Origin: Antedon mediterranea
Taxonomy: Eukaryota; Echinodermata; Crinoidea; Comatulida; Antedonidae
Reading direction: 5' to 3'
NCBI RefSeq assembly: GCF_964355755.1
Contig: NC_092678.1
Coordinates: 15,348,922 to 15,412,921 of the forward strand
DNA length: 64,000 nucleotides
Shown: in pieces, positions 1 to 64,000 of the stretch
Numbering within the stretch: the stretch's first letter is position 1
How the letters are laid out: each line of letters opens with the position of its first letter
Program-made: the position numbers and the translations under genes
Notes under the pieces: generated by a model
The model's database searches: none
What the model was told of the DNA's origin: nothing
Seen by the model: only the letters and a program-made list of their open reading frames with translations

Positions 1-438
1 AAGAGTATAATAAAATGTTCAATATCATAACTAATTATACTGTTGTATTTTATTATAATCAAAGGCTCCAAATCGCCTCGGCTAAATTCAAGTCGGCCCA
101 AGTCAACTCGCCCTGAAGTCAACTCGGCCTCAAGTCAACTCGGCCAAAAACTAATCGGTCAACTACATTCATATTCATATTATTTTTCTTCTGTTCAGTA
201 GACTTATTTTGTCCCATTCATTTGCACTTTTTGCGTTTCATACTTTAAGGTGGCCTAGTTGACGTGAGGCCGAGTTGACTTCAGGGCGAGTTGACTTCAG
301 GGCGAGTTGACTTGTGGGCGAGTTGACTTGGGGTCGACTTGAATTTGACTTAGACGGGTTAAAGCCTTTGATCATAATAAAATACAACAGTATAATTAGT
401 TATTATGATATTGAGCATTTTAAATTTATTAGACTCTT
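1..438. mobile_element. Fold-back element with minisatellite arms (F1)
   Basis: The first ~165 bases and the stretch ~250-438 are inverted copies of each other: the left end starts AAGAGT and the right end finishes with its complement, and both arms share the motif AATTATACTGTTGTATTTTA (one strand or the other). The inner half of each arm is a tandem array of ~15-16 nt units related to AAGTCAACTCGGCC / GTTGACTTCAGGGCGA. About 80 bp of unrelated AT-rich sequence forms the loop. There is no coding capacity. The left end may extend beyond the window, so no target duplication can be read. The architecture is that of a fold-back transposon. Confidence 0.75.
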
Positions 439-535
439 TTTCCTATTGTTATTTCTACTCTGAAAGACCTACGAACCAAAAATATAAAATGTAATAGGAA
501 TTTGACTGAATAAATGATTTGCACATTTGTAGAAT

Positions 536-735
536 ACCTTTTGCACATTTAACGTCAAAACTGATCGTTTTTACATTTAACGTCGTGATGTTTGCACATT
601 TGCAGGTTATACATTTTTACAGATTTGCACATTTGAAGGTAAAATGTTTGCACAAATGTGGTTGTTTGCACATTTGAAGGTAAAATGTTTGCACAAATGT
701 GGTTGTTTGCACAAATGTGACTTTTTGCACATTTC
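536..735. repeat. TTTGCACATTT minisatellite
   Basis: About ten or more copies of the 11-mer TTTGCACATTT or its near-palindromic partner TTTGCACAAATG. The section ~625-710 contains two essentially identical ~41-bp higher-order units. Small reading frames crossing it are by-products of the repeat. Confidence 0.85.
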
Positions 736-737
736 AC

Positions 738-1366
738 GGCTCCACACGGTTTCATGATAACTGTGAAACTCGATGGCAGAGCAAACGCAAGCTGGGGGTG
801 GTCCATTATGAACGTCTGGCTAGTTATCGAAAGGTTCCACAGGAGAAAAAAAATACAATTTTCAGTGTTCTCAATGTACATAGTCAGTACAAAATTACGT
901 CAGAGTAGGACAATTACAGTATGTTACCAATACTGAAAACCATGACACAAAGATTTTCTACAGTAATCAAATAATAATTATCACATCGCGATACAGTACT
1001 GCTTACTTTGGTTCGAATCTCACCCTAGCCATCAGCCCAATCACGGCCATTAATGTGAGAGACAACTACGCAACGTCTGTTCATTGCAGGCTGTAGAAAA
1101 GGGAAAAAACTAAATACATCAATGTGTACCAGTTAGATCAATACACAACTTTACGATAAATACTATATGTATTATTATGGGAGTATGGTTCCATACGTGT
1201 TTGATCCAAACAATGACCAGGCTAATAATATGCAGCGCAACTGAGAGCTTGCTTGTGCGCTATAAGAATGAACTATTATTATTATTAACAATGGCGTCGC
1301 CTGTCAAATCTGGGATTGACTCTCATGTTGAATATCTTACAGTACAATAGAAGATTGTATTATATT
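738..1366 (+). repeat. R1 repeat, copy 1, 5' part
   Basis: This sequence recurs at ~15130-15460 and ~41160-41764 in the same orientation; shared landmarks are GTGAAACTCGATGGCAG and GCGTCG...TCTCATGTTGAATATCTTA. It contains a pol III B-box-like GGTTCGAATC at ~1010 but no convincing A box. No ORF is conserved between copies. It is the left part of the long composite repeat R1. Confidence 0.8.
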
Positions 1367-1888
1367 TCAAGAATGTCTTATTACCCTACAGGCTGTAAAT
1401 GTATAATATGTAATACCTTCTTAATGTTGATATAACGCGATTAGTTTTAAGCAATTCAACAGTCTTTCTGACTATGCTTTCTTTAAAACGTAGCATGGAT
1501 AAGGAAGTTCCCTCTGGCATGGTAATAGACACTAGATATTGTACGTTGCTTTGTTAAATGAATTACCAAAGGGTTACCAAATATCAGAATGCGAATTTAA
1601 GTTGTTTGGGCCTTTTCAATTTTCATAAAACTCGAAAATGTGTTAAAGCACGTCAGCATAATGTGAAGGCTTATAATGATATTTGATTTACAGTATAATA
1701 ATTGTATTCATGACACGTAATAGTAGGCTTAGGAGGTTTATATTCTTTGTACTCACTTTTTAAACTCGGTGAAATCATATTAGATTGTGAAAATTATGAA
1801 TCTATTCAAGGTAATGTAGCTTTCTTGTTATTCATTAGAATATATTTTTTTGCTCAGGCTAGGACTTATGGTTCTAGTGGTTTGCATT
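1367..1888 (+). repeat. R1 repeat, copy 1, middle part interrupted by Harbinger
   Basis: ~1410-1560 matches ~43220-43600. ~1590-1888 matches ~18200-18465 and ~56560-56840. At ~1601-1617 this copy has no fold-back insertion, so it serves as the empty site for the element at 16770-18194. It is cut at 1888 by the Harbinger element and resumes at 5708. No coding sequence is conserved. Confidence 0.8.
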
Positions 1889-2061
1889 AGAGAGTTTACG
1901 AAACACGACGGGAGCTCAGACAACGAGTGATTGACAGTGATAGCCACGCCCACTGGCGACACTGCGCCTGCGTAAGTAATTTCACCAGTTGTCGTCTAGT
2001 AGCAGACAACTGCAAAATTGCTGTTTTGCAGTTCACAGTGCACGAAAAAAAAATACAAACA

Positions 2062-3264
2062 ATGACTTCTCAATTAGCTGCCCAAAGTATGTATATTTGG
2101 TTATGTTTATATTTAAAATGATCATCAATTAAATAATGGGATCCTAAATAATGTTTGCATCGATTTCTGATTTATGACCTATTTAATAATAGATAAAATT
2201 ATCACTTAAAATAAAGTGCCATTTGCTGCCTAAAAAAGTAGGCTAGAAAGAATAGGCCGCAGGTTGGCGCACCTAGGCTAGGCCTAATAGCTATTACTAT
2301 CTAAGCTTAGGCTACTACTAGGCCTAACTAAACTACGGCCTATTCTATGCCTAGTCCTCCTACATATACTAAGTCACTAACTAGGCCTAGCTAGGCTGGG
2401 AAGGCCCTCTATTTTTTTACCTCCTATTCATATTGCCACGCTGTGTAGGTAGGCCAGGCCTATAATAGGCCTAGGGCCTAGCTAGGCTACTAGGCCTAGA
2501 GTAGTAGTAGGCCTAATTGTTTTTTTTTAAATATAGGTAGGCCTAGCCTAGGCTAGGCCTATATATTTTTGTGGCAATCCAAGTTGAATGTTTAGCCTGG
2601 CTAGCATTAGACTAGGCCTAGCCTCTAATGGTAGGCCACCTACCTAGGTTGCCTACTACTGGCCCTAGCCTAGGCTAGGCCTAGTTAGTAGTAGTATAGT
2701 ACTAGCTATATGCTAGTAGGCTCGAGCAAGACACACAAATTTAGCTTTTGGCGCAACCCATCCTACTTCTAGAGACTAGCTAGGTCATACCAGTCATTTT
2801 TCATCCAGACCTGTCTACATTGGTTTACCTAGATTTGGTTTGAGGCCTAGCCTATAATATACTGAGCTATAACAACATCAATGACAGAATACTTTTATTC
2901 TGTAGTGTTATTGATTGATATTATACATACATTTTTTATCCTATTTTAGCAAAAAAAATATCTCCAACTAAGAAGTGGTCTCCAGAAAAGGATGACCAGT
3001 TAGTGAAGGAAATGATACATTGGATCCTTTCCAGTACAGAGAAAGAAGGCAGCAACACGGAAAAGTATGGAAAGACATTGCAGGCAATCTTTCACCATCT
3101 TTCGACTTTAACTTAGATGGAAGAAATGTAAGGGATAGATGGAATCTATTAAAGGACAAGTTGAGGGCAAAATTGAATAATGAGATAAGAGGGTCTGGTA
3201 TCGCTCCATCAGCATTATCAGAAACAGAAGCTGCAATAGAAGATTTGCTAAGTCAGGAGTAAAA
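2062..3264 (+). pseudogene. Harbinger Myb/SANT-like DNA-binding protein, two exons, one frameshift
   Basis: Exon 1 is proposed at 2062-2086, starting with an ATG and ending at a GTATGT donor. Exon 2 starts at 2950 after a TATTTTAG acceptor; the two join in frame. Exon 2 encodes KKWSPEKDDQLVKEM, a typical first Myb/SANT helix. A single frameshift near 3018 is then needed to continue into RERRQQHGKVWKDIAGNL and GRNVRDRWNLLKDKLRAK, the second and third helices, followed by an acidic tail ending at a stop near 3262. In PIF/Harbinger elements such a protein partners the transposase and helps it bind DNA in the nucleus. The 863-bp intron holds the TAGGCCTA-rich tract. The intron is inferred from splice signals and phase, not transcripts. 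Confidence 0.75.
2220..2730. repeat. TAGGCCTA low-complexity tract
   Basis: Dense overlapping TAGGCCTA / CCTAGGCTAGG motifs fill most of the proposed intron of the Harbinger Myb-like gene. Shorter patches of the same motif occur at ~8640-9010, ~34060-34220 and ~40290. The tract is self-complementary at many scales and non-coding. Confidence 0.8.
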
Positions 3265-4139
3265 TGCCTTAAACATAAGATCAGAGAGTGGTGATGCAGC
3301 CACAGCACGAGCTGCAGGTGAAGAGGTCGTGAGGTGGTTTCCCGAATGATCGTAAAATCAAAACGGTACTGGGTATGACCAACTAGCGTTATTGTCACCG
3401 ACTAGTCATCCATTCATATAAGTACTGATGTAGTAGCCTACCTGTACGGTGACCATATAATGTGACCCGAGGCATGGCTAACTACGACTTTTAGTTGATA
3501 GAAGATTGAAAAAATTGTTAATAAGAGTTGTACTGTATGTGGATGTTTAATGAAATTATGTCAATAATGTTTACACACTAGGCATATAAATAGGGATAAG
3601 AAATTGTATTTTTAGGTTTCTTCTATAGCCCTCTCTGTTTTTGATAAAGGTGGTCTCCCATCTAACTTAAAACCATTAAAAGATTACTTGCTGAGTCCTT
3701 TAAAGTGTATATACTGTATAAGGTAATTAATAATTGTGCAATATTAAAAACAATGCAATATCAACAACTTTTAAAGTAAACATGCTTATGTATTCTGTAG
3801 TAACATTAATATATTTTAATGTTCAATATAAAGTTTAAACAGTTGAGTTCATAATATATTTTAACAAATTGAATACACTGTATTACACACGGTACAATAA
3901 TAATTGTGCAATATTAAAAACAATGCAATATAAACAACTTTTAAAGTAAATATGCTTATGTATTCTGTAGTAACATTAATATATTTTAATGTTCAATATA
4001 AAGTTTAAACAGTTGAGTTCATTTACAGTACTACTATAAATAAAATTGCCCTGAGACTTTACAGTATACCTAACTTACGTGTATCAATCTGATTGTATAA
4101 ATATGATCCAATGTATTACTGTATTAAAATTATTAACTT
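3265..4139. repeat. Harbinger intergenic region with 170-bp tandem duplication
   Basis: This lies between the two convergent Harbinger genes. ~3728-3851 is repeated almost identically at ~3898-4021, an offset of 170 bp (landmark TAATTGTGCAATATT). It is probably a local duplication inside the element. No ORF is supported. Confidence 0.8.
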
Positions 4140-5544
4140 TTAAAAAGGTGTAAAATGATTTATTTTATAATTACTTGTATTGCCTGTATAATTTATCGGA
4201 AATAAGGGCATAAGGGCAGGCGGATCTAATTTAAAGGTTTTGGATGTAATGTTGCCATAAAGACACGTGTGAGCATTTGTTAACAGACAACAAACTACAT
4301 TTTCCCAATTGCACTTAAGCCTATTTTTTGGGTTTTCTTGAAGTCCACAAATTTCAAATTTTCTATGATATCTCTGAATAGCCATTCAACAGACACCCTA
4401 GCCTGGCTCATGGATCTGTTAAAATCCTGTTGACCTTGTGTCAAGTTTCCTTTAAAAGGAGCCTGTAAATGGACACGAAGGGGATAAGCCGGGTCTCCAT
4501 AAATGCAGAGAGGATCTCCATTTAGCCGTACGGCATAACGTTCTAACTGTTGTAATAAGTTGGATTCTCTTAACATGAAGGCATCATGGCGACATCCCTC
4601 TATTGGTCCGAACAGGTTTGCGATTAGTCCATTTGGCGTGACAACTGACTGAAATTTTAATGAATGTACACGCTTATGGCCATTATATACAATTCTTTGG
4701 TGTTCACCAGGCCTACAAATTGGACGCACCGTCCCATCCACGAACCCCCAACAATTGTCAATCGCAGATTGCAGCAGCAAAACGTTCCATATTGCCAGGT
4801 GATAGCCAAGGCTGTCGAAAACAATTGCTAAACAGATGCTCGAATCCGTTATATATGTAATTCAGAGCCATATTCGTTATCATGCAGAGTTGGGGAATGG
4901 GCCTGGCAAACATTGGCACCATATCAATGTACCTGCATGGATATGCAAACCTTTTCAGCAAAATGCACAAAGTTTCGATGCCAGTAACTTTAAGACCGTT
5001 AACACATTTAACATCATCCTCTATCTGTAGAGCTCTCTGCAGTCGATAAATGTCTTCTTTTCGAAATCTTTAAATAAAATTGAAAGCATGTGTTGTAACT
5101 AAACTAAGTTGAATACCTAGCCTAGCCCTAGTAGTATAAATAAGTAGCCTATATTGGCTATAAATCATGAATAATAATATTAAAAATACTGTATTATAGA
5201 CAGACCAACAATTTATTAAATCAACTTGGTGACAATAAATTAGCCAAAAAGATTAGCTCATAATTATGCCAGACAATACTACTTTCTCTAAAGCCTACCC
5301 TACTGCCTAACTAAGTCTTAGTAATATGATGAATGATTGGCTTGTGGGTGATTTATCCCCGGACTTACCTGAAAAACGCATTACATTCGTCGTCATTGTA
5401 AGATTCCAGATTAAATTTATTGTAATCATTGTACTGAACATTTAAATTATTTGTTTTATTAAGATTATATAAAAGCAAATATTCCTCAGGGTCAATTATA
5501 TCTTCATAAAGTGCGATATTTAATGCATCTTGTACGAAAGCCAT
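4140..5544 (-). pseudogene. Harbinger DDE transposase, two exons, two frameshifts
   Basis: Exon 1 runs 5544 to 5369 from an ATG and ends at an AG|GTAAGT donor. Exon 2 starts at 5067 after an AAAG acceptor and joins in phase to give NAFFRFRKEDIYRLQRAL, the usual start of the Harbinger transposase fold. The catalytic triad is visible: D in CWGFVDGTVRPICRP, D in CIYGDPAYPLR and E in ARVSVEWLFRDI, as in the DDE_Tnp_4 family. One frameshift lies near 4775, just before the first catalytic D, and one near 4330, before VVCCLLTNAHTCLYGN. The product ends at a stop near 4140. It would cut and paste the element in the nucleus; this copy should not be functional. Intron positions are inferred. Confidence 0.9.
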
Positions 5545-5707
5545 GATGATTGTTTACAAACATATCAAGCCGAGCGTGACGCGACGTCGTCGTCCCATCG
5601 CGTATCGTAAACGAACTTTTTAAAGTGGACGACAACCATCTTTTCACGCATCAGCGCGCACTGGTAATCCGTCGTCGTCCCTCTCCGTCGTGTTTCGTAA
5701 ACTCTCT

Positions 5708-6500
5708 ATTGTAACGTGAACGACGTACTAACCCTATTAGATAATTCTATCTCACGTATACGCATTTACGTTTTACATTCTACGGAAACGGTTGAATTTA
5801 TATTACATTTCAGCATACTTTTAGATTCGGTTAGAGAGCTATATTATGTATAGCTAGCCAGGTTCATCGGCGCATCTAGCCTAAGAAGCCTACTGTAAAC
5901 CTAGCCAAAATGTTTACTTTTTGTCGTTTTCATTAAACAGTTTTATACTAAAACTCTATCTGTTATATTTAAGTTTTGCTGATAAAATGTTATCTTTGCA
6001 ACGTTTAACAACTTAATTTTCAACGAATAAATCTTAAACGTGTGAAAAGTAATCCGCACGTTGAGACGCATACAAAATCGGTATCACGTATCGGTACGAT
6101 ATAATGTGTGATGTAGAACGCGATTTGACCCATACATTATACGAGTACGGAGGTATTATTTGGGTAAGTAATTTTTAACGTCACGAGTATGCTGATGATA
6201 ATGATGTGTCGTCAATTCCTGATTTATAAATAATCAGATTTATATATAGGTTTCAAATTATACGAAGCTTCGGGTTGAACGATGAATTGAAACTAAAACA
6301 AAACCGACCGACCGATAGAGTGAGCTTTTTATTTGGCCAAACAAGCAAAGTTATGTAAGTATATATATAAAGACAAATATCTAACTTACAGTAGTAAGTT
6401 TGGTGATGTAGGGCGTTAACCACGGCGCGGTGCATTAGGCCTATACCTAAAATGTTAAAGGATTTTCTTTCAAAGCAGTCCACATCATTGTCAGTCTTGA
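5708..6500 (+). repeat. R1 repeat, copy 1, 3' part
   Basis: Continues R1 after the Harbinger. It aligns with ~18465-18609 plus 20040-20152 plus 20593-20930 in copy 2 and with ~56842-57440 in copy 4; shared landmarks are GTAACGTGAACGAC, CATCGGCGCATCTA and TTTCAAATTATACGAAGCTTC. The tail at ~6330-6460 matches ~57870-57965 (TTAACCACGGCGCGGTG). Non-coding. Confidence 0.8.
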
Positions 6501-6745
6501 ATTTTACCTGTTTTGTCTGCTTTCTTTAATCTTAGTTTTGTCTAATTATTTTAGAATTCTATATATGAATATAAAACCATTATTATGCATTAAGGTAGTG
6601 AACAAACTATGCAGCAGTTGCTAAGTATCGGCGGTGCATGGAAACATATGAAAAAGTGTTCGAGAACGCGCGCCTAGCGAATAAAAAGAAAAGCGCGTTG
6701 TAAACACTTAATGTCGGGCATTATTTGCGTTGAAACAGCCGTGAT
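6501..6745. other. Unassigned spacer
   Basis: AT-rich sequence between the R1 copy and an inverted-repeat-flanked LINE fragment. No ORF or repeat is recognised. Confidence 0.5.
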
Positions 6746-8618
6746 GTACTCGCACATACAGAATCGTCAGCACAACCAAGGTACTGAATAATACTAAAAA
6801 AACGAGGAACTGTGTACACGGCGTTTATATATTTAAAACGCTCTTTCGATTCTATTAGATTTCCTTATAAGTAAACTAAGAAAATCTGGTATAAAAGGTA
6901 AAATAATCAAAGTTATAAAAACAATGTATAGTAAACTAAAAGGGCATGTAAAGGTTGGCAACAAAATTGGAGAATCCTTTAAATGTGCAGTAGGAATACA
7001 ACAAGGGTCACCTTTATCTTCATTATTATTTAATATTTTTATTAATGATATAACTGAGTTATTACATACTGCTGAAAATCGAAAAAAAATAAAAATTGAT
7101 GACATAAATATTAATCACCTACTGTATGCAGATGATCTAGTTTTAATAAGTGATACAGTGTACTCATTACAAGATCTTTTAAATAAATTAACATATTATT
7201 GTAATAGGTGGGGATTGGTAGTTAACATTGACAAAGGTAAAATAATAGTATTTTTTAAAAAATGGAAAACTTAAGAACTACGAAAAGTGGAATTATCTTG
7301 GTAAAGAAATTGAAATAGTAAAATCTCTTAAATATCTTGGAGTCACTTTCGATTGTTCAGGAAATTGGGAAAAGGCCAGAGAACAAAATAATACACAGGC
7401 TAATAAAGCACTTTTCTCACTCAAAAATATAGTATATCAGAAATATGGACATCTACCAGTGAATATTTGGAACTACTTATTTGATGTTAAAATAAACCCA
7501 ATTATACTGTATGGTAGTGAAATATGGGGAAAACTAAACAACAAAACAATTGATGATATTCAAAATAATTTCTGTAGTTTTAGGGGTCGGGAAATCAGCC
7601 ACAAATGTTTTAATTAGAGGAGAATGTGGACGATTCTCTTTATCAATCGAAAGTGTAGGCCTACTCAATGTTATCCGTTATTGGGTAAGACTAGTAAATA
7701 TGAACGCGGACAAATATGCGAAGAAATGTTATAAATCTCAAAATAATAGTAATTGTTGGGTAAGCGATGTAAAACATATGTTATGCTCTATTGGTCATGG
7801 AAACATATGGTTTTCACAAAATAATGTCCTTGATAAATTGTATATAATTAATAAAATAAAAGAAAGGCTAACCGATATGGAACGCCAATCCTTTCTTGAA
7901 AGCATAAATATTTCCTCAAAATTAAGATATTATAAAATGTTCAAAAACAATTTCGGAGTAGATGGATACTTACTACGGACCCTTGATACTAGATATAAGC
8001 GAGCTTTAAGTCAACTAAGACTGGGCACACTTCAACTAGAGGTAGAAAAGGGAAGATGGAAAAGAATAGAGCGCAGCAATAGGTTATGTAAAATATGTAA
8101 TATAAATGAAGTTGAAGATGTATATCATTTTGTTACAGTTTGCTCTCGTTACAAGGAAATCAGAAAAAAATGTATACCTTCTTTATTTTTTGAAAATCCA
8201 AATACTTTTAAATTCTGCCGTTTAATGTCATCACAGGATCCAATAATTATTGATAATCTAAATATATTTATCATGCTTATAAGTTAAGATATATGTTTTG
8301 CTTAGAGAACGAAATTAATTAATTCAATTATCTTGTGACCATAAATTGCTTTATTTTTCAAAGTAATTATTATTTTGTTAATTACTAGGGGCCAGAGGCC
8401 TAAAGTAAATAAAGTCAGGCGATAAGCCTGAATGAATGAATAGTTAATATAAGGGAACTTTTAAGGGACCTCTGAGGTACCTTAAAAGTTAAGAAAATAT
8501 TGAGGGTTTCACTCAAGTGGTATTCAGGTTTTAAGGTAAAGGGAAACCCTTAACTTGGTATATTTTCCATTCAACTTCAGTACCTTGGTTGTGCTGACGA
8601 TTCTGTATGTGCGAGTAC
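6746..8618. repeat. Perfect 43-bp inverted repeats flanking a LINE fragment
   Basis: 6746-6788 and 8576-8618 are exact reverse complements over 43 bases (left copy begins GTACTCGCACATACAGAATC). The interval holds a 5'-truncated LINE. These could be termini of a DNA transposon into which the LINE inserted, but no target duplication is evident outside them. Confidence 0.75.
6840..8442 (+). pseudogene. 5'-truncated LINE, reverse transcriptase C-terminal half
   Basis: Starts inside the reverse transcriptase: QQGSPLSSLLFNIFINDI (motif B region) and LLYADDLVLISD (catalytic YADD) lie at ~6990-7160. A stop or frameshift near 7270 breaks the frame. SLKYLGVTFD and PIILYGSEIWG follow in another frame, and a third frame runs to 8287. 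The C-terminus has a cysteine/histidine cluster, CKICNINEVEDVYHFVTVC, as found in many non-LTR retrotransposons. The 3' end is a short TGAA-type tail (~8430-8442) after AATAAAGTCAGGCGATAAGC. The endonuclease and 5' half are missing, the usual result of incomplete target-primed reverse transcription. I do not assign a clade. Confidence 0.85.
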
Positions 8619-8639
8619 TATGCCTACTTGTAGAAAGCC

Positions 8640-9075
8640 CCAGTCTAGGCTAACTGGAGATGGTAGGCCCCCTGTTGGTCTGCCCACTAACCAGCCTAGG
8701 ATTCATGTTTGGTTTGAGTAGCATCTAGACTTTTATTTGCTGATCCTCATACAAATTAGTCTAGGCCTATATATTCATTTATTTGTTTTTGTTTTGACTA
8801 CCATTATTTTCGTGGAAGATGGCATACCATTTCGTTGTAATAGAAATTAGCCTCATTCTAGTAGGCCTAGGCTAGCATATCTACAGTTAGAGATGCTAGG
8901 ATAGGCCTGCCCAGTAACCAGCCTAGGATGCATATGCCTCAATACAGACAGGTTTAAGCCTACACAAAATGTTGATTTGTTAGTAGAATCTAGGCTAGAC
9001 CTATTTTTCTTGATCCTCATACAAATTAGTCTAGGTCTAATATTCATTTACTTGTTTTTGTTTTGACTGCCATTT
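8640..9075. repeat. Degenerate ~240-bp direct duplication
   Basis: ~8640-8805 is repeated with divergence at ~8885-9075; both contain CCAGCCTAGGAT and TGATCCTCATACAAATTAGT, then ATTTGTTTTTGTTTTGACT. The copies are rich in TAGGCCTA-like words. Non-coding. Confidence 0.7.
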
Positions 9076-9352
9076 TCTATTTATTGATCATCGTCCACAA
9101 ACTTTTCTCTTCATCATCCCCAATCCCCCAACCACTTACACTTTTATAGAATATGCACATTCGTTTTAGAGAGGAGGAAAGTGATTGGACCATAGGGGAA
9201 TTAAATCCTCTGTTGATTGGACAATGGGACAACTCATGAATATTTATGATAATTTTTACCCTTAAGTTTTAGTGTTTTTTAAAAATTCTTAAGTTTTATG
9301 GGTAAATACTTCCCTTAGCCTAAGTAAGATTGGTGAATACGGCCACTGAAAT
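9076..9352. other. Unassigned; possible transposon end
   Basis: No ORF. ~9240-9345 is a run of TTAAG-rich sequence ending GGTGAATACGGCC, a form seen at the ends of some DNA transposons, but I found no matching inverted end nearby. Confidence 0.3.
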
Positions 9353-9717
9353 TTGCTTTCAAATGTTAAGGATATTACTCTACTTAACGTTGTAGTATCT
9401 CATGACTTGTCTTGGTCACATCGAGTGGAAAAGGTTACATTAGAATTCAATAAGATGCTGGGTTTTATTCGACCGGATATTCTACTTCAATCCTGCTGTA
9501 ACTATATAAATATGTCCAATACTGTTCTTCAATCTGGTATCTCTACCGACAATGCCACATAGATAAGATAGAGAAGATTCAAAGAAGAGATTTATACTTC
9601 ACCGGCGAATTTTGGAACAATCTTGAACTTAAATTAAACACTCGCATTAAACTCACTTTTATGTTTGTCTTAAATATTGTAGACAGTCTACAGAATTGTT
9701 TCTAATTATGATTACCT

Positions 9718-10304
9718 AAGCTAATAAGCTAATAGATTATATTTACACTTTTGCAGCATTTACTATTTATAGAATAAAAATGTTATCTGCACTAAATAAG
9801 CCAGTGGGTAAATCTTTATGGAATTCATTTAAAAGCAATATGTTATATAACATTGAATGTGAAACATTTAACAATAAAGAAACAAGTATAGACAAATGGG
9901 TAGCTTTAAGAAATAAGATTATGATAATATAATTTCTAATTTGATACGATTAACAGAAAAAGAATTACAGTGATACGGGTTACTGGTGGTACTAAGCTAT
10001 TATTGTTTTTTTTTTATCATGTATATAAATATATTGTATAATCCGGGTTGTAAAATGAAAACAAACAAATGAAAATGTGTGAACTATTTTAAAACGGGAT
10101 AGATGATAATGATGATCCTGTCAAGTGTATAACAAAATATAAGAAAATTAATGAAAAAAAGAGTAATACAGAATTCATATATGTAAAAATGTTACTTATG
10201 AACTGTAACGACATTTACAAGTTAAATAATACGATTTTATGTAATATGAGATAATATGAATGTGAATAAAAGTGGTGTTTGCGCCACAAAAGAGAAAAAA
10301 AAAA
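9718..10304 (+). mobile_element. A-tailed retroposon with 11-bp target duplication
   Basis: 587 bp ending in an A-rich tail. It is bounded by identical 11-mers TATGATTACCT at 9707-9717 and 10305-10315. AATAAAAG occurs just upstream of the tail and a small hairpin, GGTGTTTGCGCCAC, lies beside it. A short frame reads KSLWNSFKSNMLYNIE, suggesting the 3' end of a LINE. It splits the LINE fragment around it. Confidence 0.85.
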
Positions 10305-10633
10305 TATGATTACCTATTATTATTAACAGCAGGCAATTTAATGTTTATTGTTGGAGTATCACGCCTAATTAACAGAAACTATTGGCCTCTTTTGCCACTA
10401 GCTATTGTGTGTATTGTTTTGTTTGTATAAATGTGTTTGCCGTTAAAAAAACATATAAAAACATAAAAAGTTTTTCATATCATGGTGCTAGTTTATGGAA
10501 TACTCTAAAAAAACCAATGCAAAATGCCACAAATTTGAATACTTTCAAAAAATTATTGGTGTGATTTATTATTTATTTTGTACTCTTATCACAAATGTAA
10601 TTAAGGTTTCTGTTCATATATTTTTGTTCTCTA

Positions 10634-10713
10634 ATTTGTTATTTTTAAAATTTGTTATTTTTAAAATTTGTTATTTTTAAAATTTGTTATTTTTAAAATT
10701 TGTTATTTTTAAA
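10634..10713. repeat. 16-bp tandem repeat
   Basis: Five near-perfect copies of AATTTGTTATTTTTAA within the 3' untranslated part of the LINE fragment. Confidence 0.9.
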
Positions 10714-10815
10714 TGTGTAATGTACTACTGTTAGTTGATCACGGCCTTGTAGAAGAACACCTTTATGGTGACACAAGCTTTTCCGTGTTAAAATAAAGTA
10801 TTATTATTATTATAG

Positions 10816-11190
10816 AAATAAAAACACAGTACCTGTCGTGGAGTGATAACGCTGCTGCTTGAACCTCACAGGCATGGGAAGAATCATGGAAATCACCTTA
10901 TTAAAATGATTTTTCTTAGAACTAAGCTTTATCATCCTATTTGAGTAAGCTAGGCCAAATATTTCATTTTATTTTTTCGCGCCGCGCCTTTATGCATAAT
11001 TATAATATTCAAGAGAACGGAAGCATTAGGAAACAGTTATAATGTGCAAGCTTATAGTTTACTAAGGCTGAAAAATAAGTATTTGAAACTTGGAACGTGC
11101 ATGCGCAATACCCAAAGTACGTATGAGAGAGAGTCTAATAGGAATTGGTAAACACGAACTGGGCATGCGCTTAGAGAGTATATTAGTCTA
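10816..11190. other. Unassigned spacer
   Basis: AT-rich sequence without an ORF or recognisable repeat between the LINE tail and the inverted-repeat element that follows. Confidence 0.4.
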
Positions 11191-12016
11191 GAGCCCTTTC
11201 TCACAGAGATGTGCCTGCAATATACCGGTACAGTGCTGGCGTCGTGCCGGTATCGTTACCGGCATATACCCATTCTCATCGGACTATCGTGCCGGAAATA
11301 TAACCGGTATATACCGGCTTTCTGTGAGAAAGGAGTCGGGCATATTCGGCCAATAAAAAGTCTCTGACAAAATAATTATTGAGGGCGTCCTTTATTGTTA
11401 TTATTCTTTTGTCTAGCGATGATATGGCGGCGAATGTTAAGTTATAGATTATTATCTTCCTTTATAGCATATTTATGCAATACATGCTATGTACAGTATA
11501 TTGTGCATATATTATACAGGTATAGCAATTAATTTGCCGTCATCGGCAATCTGTAAAACACCTTAGAAGGCTGTAGGCCTACAATTTACAAGGCGACGAA
11601 AGGTCAGGCACCAACAAAGAGCTATGGCCTAGCCTAGCGGCCTATAGATTATGCTACAAATTTCTTCTTGTCCCCTTATTTTAAGCAGCTCTCTTATTTC
11701 ATTATCCCTCCATTTCGACATTATTATTGTTAATTGAATTGAATAGGCGCCAAAGTGATACACTTGACCGCGCAAGGTGTCAAAGCCTTGACGGGAAACC
11801 CCGGAATATAACGGCGATACGTTCTCACAGAATGCCCGTCTGGCATTTCGGGGAATATCCCTAGAATATTACTAGGTCTAAAGCAGGTCATGTCGATGCC
11901 GGCATGATGCCGGCATGATGCCAAGACGACCCGTTCTCACAGAAAACCATACCGGCATGGTAATGGTATATTCCCGCAATATTCCTGGCACACAACTCTG
12001 TGAGAAAGGGGCTTAG
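11191..12016. mobile_element. Nested palindromic MITE-like element
   Basis: The left end, GAGCCCTTTCTCACAGAG, and the right end, CTCTGTGAGAAAGGGGCTT, are inverted. The same end motif recurs inside (~11320-11336, ~11829, ~11932), so the unit looks like one short palindrome inside another. ~11220-11315 is full of CCGGTATA/TACCGG words that pair with each other. Non-coding; the target duplication is not resolved (possibly TA). Confidence 0.7.
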
Positions 12017-12149
12017 GATAAAAATCTGAAAAGATGCTTTAGAAATCAAGTTAGGGGGAAGTAGTAGAATGTTAGAGGCAGTCAACATAGCCGTAAATTC
12101 TAATTAATCCCTTCTGATCCCTCTAAGCCCTGTTGACACTTAATTGTTT

Positions 12150-12430
12150 GCATTGTCTTGAAATGGCGGCCATTTTTTAAAATGGCCGTTAATTTTATAT
12201 AAAATTAATCTAAATATTGTAGATTCACAATATTGGTGTCTAAAGGCATGTACTTCAGACAAGAAATCCATTATGACACTTTTTTTTTGGCTTTATATTG
12301 AAATGGCGGCCGTTTTTTTCAAAATGGCGGCAAATGTTATATAAAAATGTGCCTACTATATAAATATGGTAGATTCACGATCTTGGTGTCGAAACACACG
12401 TAGGCCTATTTCAGACAAGGAATCCATTAG
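12150..12430. repeat. Two-unit tandem repeat with GGCGGCCATTTT motifs
   Basis: ~12152-12285 and ~12288-12430 are diverged copies of one ~140-bp unit (shared AAATGGCGGCC, TGTAGATTCAC/TGGTAGATTCAC, TTCAGACAAG). Non-coding. Confidence 0.8.
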
Positions 12431-12439
12431 ATTTGTAAT

Positions 12440-12830
12440 AAAAATAAAAGTTGAAAAGAAATAGGTTTTTTAAAACTACTCGTATCAAAAAACCTGTACA
12501 TTAAATCAAATTATATTTTAAAATTACAAATCACAACGTTTGCCTCTTGTACAAAAAAAGTTTTTTGGACAAGTAGTTCTCGAGAAAATGCAGTTTAAGT
12601 TTACTTGTTACTTTAAGACTGCTCGCCGGTTTTTGAAAATGCTCTCCTATCTTTTAACACTAGCAGGTCTGAAAATAATACCAAAAAGTGGTCCAAAATT
12701 GGGACCGTCCAAAATGTAATGGCGTGGTACTTTACCACATATCTATCTAACCCTAATTTTGGTAAAAAGCTTGCAATATTTTATTGAGTAATCCTGCTAA
12801 CAAACAGACAAACAAACAAACAAATGAAAG
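12440..12830 (-). repeat. R3 interspersed repeat, copy 1
   Basis: Reverse complement of ~33060-33475. Shared pieces include a (TTTG)n end, GTGGTCCAAAATTGGGACC, TTCTCGAGAA and TTGCCTCTTGTACAA. The simple CAAA array at ~12805-12825 marks one end. Non-coding. Confidence 0.8.
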
Positions 12831-12904
12831 CACTTAGAAACTGAGTGAAGTACTTGGAAAAATATATCCACTGTTAAGTTTTGCTTTAGGTATTAGCTTT
12901 ACAT

Positions 12905-13600
12905 AGTTCAAATCCTGCTGTGGTTTATAGTTGTCTAGTCTGTAAGACCTATTTGCAATGTACAATGACTTTGTATTGGCTGTCAATGTATGCCGGGTAT
13001 AATTTACCGTCAAGTATTATTATTATAGATATTATTTTGACGAACGTTGTGTATAGATGAAAAATAATTGTTTAAATATTAAGTACGTTTGTACGGCGGC
13101 TGTACGACGAAGGTTCGCCGTACGTGAGAAATTAGAAATTGTGATTACTGAAATGTTTGGGTACAGTATGGGTTACCCCCAAACCCGGAATATGCAGAGT
13201 ACTAATAGTTCAGTTATATGATTAATACTATTTTGTTCTGTAAAGTATATGTCACAAAATGATCTGAAACAAAAGTTGATTATTTGATTGATTAATTTAT
13301 TTATTAATTGATTAATAAACTAAATTAACTACAGAAGAAAACATAATTCAATCATAATATACATACTCAAAAAATGTATGTATTTAATCCCCAATATGCT
13401 ATAATTTCAGACTATATTTACTACTACTACTGATTGTCAAACCAAAACTATTGATAATAAATCATTAATTCTTAAATTATTAGAATATCAATAAAAATCA
13501 TTGTTTTAATGAAGAAAGAACAATATGTAATTAAACTTGTTAAATCACATCGATAATTAGGGAGATTTATGAAGAAACCACTGCTTAGCCATATATTAAA
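12905..13600 (+). repeat. R2 repeat, copy A (partial)
   Basis: Matches ~27190-27600 and ~60290-60760: GCCGGGTATAATT, AAACCCGGAATATGC, then ATTGATTGATT-rich sequence and ACTACTACTGATTGTCAA. No coding content. Confidence 0.75.
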
Positions 13601-14639
13601 AACGCGTTTGTTGTACACCACAATACAGGGTAACAACATATATGGTCAAATTCATAATTTAATATTCATAGATTAACGCAATTTTTTATGACAGGAGGTG
13701 GCAGGCCAATATATGATAATTCAATATAAAAATTGCATATTTTATTAATATTACCAACTACTTAAAACTACCGGTGGTGAGAAAGTGAACTTTTCGTTGT
13801 CCAATTGTGATGAAATTAAAACAGAATTGTTCAGCAATATATTATTGTTGTCAATTAATCATCGACGCAGAGATATGTCAATAGAACAATCAGACTGCGC
13901 ATACGATTTCTACATTGCTATGTTTTGTAACAGTTGATACGGAGTTCAATGAGCGTGTTTGTTTGATTGGCAGCAGTGCTTTAATATAGGCAAGCGCGTT
14001 GGAAAATCGTTTGATGTCACCGTCGGTGCATAACCTTCTATTCCTAAATCCATGAAAGAAATAAAGTAATTAAAATAGAAAATATTATTCTCCAATTGTG
14101 TAACATATTGTGGAAGATACTTACTAATCATTAAGTACTATTCCACGGGGTAATGTAAAATATACATCGTGCTGTTGATAGAGCTGTACATTAGTATAGA
14201 ACATTATTTAAAAAATCATACCATTAGGATTATCTATAGATCGGATATATAAATTGTATAAAATACAGTATTACTGAACATACCTCAGTCCTCTTAACAC
14301 AAGTATAGATAATTTACATTTTTGTATATGATAACTGTTATAGTAAGGTATTTGACTGTTGGTAAATGCCAAATTACAAACAATTGTAATGATTAGTATT
14401 GCAGAAATCGTGACAATATTGCTATATGGTTATATATGCAATCAATGTTAAGAAGATCATTACCAATAAAGTAAAGAGGCTTTGAGTAAAACTCTTACGG
14501 TGCACTATATTATAATGTTGTATTTGAATGAATGAACACTTTTACTGCAAGTAGTCGATCCATTTGGTAATTACAAACTTTTGTTTGATCTCTATCTTTT
14601 AATGAGAGTGATGTGATGCCAGTTAAATGATTAGATTTC
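13601..14639. other. Unassigned AT-rich stretch
   Basis: About 1 kb with no supported ORF, no obvious tandem repeats and no match noticed elsewhere in the window. Confidence 0.4.
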
Positions 14640-16769
14640 TTCCTACAATCCATTTTGTTTCAACGTCAATATAGACCTAGACGTACTGACGTAGCCTTGT
14701 AACTTGTTACTTGTTACTTGTTTGCATAGCTATCCCCATTATTTGGCCGTCATTGACCTTATGTTGACATAGCACAAAAATGAGAGACGTTAATTTTGAT
14801 GAGAAGGTCATGGAACACTAATTAATTTTAAAAACAACTAAAAACCTGGGGCCTATAACCCTTGGTAGGGATCCTGACGGGTCAAAAGGATCCCGAAACT
14901 CATCGGTGGGCAGGGGCGCTCATCTCCCTGTTCAGGACTATTCCTGATGATTACCCAAGTAGAAACACAATCTGAAGAATATCTTGTGAAAAGAGTCTGA
15001 ATTGAGAAAGAGAAAGTAGAATTATTTCTCAATTTAACAAAAGCGATGCTGATCTGTAAAACACAATCAGAAAATAATTCCAACTATCAGTAAACGACAG
15101 AAATATTGAGTATTTGGCCAATTTAATTTTATCGGTATCATGGTTAATGTGAAACTCGATGACAGCGCAAACGCAAGCTGGGGGTTCAGCATGAACGTCA
15201 GGCTAGTTATCGAAAGGTTCAACATGAGATAAAAAAATTGTTTCAGTGTTCTCAATGTACATAATATAGTACAAAATTACGTCAGACTAGGGCAATTATA
15301 TTACGAATATTAAACACCATGATACAAAGATATTACATAGATATTACAAATACAATTAACACATATCGATTCAGTACTGCTTACTGTGGTTCGAATCTCA
15401 CCCTAGTCATCAGGAAAAGTGGCAAAACGGAATACCTCAATGGGTACCGGTTAGGAAAATACCTATCGTGATTCAATCTTTTGTGGCACGCGTGTTATTT
15501 TCCTCAAGTGTGCGCCGAACGTGAGCCGATAGCTCACAAAATTTCACTCTGCATGACATGTTCTGATTTATTATATGTCAGCGCGTGCCGTATAGCGTAG
15601 TAAGTAATTATCCAATCAGAAAATCGTGTGCTGAAGGCGTTTTTGGAATTTTTTTAGTGACTCAATTGCTTTTCGTGTCAGTTGGCTTATAAACACTACA
15701 TACAATGTTTTCGGAACCACTGATAGGTGGCACTGTACACGACTAAAGTGTTTACGGAACACATTCAATACTGTTCGTAGAGAGGAGAAATCAGGTAGCC
15801 AAAATGTTGACATTCTATCTTTGAATAGTTTCGAGAGGATTGCAAACCCTGAAAACATACGAAACAGTATATATTATCTAAGCCAAAATTGAATGTTATG
15901 ATTTTATTTAAATAACCTGTGACGTCACAAAGAACATCATCTTCGGCATGTCTTCGGAAGCAACGTCTTCAGAAGCATTATGATGCTCGAAAATGTCACC
16001 CAAACAAAGTTCAAGAAAACATGTCAACCCTGTTCTGATTAGTCGGTTAAAATTCTTACGTATAATGTATGTTTTATTCATTTATATACAAATTAAAACC
16101 CAATTGGATCGTTGAGGTGGGCTTGTGTTGAGGCTAACCTGTGGGTTACAGGATCTATTCTCTACTTGGCAATGTTTATAAATATTTTCTTTTAGTTTGA
16201 GAGAGATTATTTAGATGGTAGGCTTTTAATATTTAGGTTTTTTATCAAGGCAAATTCATTTTTTATAATTCTAAGCCGTCAGACAGATTAATGCACTAGT
16301 AGACAACAACAGACACTATCCCAACATTCACTTCCAACATCAAAATCAGTAAGTGAGAGGATGCATTCCCCGTATGGGTAATGCGTCCTATTCTCTTATC
16401 CTCTCATAATCCTTCATCAACTACAGTCATCTTCCAAGCACAGGAACATAACACACAAGTATGTGCAACATCAAAACAGTTCAAGACATGTACCAGTAGA
16501 TTGAAATCCCTTCACCATGCCTTCAACAAACACTGCACAAAGTCAACGCAATTTGTACCACCTGGTCATTTTGCTAAAACTTTCATCTTTTAATTTTTGT
16601 GCAGCGACACAACATCTATAAATGTACAGGTAACCGTTTTCATCTGGCCAGACGCAACACATGGGATATATATCTAGTTCTGAACAACTCTGGATACTGT
16701 ACGTTTTTTTTATTAACAACATGAATTAGGGTTGTCAAAGATGCGAATGCGAATTTAAGTATAGGGCTT
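14640..16769 (+). repeat. R1 repeat, copy 2, 5' two thirds
   Basis: This is the longest readable R1 copy. ~14660-14702 plus ~14957-15460 matches ~40945-41500. ~15640-16070 matches ~43560-43700 joined to ~48650-48900. ~16080-16440 matches ~49311-49600. ~14703-14956 is absent from copy 3 and looks like an insertion in this copy. No ORF is conserved. The repeat continues at 18195 after a fold-back insertion. Confidence 0.8.
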
Positions 16770-18194
16770 GTTACAAAAGCTAATGTAGAAAACGCCAGCT
16801 AATGTCGAAACAGCCGCTAATGTAGAACAATCCACCAGCAAATGTTTGTAGAAACACCAACAGCTTATGTAGTAAATACAAGTATACACCAGCTAATGTA
16901 GAACGGTCAACAGCTAATGTAGTAACAAAAATTGCCTCCCAGCTAATGTAGTTACTATCGCCAGCTAATGTAGAAAATTTTATATATTTTACAAACCTAT
17001 GTCTAATTCATGCAAATGCATCTCTTTACTTAGCTATCTCGTAAACGACTGACTTCTAAACGCGGCCGTCTCGAAAGCGACCATACATCGTAAACCTTCG
17101 TTAGCAACCACCTCTATTGAACGACCACCATCTCTGTTAAGGGACCGCTTCTCATAATCGCCCACCTCTTGTAAGGGATCATCTTCTCTCATAAGGGACC
17201 GCTTCTCATAATCGACCACCTCTCGTAAGCGACCACATCTTTTAACGACCACACCTCTCGTAAGTGACCAAATATTTTAAGGAACCATAACTTCTCTCTT
17301 TCTCTTAAGGGACCACTTCTCATAATATATCACATTTAGCAACGAACACCTCTCGTAAATGACCACCTCTATTGAACGACCACCATCTCTGATTAGAGAC
17401 CACTTCTCATAATACAACACCTCTACTTGATAACCTCCTCTCATAAGGGAACGCTTCTCTAAGCCGATCATCTCTCGTAAGCGACCACCTTCTTAACGAC
17501 CACATCTCTCGTAGGAGACCACCTCTTTAAAGGACCACCGTTTTAAATGGGCCGCTTTTTATAATCGACCACTTCTCGTAAGCGACCACTTTTCATAACC
17601 GACCACACCTCTCGTAAGTAACCACCTCTTTGGAGGGACAACAACCTCTTTCTCTCTCTCCCTGACGATAGGTGTGTTCGTTAAGAGAGGTGGTCGATTA
17701 TGAGAAGCGGTTCCTTGACAGAGACGGTGGTCGTTTAATAGTGAGGTGGTCACGTACGAGAGGTCGTTGTTACGGAAGATGGTCGATTATGAGAAACGGT
17801 CTCTTAAAAGAGATGGTGGTCCCTTAAGAGAGATGGTGGTCCTTTAAAAGAGATCGTCACTTACGAGAGGTGTGGTCTTAAGAGAAGCTATCGATTAAGA
17901 GATAGACTGATAGCTAAGTAAAGAAATGCTTTTGCACATGATTTAGACAAATATATAATATTTTATACATTAACTGGCGATAGTAACTACATGCTGGGAG
18001 GAAATTTGCGTTACTACATTAGCTGTTGACCGTTCTACATTAACTGGTGTTGATTTTGTATACATAAAAAAATTACTACATAAGCTGTTGGTGTTTCTAC
18101 ATTAGCTGAAGGTTTTACTACATTAGCGGTGGATTGTTCTACATTAGCGGTCGTTTCGACATTAGCTGGCGTTTTGTACATTTGCTGTTGTAAC
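16770..18194. mobile_element. Modular fold-back element with two kinds of minisatellite arm (F2)
   Basis: The outer arms (16770-~16985 and ~17965-18194) are inverted arrays of AGCTAATGTAGAA-type units with variable spacers. The inner arms (~17030-17640 and ~17660-17900) are inverted arrays of CGACCACCTCTCGTAAG-type ~17-nt units. The termini GTTACAA / TTGTAAC match. R1 copy 1 (~1601-1617) is the uninterrupted site; the flanking duplication is eroded. The short reading frames across it (repeats of VVDYEKRSL type) are translations of the satellite and should not be annotated as genes. Confidence 0.85.
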
Positions 18195-18610
18195 AGATCA
18201 TTTCAATTTCATAAAACACGAAGGTGTGTTTGAAGGATTATGTATTTGATAATAATTTATATAATTGTAATATAACTTGTATTCGTGACATTTCGTAGGC
18301 CTAGAGGTTTTATATTCTCTGTACTTACTCACAAACTCGGTAAAATCATATTAGATTGTGGAAATTATGAATCTATTAAAGGTAATGTAGCTTTCTTGTT
18401 ATTCTTGTCAGAATATATTTTTTTAAACAGGCTGAGCACTTATGGTTCTAGTTGTTTGCATTGTAACGTGAACGACGTACTAGCCTATTAGAGCAATCAA
18501 TAGGCTAATCTATCTCACGTATACCCATTTTACATTTTACATAATACGAACACGGTTGAATTTATATTACGTTTGGGCCAAATAATTTTAGATTATGTTA
18601 GAGATATAGT
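18195..18610 (+). repeat. R1 repeat, copy 2, middle part
   Basis: Aligns with ~1617-1888 joined to 5708-5850. It reads uninterrupted across TTTGCATTGTAACGTGAACG at ~18457-18477, the empty site for the Harbinger at 1889-5707. It is interrupted at ~18610 by a long inverted-repeat element. Confidence 0.85.
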
Positions 18611-20031
18611 CTAGGACCTGGGTTAGATTTGTATGAATTTAATTTAGGAGAGAATATCTCAACTGTTATAGGATAATTTGACCCCAACGAACAACATGGG
18701 ATCTGTGCCAAATTCGCTATCCGGGGCGAACATGCCCAAAATCGGTGTTAAAAATGTGTGGTTCTTAAATCTCGACAACCACTTGTCGTACAGATTTGAT
18801 TTTGGTGTCAAATTGTTCAGAATATACATATTTATATTCGGTCTAACACAACTTTTAGCGAAAAATGCTTTACTGACCTTTGACCCAAAAATGATAAAAA
18901 ACACATTTTTTGTTTAAATTATTCTTAAAAATGCCAATGGACAAACTGTATGGTATCAAATGAAAGCATACACAATATGCTACCCATTGCTACCCAACTT
19001 GTATTGAAAATGTTTAATTATGAAGCTAATTGTATGGAAAATGTGCATATTTCGATTACTTTTATAGACAAAAAATGAATATTTGGTAGCGTAATTGTTT
19101 TGTTTATTTATCTAATATTAAATAATTTAAGTGTTTGGAAAAAAATATTTGGTATCAAATGAAATCCCATAAAATATTCTATCAATTGCTAACCGACTTG
19201 TATCTGTAAATCTGTAATTATGATGCTAATTTTGTTAAAAATGTGCATATTTTTTTTTTTTTACAAAAATGATTATATTAAATAGTGTAAATTTATTTTG
19301 GTTTATTTATACCTATTAAATAATTCTTAAAAAGTGTTCTTTTGGTGTCAAATTGTTCAGAATATACATATTTATATTCGGTCTAACACAACTTTTAGCG
19401 AAAAAAAGACCGGAAATGCTTTTACTGACTTTTGACCCAAACAACACATTTTCGGTTTAATTATTCTTCAAAATGCCAATGGACAAACTGTTCTTCAAAA
19501 AACTTAAATTATTTAATATTATATAAATAAACATAACAATTACGCTACCAAATATTCATTTTTTTTGTATGAAATTAATCAAAATATGCACATTTTCCAT
19601 ACAATTAGCTTCATAATTAAACATTTTTAATACAAGTTGGGTAGCAATGGGTAGCATATTGTATATGCTTTCATTTGATACCATACAGTTTGTCCATTGG
19701 CATTTTAAAGAATAATTCAACAGAAAATGTGTTTTGGGGTCAAAGGTCAGTAAAAGCATTTCCGGTCATTTTTTCGCAAAAGTTGTGTTAGACCGAATAT
19801 AAATATGTATATTCTGAACAATTTGACACCAAAAGCAAATCTGTACGATAAGTGGTTGTCGAGATATAAGAACCATACATTTTTTACATTTGACCCCAGT
19901 TTTGGGCATGTTCGCCCCGGATAACGAATTTGGCACATATCCCATGTTGTTCCTTGGGGTCAAATTATCCTATAGTAGTTAAGATATTCTCTCTTAAATT
20001 AAATGCATACAAATCTTACCCAGGTCCTAGA
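18610..20031. mobile_element. Long-armed fold-back element (F5)
   Basis: Arms of ~530 bp (18610-~19140 and ~19497-20031) are inverted copies; ends are TCTAGGACCTGGGT and its near-complement. The ~350-bp loop contains a third, direct partial copy of the arm (19340-19400 repeats ~18801-18862). A 7-mer ATATAGT occurs at both sides (~18604-18610 and ~20039-20046) and could be a target duplication. Paired ORFs on opposite strands are mirror images of the arms, not genes. Confidence 0.85.
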
Positions 20032-20152
20032 CTAATAAATATAGTATAGTTAGCCAGGTTCATCGGCGCATCTAGCAGAAAAGATACTAAAACTCTGTTA
20101 TATTTTTAAGTTTTGCTGATAAAATATTATCTTTGCCGCATTTAACAACTTA
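20032..20152 (+). repeat. R1 repeat, copy 2, fragment
   Basis: Matches ~5845-6015: GCCAGGTTCATCGGCGCATC and TTAACAACTTA. Interrupted at 20152. Confidence 0.8.
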
Positions 20153-20592
20153 GACACCTTACATACGTTTTTTAGATCTAATTTAAGATCACAAACTATA
20201 TTTAATGTCAATAATACTATATGGTCCTATGGCGATAACTGTTTACGTCTTTAAATGGTTAAACATTTGAAAAATAAGTCGATTCTAATAATTATAGCGG
20301 CCCGCTATAAATCCCAAAATGCATTGCGCGCGGATTGATATTTTTGTTTTTCTTCTGTAATTCACCCACTTTTCGATCGATCGTGAGGCCAAAATGGAAG
20401 ACTCCTATTACTTTTCAGCGAAAATACCGGGTTTTCTCCAATTTGTATCAACGGAGTCTGGCAAAAAAAACTTTTTATCGTAATTTACCATAAAACGTAC
20501 GTTTAAGACAAGGAATGACCTGGTTTAATGTTTTTAAAGTAATACATATGTATTATTTTTACAAAACGACACAAATTGTAGGAAAGGTTTCT
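20153..20592. mobile_element. Short insertion with TTA duplication
   Basis: Copy 1 reads CAACTTAATTTTCAACG without interruption, while here ~440 bp intervene between CAACTTA and TTAATTTTCAACG. The ends GACACCTT / AAGGTTTC are weakly inverted. The 3-bp TTA duplication would fit a Harbinger-type MITE, but that class call is tentative. A partial relative of its left end (TAGATCTAATTTAAGATCAC) occurs at ~21505. Confidence 0.6.
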
Positions 20593-21110
20593 TTAATTTT
20601 CAACGGATAAATCTTAAACGTTTGAAATGCAAACCGCACGTTGACCCACATACAAAATCGGTATCACGTACGGTAAGATGTGTATATAATTATATATATT
20701 TTTTTTATAAGATGACGTAGAACGCGATTTTTACCCATACATATATGGATACGGAGGTTGTAAGTATGACGTACTGTATACCCCTTTAACTTCACGAGCA
20801 TGCTGATGATCATGGTGTGTCGTCAATGGTTTAGTCGTATTAAATTTGTCCATATTTGCAAATAATCTGATTTATATATAGGTTTCAAATTATACGAAGC
20901 TTCATGTTGACCGATGAAATGAAATTTAAATAATCCGCAGCAACATTGCCAGTCTTAATATGTCAGAGGGAACAGATTAGGCCTATTTTAGAGTGTACAG
21001 TATGAAACAAACGTAGTATCACGATAGGAGAAATCTTTGCCTTGGAGCTCATTTGCATAGACATACAGGCTTAAGGCAAGTCTGTCTAATACGGTTTAAC
21101 ATTTAACGCA
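20593..21110 (+). repeat. R1 repeat, copy 2, 3' part
   Basis: Aligns with ~6016-6290 and with ~57140-57630 of copy 4, including AAATCTTTGCCTTGGA and GTCTGTCTAATACGGTTTA. Non-coding. Confidence 0.8.
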
Positions 21111-21730
21111 CCCAGGTTAAGATCATGAAGTTATGCAATAGAACATTCCAGTTAATTGTCTGCAACTGCATCTGCATCTTTTATAACTGCTATCTTATAT
21201 TTTAAATATCTTAAGTCTGTTATGAATCTGGGGTTTAATAATTCGACCATATCCTAAATATGGAGTTGGATCACAGTTCCCAATACAGTACATACATTAA
21301 TGTAATAGTTGGCGCCGTCAAACTAATTCCACCATACATAGGCACAGCAAGTCTCGTCTACTTCACTGGCTTTTGTTAATTTTGGACTGAAGTTCTTGCT
21401 TCCAATATAATATTCATCCCTCTGTTTCTTTGAAAGTGCACAGCGTTAAATAGATGTTGGAAATTTGCTCCTTGTCATATTTTCTTTAAAGCCCCATTCC
21501 CTACGTTTTTTAGATCTAATTTAAGATCACAAACTATATTTAACTGCTGACTTATTTAGGATTTAATTCAAAATAATACAATTTAACGTTTTCCTCAATA
21601 TTTATAGCAGCAGCTTCATATTTGTTGTCTAACTTTTTAAAACCAATAATTGATAATAATAATTAATTTACATTAATTAATAGTATTTTATTTATTACCG
21701 TACCAGAAGTACCGCATTGACGGCAAAAAA
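21111..21730. other. Unassigned, with a MITE fragment
   Basis: No ORF. ~21495-21545 repeats the left end of the 20153-20592 insertion. ~21540-21690 (ATAGCAGCAGCTTCATATTTG) matches ~23950-24000 and ~54025-54080, so it is R2-related. Confidence 0.5.
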
Positions 21731-22589
21731 AAAATTAGTTAGTGTGTTATCTAAACAAGGCCAACAGCCATTAAGTCGCGTGCTACAATACATAGTGATA
21801 CCAGACCGGCAGACCGAAAGACCGACAGACAGACCGACAGACCGACAGACAGACCGACCGACCAACCTACCAACTGACCGAAATTACTGAACATGTTTAA
21901 AAATGTTGAAATGTTTAAAAACATTTATATTTTTTTAATTTACACGTGCGTAGCCTGTCACTTTTGACGTGCTCGTATAACGTAATTTCGAGTTGAAAAG
22001 TAAGTCAAGAAAACATAAATCGGGCAAAAAGAGTGCGCAATAACATTTAACGCGCAGTGCGCGCGCAAAAAATCTGCGCACTCATGGACATTTTTTAAAC
22101 GCTTAAAATTGCCTGAAACGTACTCTTATTTCATCGAAAATAAATTTTGAAAATTTTAAGCGCACGTACGCATGCGTTACATGCGCTACGCACGTAATTG
22201 TATTGTCATATGATGATTTATGCCCTGAAATTTATGAGTACCAAATTTTATTTAATTGTGATTCATGGTTGTGAAGATATGATTACAAACGTGATTTCGT
22301 TAAGTCGTGCGTAGACCGCGTAATTTTTTATTGCGCACCGTGAAAACATAACCACATCGATTCCTGGCCATAAGGAATATACTGTGAAAAATTGACTTAG
22401 CTAGATTAAACTGATATCAAGATAAGGTCAGAAAGCGATAAAACGCATAGTGATACCGGACCGACAGACAGACCGACAGACAGACCGACAGACAGACCGA
22501 CAGACCGACCGACATAGTGAACTATAGAGTCGCGTCCACGCGACTAAAAATGGTCACCTTTAACATTTAGGGGAGGTGGTACTTGATAT
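21731..22589. repeat. GACC/GACA microsatellite-bearing repeats
   Basis: Two blocks of GACCGACAGACA repeats (~21795-21880 and ~22455-22515) each follow CATAGTGATACC. Between them is sequence rich in GCGCGC / ACGCGCGTAA words typical of dispersed repeats. The first block runs into GAAATTACTGAACATGTTT, the same unit found in the satellite at 29030-29940. Confidence 0.7.
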
Positions 22590-24360
22590 GCTTAGTCATA
22601 AGTGCAGGACATTTTTTCATTGTCAATTTAACGACCTTCACACCCAAAATATTTCTTTGAAGCAAAATTGATTTAAAAAATCCTCCGCTTCATCACTGCA
22701 TGAATACCTAATAACCAGACAAGAACGTATCTTTGTTACGTTTTACTATAGATCCATTTTCATATAACGCAATCCGTTTTTCAACAATGTAATATAATAA
22801 TAACATTTCGATTAAATAGTTAGGGATTATAGCTACAGTGTCGACTGAATAAAGCATTGGTAATTTACTGAAAATCCAAAATGAACTTGTGTTATAATAC
22901 AAACAAAAATATTTAATAAAAAAGAAACATGAGAAATATATATATAGGCCACAAAAAAATAAAAAGATGTCGGTCGATAAACGTCTGATGACGAATAAAA
23001 CACCGACAATCAGTTAAATGTATTCGTGATTTTATTTCATCTCTGGCTTGTTACATTATCATGACACATTACCGGACTTCACCCTCCTCTCGCAACGAAC
23101 ATCAGTACAGATCTTCCCTATTATAGCTACGTCATTCACAAATTACCCACGCATAGCAGTGCTAATAGCGCCATCACAGATTACTTCTAATGGATCAAGC
23201 ATTCACATATGAAGATTGCTTTAAAAAAAAATCATGAACAAACGAAATATAGCCTATATTCATTCTTTTTAAATATTAGGCATATTGCCAAGGCTAATAC
23301 TCGATTTGTCCATAATTATTGCGTTGTTCCGGGGGTTTTCTATAATCTAAGGCCAATTTTTATAGTACAGGAAAGATAAGCTCAGAATCAGTAAAAGGTT
23401 GAATAGATTTTAAGTTTGTATAATTCTATTGTTGTGACAGTACAAAATTAAATGAACTGTTTTATTAGACACCGTAGTCCTGCATTAATGCATATGACTA
23501 CGTTTTCTATTATTATAACCGTGGTGATATCTTGATACTTAATGTGTGTTTTGCTGCCAAATAGCACTTAAATTAATATGCATATTGCAGTTGAAATGTT
23601 TGACACTAAAGAAATATAAAAAGCATTATAAAACCTGATATCAAGTGGTAATTAGATTTACAATATATGTTTTTGTTCATTTTTAGAAATTTTTCGCCAT
23701 TGGCAGCCATTTTGTTTAAAAAAACCTATTTCCCCTACCTGGATTTTTCTAGACTTTTAGTATGTCCATATACGGACCTTATAGAAATGCATTGTGGTGG
23801 AAAAAATTATGTTGCAATTTTTCCTGTACTATTAGGCCAAATCATAAACAACACTTTTGTAAAATATATAGTGGATATATAAAAATGAATTTTTTGAAAT
23901 TGTGGTTTTAAAATCTGACTTTATTTAGCATTTAATTAAAAATAATCAATATATTTATAGCAGCAGATTCATATTTTTTATATAACTTTTTAAAACTATT
24001 AATTAGAATGTATTACCGTACTAGAAGTACCTTCATCAGGGATTTCCCCGTGACGTTAGCAATGAACGAAAAAAAATGTTATCCTATATTGTTAGTCGGG
24101 TATGTTTTGTTACCGGCAAAATAATATAGGCTACAATTCTCTGTTTGCTCAGTAGTAGCGCACTATAGAGTGAGTAACATTTCCGGCGAACTAGAAGTGC
24201 AATTTATCATGAGTTTTACGTGCGAAAGTACCATTTGCGACAATCTAGGGGTTTCATTTAACAATTTGCTTGCTCAAATACTCACCCAGTGTCTACAGCC
24301 TTGGAATCTTTGGGGAACAGTCCTGCGACCGCTCCTGTCATGCAAAAAATGATTCATTAG
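22590..24360 (+). repeat. R2 repeat, copy B, 5' part
   Basis: Also present at ~51833-52162 and, split by a solo LTR, at 52163-54340. Shared blocks are AATAACCAGACAAGAACGTA, GAACTTGTGTTATAATACAA, GATGTCGGTCGATAAAC and AACAATTTGCTTGCTCAAAT. Small ORFs here are not conserved between copies. Confidence 0.8.
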
Positions 24361-25440
24361 CACCGTTCTGTGACTTCCCGTCGTGTTTTGTGAAGTCCCT
24401 AATATTGTTCAAATGAACATCATATCCAAGGTCTACCAAAATCGGACATGTGGATTACAAGTAAATATAATTGTGATATTAAACATTCTAATTAGCATAT
24501 TTAAATTTTTATATGACGTACCTATGACGCCATATGATAGTTGTGACGTCATATACTTTTTTAAACTGCTTTGACAATGACATTTTACTATGCAAACAAT
24601 TTAGTATCTGCAGGAAAGTTTCTTAACATTTTCTTGTTGAAATGAACATCATTTCCAAAGTTTACCAAAATCGGACGAAGTGGGTTAATAATCATAAATT
24701 CAAAATAGCCGCTATTTACTATACCATTTTGAAGCTCCGTATCTCCTTAACGGTTGGTTTTTGGATCACCTAAGTGCATTGTGACTATAGATACAAATGT
24801 AATTTTAAACCTTCCAAAAACGTGTTTTTCCGTAGTAATTTTTGAAACACGCAAATGGCCTAATTCATGCTCTAAATTAATCAAACTTAATGTTGAGCTT
24901 TTTAATTGTTAACGAGCAATTTCACGTGCATGACTTTGAAACGCGTTTTTATTTGCTAATAGTTTTACCCTTCACTTGAAGTTTACATTTTATAGTGAAT
25001 TTTATTGATATTTTATGACAAGTTATGCAGATAAGATTGATAATGTGATTTCACAAAATGGCGTATAAATGACGTCACGGATGAGTGATCACACTGAAAA
25101 GCTTAATAGGATTAAATTAAATTGTTTGAACTAGATGGTTCTCGAATACATAATAATTTCAGCGTTTAAAAACTGGCGATTTCAAATGTACGTACCGCAG
25201 GACAAATACATGTCGTTTACAGGAACGAATAAATAGACAATGTGATTTATGTACTCAACTAAAATTAGCACCCTGGGAATTTCTTCCGAAAGAGAAACTT
25301 GTCACAAAATGAGACCAATTGTTTAAGTCAAATTTAAACAAACTTAATTTGTGTTTTGTATGTGAAGAGGATGGGTGCAAAGAGGAACAATTTTTAAATA
25401 TATTCTTTATTCTATTTAGTAACGAAATATTAATTGTTTT
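24361..25440 (+). repeat. R2 repeat, copy B, tandem ATGAACATCAT units
   Basis: Two related ~240-bp units start at ~24410 and ~24640 (AATGAACATCAT, ACCAAAATCGGAC). Both recur at ~58085 and ~58565, and part recurs in inverted form at ~59150-59345. Non-coding. Confidence 0.75.
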
Positions 25441-27030
25441 CATGTTTTACAAATAATATACCACTAAACACAGTAAAACATTGCGATGTAATACTTTGTT
25501 GAAACTATCACCGTCCAAGTCGATTGAAATAGTACAGTACATGTAACGATACATCACTACGACGTGTATATGTTTATATAATGTAAAACAATTTGTGAAA
25601 ACCACCTCTATTCGGGGAAAATCATAAATTCGATGTAATCGTCAATAAATATTAAATTATCTAACTCAACTTAATAAGTAGGCCTAATGGTTTTCATTTG
25701 TTTCTTAGAGCCAATTCATACTTAAGTTGGTTCCTACCCTACCCACCAAAGTTGTTCTGCGTTTAGGGCATGTGATGTACCGTAGGCCTATCCTCTACTG
25801 GTTTTACAACGCTACTCATGCCAGTGAGAGAAGGGTGATGATGTGGGTGGTTTAATTGCAATAATAAAGATGTGTACATAATATACGGCGAGTGAAAACT
25901 CTAGCTCATTATCCGTTTAAAAAAATTGTATATCCAACCACTGCAGCACAGATTGAAAAAAAAATGGATCGAATTTCTGTTATGAGTATACAGTACTTGC
26001 CTTTACGACGCATGAGGGAATAAACACTTGAGGAACAGAGATTGGAATGTTCCATTCATCGCAAATCAATACATTTGTATCAAAATAGTATTTTTTAATG
26101 AAAATCGGCCTGTCTTCAACATTATGATGCTGTACTCGAGCTGTTCAACCGGTTTTCAGCCATTAAAAACAATTATCGTAGGAGGAGATAGGAAAATGCG
26201 AAGCATCCTCGCATTATTGTCTGCGGGTATTTATCAAGACGGACATCCATTAGACAGTGTATACCACGATCGAAAAACACCCCTATTTTTGGGGCAAATC
26301 GTTGAACCTAAATTCGTTTTAATCGTCAATAACTAATTATCGAACTCAATTTAATTAGTAAACAGGGTTACATCAGGTGGTTAAAATCAGTACCGAAAGT
26401 ACGAACCAACTTTATATACCATCGAGTAAAAATTCTAGAAATAACGCGCGATTTACCGAATTTTGCCCTTAGGTAAATTTATTATATAGATGACTGTACT
26501 TGTCTTTACGACGCCTGAGGGAATAGACACTTGTGTAACAGAGATTGGAATTTTCCATTTATCGCAGATCAAAACATTTGTATAAACGTATATTAAATCT
26601 ATCAAAATAGTATTTTTTAAAGAAAATCGGCCTGTCTTCAACATTATGATGCTGTACTCGAGCTGTTCAACCGGTTTTCAGCTATTAAAAACAAATATCG
26701 TAGGAGGAGATAGGAAAATGCGAAGCATCCTCGCATTATTGTCTGCAGGTATTTTTAAAGTTGGACATCTATTGGACAGTGTATACCACGACCACGAAAC
26801 ACCCCTATTTGGGGCAAATCGTTGAACCTAAATTCGTTTTAAATGTCAATAACTAATTATCTAACTCAATTTAATTAGTAAACATGGTTACATCAGATGG
26901 TTAAAATCAGTACCGAAAGTACGAACCAACTTTATATACCATCGAGTAACGTAAAAATTCTAGAAATAAACCGCGATTTATCGAATTTTTCCCTTACGTA
27001 AATTTATATATAGAAGATATTGTGAAATGT
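25441..27030 (+). repeat. R2 repeat, copy B, ~490-bp tandem duplication
   Basis: ~26020-26460 and ~26505-26995 are direct copies (GGAGGAGATAGGAAAATGCG, CTGTTCAACCGGTTTTCAGC). One copy in inverted orientation lies at ~59380-59800. The 102-codon ORF at 26028 is not maintained in the second copy, so I do not call it a gene. Confidence 0.8.
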
Positions 27031-27944
27031 GTGTGATCATTGAAATTTAACTTTTTGAGATAATTGTTACACAAAAAGTGTACAGTGTACCGCTTGAAAA
27101 CTATTTCCAGGGTTTTCCGTCACATGACTATTCATGTATTGATTCAGGCCCTCTATAGTTTCTGCCTTAACCTAATAGGAAAATATATAATAATGTGGTC
27201 GGCTAGCATTGCGGCCGGGTATAATTACCGTCAGGATATTATTTGTCAATATAGAAATTGTGTTTCTGGATATGAGTTGGTCACTCCAACCTTAGGAAGT
27301 AAGGCTCCAAACCCGGAATATGCATAGTATTATAGTTTAGTTATAGGATTGATATGATTTGTTCTATACATTATAGGCCACGACTTTGTTCTGAAAAAAA
27401 AGTGATTGATTGATTCCTTAATTGATTAGCTAAATCAACTAGAGAAGAAAAACTGAAGCCAATCATAATACACATCCTCAAAACATCTATGTATTTAATC
27501 CTCGATACGCTATAATTAATAGAGAATTTCAGACTACTACTACTACTACTACTACTACTGATTGTCAAACCAAAATAATTGATAATAAATCATTATTTCT
27601 TAAATTATTAAGTAGAATATAAATAAAAAAGCATATTTTATTGAAGAAAGAACAATATGTAATTAAAACTAAGTAAGTAAAAAATCGAGCAGAGTTTTTT
27701 TGTAAGAATATTTCTTTTTCACTGTAGAGCTTCGTTTTTGTTTTAACATCGTGCCTGATACTATGCTGCGTATTCTACAATGTGTCACCACAGTATGAAT
27801 CCTTTGCATCACCAATACCAATGTATAATACAACACGATTATGGAATTCGCAACGGTAAGATGCCAATGCTACATTTTGAAATATAATTTTAATTGGGTG
27901 AATAAACTAAAAATTATAGTTTGAATAGCAATAACACGATAATT
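27031..27944 (+). repeat. R2 repeat, copy B, 3' part
   Basis: Colinear with ~60195-61150 (CCTCTATAGTTTCTGCCTTA, GGATATGAGTTGG, ATACTATGCTGCGTATTCTA). It includes an (ACT)n microsatellite at ~27535-27560. Interrupted at 27944 by a TTAA element. Confidence 0.8.
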
Positions 27945-27948
27945 TTAA

Positions 27949-28496
27949 AGATGTATTGTCCCTTTGACTAATTCCAAAAAAAATAAAAAATAAAAGATTT
28001 CGAAAAAACGTGGGTCATTTTGAAGTATCATAATAGTTATTAACTATCACCAAAAATGTTTCGAAAAAAAAATAATTTAACTGAAATACAAAGGTTTTTT
28101 TGTTAAAAAAATAACTTTGACTTCCAGTCAAAGTTTTCAATCAAAACATATCCCATAATGAAACGCGCTTGTTTGGCTACTCTGTATGCATAATCATAAA
28201 ACTTACTCGTGATATGTGTGAAAATACCTTCTTAACCGTGATGAATTGTATACAATCCTAATTTAGCATATGCATAATGCGTACTAATGGTTTGAAATCT
28301 TTGTTTACTTTTGCTCGTGACGATTTTCCAGATGAAATGTAATCAAACTAATTTACCTGTTAATTACGTAAACTTGTTGTTTTTGGCTCGAATTTTCGAC
28401 TTAAAGTGAATAACTTTAATATTACTTTGATATGGCCACTTTAAATTTAGAATATTTTGACCTTCATTTTTTTGTGTTTCAAGGGACAATACATCT
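27949..28496. mobile_element. TTAA-flanked MITE (piggyBac/Kolobok type)
   Basis: 548 bp with inverted ends AGATGTATTGTCCC / GGGACAATACATCT and exact TTAA on both sides (27945-27948, 28497-28500). The paralogous R2 copy at ~61146-61160 has a single TTAA and no insert, so it is the empty site. The same family occurs at 41768-43159, in the opposite orientation. TTAA duplications are characteristic of piggyBac and Kolobok transposases. Non-coding. Confidence 0.92.
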
Positions 28497-28500
28497 TTAA

Positions 28501-29029
28501 CTAATTGTATTGTATTTTATTTTAATTTGTTGTGGACAAAAAATTACTAATGTAATTATATTGTACATGTGTTTAGACCGTACTTCCAGAGTAGGTGTTT
28601 TTTTAAAGGTCTGTCAACACTATCATAATGTATGGGACAAAACAGTGTGATGTGCCCATATATGGACACGATGACGTTATAGCACTACCATATTTCGGAA
28701 TATCACTACCATTATTAGTCGCATGCAACCCAACTCTACAGCTCACTATATGTCGGTCGCTTGGTCGGTCGGTTGGTTGATTGGTCGGCCGGTAAACACT
28801 AAATAAAATTTGAGCACGCGACTGCAGCTATGTATATGGCCTTGTTTGGACACATAAAACTTTTTGTTAAACTAGTTTGATAGTTTAGACAGAGTTTTAG
28901 TAATGCGAGCCAAAGGTTACCAAATCTGTTGTTACCATTATCTTTTTAAGAAAATATTTTTGATAATAATAATCAATGCTTAGCGCTATTAAGTTAAATA
29001 CATTGTCCCCTAAATGTTTTTTTTTTTAT
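28501..29029 (+). repeat. R2 repeat, copy B, terminal part
   Basis: Colinear with ~61156-61700 (GTTTAGACCGTACTTCCAGA, GTCTGTCAACACTATCATA, GGACACGATGACGTTAT). It contains a GGTCGGTC microsatellite at ~28752-28792. Confidence 0.8.
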
Positions 29030-29940
29030 TTTGTGTTGAATTTTTTTTTAAAGAAACATTTATATTTTGCCTCCAAGAAGTATTAATATCTACTGTCAAA
29101 AATAACAAAAAAAAATGTAAATGAATATGAGTTAGTGTTTACCGACCGACCAACCTACCGAAATTGCTAAAAAATTTAAAAAAATGTTGAACAAGTTTTA
29201 AAAACATTTATATTTGCCTCCAAGTATTATTATCCAGTGTAAAAATAACGAAACAAATATGAATATGCATTTGCTGAAAATGTTTAAAAAATATTGAAAA
29301 ATGTTTTAAAACATTTATATTTGCCTTCAAGTATTAATATCCGGTAGCAAAATAAATAAAAAATATGATTAATAGTTAGTGTTTACCGACCGACCGACCA
29401 ACCGACCAAAATTGCTGAAAATTTTAAAAAATGTTCAACAATTTGTAAAAACATTTATATTTTCCTTCAAGTATCAAGTGTCCAAATAACAAAAAAATAT
29501 GAATATGAGTTAGTGTTTAGTGACCGACCGACCTACCGACCAAAATTGCTGAAAATGTTACAAAATGTTACAACAATTTTTAAAAACATTTATATTTGCC
29601 TCCAAGTAATAATATCCAGTGTCAAAATAACGAAAAAAATATGATTATGAGTTAGTGTTTACCAACTGACCGACCAACCGACCGAAATTGCTGAAAATGT
29701 TAATAAATGTTCAACAATTTTTAAAAACATTTATATTTTCCTCCAAGTATTAATATCCAGTGTCAAAATAACGAAACAATATGAATATGAGTTAGTGTTT
29801 ACCAACCGATCGAAATTGCAAAATGTTAAAAAATGTTGAACAATAAAACATTTATATTTGCCTCCAAGTATTAATATCCAGTGTCAAAAAAACGAAAAAA
29901 ATATGAATACGAGTTATTGTTTACCGACCAACATAGTGAG
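29030..29940. repeat. ~130-150-bp satellite array with GACC microsatellite core
   Basis: Six to seven tandem units, each with ATGAGTTAGTGTTTACCGACC, GAAATTGCTGAAAATGTT, AAAACATTTATATTTGCCTC and TATTAATATCCAGTGTC in that order. Unit starts are visible near 29128, 29367, 29505, 29650, 29783 and 29911. The colinear copy at ~61700-61790 has only one partial unit, so the array expanded in this copy. Confidence 0.9.
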
Positions 29941-30233
29941 CTATGGAGTGTCACGTCTATGATGCATTTCATTTTAATTTTTTTAGGTTTTTATAAGTAT
30001 ATCATTAATTTTAACAACCTATGACATTTGACATTTTGTCCATAACTAAAATGCACTAATATTTTGTAACGATATCTTTGAGGAACGCATACCGGTACTT
30101 TATGTTAATACTATCTTTTTGAAAATTATCAGAATACAAATTGAAATAATTTTATTTTCTTTCGTTTTGAAGATTTTATATTTTCTTTCACTTCACAGTC
30201 ACTTCCACTTCTTCTCTAACTATGAACTTAGTA
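29941..30233. other. Unassigned AT-rich stretch
   Basis: No ORF or repeat is recognised between the satellite and the minisatellite. Confidence 0.4.
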
Positions 30234-30520
30234 GATGCTTAATTTGTAAACGTACGTAGAAGCAATTTGTAAACGTACGGAGATACTACATTTTCAAACG
30301 TACGTAGAAGCAATTTGTTAACGTACGCAGATGCAATTTTTAAACGTACGCAGATGCTTAATTTTTAAACGTACGCAGATGCTTAATTTTTAAACGTACG
30401 TAGATACTTAATGTTTAAACGTACGTAGATACTTAATGTTTAAACGTACGTAGATACTTAATGTTTAAACGTACGTAGATACATGATTAAACGTACGTAG
30501 ATACCTAATTTTTAAAGTAT
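30234..30520. repeat. ~24-bp AAACGTACGTAGATACTTAA minisatellite
   Basis: About eleven units built round AAACGTACGTAGATACTTAA; ACGTACGT is a perfect palindrome. The left units are more diverged (GAAGC variants) and the right ones nearly identical, suggesting recent expansion at the right. It lies ~290 bp upstream of the sulfotransferase exon. Confidence 0.9.
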
Positions 30521-30807
30521 CCATGCCAATTTCGTATCCTATTCCATTTTCCCAATTTTTGTTATGTTTGTATTACATATTACTTTCTTCTTCGATCTTA
30601 TGGAATTAAAATGTATAAAAATGTATTAAAACTTATAATTGTTATATAAAAGCAAGTGCAGAACCGTCTTGTTAACGTTCTGTCTTTGCGCGCGCAACAT
30701 AAACCAGTTGCAAAACCTTTACTCAACACTAATTCATTATTTAAATAAACTAATAGTCTGCTCTACGTGGAATACAATGATAAAACAATTATTCTCTCTC
30801 TCAATAG

Positions 30808-31927
30808 GCCTACGATTGAAGTTCTAAAATGCAGCCCAAGACAAACTATAGTTTTCCTGAAGACTCACAAGACAGGTGGTACAACTCTTGCAAGACTCAT
30901 TGAGTTGTACGGATACAAACATTCACTAACGTTCGTGAGGAAAATAGGACAAATGGGATCAATTCATTTCGGTAATCGAAATTTTGAGTACAAATCTCAT
31001 AAGATGTTTCTACCACCTCCCAATGTAACTAAGGGAGATTACTCAAACTATAAATATAATATATTTACATTGCATGTTCGTTATAATCGATCAGTGTTAA
31101 ATACATTCATGAAAAAAGATCCTGTTCACATTACAATTATAAGAGAACCATCGGCACAGTTAGAATCGTCGTTTATGTTTTTCCATTTGGTAAAATACGT
31201 TAACAGCACAGCAGAAGGTATTCCGCCCTTTGAAGCGTTTGTTTCTAACCCGACCAAATATCGTAAAGCTTCGTCTTCTATCATTGGTTATAACAACCAA
31301 ATATTTGATCTTGGGTTATCTAGGAAGAGTTTTCGTAATGATACAATAATAAATAAGACAATAGCTAGACTTGATCAAGATATGGACCTAGTCCTCATAA
31401 ACGAGTTTTACGACGAATCTTTAGTGTTACTAAGTAAACTACTTTGCTGGAGTCTAGAAGATGTATTATATCTTCCAAAAAATATGAGACCAACATCTAA
31501 AAAAAACGCTATGTCTGAGGAGATTCGTGAGAAAGCTCGAAAACGGAACCATGCCGATACACTGCTGTATAATCATTTTCTAAAACGACTGCATGAACGC
31601 ATAGTTGACTACGGACCATCGTTTGAAGCAGATCTTTGGCGATTCCGTAATATGACGTCAAAGTTGCGGCTTAAATGCGTCGACGGGCAGGTTTCTGGTA
31701 AGAAACGTATGAAGTATACAATACGCAATTTTAGCAAGGAATGTCAATATCATACAGAAGCACCACAACAGATGAACAAACGAATTAGAAAGATGATGCT
31801 AAACGGGACAATTCCCTTGAACGGAAGAATCCCCCTGAACGGGACAATCCCCCTGAACGGGACAATCGTTAACAAGAAAAAAATGAGGAGAAGAAGAAGA
31901 AGAAGAAGAAAAACCATAAAAATATAA
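30808..31927 (+). CDS. Galactose-3-O-sulfotransferase-like protein, terminal exon (partial)
   Basis: Encodes a Golgi-type sulfotransferase of the GAL3ST family (Pfam Sulfotransfer_2/Gal-3-O-sulfotr group), which transfers sulfate from PAPS to galactose of glycolipids or glycans. The 5'-phosphosulfate loop is IVFLKTHKTGGTTLARL; the 3'-phosphate site is HITIIREPSAQLESSF, resembling the family REP motif. An open frame runs from 30767, but a pyrimidine-rich acceptor (TCTCTCTCAATAG) ends at 30807, so I place the exon start at 30808. The membrane anchor would be in an upstream exon I cannot find. About 370 codons follow, covering the catalytic domain. The C-terminus is odd: four 6-residue LNGTIP-type repeats, three with N-glycosylation sequons, then eight consecutive arginines from an AGA microsatellite. 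It could be a functional gene or a decayed paralogue; the frame is intact. Confidence 0.85.
31799..31910 (+). repeat. 18-nt coding repeats and AGA microsatellite in the sulfotransferase tail
   Basis: Four units of AACGGGACAATCCCCCTG encode repeated LNGTIP. An AGAAG/AGA tract then encodes the arginine run. Both expansions keep the reading frame, as their lengths are multiples of three. Confidence 0.9.
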
Positions 31928-32059
31928 ATATTTAGGTGTTCGGTTACGAGACAATTTAAAATGGAATGTTAACACAAATATGATTAGCATGTCTATCAAT
32001 GAATTCTACCACAAAAATAGAAATGTCTTGTAATACAAAAGTGTATAAGTATGAATGTG

Positions 32060-32215
32060 GCGGGCCGTTTTGCAAAGACATAAATAAAAGCCCCGGGCGT
32101 TTATTCGCATGGACGTTTATTAAAAATGATGTTCTATGGGTGGGGGGGGGGGGGGCGTTTATTAAAAATGATGTCCTATGTGGGTGGGGGTGGGAGTTTA
32201 TTTGAATAAAAACGG
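32060..32215. repeat. CGTTTATT / poly-G repeat
   Basis: Repeats of GTTTATTAAAAATGATGT separated by G-runs (a 13-G homopolymer at ~32142-32154). Similar CGTTTATT words occur at ~44500-44690. Antisense ORFs rich in proline and histidine here are by-products. Confidence 0.75.
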
Positions 32216-33049
32216 TAGGTGGCAAGCTCCTTATTTTTCTCAGTATCATACCAAAACGTAGTATAGCACATGTATTTTATTTACGCGTGGTTAACATTAT
32301 AACATTAAATCCTATTTTACACTAGGCGAATAATTATTATTATTTACAATGCTATTAATTATATGTATATATAAGTTAGTATAGTTTCATATTTATTATC
32401 TGCAGTACTCTAAAAAACTGTTTTAGTAAATTTCTATTCTTTCATGCATAGGCCTACTATTAAAATAATTTGTTTTATATTTTTAAGGGTGCCACAGTTG
32501 TAAAGCTTTGCTTGTTCGTGGTTGCCCTGTTCCTTTTCATATTATTAGCATTTGTTTTAAAATTATTAATTTAACAATTGTGATTTGGAATAAAGTGAAG
32601 GAAATTCAGAATCGAGAGCGTCAGCTTATACGCATGCGTAGAAAGGGATTTGGAAGATGACAACATGAAACACATGTTTATAAGCTTACGCTTTCGATTC
32701 ATGCAAACAAATTAGCCTTGTGAAAAATCGGCTTAACACACGAGAGTCGAGAATTGTTGTGACGTGAAAAATGCATCAAATCAGAACTGAAGACTGTTCG
32801 ATTCGCACGAATATATTCGCCTACTGGGAAAACAGGATTTATATATAAATTTTTAGGAATCAACAATTCAATGTAAACTCAAAATCACCGAGCAGTACAT
32901 TCATTAACGTCTAGTCCATCCTAATTAAGCATACCTAGGCCTAGCTAGTACTGTTGTAGCAAAAATAGCACAGCGGCATATTCCCTCTATTGTTCTCTCT
33001 CTCCTCATGATCTTGGTGTATATCTGCTTTGGTTATTGCTGTTATTTAC
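32216..33049. other. Unassigned spacer
   Basis: AT-rich. No supported ORF. A short inverted motif, CAGCTTATACGC / TATAAGCTTACG, at ~32620-32690 is the only structure noticed. Confidence 0.4.
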
Positions 33050-33480
33050 CTCCGACAAGGAGGAAATGTAATGGGTAGCGTGTGTTTGTTTGTTTGTTTG
33101 TTAGCAGAATTACTCAAAAAGTAATTACAAGATCGCTACCAAAATGAATATACAGATAGATATGCCATTTGGGACCATGGTCCCAATTCTGGACCACTTT
33201 TTGAATATACTTTTCAGACCTGAACCAACCATCTTATTGACTCTACCTCCTTCTCTGAGCACCAACTCAGATTTCAAAAGCCGGCAAGCAGTCTTAAAGT
33301 AACAAGTAAACTGAAATTACATTTTCTCGAGAACTATTTGTCCAAAAAACTTCATTTTTGTACAAGAGGCAAGCGTTATAATTTGTAATTTGTAATTTTA
33401 AAACATAATTAATTGATTTAAGGTGCACGTTTTTTGATGCGAGTAGTTTAAAAAACCTATTTCTTTTCAAATTGACTCGT
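33050..33480 (+). repeat. R3 interspersed repeat, copy 2
   Basis: Begins near TTTACCTCCGACAAGGAGG and a (TTTG)n array, then follows the inverted order of 12440-12830. It retains TTCTCGAGAACTATTTGTCC and TACAAGAGGCAAGCG. Non-coding. Confidence 0.8.
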
Positions 33481-33599
33481 TTGATTTTCGCGTTGCTGTT
33501 CTATTGTTAGTCAACTGAAGCTATTGTTAATTGAAAGGCTTGTTACATAACCATTACACCAAAAATGCTTTTATTGAAATTAGCCTCAACCACAAACAG

Positions 33600-34000
33600 C
33601 ATTAAAGATGTATTGTCTCCCTGAAAATTTTATTTTTTTTAATATTTTTGTTGAATAGGTCATTTAATTGCACATAAAAGTTATTCACTTTGACCTCAAT
33701 TTGGATTGAAAATAAATTTGTTTACACGGGAAAATCGCAATTTAAAGCAAAAATTAACAAACCGTAAGCTATTTGTCTGAAAGACAAATGTGTTCCAGTT
33801 TAATTTAACCCTTGACCTGAGTTAGCTCATAAATATTCATATTCTTTCGATACATCGTGAGGATGATGATGCTTTCCAAATCAACAGCCAACAACGATAG
33901 CAATGCATGCGTGCGATCGAGAGAGTCGAGTTAGTGATGCGAGACGAATCTTGAAGAAAACACGAAAACTATAGCTAGCAGAATGCTAAGTTAGAATTAC
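33600..34000. repeat. Possible remnant of the TTAA element family
   Basis: ATTAAAGATGTATTGTCTCCCTG at ~33602 matches the end of the elements at 27949 and 41768, and AAAAGTTATTCACTTTGACC resembles their interior. The opposite end was not found. Confidence 0.5.
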
Positions 34001-34519
34001 AGTTGGTAACTTTGATGTTGAATCTTATTCATTTTGGTGAATTTTTGTTTCGCTAACAGGAGAGGCCTAGCTAGGCCTAGGCCCGGATTTGCTGCTACTG
34101 TACTAGTCTACTTACTACTACTAGCACTGACAGTCTCGAGTAGCCTAACTGCTGCCTACTTCTGTTTCTAGAAGTAGAGTGTAGTAGGCCTAGGCAGTAC
34201 ACTGCTAGCTAGGGCTACAGTAGACCACCACCAGAAGGGATGTATTTTTGTTTTATAATTTTTTGTTTCTATCATGATGAATTGGTTTAATTTTTAAATA
34301 TTTCAACTATCTATTCGGCAGAGAAAATTACCAAATAAATCTAAATTTTGTTTTGGATGTTTACTGATTGCAGTATTTATAATTTTAAAAATATTTTCTG
34401 CATCAAATGCAATAGGCCTAGGTTCAAATTAACATTCTGCAAATAAACATTTTATGCAGATATTTTGACACAAATGTATTTTTTTTTTAGGTACAGTATT
34501 AACATCGATTGAACAATAA
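34001..34519. other. TAGGCCTA patch and unassigned sequence
   Basis: ~34060-34220 holds TAGGCCTA / CTACTACTAG low complexity; the rest is AT-rich with no ORF. Confidence 0.5.
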
Positions 34520-34623
34520 GAGCAAGTAGTGAGAAACATAAAATGTATCGTACAGTGGAAACATTAGTTAAAAGAAAGTACTTGTGCTGTGTATAAACTA
34601 TAATTTATTACTTTAAATTTCCT

Positions 34624-35254
34624 TTTACACACAACACAAATAGGTTAAGCTTCCAAGTTTATTCAGAGTATACATATTTAACAATACATAATATTTATTT
34701 CTACTGATACTGTACAAGCAATGCTAACAACTACTAAAGCTTAATAATAAACTACATTTGGGCCTCTTGGGGGCTACCACTCATATGACATCGCTGTATT
34801 AAAGGTCCAGTGTGTTGTCACAGGAGCCAGTAAATCAAATGGTTGTTATTAAGTATATCGGTAAGGATGTAAGTGACATCCGTTAGGTAAATTGTGGAAT
34901 TTGAGGGCAAAATAATTCCCCAGAATTATACCAGCCAAATGAGCGAATAAAATGAGTAGAAGCCCCCAAAGACAGTATCTTAGTTATAATAATGTATATA
35001 ATTTTATTGTTGCTATTGTGGATGAGAACGGAGACATAGAGGGTATTGGTGGAAGATGCGCCCAGATAATTGGATGAAGATCCAATGGAAGATAAGCGCT
35101 CCCCTAGTTGAACATGTGTATTTGGATGAAGATCCATTTTTTTTTTTTTTTTTTTTTACATGAAGCAACAGCAGGGAGGCCAGGATAATTGGATGAAGAT
35201 CCAATGGGAGGAAAAGCACTACCCTAGCCGAACATGTGTATTAGGATGAAGATC

Positions 35255-35290
<36 letters not shown>

Positions 35291-35601
35291 CATGAAGCAG
35301 TGGCAGGGAGGTCTTTGATAAATGGATGAAGATCCAATGGGAAGATAAGCGCTCCCCTAGTTGAACATGTGTATTTGGATGAAGATCCATTTTTTTTTCA
35401 CATGAAGCAACAGCAGGGAGGCCAGGATAATTGGATGAAGATCCAATTGGAAAAGCCCTCCCCTAGCCGAACATGTATAATGATTGGATGAAAATCCTTT
35501 TTTTTTTTTTTTTACATGAAGCAGCAGCAGGAAGGCCTGAATGAAGCAGTGGAAATGAGCAAGTGGTGTGAGAGAGGGGAGGAGGAAGGAACGGAACGTT
35601 C
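34624..35601. repeat. 3' region of the YR element with ~110-130-bp T-tract satellite
   Basis: From ~35040 to ~35530 four to five units recur: GGATGAAGATCCAATGGGA, CTAGNNGAACATGTGTAT, GGATGAAGATCC, a T-run of 8-28, then ACATGAAGCAACAGCAGGGA. GGATGAAGATCC is partly self-complementary. The array follows the recombinase gene, where Ngaro/DIRS elements keep internal complementary repeats, so it may be the expanded 3' repeat region. Minus-strand frames with poly-lysine come from the T-runs. Confidence 0.85.
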
Positions 35602-36510
35602 TCACATGTCATTTTGTGCTTGTTTAACTACTTCTAGATTTGTTCTGATGTACCTAATATAGCAGTTGGATGTCCAACGACCCATTGTTTTAATAACATG
35701 ATCCTCCACTCCTGCAGCCGCAGCTGATGTTGCCGCCCCTATTCTAAACGAATGTCCGTGAAAATGACCACATATTTGTAGTATATCATGAAGCCAGGAT
35801 AAGAAAGTTACTCGTGATAAGGGCTCCGTACTAGATTCGTTCTCTAGAAAAAGTGGCGCTAGTGGAGATGCCCCTTGTCTTAACCTAATAGCGATGTAGT
35901 TAGACATCGTTCTACCCCTGTTCTAAATGGGTCGATTTTAGAAGCCTTTAAACGAAGTAAAAAACATTGTGATTCCGGCTTTAATGTAACATCATTAATT
36001 TGTAGGTATGCACCTGACCCTCTTATACTTGTAAATTCGCCGCATCTTAAAAACCCATAGAAAGCTAATTTAAAAATACATTGTAACATCAGAAAGTATG
36101 GCGCACATATCGCTCAGGATTGCTGACGTTATCGGGGCGCGTTTTGCCTTACAGGTGTTTTGCGACTTCTTAATCCCTCGTAACACATAGTGGAGTCTGT
36201 TTGCCCCCACTGTAACATCTCGTAAACCTGCTTTAATATAGTGGAAACGTATTCCCGCCAGATACAAGTTGATTGTTTCAAATTTCAGATCTAGCGCTTT
36301 TTGGCAATGGGTAACAAAGTATATAAGTTGGTCTTCGTCAATTGGCGGAAGTGTTGCTTTCTTTACTGGTACGCCTGACATGGTCAAGAATGTTAGGAAA
36401 CACCGCAATGCAGATTTATATACTCTCTTCGTAGAATCAGAAATAGAGTTGTCCCATAACTGTTCAACTTGTAGTTTCAATTCATTAGAAGCTCTGAATG
36501 GTGCACGCAT
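35602..36510 (-). pseudogene. Tyrosine recombinase of the Ngaro/DIRS-like element, frameshifted
   Basis: The N-terminal core-binding part includes STKRVYKSALRCFLTFL (~36430). The catalytic residues survive in three consecutive frames: the first arginine in FYGFLRCGEF (~36050), the H-x-x-R box in HGHSFRIGAATSAAAAG (~35740), and W plus the nucleophile-type tyrosine in MGRWTSNCYIRYIR (~35670). Frameshifts lie near 36085 and 35890. This enzyme would integrate a circular DNA copy by site-specific recombination instead of a DDE integrase. Its start overlaps the end of the RNase H frame by ~34 bp in another frame, a compact layout that may be original. Confidence 0.9.
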
Positions 36511-38139
36511 GGTGTCGGAAGAGCATTGGCTGTTGGTACAAGCCGTCGAAATTTCTGCATCTGGTGGCGAGAAAGAGCATCAGCTATAACGTTTCGTTTC
36601 CCTGCAATATGAATGGCGCATATATGATAATTATGGATAGCAGAATGATATGTTAGTTTCCTCATCAATTTCATAATATCAGGTATTCTGGACCTACCCT
36701 TGGAGACAATTTCAACCGTGGCCATATTATCGCAAAAGAACATTATTCGTTTCCTAGACCAATTATTACCCCATAATACACATGCCATGACGATGGGATA
36801 AAGTTCAAAGAACGCCATGGACGTCTTGTCCGTAAGGTATGTTTGTGGGAAATTTCCCTGAAACCATTCGTTCCGATATATACCACCAAACGATGTGCGT
36901 GTTGCATCGGTGTACAGCGAAATGTCATTAGCAATTGTTATGTTATTATTTAAAAAGAAAGATGCACCATTCCAGTGTTTTGAAAACAGGGACCACATCG
37001 CTAAATCGGTCCTACAATCTTTGTTGATACGTATATGATGGTGAAGTTTCTTAACTGTAGTTGACAGGCTGATTAAGTGCGATACAAATGAACGGCCAGG
37101 GTGTATGACCCTACAAGCAAAATGTAGATGCCCCAAGAGACTCAGTAATTCTCTTTTTGTACAGGAGACACGCTTACTGAATTCCGCTATTTTTTCTGTT
37201 GGTAGTCTCGCTTCCATGTTAATCGAGTCGAGGTATATACCAAGGTATTCTAACGACGTAGAAGGTCCTTCTGTTTTCTTTTCTGATAGCGGAATACCAA
37301 GGGTTTTAAACATATCCAGAAAACGTATTTTGGTTGACTGTGCGTTTGCCGTCGGAGATTCAATTACAAGAAAATCGTCCAGAAGATGAAGAATATTATG
37401 AATGTTATAAACGTTAGAAGCTATCCAACAAACTGCTTGGGATAGTGTGTTAAATATTTTTGGACTTGAACGACAGCCAAAAACAAGTTGTTTAAAAAAG
37501 TAATATTGTTCCTTCCATTTAATTCCATGGTAGCATCTGAGTCCGGGGTGGATGGGTATTATTTTGAATGCGTCGGTTATATCTGTTTTTATCAATAAAT
37601 AATGCTCCACGACCCTGATTTTTAATAATTCTAATAGCGTCGTCTATTTTGACGTATTGTAGTGAATACTGCTCTTTATCTATAAGTTCGTTCAAGCTCG
37701 GGTTGTTAATATCATCGTGCGGAGCGGACAAGTCAACGATTAGTCTCTTTTTGTTTGAATATTTGCCTTCTGCGATGCCAATAGGGTTTATGCGATATTG
37801 ATTGTATGGAATAACGTTGTATGGGCCTAATAAATATCCCTTGGTAACTTCTGCTTTTATCAATTCGGCAACCGTATCGGGTTGCCTTGTAGCCGATTTT
37901 AAGTTCTTACATTCAATCGATTGCTCTGGAAGTGATTTGATACCTGTAGAAAAACCATGTACCAACCCGTCTAACAAATAGTTCTTTAGATACGTGTATG
38001 GACACAGTGCCATATGCTTATGTAGCTGTTCAATATTTATAGGGGTGGTTATTGTTGTATCGTAGTTAGCGGTTTCGTTTAACGTTGTGCAGTGGCCCCT
38101 ATCATTTGAGGCCCCTGTCCGTTTTTTGACCACCTGCAC
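36477..38139 (-). pseudogene. Reverse transcriptase / RNase H of the YR element, one frameshift
   Basis: RT motifs in order: KKRLIVDLSAPHDD (~37735), LIKTDITDAFKIIPIHPG (motif A aspartate, ~37570), FGCRSSPKIFN (~37460), LLDDFLVIES (catalytic DD, with L in place of the usual Y, ~37380) and LEYLGIYLD. RNase H acidic residues are in SLYTDATRTSFGGIY, FFELYPIVMA, FFCDNMATVEI and IADALSRHQ. One frameshift near 37605, immediately before motif A, splits the gene into two frames. Product role: reverse transcription of the element RNA. The inactivating change is small, so the copy is not very old. Confidence 0.9.
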
Positions 38140-39290
38140 GCTGACTGTGAGTGGCCGCCTTTACATAACAAGCAAATGTGAGCTAAATTGCAGTTTCTCT
38201 TTACATACCCTCTATCACCGTTATAATTGTTGCAGATTTCTCTGCCTTGATGAAAGACGCGTCGTCGACCATACCAGTCGTTGTCTGCGTTAGGGATGGT
38301 CGTATTCCTAGTAGCTTTCTTAGGTAAGTTTTCGGATATATCGCAGAAGGCTGTACTGTGTAGTGTGCTGCTGCAATAGTTGCATGTGTTAGGGCGACTA
38401 TTGGCAAAAATGTTACCGAAAAGCGTGTTATTTCGTATGGACCAGTCGACAAGGACATTGTTGTATCTCAAATGTGAAGCCGCAATTAAGCTAAATTGTT
38501 TGTGATATTCATAAAATAAAAACCATTTCCAGGGTATCGAGAAGCCATATCTACAATGTCCCTTTCGTATTTGTCGAGCTCCTTATATTTTTATAAATCC
38601 CAAAGGCTTGAATAAATTGTCCAATATTGAGGGATTTTGCCAATCGTGGATCGTGTTTGAACAAATTAAGTTCATCTTTATTGTCTCGGGGCGAAGCATT
38701 GAATGAAGGAAATAATAGAGAAGCAAGATTAATGTTCCTACCTGATAATATTTGTTGGCGGATTGCAGGTGATATAGTTTCCACCATGGGCAGTGATTCC
38801 GCAGCGTATCCAAACCTGGTACGTCCGTGTGTTCCTCTTTGTGAGGATTCTTCAACAACAGTTGCCGACGTACTAGGCCGTTCGAATGCCTCGACTGCTG
38901 AATGAATGGAGAATGGCTCCAGTGTGATGTCCTCACTTGTCGGTGCTCTAGAGCTAGTGGCAGTATTATTGATTAGTGAAGGACTACCAACTGCCGGCTG
39001 TTGTTGAGAGCTCAGCAAACTCACTTTTTGTGTCAATGATGCTACATTTTGTTGCAGATTTTGAACTGTTGTTGACAACTTAGAAACTAAGTATATCAGT
39101 ACCCTCGGCAGCTTGAGGTTCGATTGCTGGCCGAGCAATAGTGGCTTCATTGAATAAGCGCAACAACTGTGCTTTCGTGGCCTTAGATGAGTGTCCAATT
39201 CCAAGTTTCTTAAGTTCACCTTTTAGTTTCGCTACTGACCAATTATCATACGGCGCTGAGCGTTTGCTTCTTGTTGGAGCTATTTTAAAA
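38079..39290 (-). pseudogene. Gag-like protein with SAP-like N-terminus and zinc knuckles
   Basis: The N-terminal piece (~39280-39090) reads YDNWSVAKLKGELKKLGI then KATKAQLLRLFNEA, a good SAP-type helix-extended-helix DNA-binding motif. A change of frame near 39100 leads to a serine/threonine-rich coiled region (VSKLSTTVQNLQQNVASLTQ). A further break near 38550 leads to cysteine/histidine clusters CNYCSSTLHSTAFC and CLLCKGGHSQSAC (~38390-38140). Zinc knuckles fit a nucleic-acid-binding Gag; the SAP domain could tether the particle or DNA to chromatin (inference). The true start codon was not found; an AAAATAG acceptor-like site sits just before the SAP part. Confidence 0.7.
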
Positions 39291-39871
39291 ATATCAGTAA
39301 AATTAATGAAACTGCCGTTGAAGAATAATAAATGAAATTGTGTCTCGAATAAATTGATTACATATTTGCTTGAAATGTACTGAAATACGCACAGTAAACA
39401 AAATGATACAATAAACCGTTGTATAAATACTCCAAGTAAGATGAACGTTTTGATGAAGGTTGAATGATTCCTATTATGGAACAAAGGCTATGATATGGAC
39501 AATTAATAGTACTGAGATTCAAAGTAATATATCCACAAAGTATCCAAAGATTGAAAAGTTTGTACAACTATCGAACGGCTAATTTAACAATGAAGTGTGC
39601 TAGTATGCATCTTAGTAAACAACTGAAAATACACTGAATTCCCATTGGTTGCCAATTAGAAATTAGTCTATCCTACATTTTTGTGGTTCCACTATTAGAT
39701 ATACCCGTTGGTCTATAGAAATACATTGTCAATTACTGTGGTTGGAACTTTGATAAAGTGTCTCCCTTGACTACTAAAATTCCGTTTTAATTACCTGTAA
39801 AAACAATATACCATTCATCCTAACACTTCTATTACTCTGAAATCTACCCACTTTTATATACCACATCCTTA
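39291..39871 (-). promoter_or_regulatory. 5' leader of the YR element with TATA-like box
   Basis: On the minus strand a GGTATATAAAAGTGGG box lies at ~39848-39863, ~570 bp upstream of the Gag-like frame and close to the terminal repeat. It is a candidate promoter; no initiator can be confirmed. The remainder is AT-rich with no supported ORF. Confidence 0.45.
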
Positions 39872-40863
39872 GGCCCTGTTCAGACCCATGGCGTTAGACC
39901 GTTTTAGCGTACGACGCTAAAAGAATGTGTGTCTGAACAGTTGGGGATTAGCGTACAACGCGTCGTACAACGGTTGTAGCGTTGTAGTGGAAAACGGTTG
40001 ATAGTACCGTTTTAGCGTACGACGCTACTGTAAGTCAACGTTGTATCCAATCAGAACGTTTCCTGTTATGACGCGAAACAAGGTTTGACCTAGGCTGACA
40101 TCTTGTATCGTCAATGTGTGAGATGGATTTCAATAACAAAAATGCCAGAATAAATAAGGCCTAACTACACTATAAATACAACTGTTACACAGGCTACAAA
40201 CTACTATCAACTGATTACCATTATATTTTCTAACAAATGACATAAATACATGCACCTTGTATTTAAACATAGGGACTACGATCCCATCCGCTTTTAGGCC
40301 TAGCTAGGCCTAGAGCCATTCACGCATTTCATTCAAGCTAAAAACTAACGTGGGACATCATCAAGTCACTCATTCATACAAGGCAGACTAGACTGGACAA
40401 GTTTAATGCTGAAAACGCCCTAACTCCTAAAAAATTCAGTAAACAAAGAAGGGGAGCTGTGTCCCTTTTATTAGCAAGTTAAGGGTTATTTTCAACCGAC
40501 TGGACCAAAGAATATATATCCTTGACTGGACTGGATAGACTAATCACAATCAATTTTTTCTTCATCATTATGAGGCCTGCTTTATTTTCGTAACACAAGA
40601 GCCTGGGGAAAATGTTTTTTACTACAAAATAAAAACAATAGAAACAGAAATTTGGCCTTACTATATTTTTCTTAAATAATGCTGAGGTATGTTTTATTTA
40701 CGGAAAATTTTGTCATAATTAATTGTAGGGCTGAGATCTAGGCTAACGATAATCGTACGCTATGGGTCTGAACACCTCGTTTTTTTCTCTGCGGTTTGTA
40801 ACGTGACCTTGCTAGTAACGTTGTACGCTAAAACGGTCTAACGCCATGGGTCTGAACATAGCC
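39872..40863. mobile_element. TTA-flanked non-autonomous DNA element inside the YR element
   Basis: 992 bp with long inverted ends: GGCCCTGTTCAGACCCATGG on the left and its near-complement on the right, matching for ~40 bases (…GCGTTAGACCGTTTTAGCGT). TTA at 39869-39871 and 40864-40866 is a likely target duplication, as in PIF/Harbinger elements. GCGTACGACGCTA-type words repeat inside the left arm. No transposase. It inserted next to the 5' terminal repeat of the Ngaro-like element. Confidence 0.85.
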
Positions 40864-40924
40864 TTAGTTAAAAGAAAGTACTTGTGCTGTGTATAAACTA
40901 TAATTTATTACTTTAAATTTCCTT

Positions 40925-41767
40925 GTATATTCTTCTATACGTTTCAACGTCAATATAGACGTAGACGTACTTACGTAGCCTTGTAAGTAGAAACACAAAC
41001 TGAACTAGAATATCTTGTGAAAAGAGTCTGAATTGAGAATAAGAAAGTAGAATTATTTCTTAATGTAACAAAAGCGATGCTGATCTATAAAACACAATCA
41101 GAAGACTAATTTCAACTATCAGTAAACTACAGAAATATTGGAGTAGTGGCCAATTCAATTATATCGGTTTCATGATCAATGTGAAACTCGATGGCAGCGC
41201 AAACGCAAGCTGGTGGTGGTCCAGCATTAACGTCAGGCTAGTTATCGGGAGTTTCCACCGGAGAATAAATTACAATTTTTTTTCAGTGTTGTCAATGTAC
41301 ATAGTATAATACACATTTACGTCAGAGTAGGGAAATTTACGTCATTTACGTCAGGGAAATTGTATTACCAATATTCAACACCATGACACAAAGATATTCC
41401 ACAGAATTCAAATACAATTATCACATGTCGATACAGTACTGCTTACTTGGTTCACCCTTAGCCATCAGCGCAATCATGGTCAATAATATGATGAGAGACA
41501 ACTGCTCAACGTCTGCTCATTGCAGGCTGTAGATAAGGGACAAAACTGAATAAATCAATGGGTACCGGTTAGATCAAGAAACAAATTTGCGCTGATTACT
41601 AGCTGTATTATTATGGGAGTATGTTTCCATACGTCTAAGCAATGACCTGGTAATAATATATGCAGAGAAACTGAGAGCTTGCTTATGGGCTATAAGAATG
41701 AACTATTATTATCAACAATGGCGTCGTCTGTCAAATCATGGATTGACTCTCATGTTGAATATCTTAA
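40925..41767 (+). repeat. R1 repeat, copy 3, 5' part
   Basis: Matches 14660-15460 and 738-1340 in order. It is interrupted at TTAA (41764-41767), where copy 1 reads GAATATCTTACAG without the insert. Confidence 0.85.
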
Positions 41768-43159
41768 AGATGCATTTTCCCTTGAAACACAAAAAAATGA
41801 AGGTCAAAATATTATAAGTTTAAATTGGCCATATCAAAGTAATATTAAAGTTATTCACTTTAAGTCGAAAATTCAAGCCAAAAGCAACAAGTTTACGTAA
41901 TTAATAGGTAAATTAGTTTGTTTACATTTCGTCTGGAAAATCGTCGCGAGCGAAAGTAAACAAAGATTTCAAACCACGAGTACGCATTATGCATTATGCT
42001 AATTACAATTGTTTACAACTCGTCACGGTTGAGAAGGTATTTTCACACAGATCGTGAGGAAGTTTTATGATTATGCATACAGAGTAGCCAAACAAGCGCG
42101 TTTCATTATGGGATATGTTTTGATCGAAAGCTTTTTCTGGAAGTCAAAGTTATTTTTTTAACAAAAAAACGTCTGTATTTCAGTTAAATTATTTTTTTTG
42201 CGCGATAAATTTTTGGTGATAGCAAAGAATATATATCACAAGAATGAGTATTCCGTGATTTTTGCATGAGAAATTTGTAACAGAGAGCTCCAGAGAGTGA
42301 TTCCCGCCCTCATAAGGGCGGATGTATACATACAAATAAGACTTGATTTAATAGATATTATACATGTCACATTAAATAGAATTATGATAATAGTTTTGCA
42401 ATTGTAAACTATTTTATAATACATATTTATTAACAAACTAGTGTACATTCACTTTTACAGACAATTATTTACTAACATGCTAAGTTAGTTCACAAAAAAG
42501 GCCTATTACAGCAACACCTAAAGTCAACGAATCGTTACTCAGCACGGCCTATTCTTTACCATTGCCCGTGTACTACTCTACGCCCGGTAAATTAAGTATT
42601 GTTTTTATGATATAAATTAGTATAAAATACATGTTATTAATAGGAAAAAATGTTAAATGTCATTAACATTTATTTGTTTTACCAGAAACAAGTTAAATAT
42701 AGGAATATTATTAAACTATCCTACGTGAAAACGCGTAAACACCAACACGCCCGGTCACGCTATTGTAGCGCCCGGTTGATAAAGCAAACTGTTTATACGG
42801 CAGTTTTTACTAAATAAATTGCATAAAACGAACAATTAAATATCCAAATAGTATTTAACATGATGTTGGCATGTAGTTGACAACAGTTTTTATCATGAAA
42901 ATACTACCGGTGGTCCAGCCTTTGATTAGTGAAACCGTCACAAAAAGTTGCATACATCCCAGATACATCCACACTTATGGCGGCGCCCTACCACATGGAC
43001 AATATTACTGTTACAGGGAAAATCGCGGATTACTCATTCTTGTGATATATATTCTTTGGTGATAGTTAATAACTATTATGATACTTCAAAATGACCCACC
43101 TTTTTTCGAAATCTGTTATTTTTTATTTTTTTGGAATTAGTCAAAGGGACAATACATCT
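41768..43159. mobile_element. TTAA-flanked element containing another element
   Basis: Ends AGATGCATTTTCCC and GGGACAATACATCT with TTAA at 41764-41767 and 43160-43163. The outer parts match 27949-28496 in reverse orientation (for example CAAACAAGCGCGTTTCATTA). Its extra length relative to the 548-bp copy is explained by the insertion at 42223-43057. R1 copy 1 (~1338-1345) supplies the empty site. Confidence 0.92.
42223..43057. mobile_element. CAAAGAA-ended element, nested
   Basis: A ~28-bp inverted repeat starts CAAAGAATATATATCACAAG at 42223 and its complement ends at ~43057/43058. It is flanked by GGTGATAG (42215-42222 and 43058-43065), giving a 7-bp or 8-bp target duplication because one G is ambiguous. 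The 548-bp TTAA element at 27949 reads through GGTGATAG without the insert, on the opposite strand. A hairpin CCGCCCTCATAAGGGCGG lies at ~42304. No transposase; superfamily unassigned (hAT-like duplication length is possible). Confidence 0.88.
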
Positions 43160-43163
43160 TTAA

Positions 43164-43704
43164 CGAGAAAATTTTACTAGAATTTTAAGAATATGTTATT
43201 ACCCCACATACTTTAATCGTATAGCTTTAATACCTTCTTAATGTTGATATAGCGTGGGTAGTTTTAAACAACAGTCTTTCTGACTATGTTATTGACAACA
43301 TTGGAATTATACTTTTATATTTTATTGACCTTTCCCATTATGTTGCTAATTAACTCAGGAGAATGAATATGGTGGTTTTTTATTTCAAAGTAAAATTGTA
43401 CTCAATTAACTTTTCTAGTTCATTAATTAAATTAAAAGGCATGTGTGACCAACCCAATTATAATAAGGTACTATCAATACACTCATCTTGACCAACTTAA
43501 TTCTCGATCCTTACATACAGTATACAGATCAGAATGTCTTAAAAACGTAGCATGGATAAGTAATTTCACTCTTTCGTGGTAATAGACACTACACGCAATG
43601 TTCCCGGAACCACTCAATACTTTCGTAGGAAAAATCAGGTAATTACATAAAATGTCCCAGATATGTATTGTAGCCAACATTTTTACATTGTATCTCACGG
43701 AACG
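43164..43704 (+). repeat. R1 repeat, copy 3, middle part
   Basis: ~43215-43300 matches ~1415-1480 (ACCTTCTTAATGTTGATATA). ~43535-43704 matches ~1485-1550 and ~15690-15830. ~43300-43530 has no match in copies 1 or 2. Confidence 0.75.
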
Positions 43705-44036
43705 GTTCTAGGACACCTACCCCCTAGACAGTTACCCCCCGGATGTTTACCACCCGGACAACTACCCCCTTAGGACAACTACCCCCCGGACAACTATCCC
43801 CCGGACAACTACCCCCTTAGGACAACTACCCCCTTAGGATAACAACCCCCCGGACAACTACCCCCCGGACAACCACCCCCTTAGGACAACTACCCCCTTA
43901 GGATAACTACCCCCCGGTCAACTACCCCCCGGTCAACTACCCCCCGGTCAACTACCCCCCCCCCCCCCACCCCAATCCAAAAGTAGACAAATATATAGGA
44001 CCGGTTTCTGTAAAAATGAAATCATCTGTTTTTAAC

Positions 44037-44418
44037 GGGTGTTTCGAAACTAGAGACCCGAGACCAGAGACCTGACACGAGACCCAATACGAAAAGGGAG
44101 ACCTATATTTGGGTCTCCCTTTTCGTATATTAGGGTCTCCCTTTTTGTATAGTGGGTCTCCCTTTTCGTATATTTAGGTCTCCCATTTCGTATATTTGGG
44201 TCTCCCTTTTCGTATATTTGGTCTCCCTTTTCGTATATTTAGGTCTCCCTTTTCGTATATTAGGGTCTCCCTTTTCGTATAGCGGGGTCTCCCTTTTCGT
44301 ATAGTGGGGTCTCCCTTTTCGTACGTGGGTCTCCCTTTTCGTATATTTAGGTCTCCCTTTTCGTATTGGGTCTCGGGTCTCTGGTCTCTGGTCTCGGGTC
44401 TCCAGTTTCGAAACACCC
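44037..44418. mobile_element. Small fold-back element with GGTCTCCCTTTTCGTATA array (F4)
   Basis: Ends GGGTGTTTCGAAACT and AGTTTCGAAACACCC are perfect complements, followed inward by GAGACCC/GGGTCTC repeats in inverted orientation. About ten ~20-23-bp GGTCTCCCTTTTCGTATA units fill the centre. It is flanked by the 9-mer GTTTTTAAC (44028-44036, 44419-44427). The 80-codon frame across it (repeats of IRKGRP type) is a translation of the satellite. Confidence 0.92.
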
Positions 44419-44427
44419 GTTTTTAAC

Positions 44428-45006
44428 CGATTATTCTGTTTAACAGCACGCTAGACCCTAGATGTGCTAGATTTAAAGTACCGTATTTATTGAAAAAACG
44501 GCCTGGGCTGTTTATTGTTTAGGTGGTTTTTAGGTGGACATTTATTGGAAAAAAGTTGTTTATTCAATGGGAGGGGGTATAATCTAATGGAAATAGACGC
44601 CGATTATTCCATATGATGTTTCATGGGAGTGACATGGTCACCGTTTATTTGAGGGGAATTTATTTAAAGATCGACGTTTATTCGGCGAGTGAACATTGAG
44701 GTCAAATATCAAAAGTGATATTATTCTTCAAGTGTACAAAAATACATATATGACAAATTTGAGACAAAAATTAATTCTTTTAAGACCAGTGGTTATCGAA
44801 GCATTGTCCTGACGCAAAAATTATTATTATTATTAGCGAACCCAGTCTTTACAGTAAATACATGGAGTACTATATAATACGTTCGACTATCCTATGATCA
44901 TGTGTGACAATCTTCAGTTTATACCACCAGGCTATATTTATGTTCAATCTTTTACTTTTGTTTACAATAATGAATAGCAATTCGTCAAAGTAACGAATTA
45001 AAATAT
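44428..45006. other. F3 internal sequence
   Basis: CGTTTATT-rich sequence at ~44500-44690, then AT-rich sequence with an ATT microsatellite (~44820). No ORF. It may be original core of the F3 element. Confidence 0.5.
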
Positions 45007-48000
45007 AGTTTATTTATTTATTTATTTCGTTTTCTTTTAGTAGGGTAGCCCTCTCAGTAATAAAATAAAACTGCTCTTCCGAGGGGCCCTACGGCACATT
45101 TAAACAAAATTTGAAAACAACTTAAACTAAACTTAAACTAAAACTTAAACTAAAACTAAACTTCAATGCATGTTCTCATTATTATTATACTTTTATACCA
45201 TATTTAAATATATTTCACTGGAACCATCCTAGACCACCGGCAACAATAAATGAATCTTAACAAGTGATTTAAAACGGTTATAATTGTTTTGTTTTCTTAA
45301 TTCATAAGGTAGGCCATTCCAGAGTGAACTTCCATAATAAACAAAACTACGTTTGTATATTTCGAGGTTACATCTGGGCAAATACAACAGATTATTTTCA
45401 TAGTTTCTGGTTTGAATATTGTGTACACTACTAATATATTGCAAAACATTACATAAGTATGAAGGTACAGATTCTTGTAAACATCTAAATATTGAACAAA
45501 TTGTATGATATTCAATTCTTGTCTTAATTGTTAGCCAACCTAATTTATAATGCATTTGTCTAACAGGAGTTCGAATATCAGCACCTAGTATTAATCGTGC
45601 AGCTCTATTTTGTACCCTTTGCAATTTTAAAATATGGGCGTTTGAACCAGTACCCCAGACTGTTGAACAATAGTCAATATGTGATAAAAATAGAGCATTG
45701 TATAATCTTTTAATAATTTTAGGAGATGTAAAACTTTTCAATCTATAAAATAGATGTAGAATTTTTGATAGTTTTGCACATATAGAATCAATATGTACTT
45801 TCCATGAGAGTTGTTCATCAAATGTAAGTCCCAAATATTTAAACGTTTCAACTTTCTCAATCGGAATGTTATCAAAAATTACTGTTTCATCTGTTGTTTT
45901 ATTAACACGTGCATGAGTACCAAAAAGCATGTATTTGGTTTTATCAATGTTTAGAGTTAATTTATGTTTATCTAACCATTGTTTTACATTTTCCAACTGT
46001 TCAGTTAAAACTGTTGTAAGCTCTTCATTTGATTTACATGCATAAAAAAGCGCAGTGTCGTCTGCATAGAGGACTGTTTTACAAATCCCATCAACACTAT
46101 CATGTAAGTCATTTATGTATAAAATAAACAACAAAGGGCCAAGAATTGAGCCTTGTGGTACCCCATAGTTGACATTTAAAATTTCAGATTTTTTTCCATT
46201 AAAATTAACAAATTGTTTGCGATTTTTTAAATAATTACTGAACCATGCAAGCTCAGTGTTTATCATTCCAAAGGTGCATAATTTACGTAATAAAATATCG
46301 TGGTCTACCGTATCAAACGCCTTTTTTAGGTCAAGAAAAATTGCTCCAGTTACCAAGCCATTATCAATATTTTTATATATATAATTGCATACATCTATCA
46401 GTGTAGTAGAAGTTGAATGTAACGACCTAAAACCAGATTGATTTTTACATAATAAATTAAACTCATTTATATGATTCATAACTTGATTATGGATGCATCT
46501 CTCAAAAACTTTCATAACAATAGGTATAACAGATATTGGACGGTAGTTGTTAAGTTCATGTTTACATCCTCCTTTATAAAGCGGAGTAACCTTAGCACAT
46601 TTCCATTCACTTGGAATAACACCAGATCTTAATGACCAGTTAAACAAAAAGGCAAGACTTTGAGAAATTTGTGAAGATGCAATTTTAAGTAACCTAGCGG
46701 AAATCCCATCAATTCCAGTAGCTTTTCCAATTTCTAACTTTTCCAACAAAGCTTCAATTTCATTTCCATTAATATCTTTAAAGTTGAAACGTTGTTGAAA
46801 TTGTGATAACGATTCAACGGTAATATCGTTTTGGTTGTCATTAAAATGGGATGCAAGTTCATTAGAAATTGAACAAAAATATTTATTAAAATGATTAGCA
46901 ATATCAGTTGGATTGTTTATTTCATTACCGTTTACATTGAGAGTTGTTTTAGTTTGTTTCTTTTTATTGGGTAAAAAGTCTTTCATGGTTTTCCATAATG
47001 TTTTAGTGTCATTAACATTATCCTTTAATTTATTATTTATATAGTCGCGTTTTAGTGATTTAGACAAATTATTTAATTTATTTCTTGCCTTTTTGTAAGA
47101 ATTACAATCATCTATGTTCTTAGTTTTTTCGGCTTTTTGTTTTAAATAATCACGGTCACGAGAAAGGGAAACAAATTCGTCTGTAAGCCATGGAATATCA
47201 GTTCCCTTCCTCCTGACCGTCACCATAGGAGCATGAATATCACAAATATCAGTAAAAATGTGTTTCCAAATGTCCCAAGCCTCGTCAGCATCCTCGGACG
47301 CCTCACAAATACTCCACGGAGCAGATGCAAGATCAGAAATAAACAAATCTTCGTTAAATTTCCGGAAGGTTCTCGTATGTAAAATACGCGGGGGCAATTT
47401 TATTTTAATTTTTTTACGTATTGCATATATCAATGAGTGATCGCTAATTCCAATTGGTACAACTCCAGTTTTGCTTATAAAGTCATCCCTATTTGAAAAA
47501 ATTAAATCAATACAACTACTACTGTTTTCCGTTACGCGCGTTGGAGTTTTAATATACTGGTTTAATTGGAAAATTTGGTGGAGGGTTTTAATGTTCCGAG
47601 AATGCTGTTTATCAAATATATTCCAATTTAAGTCACCAACAACAATAATCTCTCTTATACTATCTAGTATAAAAGATATTTGATCATGCATTATATCAAC
47701 AAATCCAGTACACGAATTTGGTGGTCTATAAACATTACCTATAACGAACGGTTTAGTGTTAACCGGCTTAATTTTTATCCATACCGATTCAATTGTATTT
47801 TCACCAAAGTCAATGACATCAAAATCAACATTTTCGTTTACATAGATAGCCACCCCACCTCCGTGTCTATTTCTGTCTGTTCTAACTAATAGGTATCCTG
47901 GGATTGCAAGTTCACTATTATGTATATTTTGATCTAGCCAGGTTTCACTAATTCCTAAAACATGGAAACGGCATTCCGAAAGTAAACTCCGAACATGGTC

Positions 48001-48245
48001 CACCTTATTAGAGAGACTTCTGACATTTAAATGACCAATTTTAAAACCCTTTGTACAATCAATCTCGCATAATTTGCATAGTATGCCAAAAGCAGGATAA
48101 ACAATAGAGTCGTTACGTAATTCAGCGTCGTCTACGTCGTTGTCTAAAAGGCTTCCCGTACGATGTTCGTTTAACAATTGAATTGGTTTAAATGGTTTAT
48201 TACATGCGTTACAAATAAAATCTAAAATCATCTTATCTACATAAA
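45007..48245 (-). mobile_element. CR1/Jockey-like LINE inside the fold-back element
   Basis: Contains an uninterrupted ORF2, a ~220-bp 3' untranslated region with a stem formed by GTAGGGCCCCTC and GAGGGCTACCCTAC (~45040-45095), and a terminal AAAT microsatellite (~45007-45030). Such a stem plus microsatellite tail is typical of CR1-like LINEs. No ORF1 lies upstream, so the copy is 5'-truncated or uses a single ORF. The target duplication was not resolved. Confidence 0.85.
45229..48231 (-). CDS. LINE ORF2: APE endonuclease plus reverse transcriptase, intact
   Basis: 1000 codons with no stop. Residues ~1-60 hold two CxxC pairs (CNACNKPF, CKLCEIDC). The APE-type endonuclease spans ~65-275: GHLNVRSLSNK, GISETWLD (catalytic E), GGGVAIYV, VVGDLNWNIFD, and GISDHSLIYA (catalytic DH). 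Reverse transcriptase spans ~500-800: KVTPLYKGG, NNYRPISVIPIVMKVFE, GAIFLDLKKAFDTVDH (motif A), VPQGSILGPLLFILYIND (motif B) and VLYADDTALF (catalytic DD). The C-terminus has SHIDYCSTVWG and YGSSLWNGLPYELR. It nicks target DNA and primes cDNA synthesis there. All key residues are present, so the copy is young and may still make active protein; full mobility would also require an intact 5' end. Confidence 0.95.
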   Translation of the reverse strand: MILDFICNACNKPFKPIQLLNEHRTGSLLDNDVDDAELRNDSIVYPAFGILCKLCEIDCTKGFKIGHLNVRSLSNKVDHVRSLLSECRFHVLGISETWLDQNIHNSELAIPGYLLVRTDRNRHGGGVAIYVNENVDFDVIDFGENTIESVWIKIKPVNTKPFVIGNVYRPPNSCTGFVDIMHDQISFILDSIREIIVVGDLNWNIFDKQHSRNIKTLHQIFQLNQYIKTPTRVTENSSSCIDLIFSNRDDFISKTGVVPIGISDHSLIYAIRKKIKIKLPPRILHTRTFRKFNEDLFISDLASAPWSICEASEDADEAWDIWKHIFTDICDIHAPMVTVRRKGTDIPWLTDEFVSLSRDRDYLKQKAEKTKNIDDCNSYKKARNKLNNLSKSLKRDYINNKLKDNVNDTKTLWKTMKDFLPNKKKQTKTTLNVNGNEINNPTDIANHFNKYFCSISNELASHFNDNQNDITVESLSQFQQRFNFKDINGNEIEALLEKLEIGKATGIDGISARLLKIASSQISQSLAFLFNWSLRSGVIPSEWKCAKVTPLYKGGCKHELNNYRPISVIPIVMKVFERCIHNQVMNHINEFNLLCKNQSGFRSLHSTSTTLIDVCNYIYKNIDNGLVTGAIFLDLKKAFDTVDHDILLRKLCTFGMINTELAWFSNYLKNRKQFVNFNGKKSEILNVNYGVPQGSILGPLLFILYINDLHDSVDGICKTVLYADDTALFYACKSNEELTTVLTEQLENVKQWLDKHKLTLNIDKTKYMLFGTHARVNKTTDETVIFDNIPIEKVETFKYLGLTFDEQLSWKVHIDSICAKLSKILHLFYRLKSFTSPKIIKRLYNALFLSHIDYCSTVWGTGSNAHILKLQRVQNRAARLILGADIRTPVRQMHYKLGWLTIKTRIEYHTICSIFRCLQESVPSYLCNVLQYISSVHNIQTRNYENNLLYLPRCNLEIYKRSFVYYGSSLWNGLPYELRKQNNYNRFKSLVKIHLLLPVV

Positions 48246-48330
48246 ATACAATACAGATTTAGGACATTTTATTAATTAATAGTTGCAGAGTCAGGTTGTT
48301 GAATGGTCTGGGTGGTTAGGGTGTTCTAAA
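48246..48330. other. Junction between LINE 5' end and right minisatellite arm
   Basis: Short AT-rich sequence; the precise LINE 5' junction cannot be placed. Confidence 0.4.
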
Positions 48331-48624
48331 GGGATAGTTTTCTGGGTGGTAATTGTCCGGGGGGTAATTGTCCGGGGGTAATTGTCCGAGGGGTAATTGT
48401 TCCTAGGGGGTAATTGTCCGGGGGGTAGTTGTCCAGGGGGTAGTTGTCCTAAGGGGGTTGTTGTCCTAAGGGGGTAGTTGTCCGGGGGGTATTTGTCCGG
48501 GGGGTAGTTGTCCTAAAGGGGTAGTTGTCCTAAGGGGGTAGTGGTCCAGGTGGTGGTTGTCCGGGGGGTAGTTGTCCGGGGGGTAAATGTCCAGGGGGTG
48601 AATATCCGGATACGCACGGAACGC

Positions 48625-48901
48625 CTTAGAATGGTTTAAAGAGGGTTGAAAACGCTGTAAAACATACGAACTAAAAATTTGAGCACAAAAATGAATTTTC
48701 TGATTCCATCAATAACTTGTGACGTCACAGAAAACTTCATCTTCGGCATGTCTTCGGAAACAACCTCTTCGAAAGCATCGGGATGCTTGGAAATGTCATC
48801 CAAATTTAAAGTTCAAGAAAAGATGTCAACCCTGTTCTGATTGGTCGGTTAAAATTCGTATGTATAAGGTGTGTTATATTCATTCATATACAAAGTAAAA
48901 C
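48625..48901 (+). repeat. R1 repeat, copy 3, after F3
   Basis: Matches ~15815-16090 (AACATACGAA, CATCTTCGGCATGTCTTCGG, GTCAACCCTGTTCTGATT). Interrupted at 48901. Confidence 0.85.
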
Positions 48902-49310
48902 CAAAGAACTTATAACACAAGAATCTCCTGTTCTTCAATTTGCATTCAAAACACAGTATCGGAAGTACAGGGTTAAAAGGTCAAACTGGGCGACGCCATT
49001 TCACAGCATGGAACAGCACCCCCTCCAAACTAGGAAGTCAATTGCTATACCCCCTAGAGTATTAGCAGATCCCCTCTATGATTTTGACTTTCTAATTTGA
49101 TGCGGGCGCCCTACTCGTCAGTCAATTACTTTATCCCCCCCTAGAGCATTAGCAGATCCCCTCTATGATTTTGACTTTCTAATTTGATGCGGGCGCCCTA
49201 CTCCATGGCTCACAATGGCGCCACCCATAGCTCTATTCTATCCCACAATGCCTTTCGAAATTGTTACCCGCTTCGGACGAACAGGAGATTCTTGTGTTAT
49301 AAGTTCTTTG
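48902..49310. mobile_element. CAAAGAA-ended element, second copy
   Basis: 409 bp with a ~32-bp inverted repeat starting CAAAGAACTTATAACACAAG. It is flanked by GTAAAAC (48895-48901, 49311-49317); R1 copy 2 has TTAAAACCCAATTGG uninterrupted at ~16096. Its ends match the 42223 element at CAAAGAANNTATANCACAAG, defining one family. An ~88-bp tandem duplication (TTAGCAGATCCCCTCTATG) occupies ~49050-49200. Confidence 0.9.
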
Positions 49311-49680
49311 GTAAAACCCAATTGGATCGACGAGTTGGATCGTCCAGTTGGCTTGTGGGTTAGGTTTTTAATAATTAGGACGAGTTTTATTATTTATGTT
49401 TTTCATTAAGACAAGTTCATAGTTGATAAATCTAAGCCATCAGACAGATAGATGCACTATTAGACGACGATACATGACCAATGTGAGTACAGACATTATC
49501 CCAACATTCACTTCCAAAATCAAAATCAGTAGGTGAGAGGATTCATTCTCCGTATGGGTAATGGATTCTCACCACCAGAATCATTCATCAACTACAGTCA
49601 TCCTCCAAACACAGGAACATAACACAAAAGTATGAGCAACATCAAATCAGTTCAAGACATGTACTTGTGCTGACCTCACG
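49311..49680 (+). repeat. R1 repeat, copy 3, last recognised part
   Basis: Matches ~16096-16490 (CCCAATTGGATCG, CAACATTCACTTCCAA, GAGGAT/GCATTC…CCGTATGGGTAATG). Confidence 0.8.
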
Positions 49681-50289
49681 AGCTTTGCGAACCGTCAACC
49701 CCGCTATTCAGTAGATAAATCCAATCCCCGACAAAAAATACTGCAACAAAATAACTTGTTGACTTACTCTTTCATACAGCAAATTCAGCCATAAACAGGG
49801 TGAACTGAAATTAAGCATACTTAAATCCAGCTCCAAATAGTATTAATAAACATAACATAAATAGAAAACTATCTGCAAAACAGATCAAACGTAGCACCCT
49901 CTTACGAAGGTGTACATGTGTAAACAAGGTATCAAATAATCAACAGTGCCCTAATACGGGCGTGGCTAATTCTATAGATACATCATATAGAACAGCGCCC
50001 TCTACACGGAGACTGTGTTTATCGTATATACAATTCACTAGCAATTAATACCCACCCCAGGGCGGGTTTCAAAATTAGTTTAAAGGCTTCTCAGTATAAC
50101 ACCCAACGCCAGTATGTCCCTATACTTATCACACCCCACACTGCTTTTTTGAAAACAAACGCTTCCCAGAACAAATTCAACTTCTAATGAGAAGAGTATA
50201 CATAGCTAAGTATAGGCCTATAGGGTATAAGTACGTTGTAAACTTTGTAAATGAATAGGTGTCATATAGGCTGATAATTAAAATATCTA
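49681..50289. other. Unassigned stretch
   Basis: No ORF, no obvious inverted or tandem repeats, and no match elsewhere in the window noticed. Confidence 0.4.
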
Positions 50290-50515
50290 ATTTTGATCTG
50301 CGGGACCCCAGCCTTCTTTCTCCTCTCACCATCCCAGCCACAATTAACAAACCTTAACAACTCTACCCCTGTACAGTTCGAATTTAGTAACTTTTCCTAG
50401 TAAAATTCCAATCATATATACTTCATTACGCCAGTGTTTCGGCTACGCTCTTCCTTCCTCCCAACACACCCCAGATAATGGTAAGACGGTTCCAGTACAA
50501 ATTATGTTAGCCATC
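50290..50515 (+). repeat. R4 repeat, left part
   Basis: Matches ~55280-55510 (CCCAGCCTTCT, AGTAACTTTTCCTAGTA, GACGGTTCCAGTACAAATTA). It is cut at 50515 by the CAGGG-ended element, and its continuation resumes at 55004. Confidence 0.75.
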
Positions 50516-50662
50516 CAGGGCCGTAGCCAGGATCTGTCAAGGGGGGTTCGGACACTAAATCGTGGTTCCCACTAGCGACGCAACACAAGGACGTAACGCA
50601 ACGCAAGTGAATTGATCAATCACAAGCGATGGCTTATTCGCTTGTGATTGCAAACTGTCTAT

Positions 50663-51421
50663 GGGCCTGTTTCTGCTGCAACTGCTCAAAATACGGTATA
50701 AAAATACGGTATAAAATACGGTATTTTTTATACCGTATTTTTTAGTACCCCGGTCTGCTAACAATACTTCTTGGGTGGTCGTGTTAATTTGGTCGATAAT
50801 TAAAAGTCGCAATAAAGGAAGTTTTACGTCTCACTTTCAACAGCCTAGCCCTAGTGATAGAGATGTTGTGAGAGCACAGAAAACATCGTAATGGGGACAA
50901 TTAATTCGTTCCCTCCCCGAGTTATTGTATTTTGCAATGTTGTACTGCTTTCGCAGGCTCTTCAGCTTTGAGTTTACTTGCTTTGGAGACAAGTTTATTC
51001 CATACTCCTGCTTTATTTTTTTATAAATGTCTTTATAAATGTGGTTGTCCCTTTTATTACCTTTTAGCTTCCCCACACACATTTATTAAGTAAAACTGTG
51101 ACGTCTTCGCTCCACATTTTCGCCGAATATATCTATACACGTGTGTAAAGCAGCTGACAGCGACAGAAAATAAAAACACGAATGTTCCCCTTTTGTCATG
51201 TAAAAAAAAAATACGGTATTTTTTATTGGCAGCAGAAACGGGTACAAAAAATACGGTATAAGTTTGTAAATACCGTATTTTATCCACAACTTTTGTGGGG
51301 AAAATACGGTATACAAAATACGGTATATTTTTTATGAGCGCAGTTTCTGCTGCCAAAAATATACTGTATTAAAAAAATACCGTATAATATATGGTATTTA
51401 GTTGGCAGCAGAAACAGGGCC
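50663..51421. mobile_element. Non-autonomous Harbinger-like element retaining a Myb-like ORF
   Basis: Inverted ends GGGCCTGTTTCTGCTGC and its near-complement GCAGCAGAAACAGGGCC, with TAT on both sides (50660-50662, 51422-51424). AATACGGTATTTT palindromes are repeated in both subterminal regions (~50690-50745, ~51205-51410). It carries the partial Myb/SANT-like frame on the minus strand and no transposase. Confidence 0.8.
50837..51082 (-). CDS. Truncated Myb/SANT- or MADF-like DNA-binding ORF
   Basis: 81 codons. The residues NHIYKDIYKKIKQEYGI, LSPKQVNSKLKSLRKQY and IAKYNNSGRERINCPHYDVF match the second and third helices of MADF/Myb-SANT proteins carried by Harbinger elements. The tryptophan-containing first helix is missing, either lost or in an unseen exon. 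The reading frame lacks stops, but partner transposase sequence is absent. Location inside an element with subterminal AATACGGTATT palindromes suggests these could be its binding sites (inference). Confidence 0.65.
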   Translation of the reverse strand: MCVGKLKGNKRDNHIYKDIYKKIKQEYGINLSPKQVNSKLKSLRKQYNIAKYNNSGRERINCPHYDVFCALTTSLSLGLGC

Positions 51422-51500
51422 TATAACTTCGCTTGTCATTGGTTAAAACGCTTGCGTTGCGTTTACGTCATTGCGTTACGTTCTAGTGGGAACCAAGCTT

Positions 51501-51832
51501 TAGTATTTGGGTCACTGTCCCAAGCCCATCCCCCCCCCCCCAGTGTGGTCTGAGGCGAATTTTGTTAAATGACACCCCTTGATTGCCGGAAATGATAGTC
51601 TCGCACATAACATTCAAAAACACTCTCATGCAGCATGCTACCATTGAACAAAACGATTGTTTGATCATTCACTCGGTATTTTGTTTTGCGTTCAAGTTAC
51701 AAGCCCCAAAGTACAATTTGGGAGAGAAGGCAAATTCAATGCTTATTATAGCCAGGGGAGGACCAAGGTAAAGTAGTTACAGAGTTGCAGGGCATTTTAT
51801 CATTGTTGAATGTTTTGATATTAGTCTAATTG
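51501..51832. other. Composite-element internal sequence
   Basis: Includes a C12 tract (~51530) and AATTTTGTTAAATGACACC. No supported ORF. Confidence 0.4.
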
Positions 51833-52162
51833 TTAAAACGACCTTCACAACCAAAATATTTCTTTGTAATAAAATTTATTTATCTGATTTATCAGAGCAT
51901 GCATACCTAATAACCAGACAAGAACGTATCTTTATTATTTTTACTATCAATCTATTTTCTTGTCACGCAATCCATTTTTCAACAATATAGTAGTATAATA
52001 ACATTTTGATTGAATAGTGAGGGATTAGTTACAGTTTGACTTTGAATAAACCATTGGTAATTTACTGAAAATCCAAAATGAACTTGTGTTATAATACAAA
52101 AAAAATTATTCAATCAAAAAAACGCTCTACTACACATGAGAAATAGATGTCGGTCGATAAAC
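51833..52162 (+). repeat. R2 5' part, first tandem copy
   Basis: Matches 22590-22985 and is repeated immediately downstream from 52163; the junction is GTCGGTCGATAAAC followed by TTCCTTCACAACC, so this is a tandem duplication. Confidence 0.8.
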
Positions 52163-54340
52163 TTCCTTCACAACCAAAATATTTCTTTGTAATAAAATTT
52201 ATTTTAAATGGAACGCTACAAAAATAATCCTCTGCTTTATCAGAGCATGCATACCTAATAACCAGATGTAACAGGGTAACAGGTATGCTTATACCCAAAT
52301 ACTTGAATGATTTATCTGCTGAATCTGACTTGAATATGAGAAACCTTGTGGGACTCATTAAAGTAAAAGCTGGAATGATAAGTGACCATGCTATAAATAG
52401 ATGAGTCACCTCATCCAAGTGGCGGGAAAATAGTCATGAATATTTAGTGTATAATGTTTCAGTATGGGTCAGTTCATAAATGGACAAGGGATTTTGTTAA
52501 TTGATTTGCATTTTTAATAGTTTCTTTTTTTGTATAACCGAACTTTAAATTGATAATTACATGTGTATGACTCGAGTTACAATACAATCCTTCTGTAAAC
52601 TACGAAATAACGTTATGGTAAATGTATGTACCATCGGTTAAAAATTGTCATAGTACCCAACTGGGAATGGATGACACTTACTAGTGCCTAGCCCAAAGTG
52701 AAGGTTTTCATCTCCTTCCGACTGGTTACTAGGTAAGCATCTATATTTTTATCTCTCTTAAATTTAGAATTGTTTTACTATAGTTAATATAGTTGATTAG
52801 TTATTTGATGTTATACTATAGTTAATATAGTTGATTAGTTAATTGATTGTTATACTAGACACAACGCAATAGTAGCCTATACTGTCGTTAATGATACGAT
52901 CGATCGATCACTGATATGTTATCTTAAATAGTAACACTGTTTTTGTTCTATCTCCTTCCGACTGGTTACTAGCTTCAATAAAAGAATTTAACTTTTCCAA
53001 ACCAAGAACTGTCTCTGTGGATGATTTTATTGTGTTTGTGCCAGTGCTGCAGCTCCGGAAAAGACTACGCGATAAAGCTACGACGCTAGTAGTACGAACC
53101 TGTTACACAGACAAGAACGTATCTTTATTAATTTTACTATCAATCTATTTTCATGTCACGCAATCCATTTTTCAACAATATAGTAGTATAATAATATTTT
53201 GATTGAATAATGAGGGATTAGTTACAGTTTGACTTTGAATAAACCATTGGTAATTTACTGAAAATCCAAAATGAACTTGTGTTATAATACAAAAAAAATT
53301 ATTCAATCAAAGAAACGCTCTACTACACATGAGAAATAGATGTCGGTCGATAAACTTCTGACGACGACTAAAACAACGACAATCTTGTTACATTTTTCAC
53401 ATTACCGGACTTCCCTCTCCTCTCGCAATGAACGACAGTACAGATCTTCCCTATCTAGGCTCGTGTATGTAGCATACTACTACGTTATTCACAAATTACC
53501 CACGCATAGTGACTAGAGCCATCAAAGATTACCTCTAATGGATCAATCATTCACACATGAATTAAAAAATTCATCGACAAACGAAATATAGCCTATATTC
53601 ATTCCTTTTAAATATTAGGCATATTGCCAATCGATTTGTCCATAATTATTGCGTTTTGCCAATTTTTAGGCCAAATCATAATTGTGCGTATAGTGTTGTA
53701 TTTCCGATGCGTGTAGTACCCTATTTATCTTCATTTCCGTACGTTCGTCGTAAATAGGCCGAATTTCCGTAGTAATTTATAGACGTTCCAAAATTTGAAC
53801 CGTGTTATACCGGTAACAGAGCAACGTTTGCTTCTTTCTGCAAATGTCCTCTCATTATTTTCTTTGTTTTATTTGGAGTGTGGTTTAAAAAAACACTTTT
53901 GTAAAGTTTATAGTGGATAAATGAAAATGAATTTTTGGAAAATTTGGTTTTAACATCTGACTTTATTTAGCATTTTGAAATGAATTAAAATTCCAAATTA
54001 TACAATTTAACCTTTTGCTCAATATATTTATAGAAACAGCTTCATATTTTTTGTACAACTTTTTAAAATTATTAATTGATAATTAATTTACATTAATTAT
54101 GTACAGTTATTAGAATGTATTACCGTACCAAAAGTACCTTAATCGGAGACTTCCCCGTGACGTTTGCATTGAACGAAAAAAAAAATATTATAAATTTACG
54201 TGCGAGAGTACTATTTGCGGCCATCTAGGGGTGTCAATTAACAATTTGCTTGCTCAAATACTCAGTGTCTACAGCCCTGGAGTCTTTAGGCAAACCTCTT
54301 AAGATAGTCCTGCGACCGCCCCTGATAGCTCTATCTATAT
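52163..54340 (+). repeat. R2 5' part, second tandem copy, split by a solo LTR
   Basis: 52163-52266 plus 53112-54340 follows 22600-24340 closely (AACAAACGAAATATAGCCTA, TAGACATTACCG-type words, GTCCTGCGACCGC). Confidence 0.8.
52267..53107. mobile_element. Probable solo LTR
   Basis: 841 bp starting TGTAACAGGGT and ending ACCTGTTACA (TG...CA termini). It is flanked by CAGA (52263-52266, 53108-53111), while both other R2 copies read AATAACCAGACAAGAACG uninterrupted. AATAAAAG at ~52978 could be its polyadenylation signal. A ~40-bp tandem duplication (TTAATATAGTTGATTAGTTA) lies at ~52780-52860, and CTCCTTCCGACTGGTTACTA appears twice. No internal retroviral-type genes remain. Confidence 0.8.
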
Positions 54341-55003
54341 TTATTTACAGGAATGTGTTGAGGAAACTAAATATATCAATGTAAATAGGTGGTATTGATA
54401 CAGTTGAGTATAGGCCTACGTATCGGCTGGTGGTCTACTGTAGAAAAAAATAATCGAATGCTATAGGCCTAATGTAAACTACAGTACATGATATCATAGA
54501 TATTATAGTGTAATATATTAAATTCACTATAATCCTCTATGATGATGATACACTATACTTCATAGCCACACATAAATATTGTAGGTAACCGCAGCGTTCC
54601 ATTTTTTTATGTACGTCGGAAGGCTATATACTTTATAAATGCTGACTGCCAGTGATCGAAACAATAGGTACGCGGTTGTCTAGCGGTGTTCTTTGTACAA
54701 CTCGTTCGTACCCAAGCTCGCGTCAATATCATGTTACATCCTGGGACCAAAAATTCATATTATTTTTCAGGTGAAAATCGGCAACCAATTCATTTGTTTA
54801 ACAAATAAGGTATGAGTTATTCACGAACGAGTTTACGAATTTTTCAATTTACAAACAACCTTTTGTATTGTGGGGCACGTATTTGGAGGATGAGGTATTG
54901 GGGATGTCGGGGATGGGGGTTTGCAGTCGGTTAAGGGTGGGGGGGGGGTCGCTGTAAAGGGGGGTTCGCCCGAATCATAAAAACCCCCCTGGCTACGGGC
55001 CTG
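54341..55003. other. Composite-element right part
   Basis: AT-rich, then a G-rich tract (~54890-54965). No supported ORF. Confidence 0.4.
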
Positions 55004-55871
55004 CCATCACTCCCACTTTCAAACAATTTCCTACCACAATTCTGGTCAATTTGATAACCTACTACACCTAGCCTAAGGCCACTATTCCCTGAACCCCAAC
55101 TTTTACACCCTTTTACACATCTCCCAACCCCCCTCTCCCACCAATTCCCCTTCCCCCTTTTTGAAATGTAGTTTAAAACCTTCCCGGTACAATTGCAATC
55201 ATTTTGATACCCTATATGTATGGTTACGTGCAGAAACAGAAATTTGTTGTATAACGAACAAACATCGAAAGTGGGGAAAAGTGATACTGCGGTCCCCCAG
55301 CCTTCTGTCTCCTTTCACCACCTCAGCCACCATCAACAAACCTTAACTCCTCCCCTGGACAGTTCAAATATAGTAACTTTTCCTAGTACAATTCCAATCG
55401 TATAGGCTACTTCATTACGCTAGTATTTCGCTCCTCCTCCGCCTACAAATAAATACACCCCAGATACACTGGGTGATGTGTTGAAGACGGTTCCAGTACA
55501 AATTATGTTAATATCACTCCCAACCCATACTCCCTCAGTGGCAGTTTTCAAATGTAGTTTAAAACATTCCAAAATACAGTTTCGGTTATGTTGATAGGCC
55601 TACATCCCCACCACAAACTCCCAGCATCTTCCCAGGGATAATTAAATACTTTAAAATTTTTCAACCACAATTCTGGTGTAAGCAAAATCCCCACTATCCC
55701 CTGAACCCCACTCTCCCACAATTGACGTTTTTCCCGTGGAGGCATGGTTATGTAGTTGTATCTATATACGCCTTGCTGAGGATAATTAAAATACTGTAAA
55801 ACTTTTGTAGTATAATTTTACAATTCGATAGCCTACAACCCCGAGCCCTAGCAAAAAATGACATCACAAAA
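55004..55871 (+). repeat. R4 repeat units
   Basis: At least two related ~450-500-bp C-rich units (TTTGAAATGTAGTTTAAAAC at ~55160 and ~55555; CCCTGAACCCC at ~55095 and ~55700). Proline-rich small frames are not conserved. Confidence 0.7.
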
Positions 55872-56551
55872 CCGTCCTCTCGTAAAGCAACCACCTCTCT
55901 TAACGACCACACAACTATTAAAGACCACCTCTGTTAAAAACAACCAACTCTCGTAAGGGAACTCTTTTTACAGTCGACCACCTCTCGTAAGTGACCACCT
56001 CTCTTAACGACCACATCTCTCGTAAGTGACCACCTCTTCTAAGGAACAACAACCTCTCTCTCAGACGAGAGGTGTGGTCGTTAAGAGAGGTGGTCGATTA
56101 TGACAAGCGGTTCTTTAACAGAGACGGTGATCGTTCAATAGAGGTGGTCACGTACGAGAGGTCGTTGTTACAGGAGATGGTTGATTATGAGAAGCGGTCC
56201 CTAAAGAGAGATCGTAGTCCTCTAAAAGAAGTTGTGGTGAGAGGTGTGGTCTTAAGAGAGGTGATCGATTATGAGAGAGACTGATAGCTAAGTAACAAGA
56301 TGCAATTGTACATGATTCAGACAAATATATAATATTAGCTGGCGATAGCAACTACATTAGCTGGGAGGCACTATTCGTTACTACATTAGCTGTTGACAAT
56401 TCTACAATAGCTCGTGTTGATTTTGCATTTATTACTACATAAGCTGTTGGTGTTTCTACATTAGCTGAAGGTTTTACTACATTACCGGTGAATTGTTCTA
56501 CATTCGGCTGTTTCGACATTAGCTGGCGTTTTGTACATTTGCGGTTGCAAC
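55872..56551. mobile_element. Truncated F2-type fold-back element
   Basis: Contains both inner arms (CGACCACCTCTCGTAAG arrays, inverted about ~56065) and the right outer arm (AGCTAATGTAGAA-type, ~56335-56551), ending TTGCAAC before R1. The left outer arm is absent. It sits at the same place in R1 as the element at 16770-18194, so the two may descend from one insertion that was copied with R1. Confidence 0.85.
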
Positions 56552-57965
56552 AGGCCATTACGATTTTCATAAAACTCGAAGGTGTGTTTGTTAAAGCACG
56601 TCTGCATAATGTGAAGGCTTATATATTTGATTTACAGTATAATTGTATTATAAATTGTATTCGTGACACGTAATAGTAGGCTTAGGAGGTTTATATTCTT
56701 TGTACTCACTTTTTAAACACGGTGAAATCATATTATATTGTGGAAATTATGAATCTATTCAAGGTAATGTAGCTTCCTTTTTATTCATCAGAATACCTTT
56801 TTTTACTCAGGCTGAGCACTATGGTTCTGGTGGTTTGCTTTGTAACGTGAACGACATACTAGTCATATTAGAGCAATCTATCTCACTTATACGCATTTAC
56901 ATTTTACATATACGAACACGGTTGAATTCATATTATTATTTAGAAAAAATAATTTAGATTCGGTTGGAGAGCTATAATGTGTAGCTAGCCAGTTTCATCG
57001 GCGCATCTACCCTAAGCCTGGCCAAAATGTTTACTTTTTTTGTCGTTTTTATGAAGTCGTTATACTAAAACTCTGTTTGAATTTTCTTTTCTTAATCTAT
57101 GTTTAAGTTATGGTGGTAAAGTGTTATCTTTGCCGCGTTTAACAACTTAATTTTCAACGAATAAATCTTAAACGTGTGAAATACAATCGGGTATAGTACG
57201 TCGAGACGCATATGTAGCCTAGCACGCGATTTTTACCCATAACTATATGCATACGGTGGTTGCCCTGCCTATTTGACGTACTTTATACCCCTGATGTCAA
57301 GAGTTGCTGATGGTATGATGTGTCGTCAATGGTTTAATAACCGTATTTATTTTTCCAGATTTAGGGATAATCGGATTTATATATATATAGGTTTCAAATT
57401 AAACGTAGCTTCAGTTCTTCGTTGAACGATGAAATGAAACTAAAACAATCCATCCGCAGCAACAGTGCCAAGCTTAGTATCTCAGAAGGAACAGTTTTAG
57501 GCCTATCTTAGAGGCTACATTATCAAACAAACATAAGTATCACGATAGGAGAAATCTTTGCCTTGGAACTCATTTGCATGGACAAAAAGGCTTAAGGCAA
57601 AGTCTGTCTAATACGGTTTACCTAAGATTCGAAAACAGACACGACACAAAAAGTGACAATATAAAGCAATAATGGCACTGGGCTTTTTTATGTCTCTATG
57701 TCTCCAAACTAACTAAAGCACACTATAACCTTACAAACAATAATATGTTAAATGTGTTTACAAAAAGAAAATATGCTCTTTGTGTCAATAAACATGATGA
57801 AATAAAAACTGCATAATAAAGAAATTCTGTTAATTTTATAAAGAAAAAAAAACCACTTAATTTGACCAAACGCTAGAGCAAAGTTATGTAAGTAGAAGTT
57901 GTAGACTTGATAGTATAGTACCTTTGGTGATCTAGGGTGTTAACCACAGCGCGGTGTATTAGAAC
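56552..57965 (+). repeat. R1 repeat, copy 4
   Basis: Matches ~1617-1888 plus 5708-6460, with TTTGCTTTGTAACGTGAACG (~56834-56853) as a second empty site for the Harbinger. ~57640-57850 has no match in the other copies. Confidence 0.8.
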
Positions 57966-58079
57966 TATGCATGTATTACACATTACTACTGTAGTCCAGT
58001 CCAGATAAGTCAAAAGTAGGGTGAAGCTACTAGAATAAATTGAATTGAAACAAAATTTGCTTTGTCTGAAAAACATTTT

Positions 58080-59370
58080 TCAAATAAACATCATATTCAA
58101 AGTTTACCAAAGTCGGACATCATCGGAAAGTGGGTTAATAAGAATAAATCCAAAATGGCCGCCATTTGCTATTTTGAAGTACATATCTCTGTAACGGTTG
58201 TATTTAGACCAACTAAGTGCATTACAAATAAATATAAATGTGATATTAAACATTCTAATTAGCATATCTAAATTCCCATATGATGTACCTATGACGTCAT
58301 ATGGTAGTTGTGACGTCATACACATGTTATAACTGCTTTGACAATGACATTCTACTATGCAAACAATTTAGGATCTGCAGGAAAGTTTTTTTTTTTTTTT
58401 ATTCATTTCGGCAATAAACATAAAATAATAATTACAAAAACATAGAAATATATATATGAAGTACAAGACACGAAGCCGAGGAGAGACAAAAGCATTACAC
58501 AAAACGCTGTCACCGGTAAGATGTGTCTCTCCAACTAACAACAACTTAACATTCTCCTTGTTGTAATGAACATCATTTCCAAGGTTTACCAAACTCGGAA
58601 GTCAGGAGGTGGATTAAAAATCATAAATTCAAAATGGCTGCTATTTACTATACCATTTTAAAGTTCCGTATCTCCTTAACGGTTGGTTTTAGACCACCTA
58701 AGTGCATTGCGGCTAGATATAAATGTAAGTTTAAACTTTCCAAAAACGTGTTTTTGCGTAGTAATTTTTTGAAACAGGCAAATGGTACAATTCATGCTCT
58801 AAATTGATCAAAACGTAATTTTGAGTTTTTTAAATATTTAACGTAGCAATTTAACGTGCCTGACTTTGAACGCGTAAGTTTTTATTTGCTAATATTTTTA
58901 CCCTTCATCTGAACATTACATATAGTGAATTTTATTGATATTTTATGACGAGTTATGCAGATATGATTGATAATGTGATTTCACAAAATGGCGTATAAAT
59001 ATCAAAGACAATATTTTTTTATATTTTTTTTTACCAATTTTAGATGAAGTTCTAAAAGATATCGTTGTAGGAAACACAAAACAAGATGTGTTCGTGAGTA
59101 CAAATCAGTTGCGGAAATAGTCAATAAATTGTAGCAAAAAGTAAAATGTGACATTTTATGACATCACATTTACCATTTATGATGTCATAGGTACGTCATG
59201 ATATTTTAAATGATAACTGACATTTCAACATTGCAAATAGCGGCCATTTTGAATTTATGCTAATTAATTCACTTCCCGATGTACGATTGTGGCCAACTTT
59301 GAACATGATGTTCATTTGGACCATATCAACCAGCATTAGCAGTTTCAAAAATTTTCCCATATACAGTATA
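58080..59370 (+). repeat. R2 repeat, copy C, ATGAACATCAT units with an inverted partner
   Basis: 58085-58990 is colinear with 24410-25080. ~59150-59345 is an inverted relative of the first unit (CAAAATGGCCGC…, ATGATGTTCATTTGG), so this copy can fold back over ~1.2 kb. Non-coding. Confidence 0.75.
58388..58549 (-). mobile_element. Short poly(A)-tailed retroposon
   Basis: Relative to the R2 copy at 24600-24640, ~160 bp are inserted here. On the minus strand it ends GAAATGAATAAA followed by a run of A, with an AATAAA signal. It is likely the 3' tip of a LINE or a SINE. Confidence 0.75.
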
Positions 59371-59960
59371 TATCAATTTACGTAAGGGCAAAATTCGGTA
59401 AATCGTCCGTTACTTCTAGAATTTTTACTCGATGGTATATAAAGTTGGTTCGTACTTTCGGTTCTCATTTTATCAACTGATGTAACCCTGTTTACTAATT
59501 AAATTGAGTTCAATAATTAGTTATCAACGATTTGCCACACATAGCGGTGTTTTCCGATCATGTTATACACTGTCTAATGGATGTCCATCTTGAAAAATAC
59601 CCACACACAGTAATACGAGGATGCTTCGCATTTTCCTATCTTCTCATACGATAATTGTTTTTGATGGCTGAAAACCGGTTGAACAGCTCGAATACAGCAT
59701 CATAATGCTGAAGACAGGCCGATTTTCTTAAAAAAACACTATTTTGATAGATTTAATATACGTTTATACAAATGTATTGATTTCCGATGATATAAACGTT
59801 GTAGTGCTGTATCGTTACATGTACTGTGCTATTTCAATCGACTATGACAGTGACAGTTTTAATAAAGTATTAAATCGCAAATGTGTTACTGTATCAAGTG
59901 GTATATTAATTAATTAATAATTCATCGTGTCTATTCGTTTCTGTAAACGAACATAACTAT
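59371..59960 (-). repeat. Inverted segment of R2 copy C
   Basis: ~59380-59800 is the reverse complement of ~26040-26450 and ~26510-26990; ~59800-59950 is the reverse complement of ~25440-25580. The flanking parts of R2 remain in direct orientation, so this is an internal inversion relative to copy B. Confidence 0.8.
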
Positions 59961-61790
59961 TATAGTCCACTCCTTCGGAACAAACATTTGGAAAAAAAAC
60001 CACCTTTTTTACGCTGAAATTGCTGTGTATTCGAGTACCACCTGGAGGGAATAATTCATGTTAATGTTATGTCTGAAAATACAATGTTAGACTAACATTT
60101 TAAACATATATATTATTTTAGTGTCAAATTCTTAATCAATTTCATTTACACTCAATTTGTGAGTGTTTGTGCAGCTAGCAGCGCGACGACAGATCATTTT
60201 CAATTACCGCTTGAAAACTATTTTCAGGGCTTGCCGTCACATCATGAATATTCATGTATGGATTCAGGCCCTCTATAGTTTCTGCCTTAACCTAATAGGA
60301 AAAATATAATAATCCGGCCGGCTAGCATTGTGGCCGGGTATAATTGCCGTCAGGGTATTATTGATTTTATTTGTCAATTTATAGAAATTGTGTTTTTGGA
60401 TATGAGTTGTCACTCCAACCTTAGGGAGTAACGCTCCAAACCGGAATAAGCATAGTACTATAGTTTAGTTATAGGATGTATATGATTTGTTCTGTACAGT
60501 ATAGACCACGAACTTTGTTCTGAAATAAAATTGATTGATTTATTGATTAATTGATCGATAACTTAAATCAACTAGAGAAGGAAAACTGAATCCAATCATA
60601 ATACACATCATAAAAAATGTATGTATTTAATCCCCGATACGCTATAATTAATAGAGCATTTCAGACTATATTTACTACTACTACTACTGATTGTCAAAAC
60701 AAAACAATTGATAATAAATCATTATTTCTTAAATTATTAGGAAGAATATAAATACAAAAAGCATATTTTATATAAGAAAGAACAAAATGTAATTAAAACT
60801 AAGTAAGTAAAAATGGAGAGGAGTTTTTTGTAAGAATATTTTTTTTTCATTATAGTGCTTCGTTGTTGTTTTAACATCGTGCGTGATACTATGCTGCGTA
60901 TTCTACAATTTTTCACCACAGTATCAATCTTTTGCATCACCAATACCAAGGGATTATACAGCACGATTACGGAATTCGCAACGGTAAGATCCCAGTGCTA
61001 CATTTTGAAATATAAATTTGAATTAAATTCTGTAAGCAGAAACGTATGAAGACATTGACTCTATTATTTGAAAAACGTAGTTTTTTTTTGCCCTGATTAC
61101 TTAATTGAATAAACTGAAAATTATATTTTGAATAGCAATAACACGATCATTTTAACTTATTGTATTGTATTTCATTTTAATTTGTTGTGGACGAAACATT
61201 ACTAATGTAATTATCTTGTACATGTGTTTAGACCGTACTTCCAGAGTGTTTTTTAAAGGTCTGTCAACACTATCATAGTGTATGTGATAAAAAAAATGTG
61301 ATGTGCCCATATATGGACACGATGACGTTATATCACTACCATATTTCGGAACATCACTACCATTATTAGTCGCGTGCAACACGACTCTACAGCTTACTAT
61401 ATGTCGGTCGGTTGGTCGGTAGGTTGGTCGGCCAGTAAATAATAAATCAAATTTGAGATCGCGACTGCAGCCATGTATATGGCCTTGTTTGGACACAACA
61501 CATTTTTGTCGAACTAGTTTGATAGTGTAGACAGAGTTTTAGTAATGCGAAACAAAGGTTACGACATCTGCGGTTGTTACCATTATCTTTTTTAAGAAAA
61601 TTAATGTTTTTGATAATATATCAATGCTTAGCGCTATTACCTTAAGTTAAATACGTATTGTCCCCTAAATGTTTTGTTTTTTTATTTTGTGTTGACTATT
61701 ATTTTGTAAACAAACATTTGTTATTTGCCTCCAAGAAGTATTAATATCTACTGTCAAAAATAACGAAAAAATATGAATGAATATGAGTAA
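59961..61790 (+). repeat. R2 repeat, copy C, 3' part
   Basis: Colinear with 27085-27944 and 28501-29100. It lacks the TTAA element at ~61152 and has only the first partial unit of the satellite seen at 29030-29940. Confidence 0.8.
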
Positions 61791-63010
61791 TAGACCCAGA
61801 AAGTGTATTCATGTGAAAAGCCACAAAAGGTTCGATAGGCTGATTATGTAGATATATGGCTAAGATTCAATAATCAATATTTTTGCTGGGTCATATCCTA
61901 TAATTTTTCTTTGGGGACACCAAATAGGAGGGGTAAAAAATGGATTTAATCATGTGAAAAGCCACGCGAATAAAAGTTGTTGGACATCGTCCCCATATGT
62001 GTATACAATGTTAAAACAGCAATGACAGCAACTTTATCCTGTAAGTTGCCCGAGACAGTAGTCCAAAGTGACCACTCAAAGATGGTGTTATTCATGTCAA
62101 GAGCCACACAGCTAATTCCTTTTCCATTGTAACTGCTACACATTGGGATGCACAAAAACCCATTGACAGCAACTTTATCCCGTAAGTTGCCTCAGACAGT
62201 AGCCAAAAAATGCCCGTTGGGGCCATACAAGATTTAATCATGCGAAGAGCTACACGGCTAATTTCTTTTTGCATTGTAACTGTTACACATTAAGATGTAG
62301 AAAACTACAATTGACATCAACTTTATTCTGTAAGATTCCCCAGAAAGTATCCCAAAATGCCCGTTGGCAAGAGCCACACGGCATAATTCCTTTTACATTG
62401 TAGCCTAACTATTACCCTTTTTGATATACGAATACCGTTGACAGCAACTTTATCCTGTAACTTGTCTCAGATAGCAGGCCAGCAATTTCCGATTCCGACC
62501 CCTACAAGATTTAATAACTCTACACGGAGCTACACGGCATATTATTGTATAACGTTTCATTGCAAGGGATATACAAAAATACCATTGACAGCAAATTTAT
62601 CCTGTACGTTGCCCAAGACAGCCTACAGGTTCCACAGCAGCCACTACAAGATTTAACGACACGGCAATTTTTTTTTCCATTGTAATTATTACCCTTGGGA
62701 TATACGAAAATATCGTTGAGATATAAAAAATACATGTGAGCCAGTAGCAATTTTTCCCCCAGACAGTAACCCAAACATTTACTATAACACATTTAAGCGC
62801 GTGAAGGGACGACTAATTCCACTTTATACAATACGAAAATATTCATGACAACAACTTCAATCTCTAAGTTGGCTCAGGCAGTAGCTCATAGACAAGATTG
62901 CATCATGTGAAGGGCTAACATGGCTAATCCTTTTTTTATTGGAACTGTACACATTCGAATATACTCATGACAGCAACAACTTAATCCTGTTAGCTTCTGA
63001 ATTTTCTTGA
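61791..63010. repeat. Degenerate ~120-150-bp satellite array
   Basis: About eight diverged units share TTGACAGCAACTTTATCCTG, TAAGTTGCC(C/T)CAGACAGTA, GAGCCACACGGCTAATTCC and CATTGTAACT. Landmarks fall near 62024, 62165, 62313, 62440, 62587, 62718, 62847 and 62969. Small frames across it are not conserved. Confidence 0.88.
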
Positions 63011-63179
63011 TTACAAAAGCACACTCACTTGAGTGGACAATATCAATATTATATAGTATTTCAATTTTCAAGCACAAAATCAATAGGAGAAAAAAGGAAG
63101 AAACATCGAGATAAAGTATATAAACATTTGACAAAGATAATAGTTTGGAAATCAATCCGAGAAGTCAAAGAAGGAAGAT

Positions 63180-64000
63180 GAAGTAGAGCTAATCTTTTGG
63201 CGTAAGTAGGAGGGCGTTCAAAGTGTTTACCCAAAAAAAAGTATCTTGTAAGAATGCGTTGATGTTTTTCAAGGAGATGTAGTGCCACAGAAACCATAGT
63301 TGTGAAGTTTTTGAAGAAGAAGAGTATGAGAAATCTTATTAAAGGCCTTGGACCAATCCAGAAATATAACATCGGTTTTAGGAGAATTACGTTTATCAAG
63401 ATTAGAAGCTAGGCGATGGTAAAGTTGGGAGACTAAAGTAATAGTTGATTGTCTTGGCACGAAACCATGTTGAGCTTTAGGAATAAGACATAGATTAGTT
63501 AAGTGAGTGTTAATATGAGTAGAAAGAAGTCCTTCTAATAGTTTACAAGGAATAGAGCAAAGAGAAATAGGTCGATAGTTTTTAAGTATTGCACGATTAC
63601 CTGATTTGAAAACTGGTACTACATTAGCCCTTTTCCAATCAAGTGGAACTTGGCCAAGAGAAAGAGACAGTTTCTAGAAGTTAGAGAGATATGAAGAGAT
63701 AACAGCTGACCCGCTAATTTAAGAAGTGAAGGAGAAATATTGTCTGGTCCAGGAGATTATGTACGTTTAACTTAGAAATGGCTTCGGAGACATTAAGGGC
63801 AGAGACAGAAAAATCAGTAATAGGTGAGAAGCCGATATGTGAATAGCAGGGAGATATAGGAGTGTCCAAAGCTTCACTGACGGGAGAAAAGTTTTCTTTG
63901 AAGGAAAGGTTGAAGTGATTAGAAACTAAGGTAGGATCAGATGATAGGTTACCATTGATTAGAAAACTAGAAGAGTTTATAGATTTACGTTTACTCTTAC
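63180..64000 (-). pseudogene. LINE reverse transcriptase fragment, runs off the window
   Basis: Minus-strand frames read ILKNYRPISLCSIPCKLLE (~63560), KAQHGFVPRQSTITLV (~63450) and DVIFLDWSKAFNKISH (motif A, ~63355), in order, as in CR1/Jockey-type LINEs. At least one frame change occurs near 63470 and several stops lie upstream. It stops before motifs B and YADD, so the 3' half is missing on the left, and the 5' part continues beyond the window. Confidence 0.8.

Follow-up and report, generated by a model that had tools for sequence, protein, structure and literature searches.

The window, a 64-kb stretch of DNA (C9:15348922-15412921 of a 354-Mb, 18-contig genome), contains a fold-back element at 43704-48614 on the + strand that spans 4,911 bp, including a LINE insertion. 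The left arm (43711-43960, + strand) and the right arm (48344-48599, - strand) are inverted arrays of mixed 15- and 17-bp units, with arm-to-arm complementarity of up to 91% over 172 nt. Such long inverted arms built of tandem repeats are the hallmark of the fold-back structural class. With up to two mismatches, the arm unit GGACAACTACCCCC is matched 29 times in the window, 14 times on the + strand at 43711-43959 and 15 times on the - strand at 48345-48592, against 0.19 matches on average and never more than 2 in shuffled sequence, which bears out the preliminary description of the feature as a fold-back with inverted minisatellite arms. The left terminal motif, GGTTCTAGGACACCTACCCCC, lies at 43704-43724 (+ strand), and the right terminal motif at 48594-48614 reads CGTATCCGGATATTCACCCCC on the - strand. 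Between the arms lie an inner fold-back module at 44020-44435 (+ strand), in which inverted ends surround a 22-bp array, a core segment at 44440-44820 (+ strand), and the LINE, whose approximate borders are 45011-48268 (- strand). The LINE harbors an open frame of 1,009 aa at 45229-48258 (- strand) with endonuclease and reverse transcriptase domains.

The element is flanked by direct repeats. The preliminary description had reported an exact 9-bp target duplication, and indeed CACGGAACG is found exactly at 43696-43704 and 48615-48623, with no other mismatch-free match in the window. Comparison of family copies places the border differently by one base. A G is located directly 5′ of GTTCTAGG in 12 of 12 fetched copies, across differing targets (one of the 12, L003, shares the target of the window copy). 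Thus, the element starts at 43704, and the flanking repeat resolves into CACGGAAC followed by the element's own G. Most simply, therefore, the duplication of the window copy is 8 bp rather than 9, with the left copy of CACGGAAC at 43696-43703 and the right copy at 48615-48622 (+ strand), and the borders first proposed were correct to one base. An empty site had also been suggested. A diverged repeat copy at ~15600-16100 of the window aligns over the joined flanks and through the junction, with 81% identity on the right side, a heavily gapped left side, and an 11-nt gap at the position of the duplication. The related repeat spans the junction, but a single copy of the target is not visible there. 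Since the target letters are missing, the empty site is supportive rather than exact, and constitutes only moderate evidence.

The window region 43305-50126 and a second locus on the same contig, L003 (C9:15561796-15567796), form a segmental duplication located ~170 kb apart, with 98-99% identity over the aligned flanks. L003 contains a sister copy of 1,652 bp that has the same target duplication as the window copy and lacks the LINE. The preliminary description of the window copy as the carrier of a LINE is thus upheld, and the absence of the LINE from L003 indicates that it most simply arrived after the locus was duplicated.

Searches of the 354-Mb genome with the exact 21-bp ends revealed 230 matches to the left end and 217 to the right, and none to the reversed control sequences. 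The ends differ in motif, with GGTTCTAGG at one and CGTATCCGG at the other, and the arrays that follow them are related. To pair the ends, we compared 92 right ends, taken from the 100 listed (of 217), with the 100 left ends listed (of 230); eight right ends on contig C5 were dropped because the left ends listed stop on C4. An inverted exact left end was found within 25 kb for 78 of the 92 right ends and within 2.6 kb for 68, and the spacing was 1.0-2.4 kb in 63 of the 78 pairs. These data bear on the notion that the arms are chance arrays or free-standing minisatellites and not transposon ends. Short tandem arrays are indeed frequent in the window (63 overlapping rows), but minisatellites of this kind would not account for the pairing of 68 of 92 right ends with inverted left ends so close by, nor for the duplications described below.

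For further analyses we used 58 end-intact copies, consisting of the window copy, 12 of 39 other search matches, five long pairs, and 40 of 60 pairs with 1.0-2.4 kb spacing. As 57 of the 58 were chosen through matches reaching the left end or through exact end motifs, decayed copies are under-represented and the uniformity of the ends is partly a product of selection. Three groups of sister loci among the 58 share a target (window/L003, L022/L023, and L037/L039/L040), which leaves at most 54 independent sites. Over the 381-bp core segment the median pairwise distance was 1.3% and the median nearest-neighbor distance 0.26%, as calculated for 55 of the 58 copies (three with short matches were dropped); some of the near-identical pairs are the segmental duplicates of one insertion in the three groups named above. 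From these distances we infer that the family was recently active. The window feature is thus one of hundreds of young fold-back copies.

Tabulation of the flanking repeats over the copies, a check proposed in the preliminary description, yielded mostly 8-10 bp repeats. Exact duplications of 8-10 bp flank 44 of the 58 copies, with 9 bp the commonest length (28 copies), followed by 8 bp (15 copies) and 10 bp (one copy). When the flanks were re-paired at random, exact 8-10 bp duplications numbered 0.8 on average and at most 5. After same-target loci were regrouped, 42 exact duplications remained among the at most 54 independent sites. Seven further copies (L007, L036, L037, L039, L040, L066, and L071, three of which represent one target) have a duplication with one mismatch, and in the remaining seven (L034, L035, L046, L051, L057, L061, and L069) no exact or one-mismatch duplication of 8-10 bp was found. 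Inspection of the target sequences by eye revealed no obvious common motif. Together, the pairing of the ends and the duplications refute the reading of the arms as chance or free-standing minisatellites, to which we assign a negligible probability. The lengths fall within the 8-11 bp duplications that characterize Mutator-like elements (MULEs).

The preliminary description had also suggested that a Mutator-like enzyme encoded elsewhere mobilizes the element and that a copy with a transposase-encoding core be sought. Such a copy was found. A genome search with the Pfam MULE model returned 36 matches, the best of which lies between right and left family ends on contig C2. This copy, L021, is 4,659 bp long, has terminal motifs identical to those of the family, and is flanked by its own 9-bp target duplication. 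Its gene runs from the right arm toward the left arm, and separate exons match FLYWCH (PF04500, E 2.2e-7) and MULE (PF10551, E 3.7e-16), with FLYWCH first and thus N-terminal; Pfam assigned no family to the last coding stretch or to one stretch between the FLYWCH and MULE exons. A MULE-domain transposase therefore resides between the same ends, and these domains, together with the 44 of 58 exact 8-10 bp duplications, provide good support for mobilization by a Mutator-like enzyme encoded elsewhere. DGTF, IDYE, and NHVEGWH motifs are visible in the L021 protein, and in our own reading they may represent a putative catalytic triad by comparison with the D-D-E catalytic residues given for Muta1 in the available text of its description (PMC5225508). 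Examined by eye and with no gene model, the L021 reading frame seems to be broken between its FLYWCH exon and its MULE exon, so this copy may be non-functional. No intact source copy of the transposase was found in the assembly, and among 40 of 112 candidates scored there was no second full-length match to the L021 core. The longer copies L022 and L023 (5.3 kb), L024 (5.5 kb), and L025 (8.3 kb) were rejected as coding copies, as their extra DNA is unlike the L021 core; that of L025 contains an open frame resembling, by eye, a reverse transcriptase. L030 and L031, two other MULE relatives that are partly similar at the DNA level (75-76% identity), lacked arms of this type within the 6-7 kb retrieved. 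At L021 positions 2241-2353, in or near a transposase intron, a ~100-bp stretch has dozens of genomic matches of 81-91% identity and appears to be a separate short repeat.

The N-terminal FLYWCH finger combined with a MULE domain, and inverted ends that contain short tandem repeats, are features of Phantom/Muta/Tm1-type elements. The Rehavkus branch, described in the available part of PMC6446971 as having a minisatellite, 9-bp duplications, and a PHD finger, offers another placement. The zinc finger that we found is FLYWCH, and a Pfam scan of four coding stretches of L021 detected no PHD finger; these stretches were delimited by a gene model drawn by eye, which may have missed an exon. Thus, membership in Rehavkus is very improbable.

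Does the transposase gene belong to the family, or is the L021 MULE a passenger within a fold-back of another superfamily (e.g., P/Galileo, hAT, or Merlin) that is mobilized by an unrelated transposase? Consistent with a passenger, the whole gene was found in one copy only (with 40 of 112 candidates scored), and the duplications are 8 bp long in 15 of 58 copies. Duplications of 8 bp also fit hAT or P elements. The commonest length, 9 bp in 28 of 58 copies, argues against a passenger, as does the structure of four shorter copies. In these copies, L026-L029, the right arm runs straight into the last exon or the 3′ flank of the L021 gene, with three different breakpoints (L021 positions 3393, in two copies, 3593, and 3606). 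That the right arm is repeatedly fused with 3′ parts of the gene or its 3′ flank indicates that the gene belongs to the family. All four copies are partly decayed and none retains both exact terminal motifs: the right motif is exact in L026 and L027, L028 has an exact left motif and a one-base variant of the right, and L029 has neither; the match of L026 to L021 stops at 4001. In addition, no separate high-identity inverted ends of at least 16 nt surround the gene. The longest inverted repeat in L021 960-4300, in a search that would miss ends under 16 nt, is 21 nt at 76% identity, which indicates that there are no long separate ends around the gene. Finally, the core of L021 is 96% identical to that of L003 over 381 nt. 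The derivatives, the missing ends, and the shared core would not be expected of a recent nested insertion of the gene, and we consider the passenger explanation improbable.

Collectively, these data make it very likely that the family consists of fold-back MULEs of the cut-and-paste type with recent activity, and that the window element is one of its non-autonomous copies. In such a scheme the L021 transposase, or a close relative missing from the assembly, would bind the tandem-repeat arms, cut at the GGTTCTAGG and CGTATCCGG termini, and insert the element in a staggered fashion to generate the 8-9 bp duplication. Judging from the domains and ends, an L021-type transposase probably moves the other copies of the family. 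The common ~1.7-kb form would have arisen by an internal deletion that removed the DNA between the 3′ end of the gene and the right arm, with a different segment now adjoining that arm. The LINE would have inserted later into the window copy. Several observations weigh against this account: L021 is the only coding copy found and its frame seems interrupted, none of L026-L029 retains both exact ends, seven of the 58 copies lack an exact or one-mismatch duplication, and ~230 bp adjacent to the right arm of the common form have no match in L021.

The inner fold-back had been regarded in the preliminary description as cargo of the window copy. It is present in 57 of the 58 copies, including L021, so it was not acquired by the window copy, and a cargo peculiar to that copy is rejected; given its presence in L021, the module is probably older than the divergence of coding from non-coding forms. 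Of 386 exact matches to the inner end in the genome, 100 were compared with the listed places of the family ends plus five core places, and 95 of the 100 lie within 3 kb of such a place. The five remaining matches were fetched. One, L074, is a truncated family copy, while the other four (L072, L073, L075, and L076) are solitary modules for which the ~2 kb of surrounding DNA retrieved contained nothing from the family, and they have a sharp end at or near (A)CGGGTGTTTCGAAAC and another end that varies inside the array. It is possible, though rather doubtful, that the MULE family transports the 22-bp module as cargo and that the module is a mobile repeat in its own right, fixed at a single end; its movement might then involve a 5′-truncating copy mechanism. 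TTTTA is visible by eye on both sides of the module (window 44020-44045 and 44415-44440), and could be a 5-bp target duplication of its own.

Fold-back MULEs have previously been described in insects and nematodes. By anatomy, the window family is of this known kind, a Phantom/Muta/Tm1-type fold-back MULE. One of the closest known parallels is Tm1, a Mutator/Foldback family of root-knot nematodes (PMC3169594, available text). Tm1 has composite arms with tandem repeats of 13-15 bp, asymmetric ends with different short motifs, 8-10 bp duplications (9 bp in 45 of 53), and a FLYWCH and MULE transposase in one copy, and its derivatives in M. hapla, as here, keep mainly the DNA 3′ of the MULE domain (PMC3169594). 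Compared with what that text gives for Tm1, the window family has another repeat sequence, another host, far more copies (230 exact left ends), and a fixed inner 22-bp module. The Muta1 and Muta5 MULEs of Aedes aegypti, in the part of their description available, likewise share duplications of 8 or 9 bp, subterminal tandem repeats of 12-15 bp, a FLYWCH and DDE transposase, and hundreds of derivatives (PMC5225508). Muta1, termed a type 2 foldback, is active in yeast. The same text gives arms of ~150 bp, compared with ~250 bp in the window family, and several identical coding copies, in contrast to the single, apparently interrupted one found here (PMC5225508). The Phantom clade, as far as the available text of PMC6446971 describes it, shows 8-10 bp duplications, a FLYWCH finger in some members, inverted repeats of variable length, and, in aphids, a minisatellite after the transposase; this likeness is one of anatomy. 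Tetris of Drosophila virilis is a non-autonomous fold-back with tandem repeats in its arms and 8-10 bp duplications, and its authors suggest a Mutator origin from the duplication length and from other fold-backs (PMC4079207, available text). Its repeats are 220 bp, and the available text reports no transposase-bearing copy, whereas one was found here.

What seems to be new is the family itself, its size, the fixed inner module, and the preserved intermediates; no published description of it was found in literature searched by means other than its sequence. Some fold-backs, such as Tetris in the available text of PMC4079207, are known only from non-coding copies, so that their transposase is deduced from the duplication length. 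In the present case, a single genome combines a large young family with a coding copy and with intermediates, L026-L029, that suggest how the non-coding form arose. Sea-urchin TU elements have inverted arms of short tandem repeats of 15 bp. Their likeness to the window family is structural only; if homology with TU elements were established, a FLYWCH-type MULE would be the enzyme that they use.

Several copies depart from the common structure. At L005 (C8:28212937-28217760), the right ends of two family copies face each other, and GTTTTATT occurs three times, to the left, between, and to the right, as if the second insertion had used the target duplication of the first or a head-to-head pair had moved as a unit. 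A ~2.3-kb subfamily (L002, L005, L008, L033, and L044) has two inner modules, and two exact left ends are present in L008, L033, and L044, the three whose places were listed. This subfamily occupies five sites whose 8-9 bp duplications differ, which indicates that the extra internal left end did not stop its spread. Lastly, in the duplicated pair L022 (1812-5464) and L023 (1773-5424), the right arm is interrupted by a distinct insert of 3.65 kb. Its inverted repeats are ~600 bp long and 82% identical, and by its structure it appears to be another fold-back-like element.
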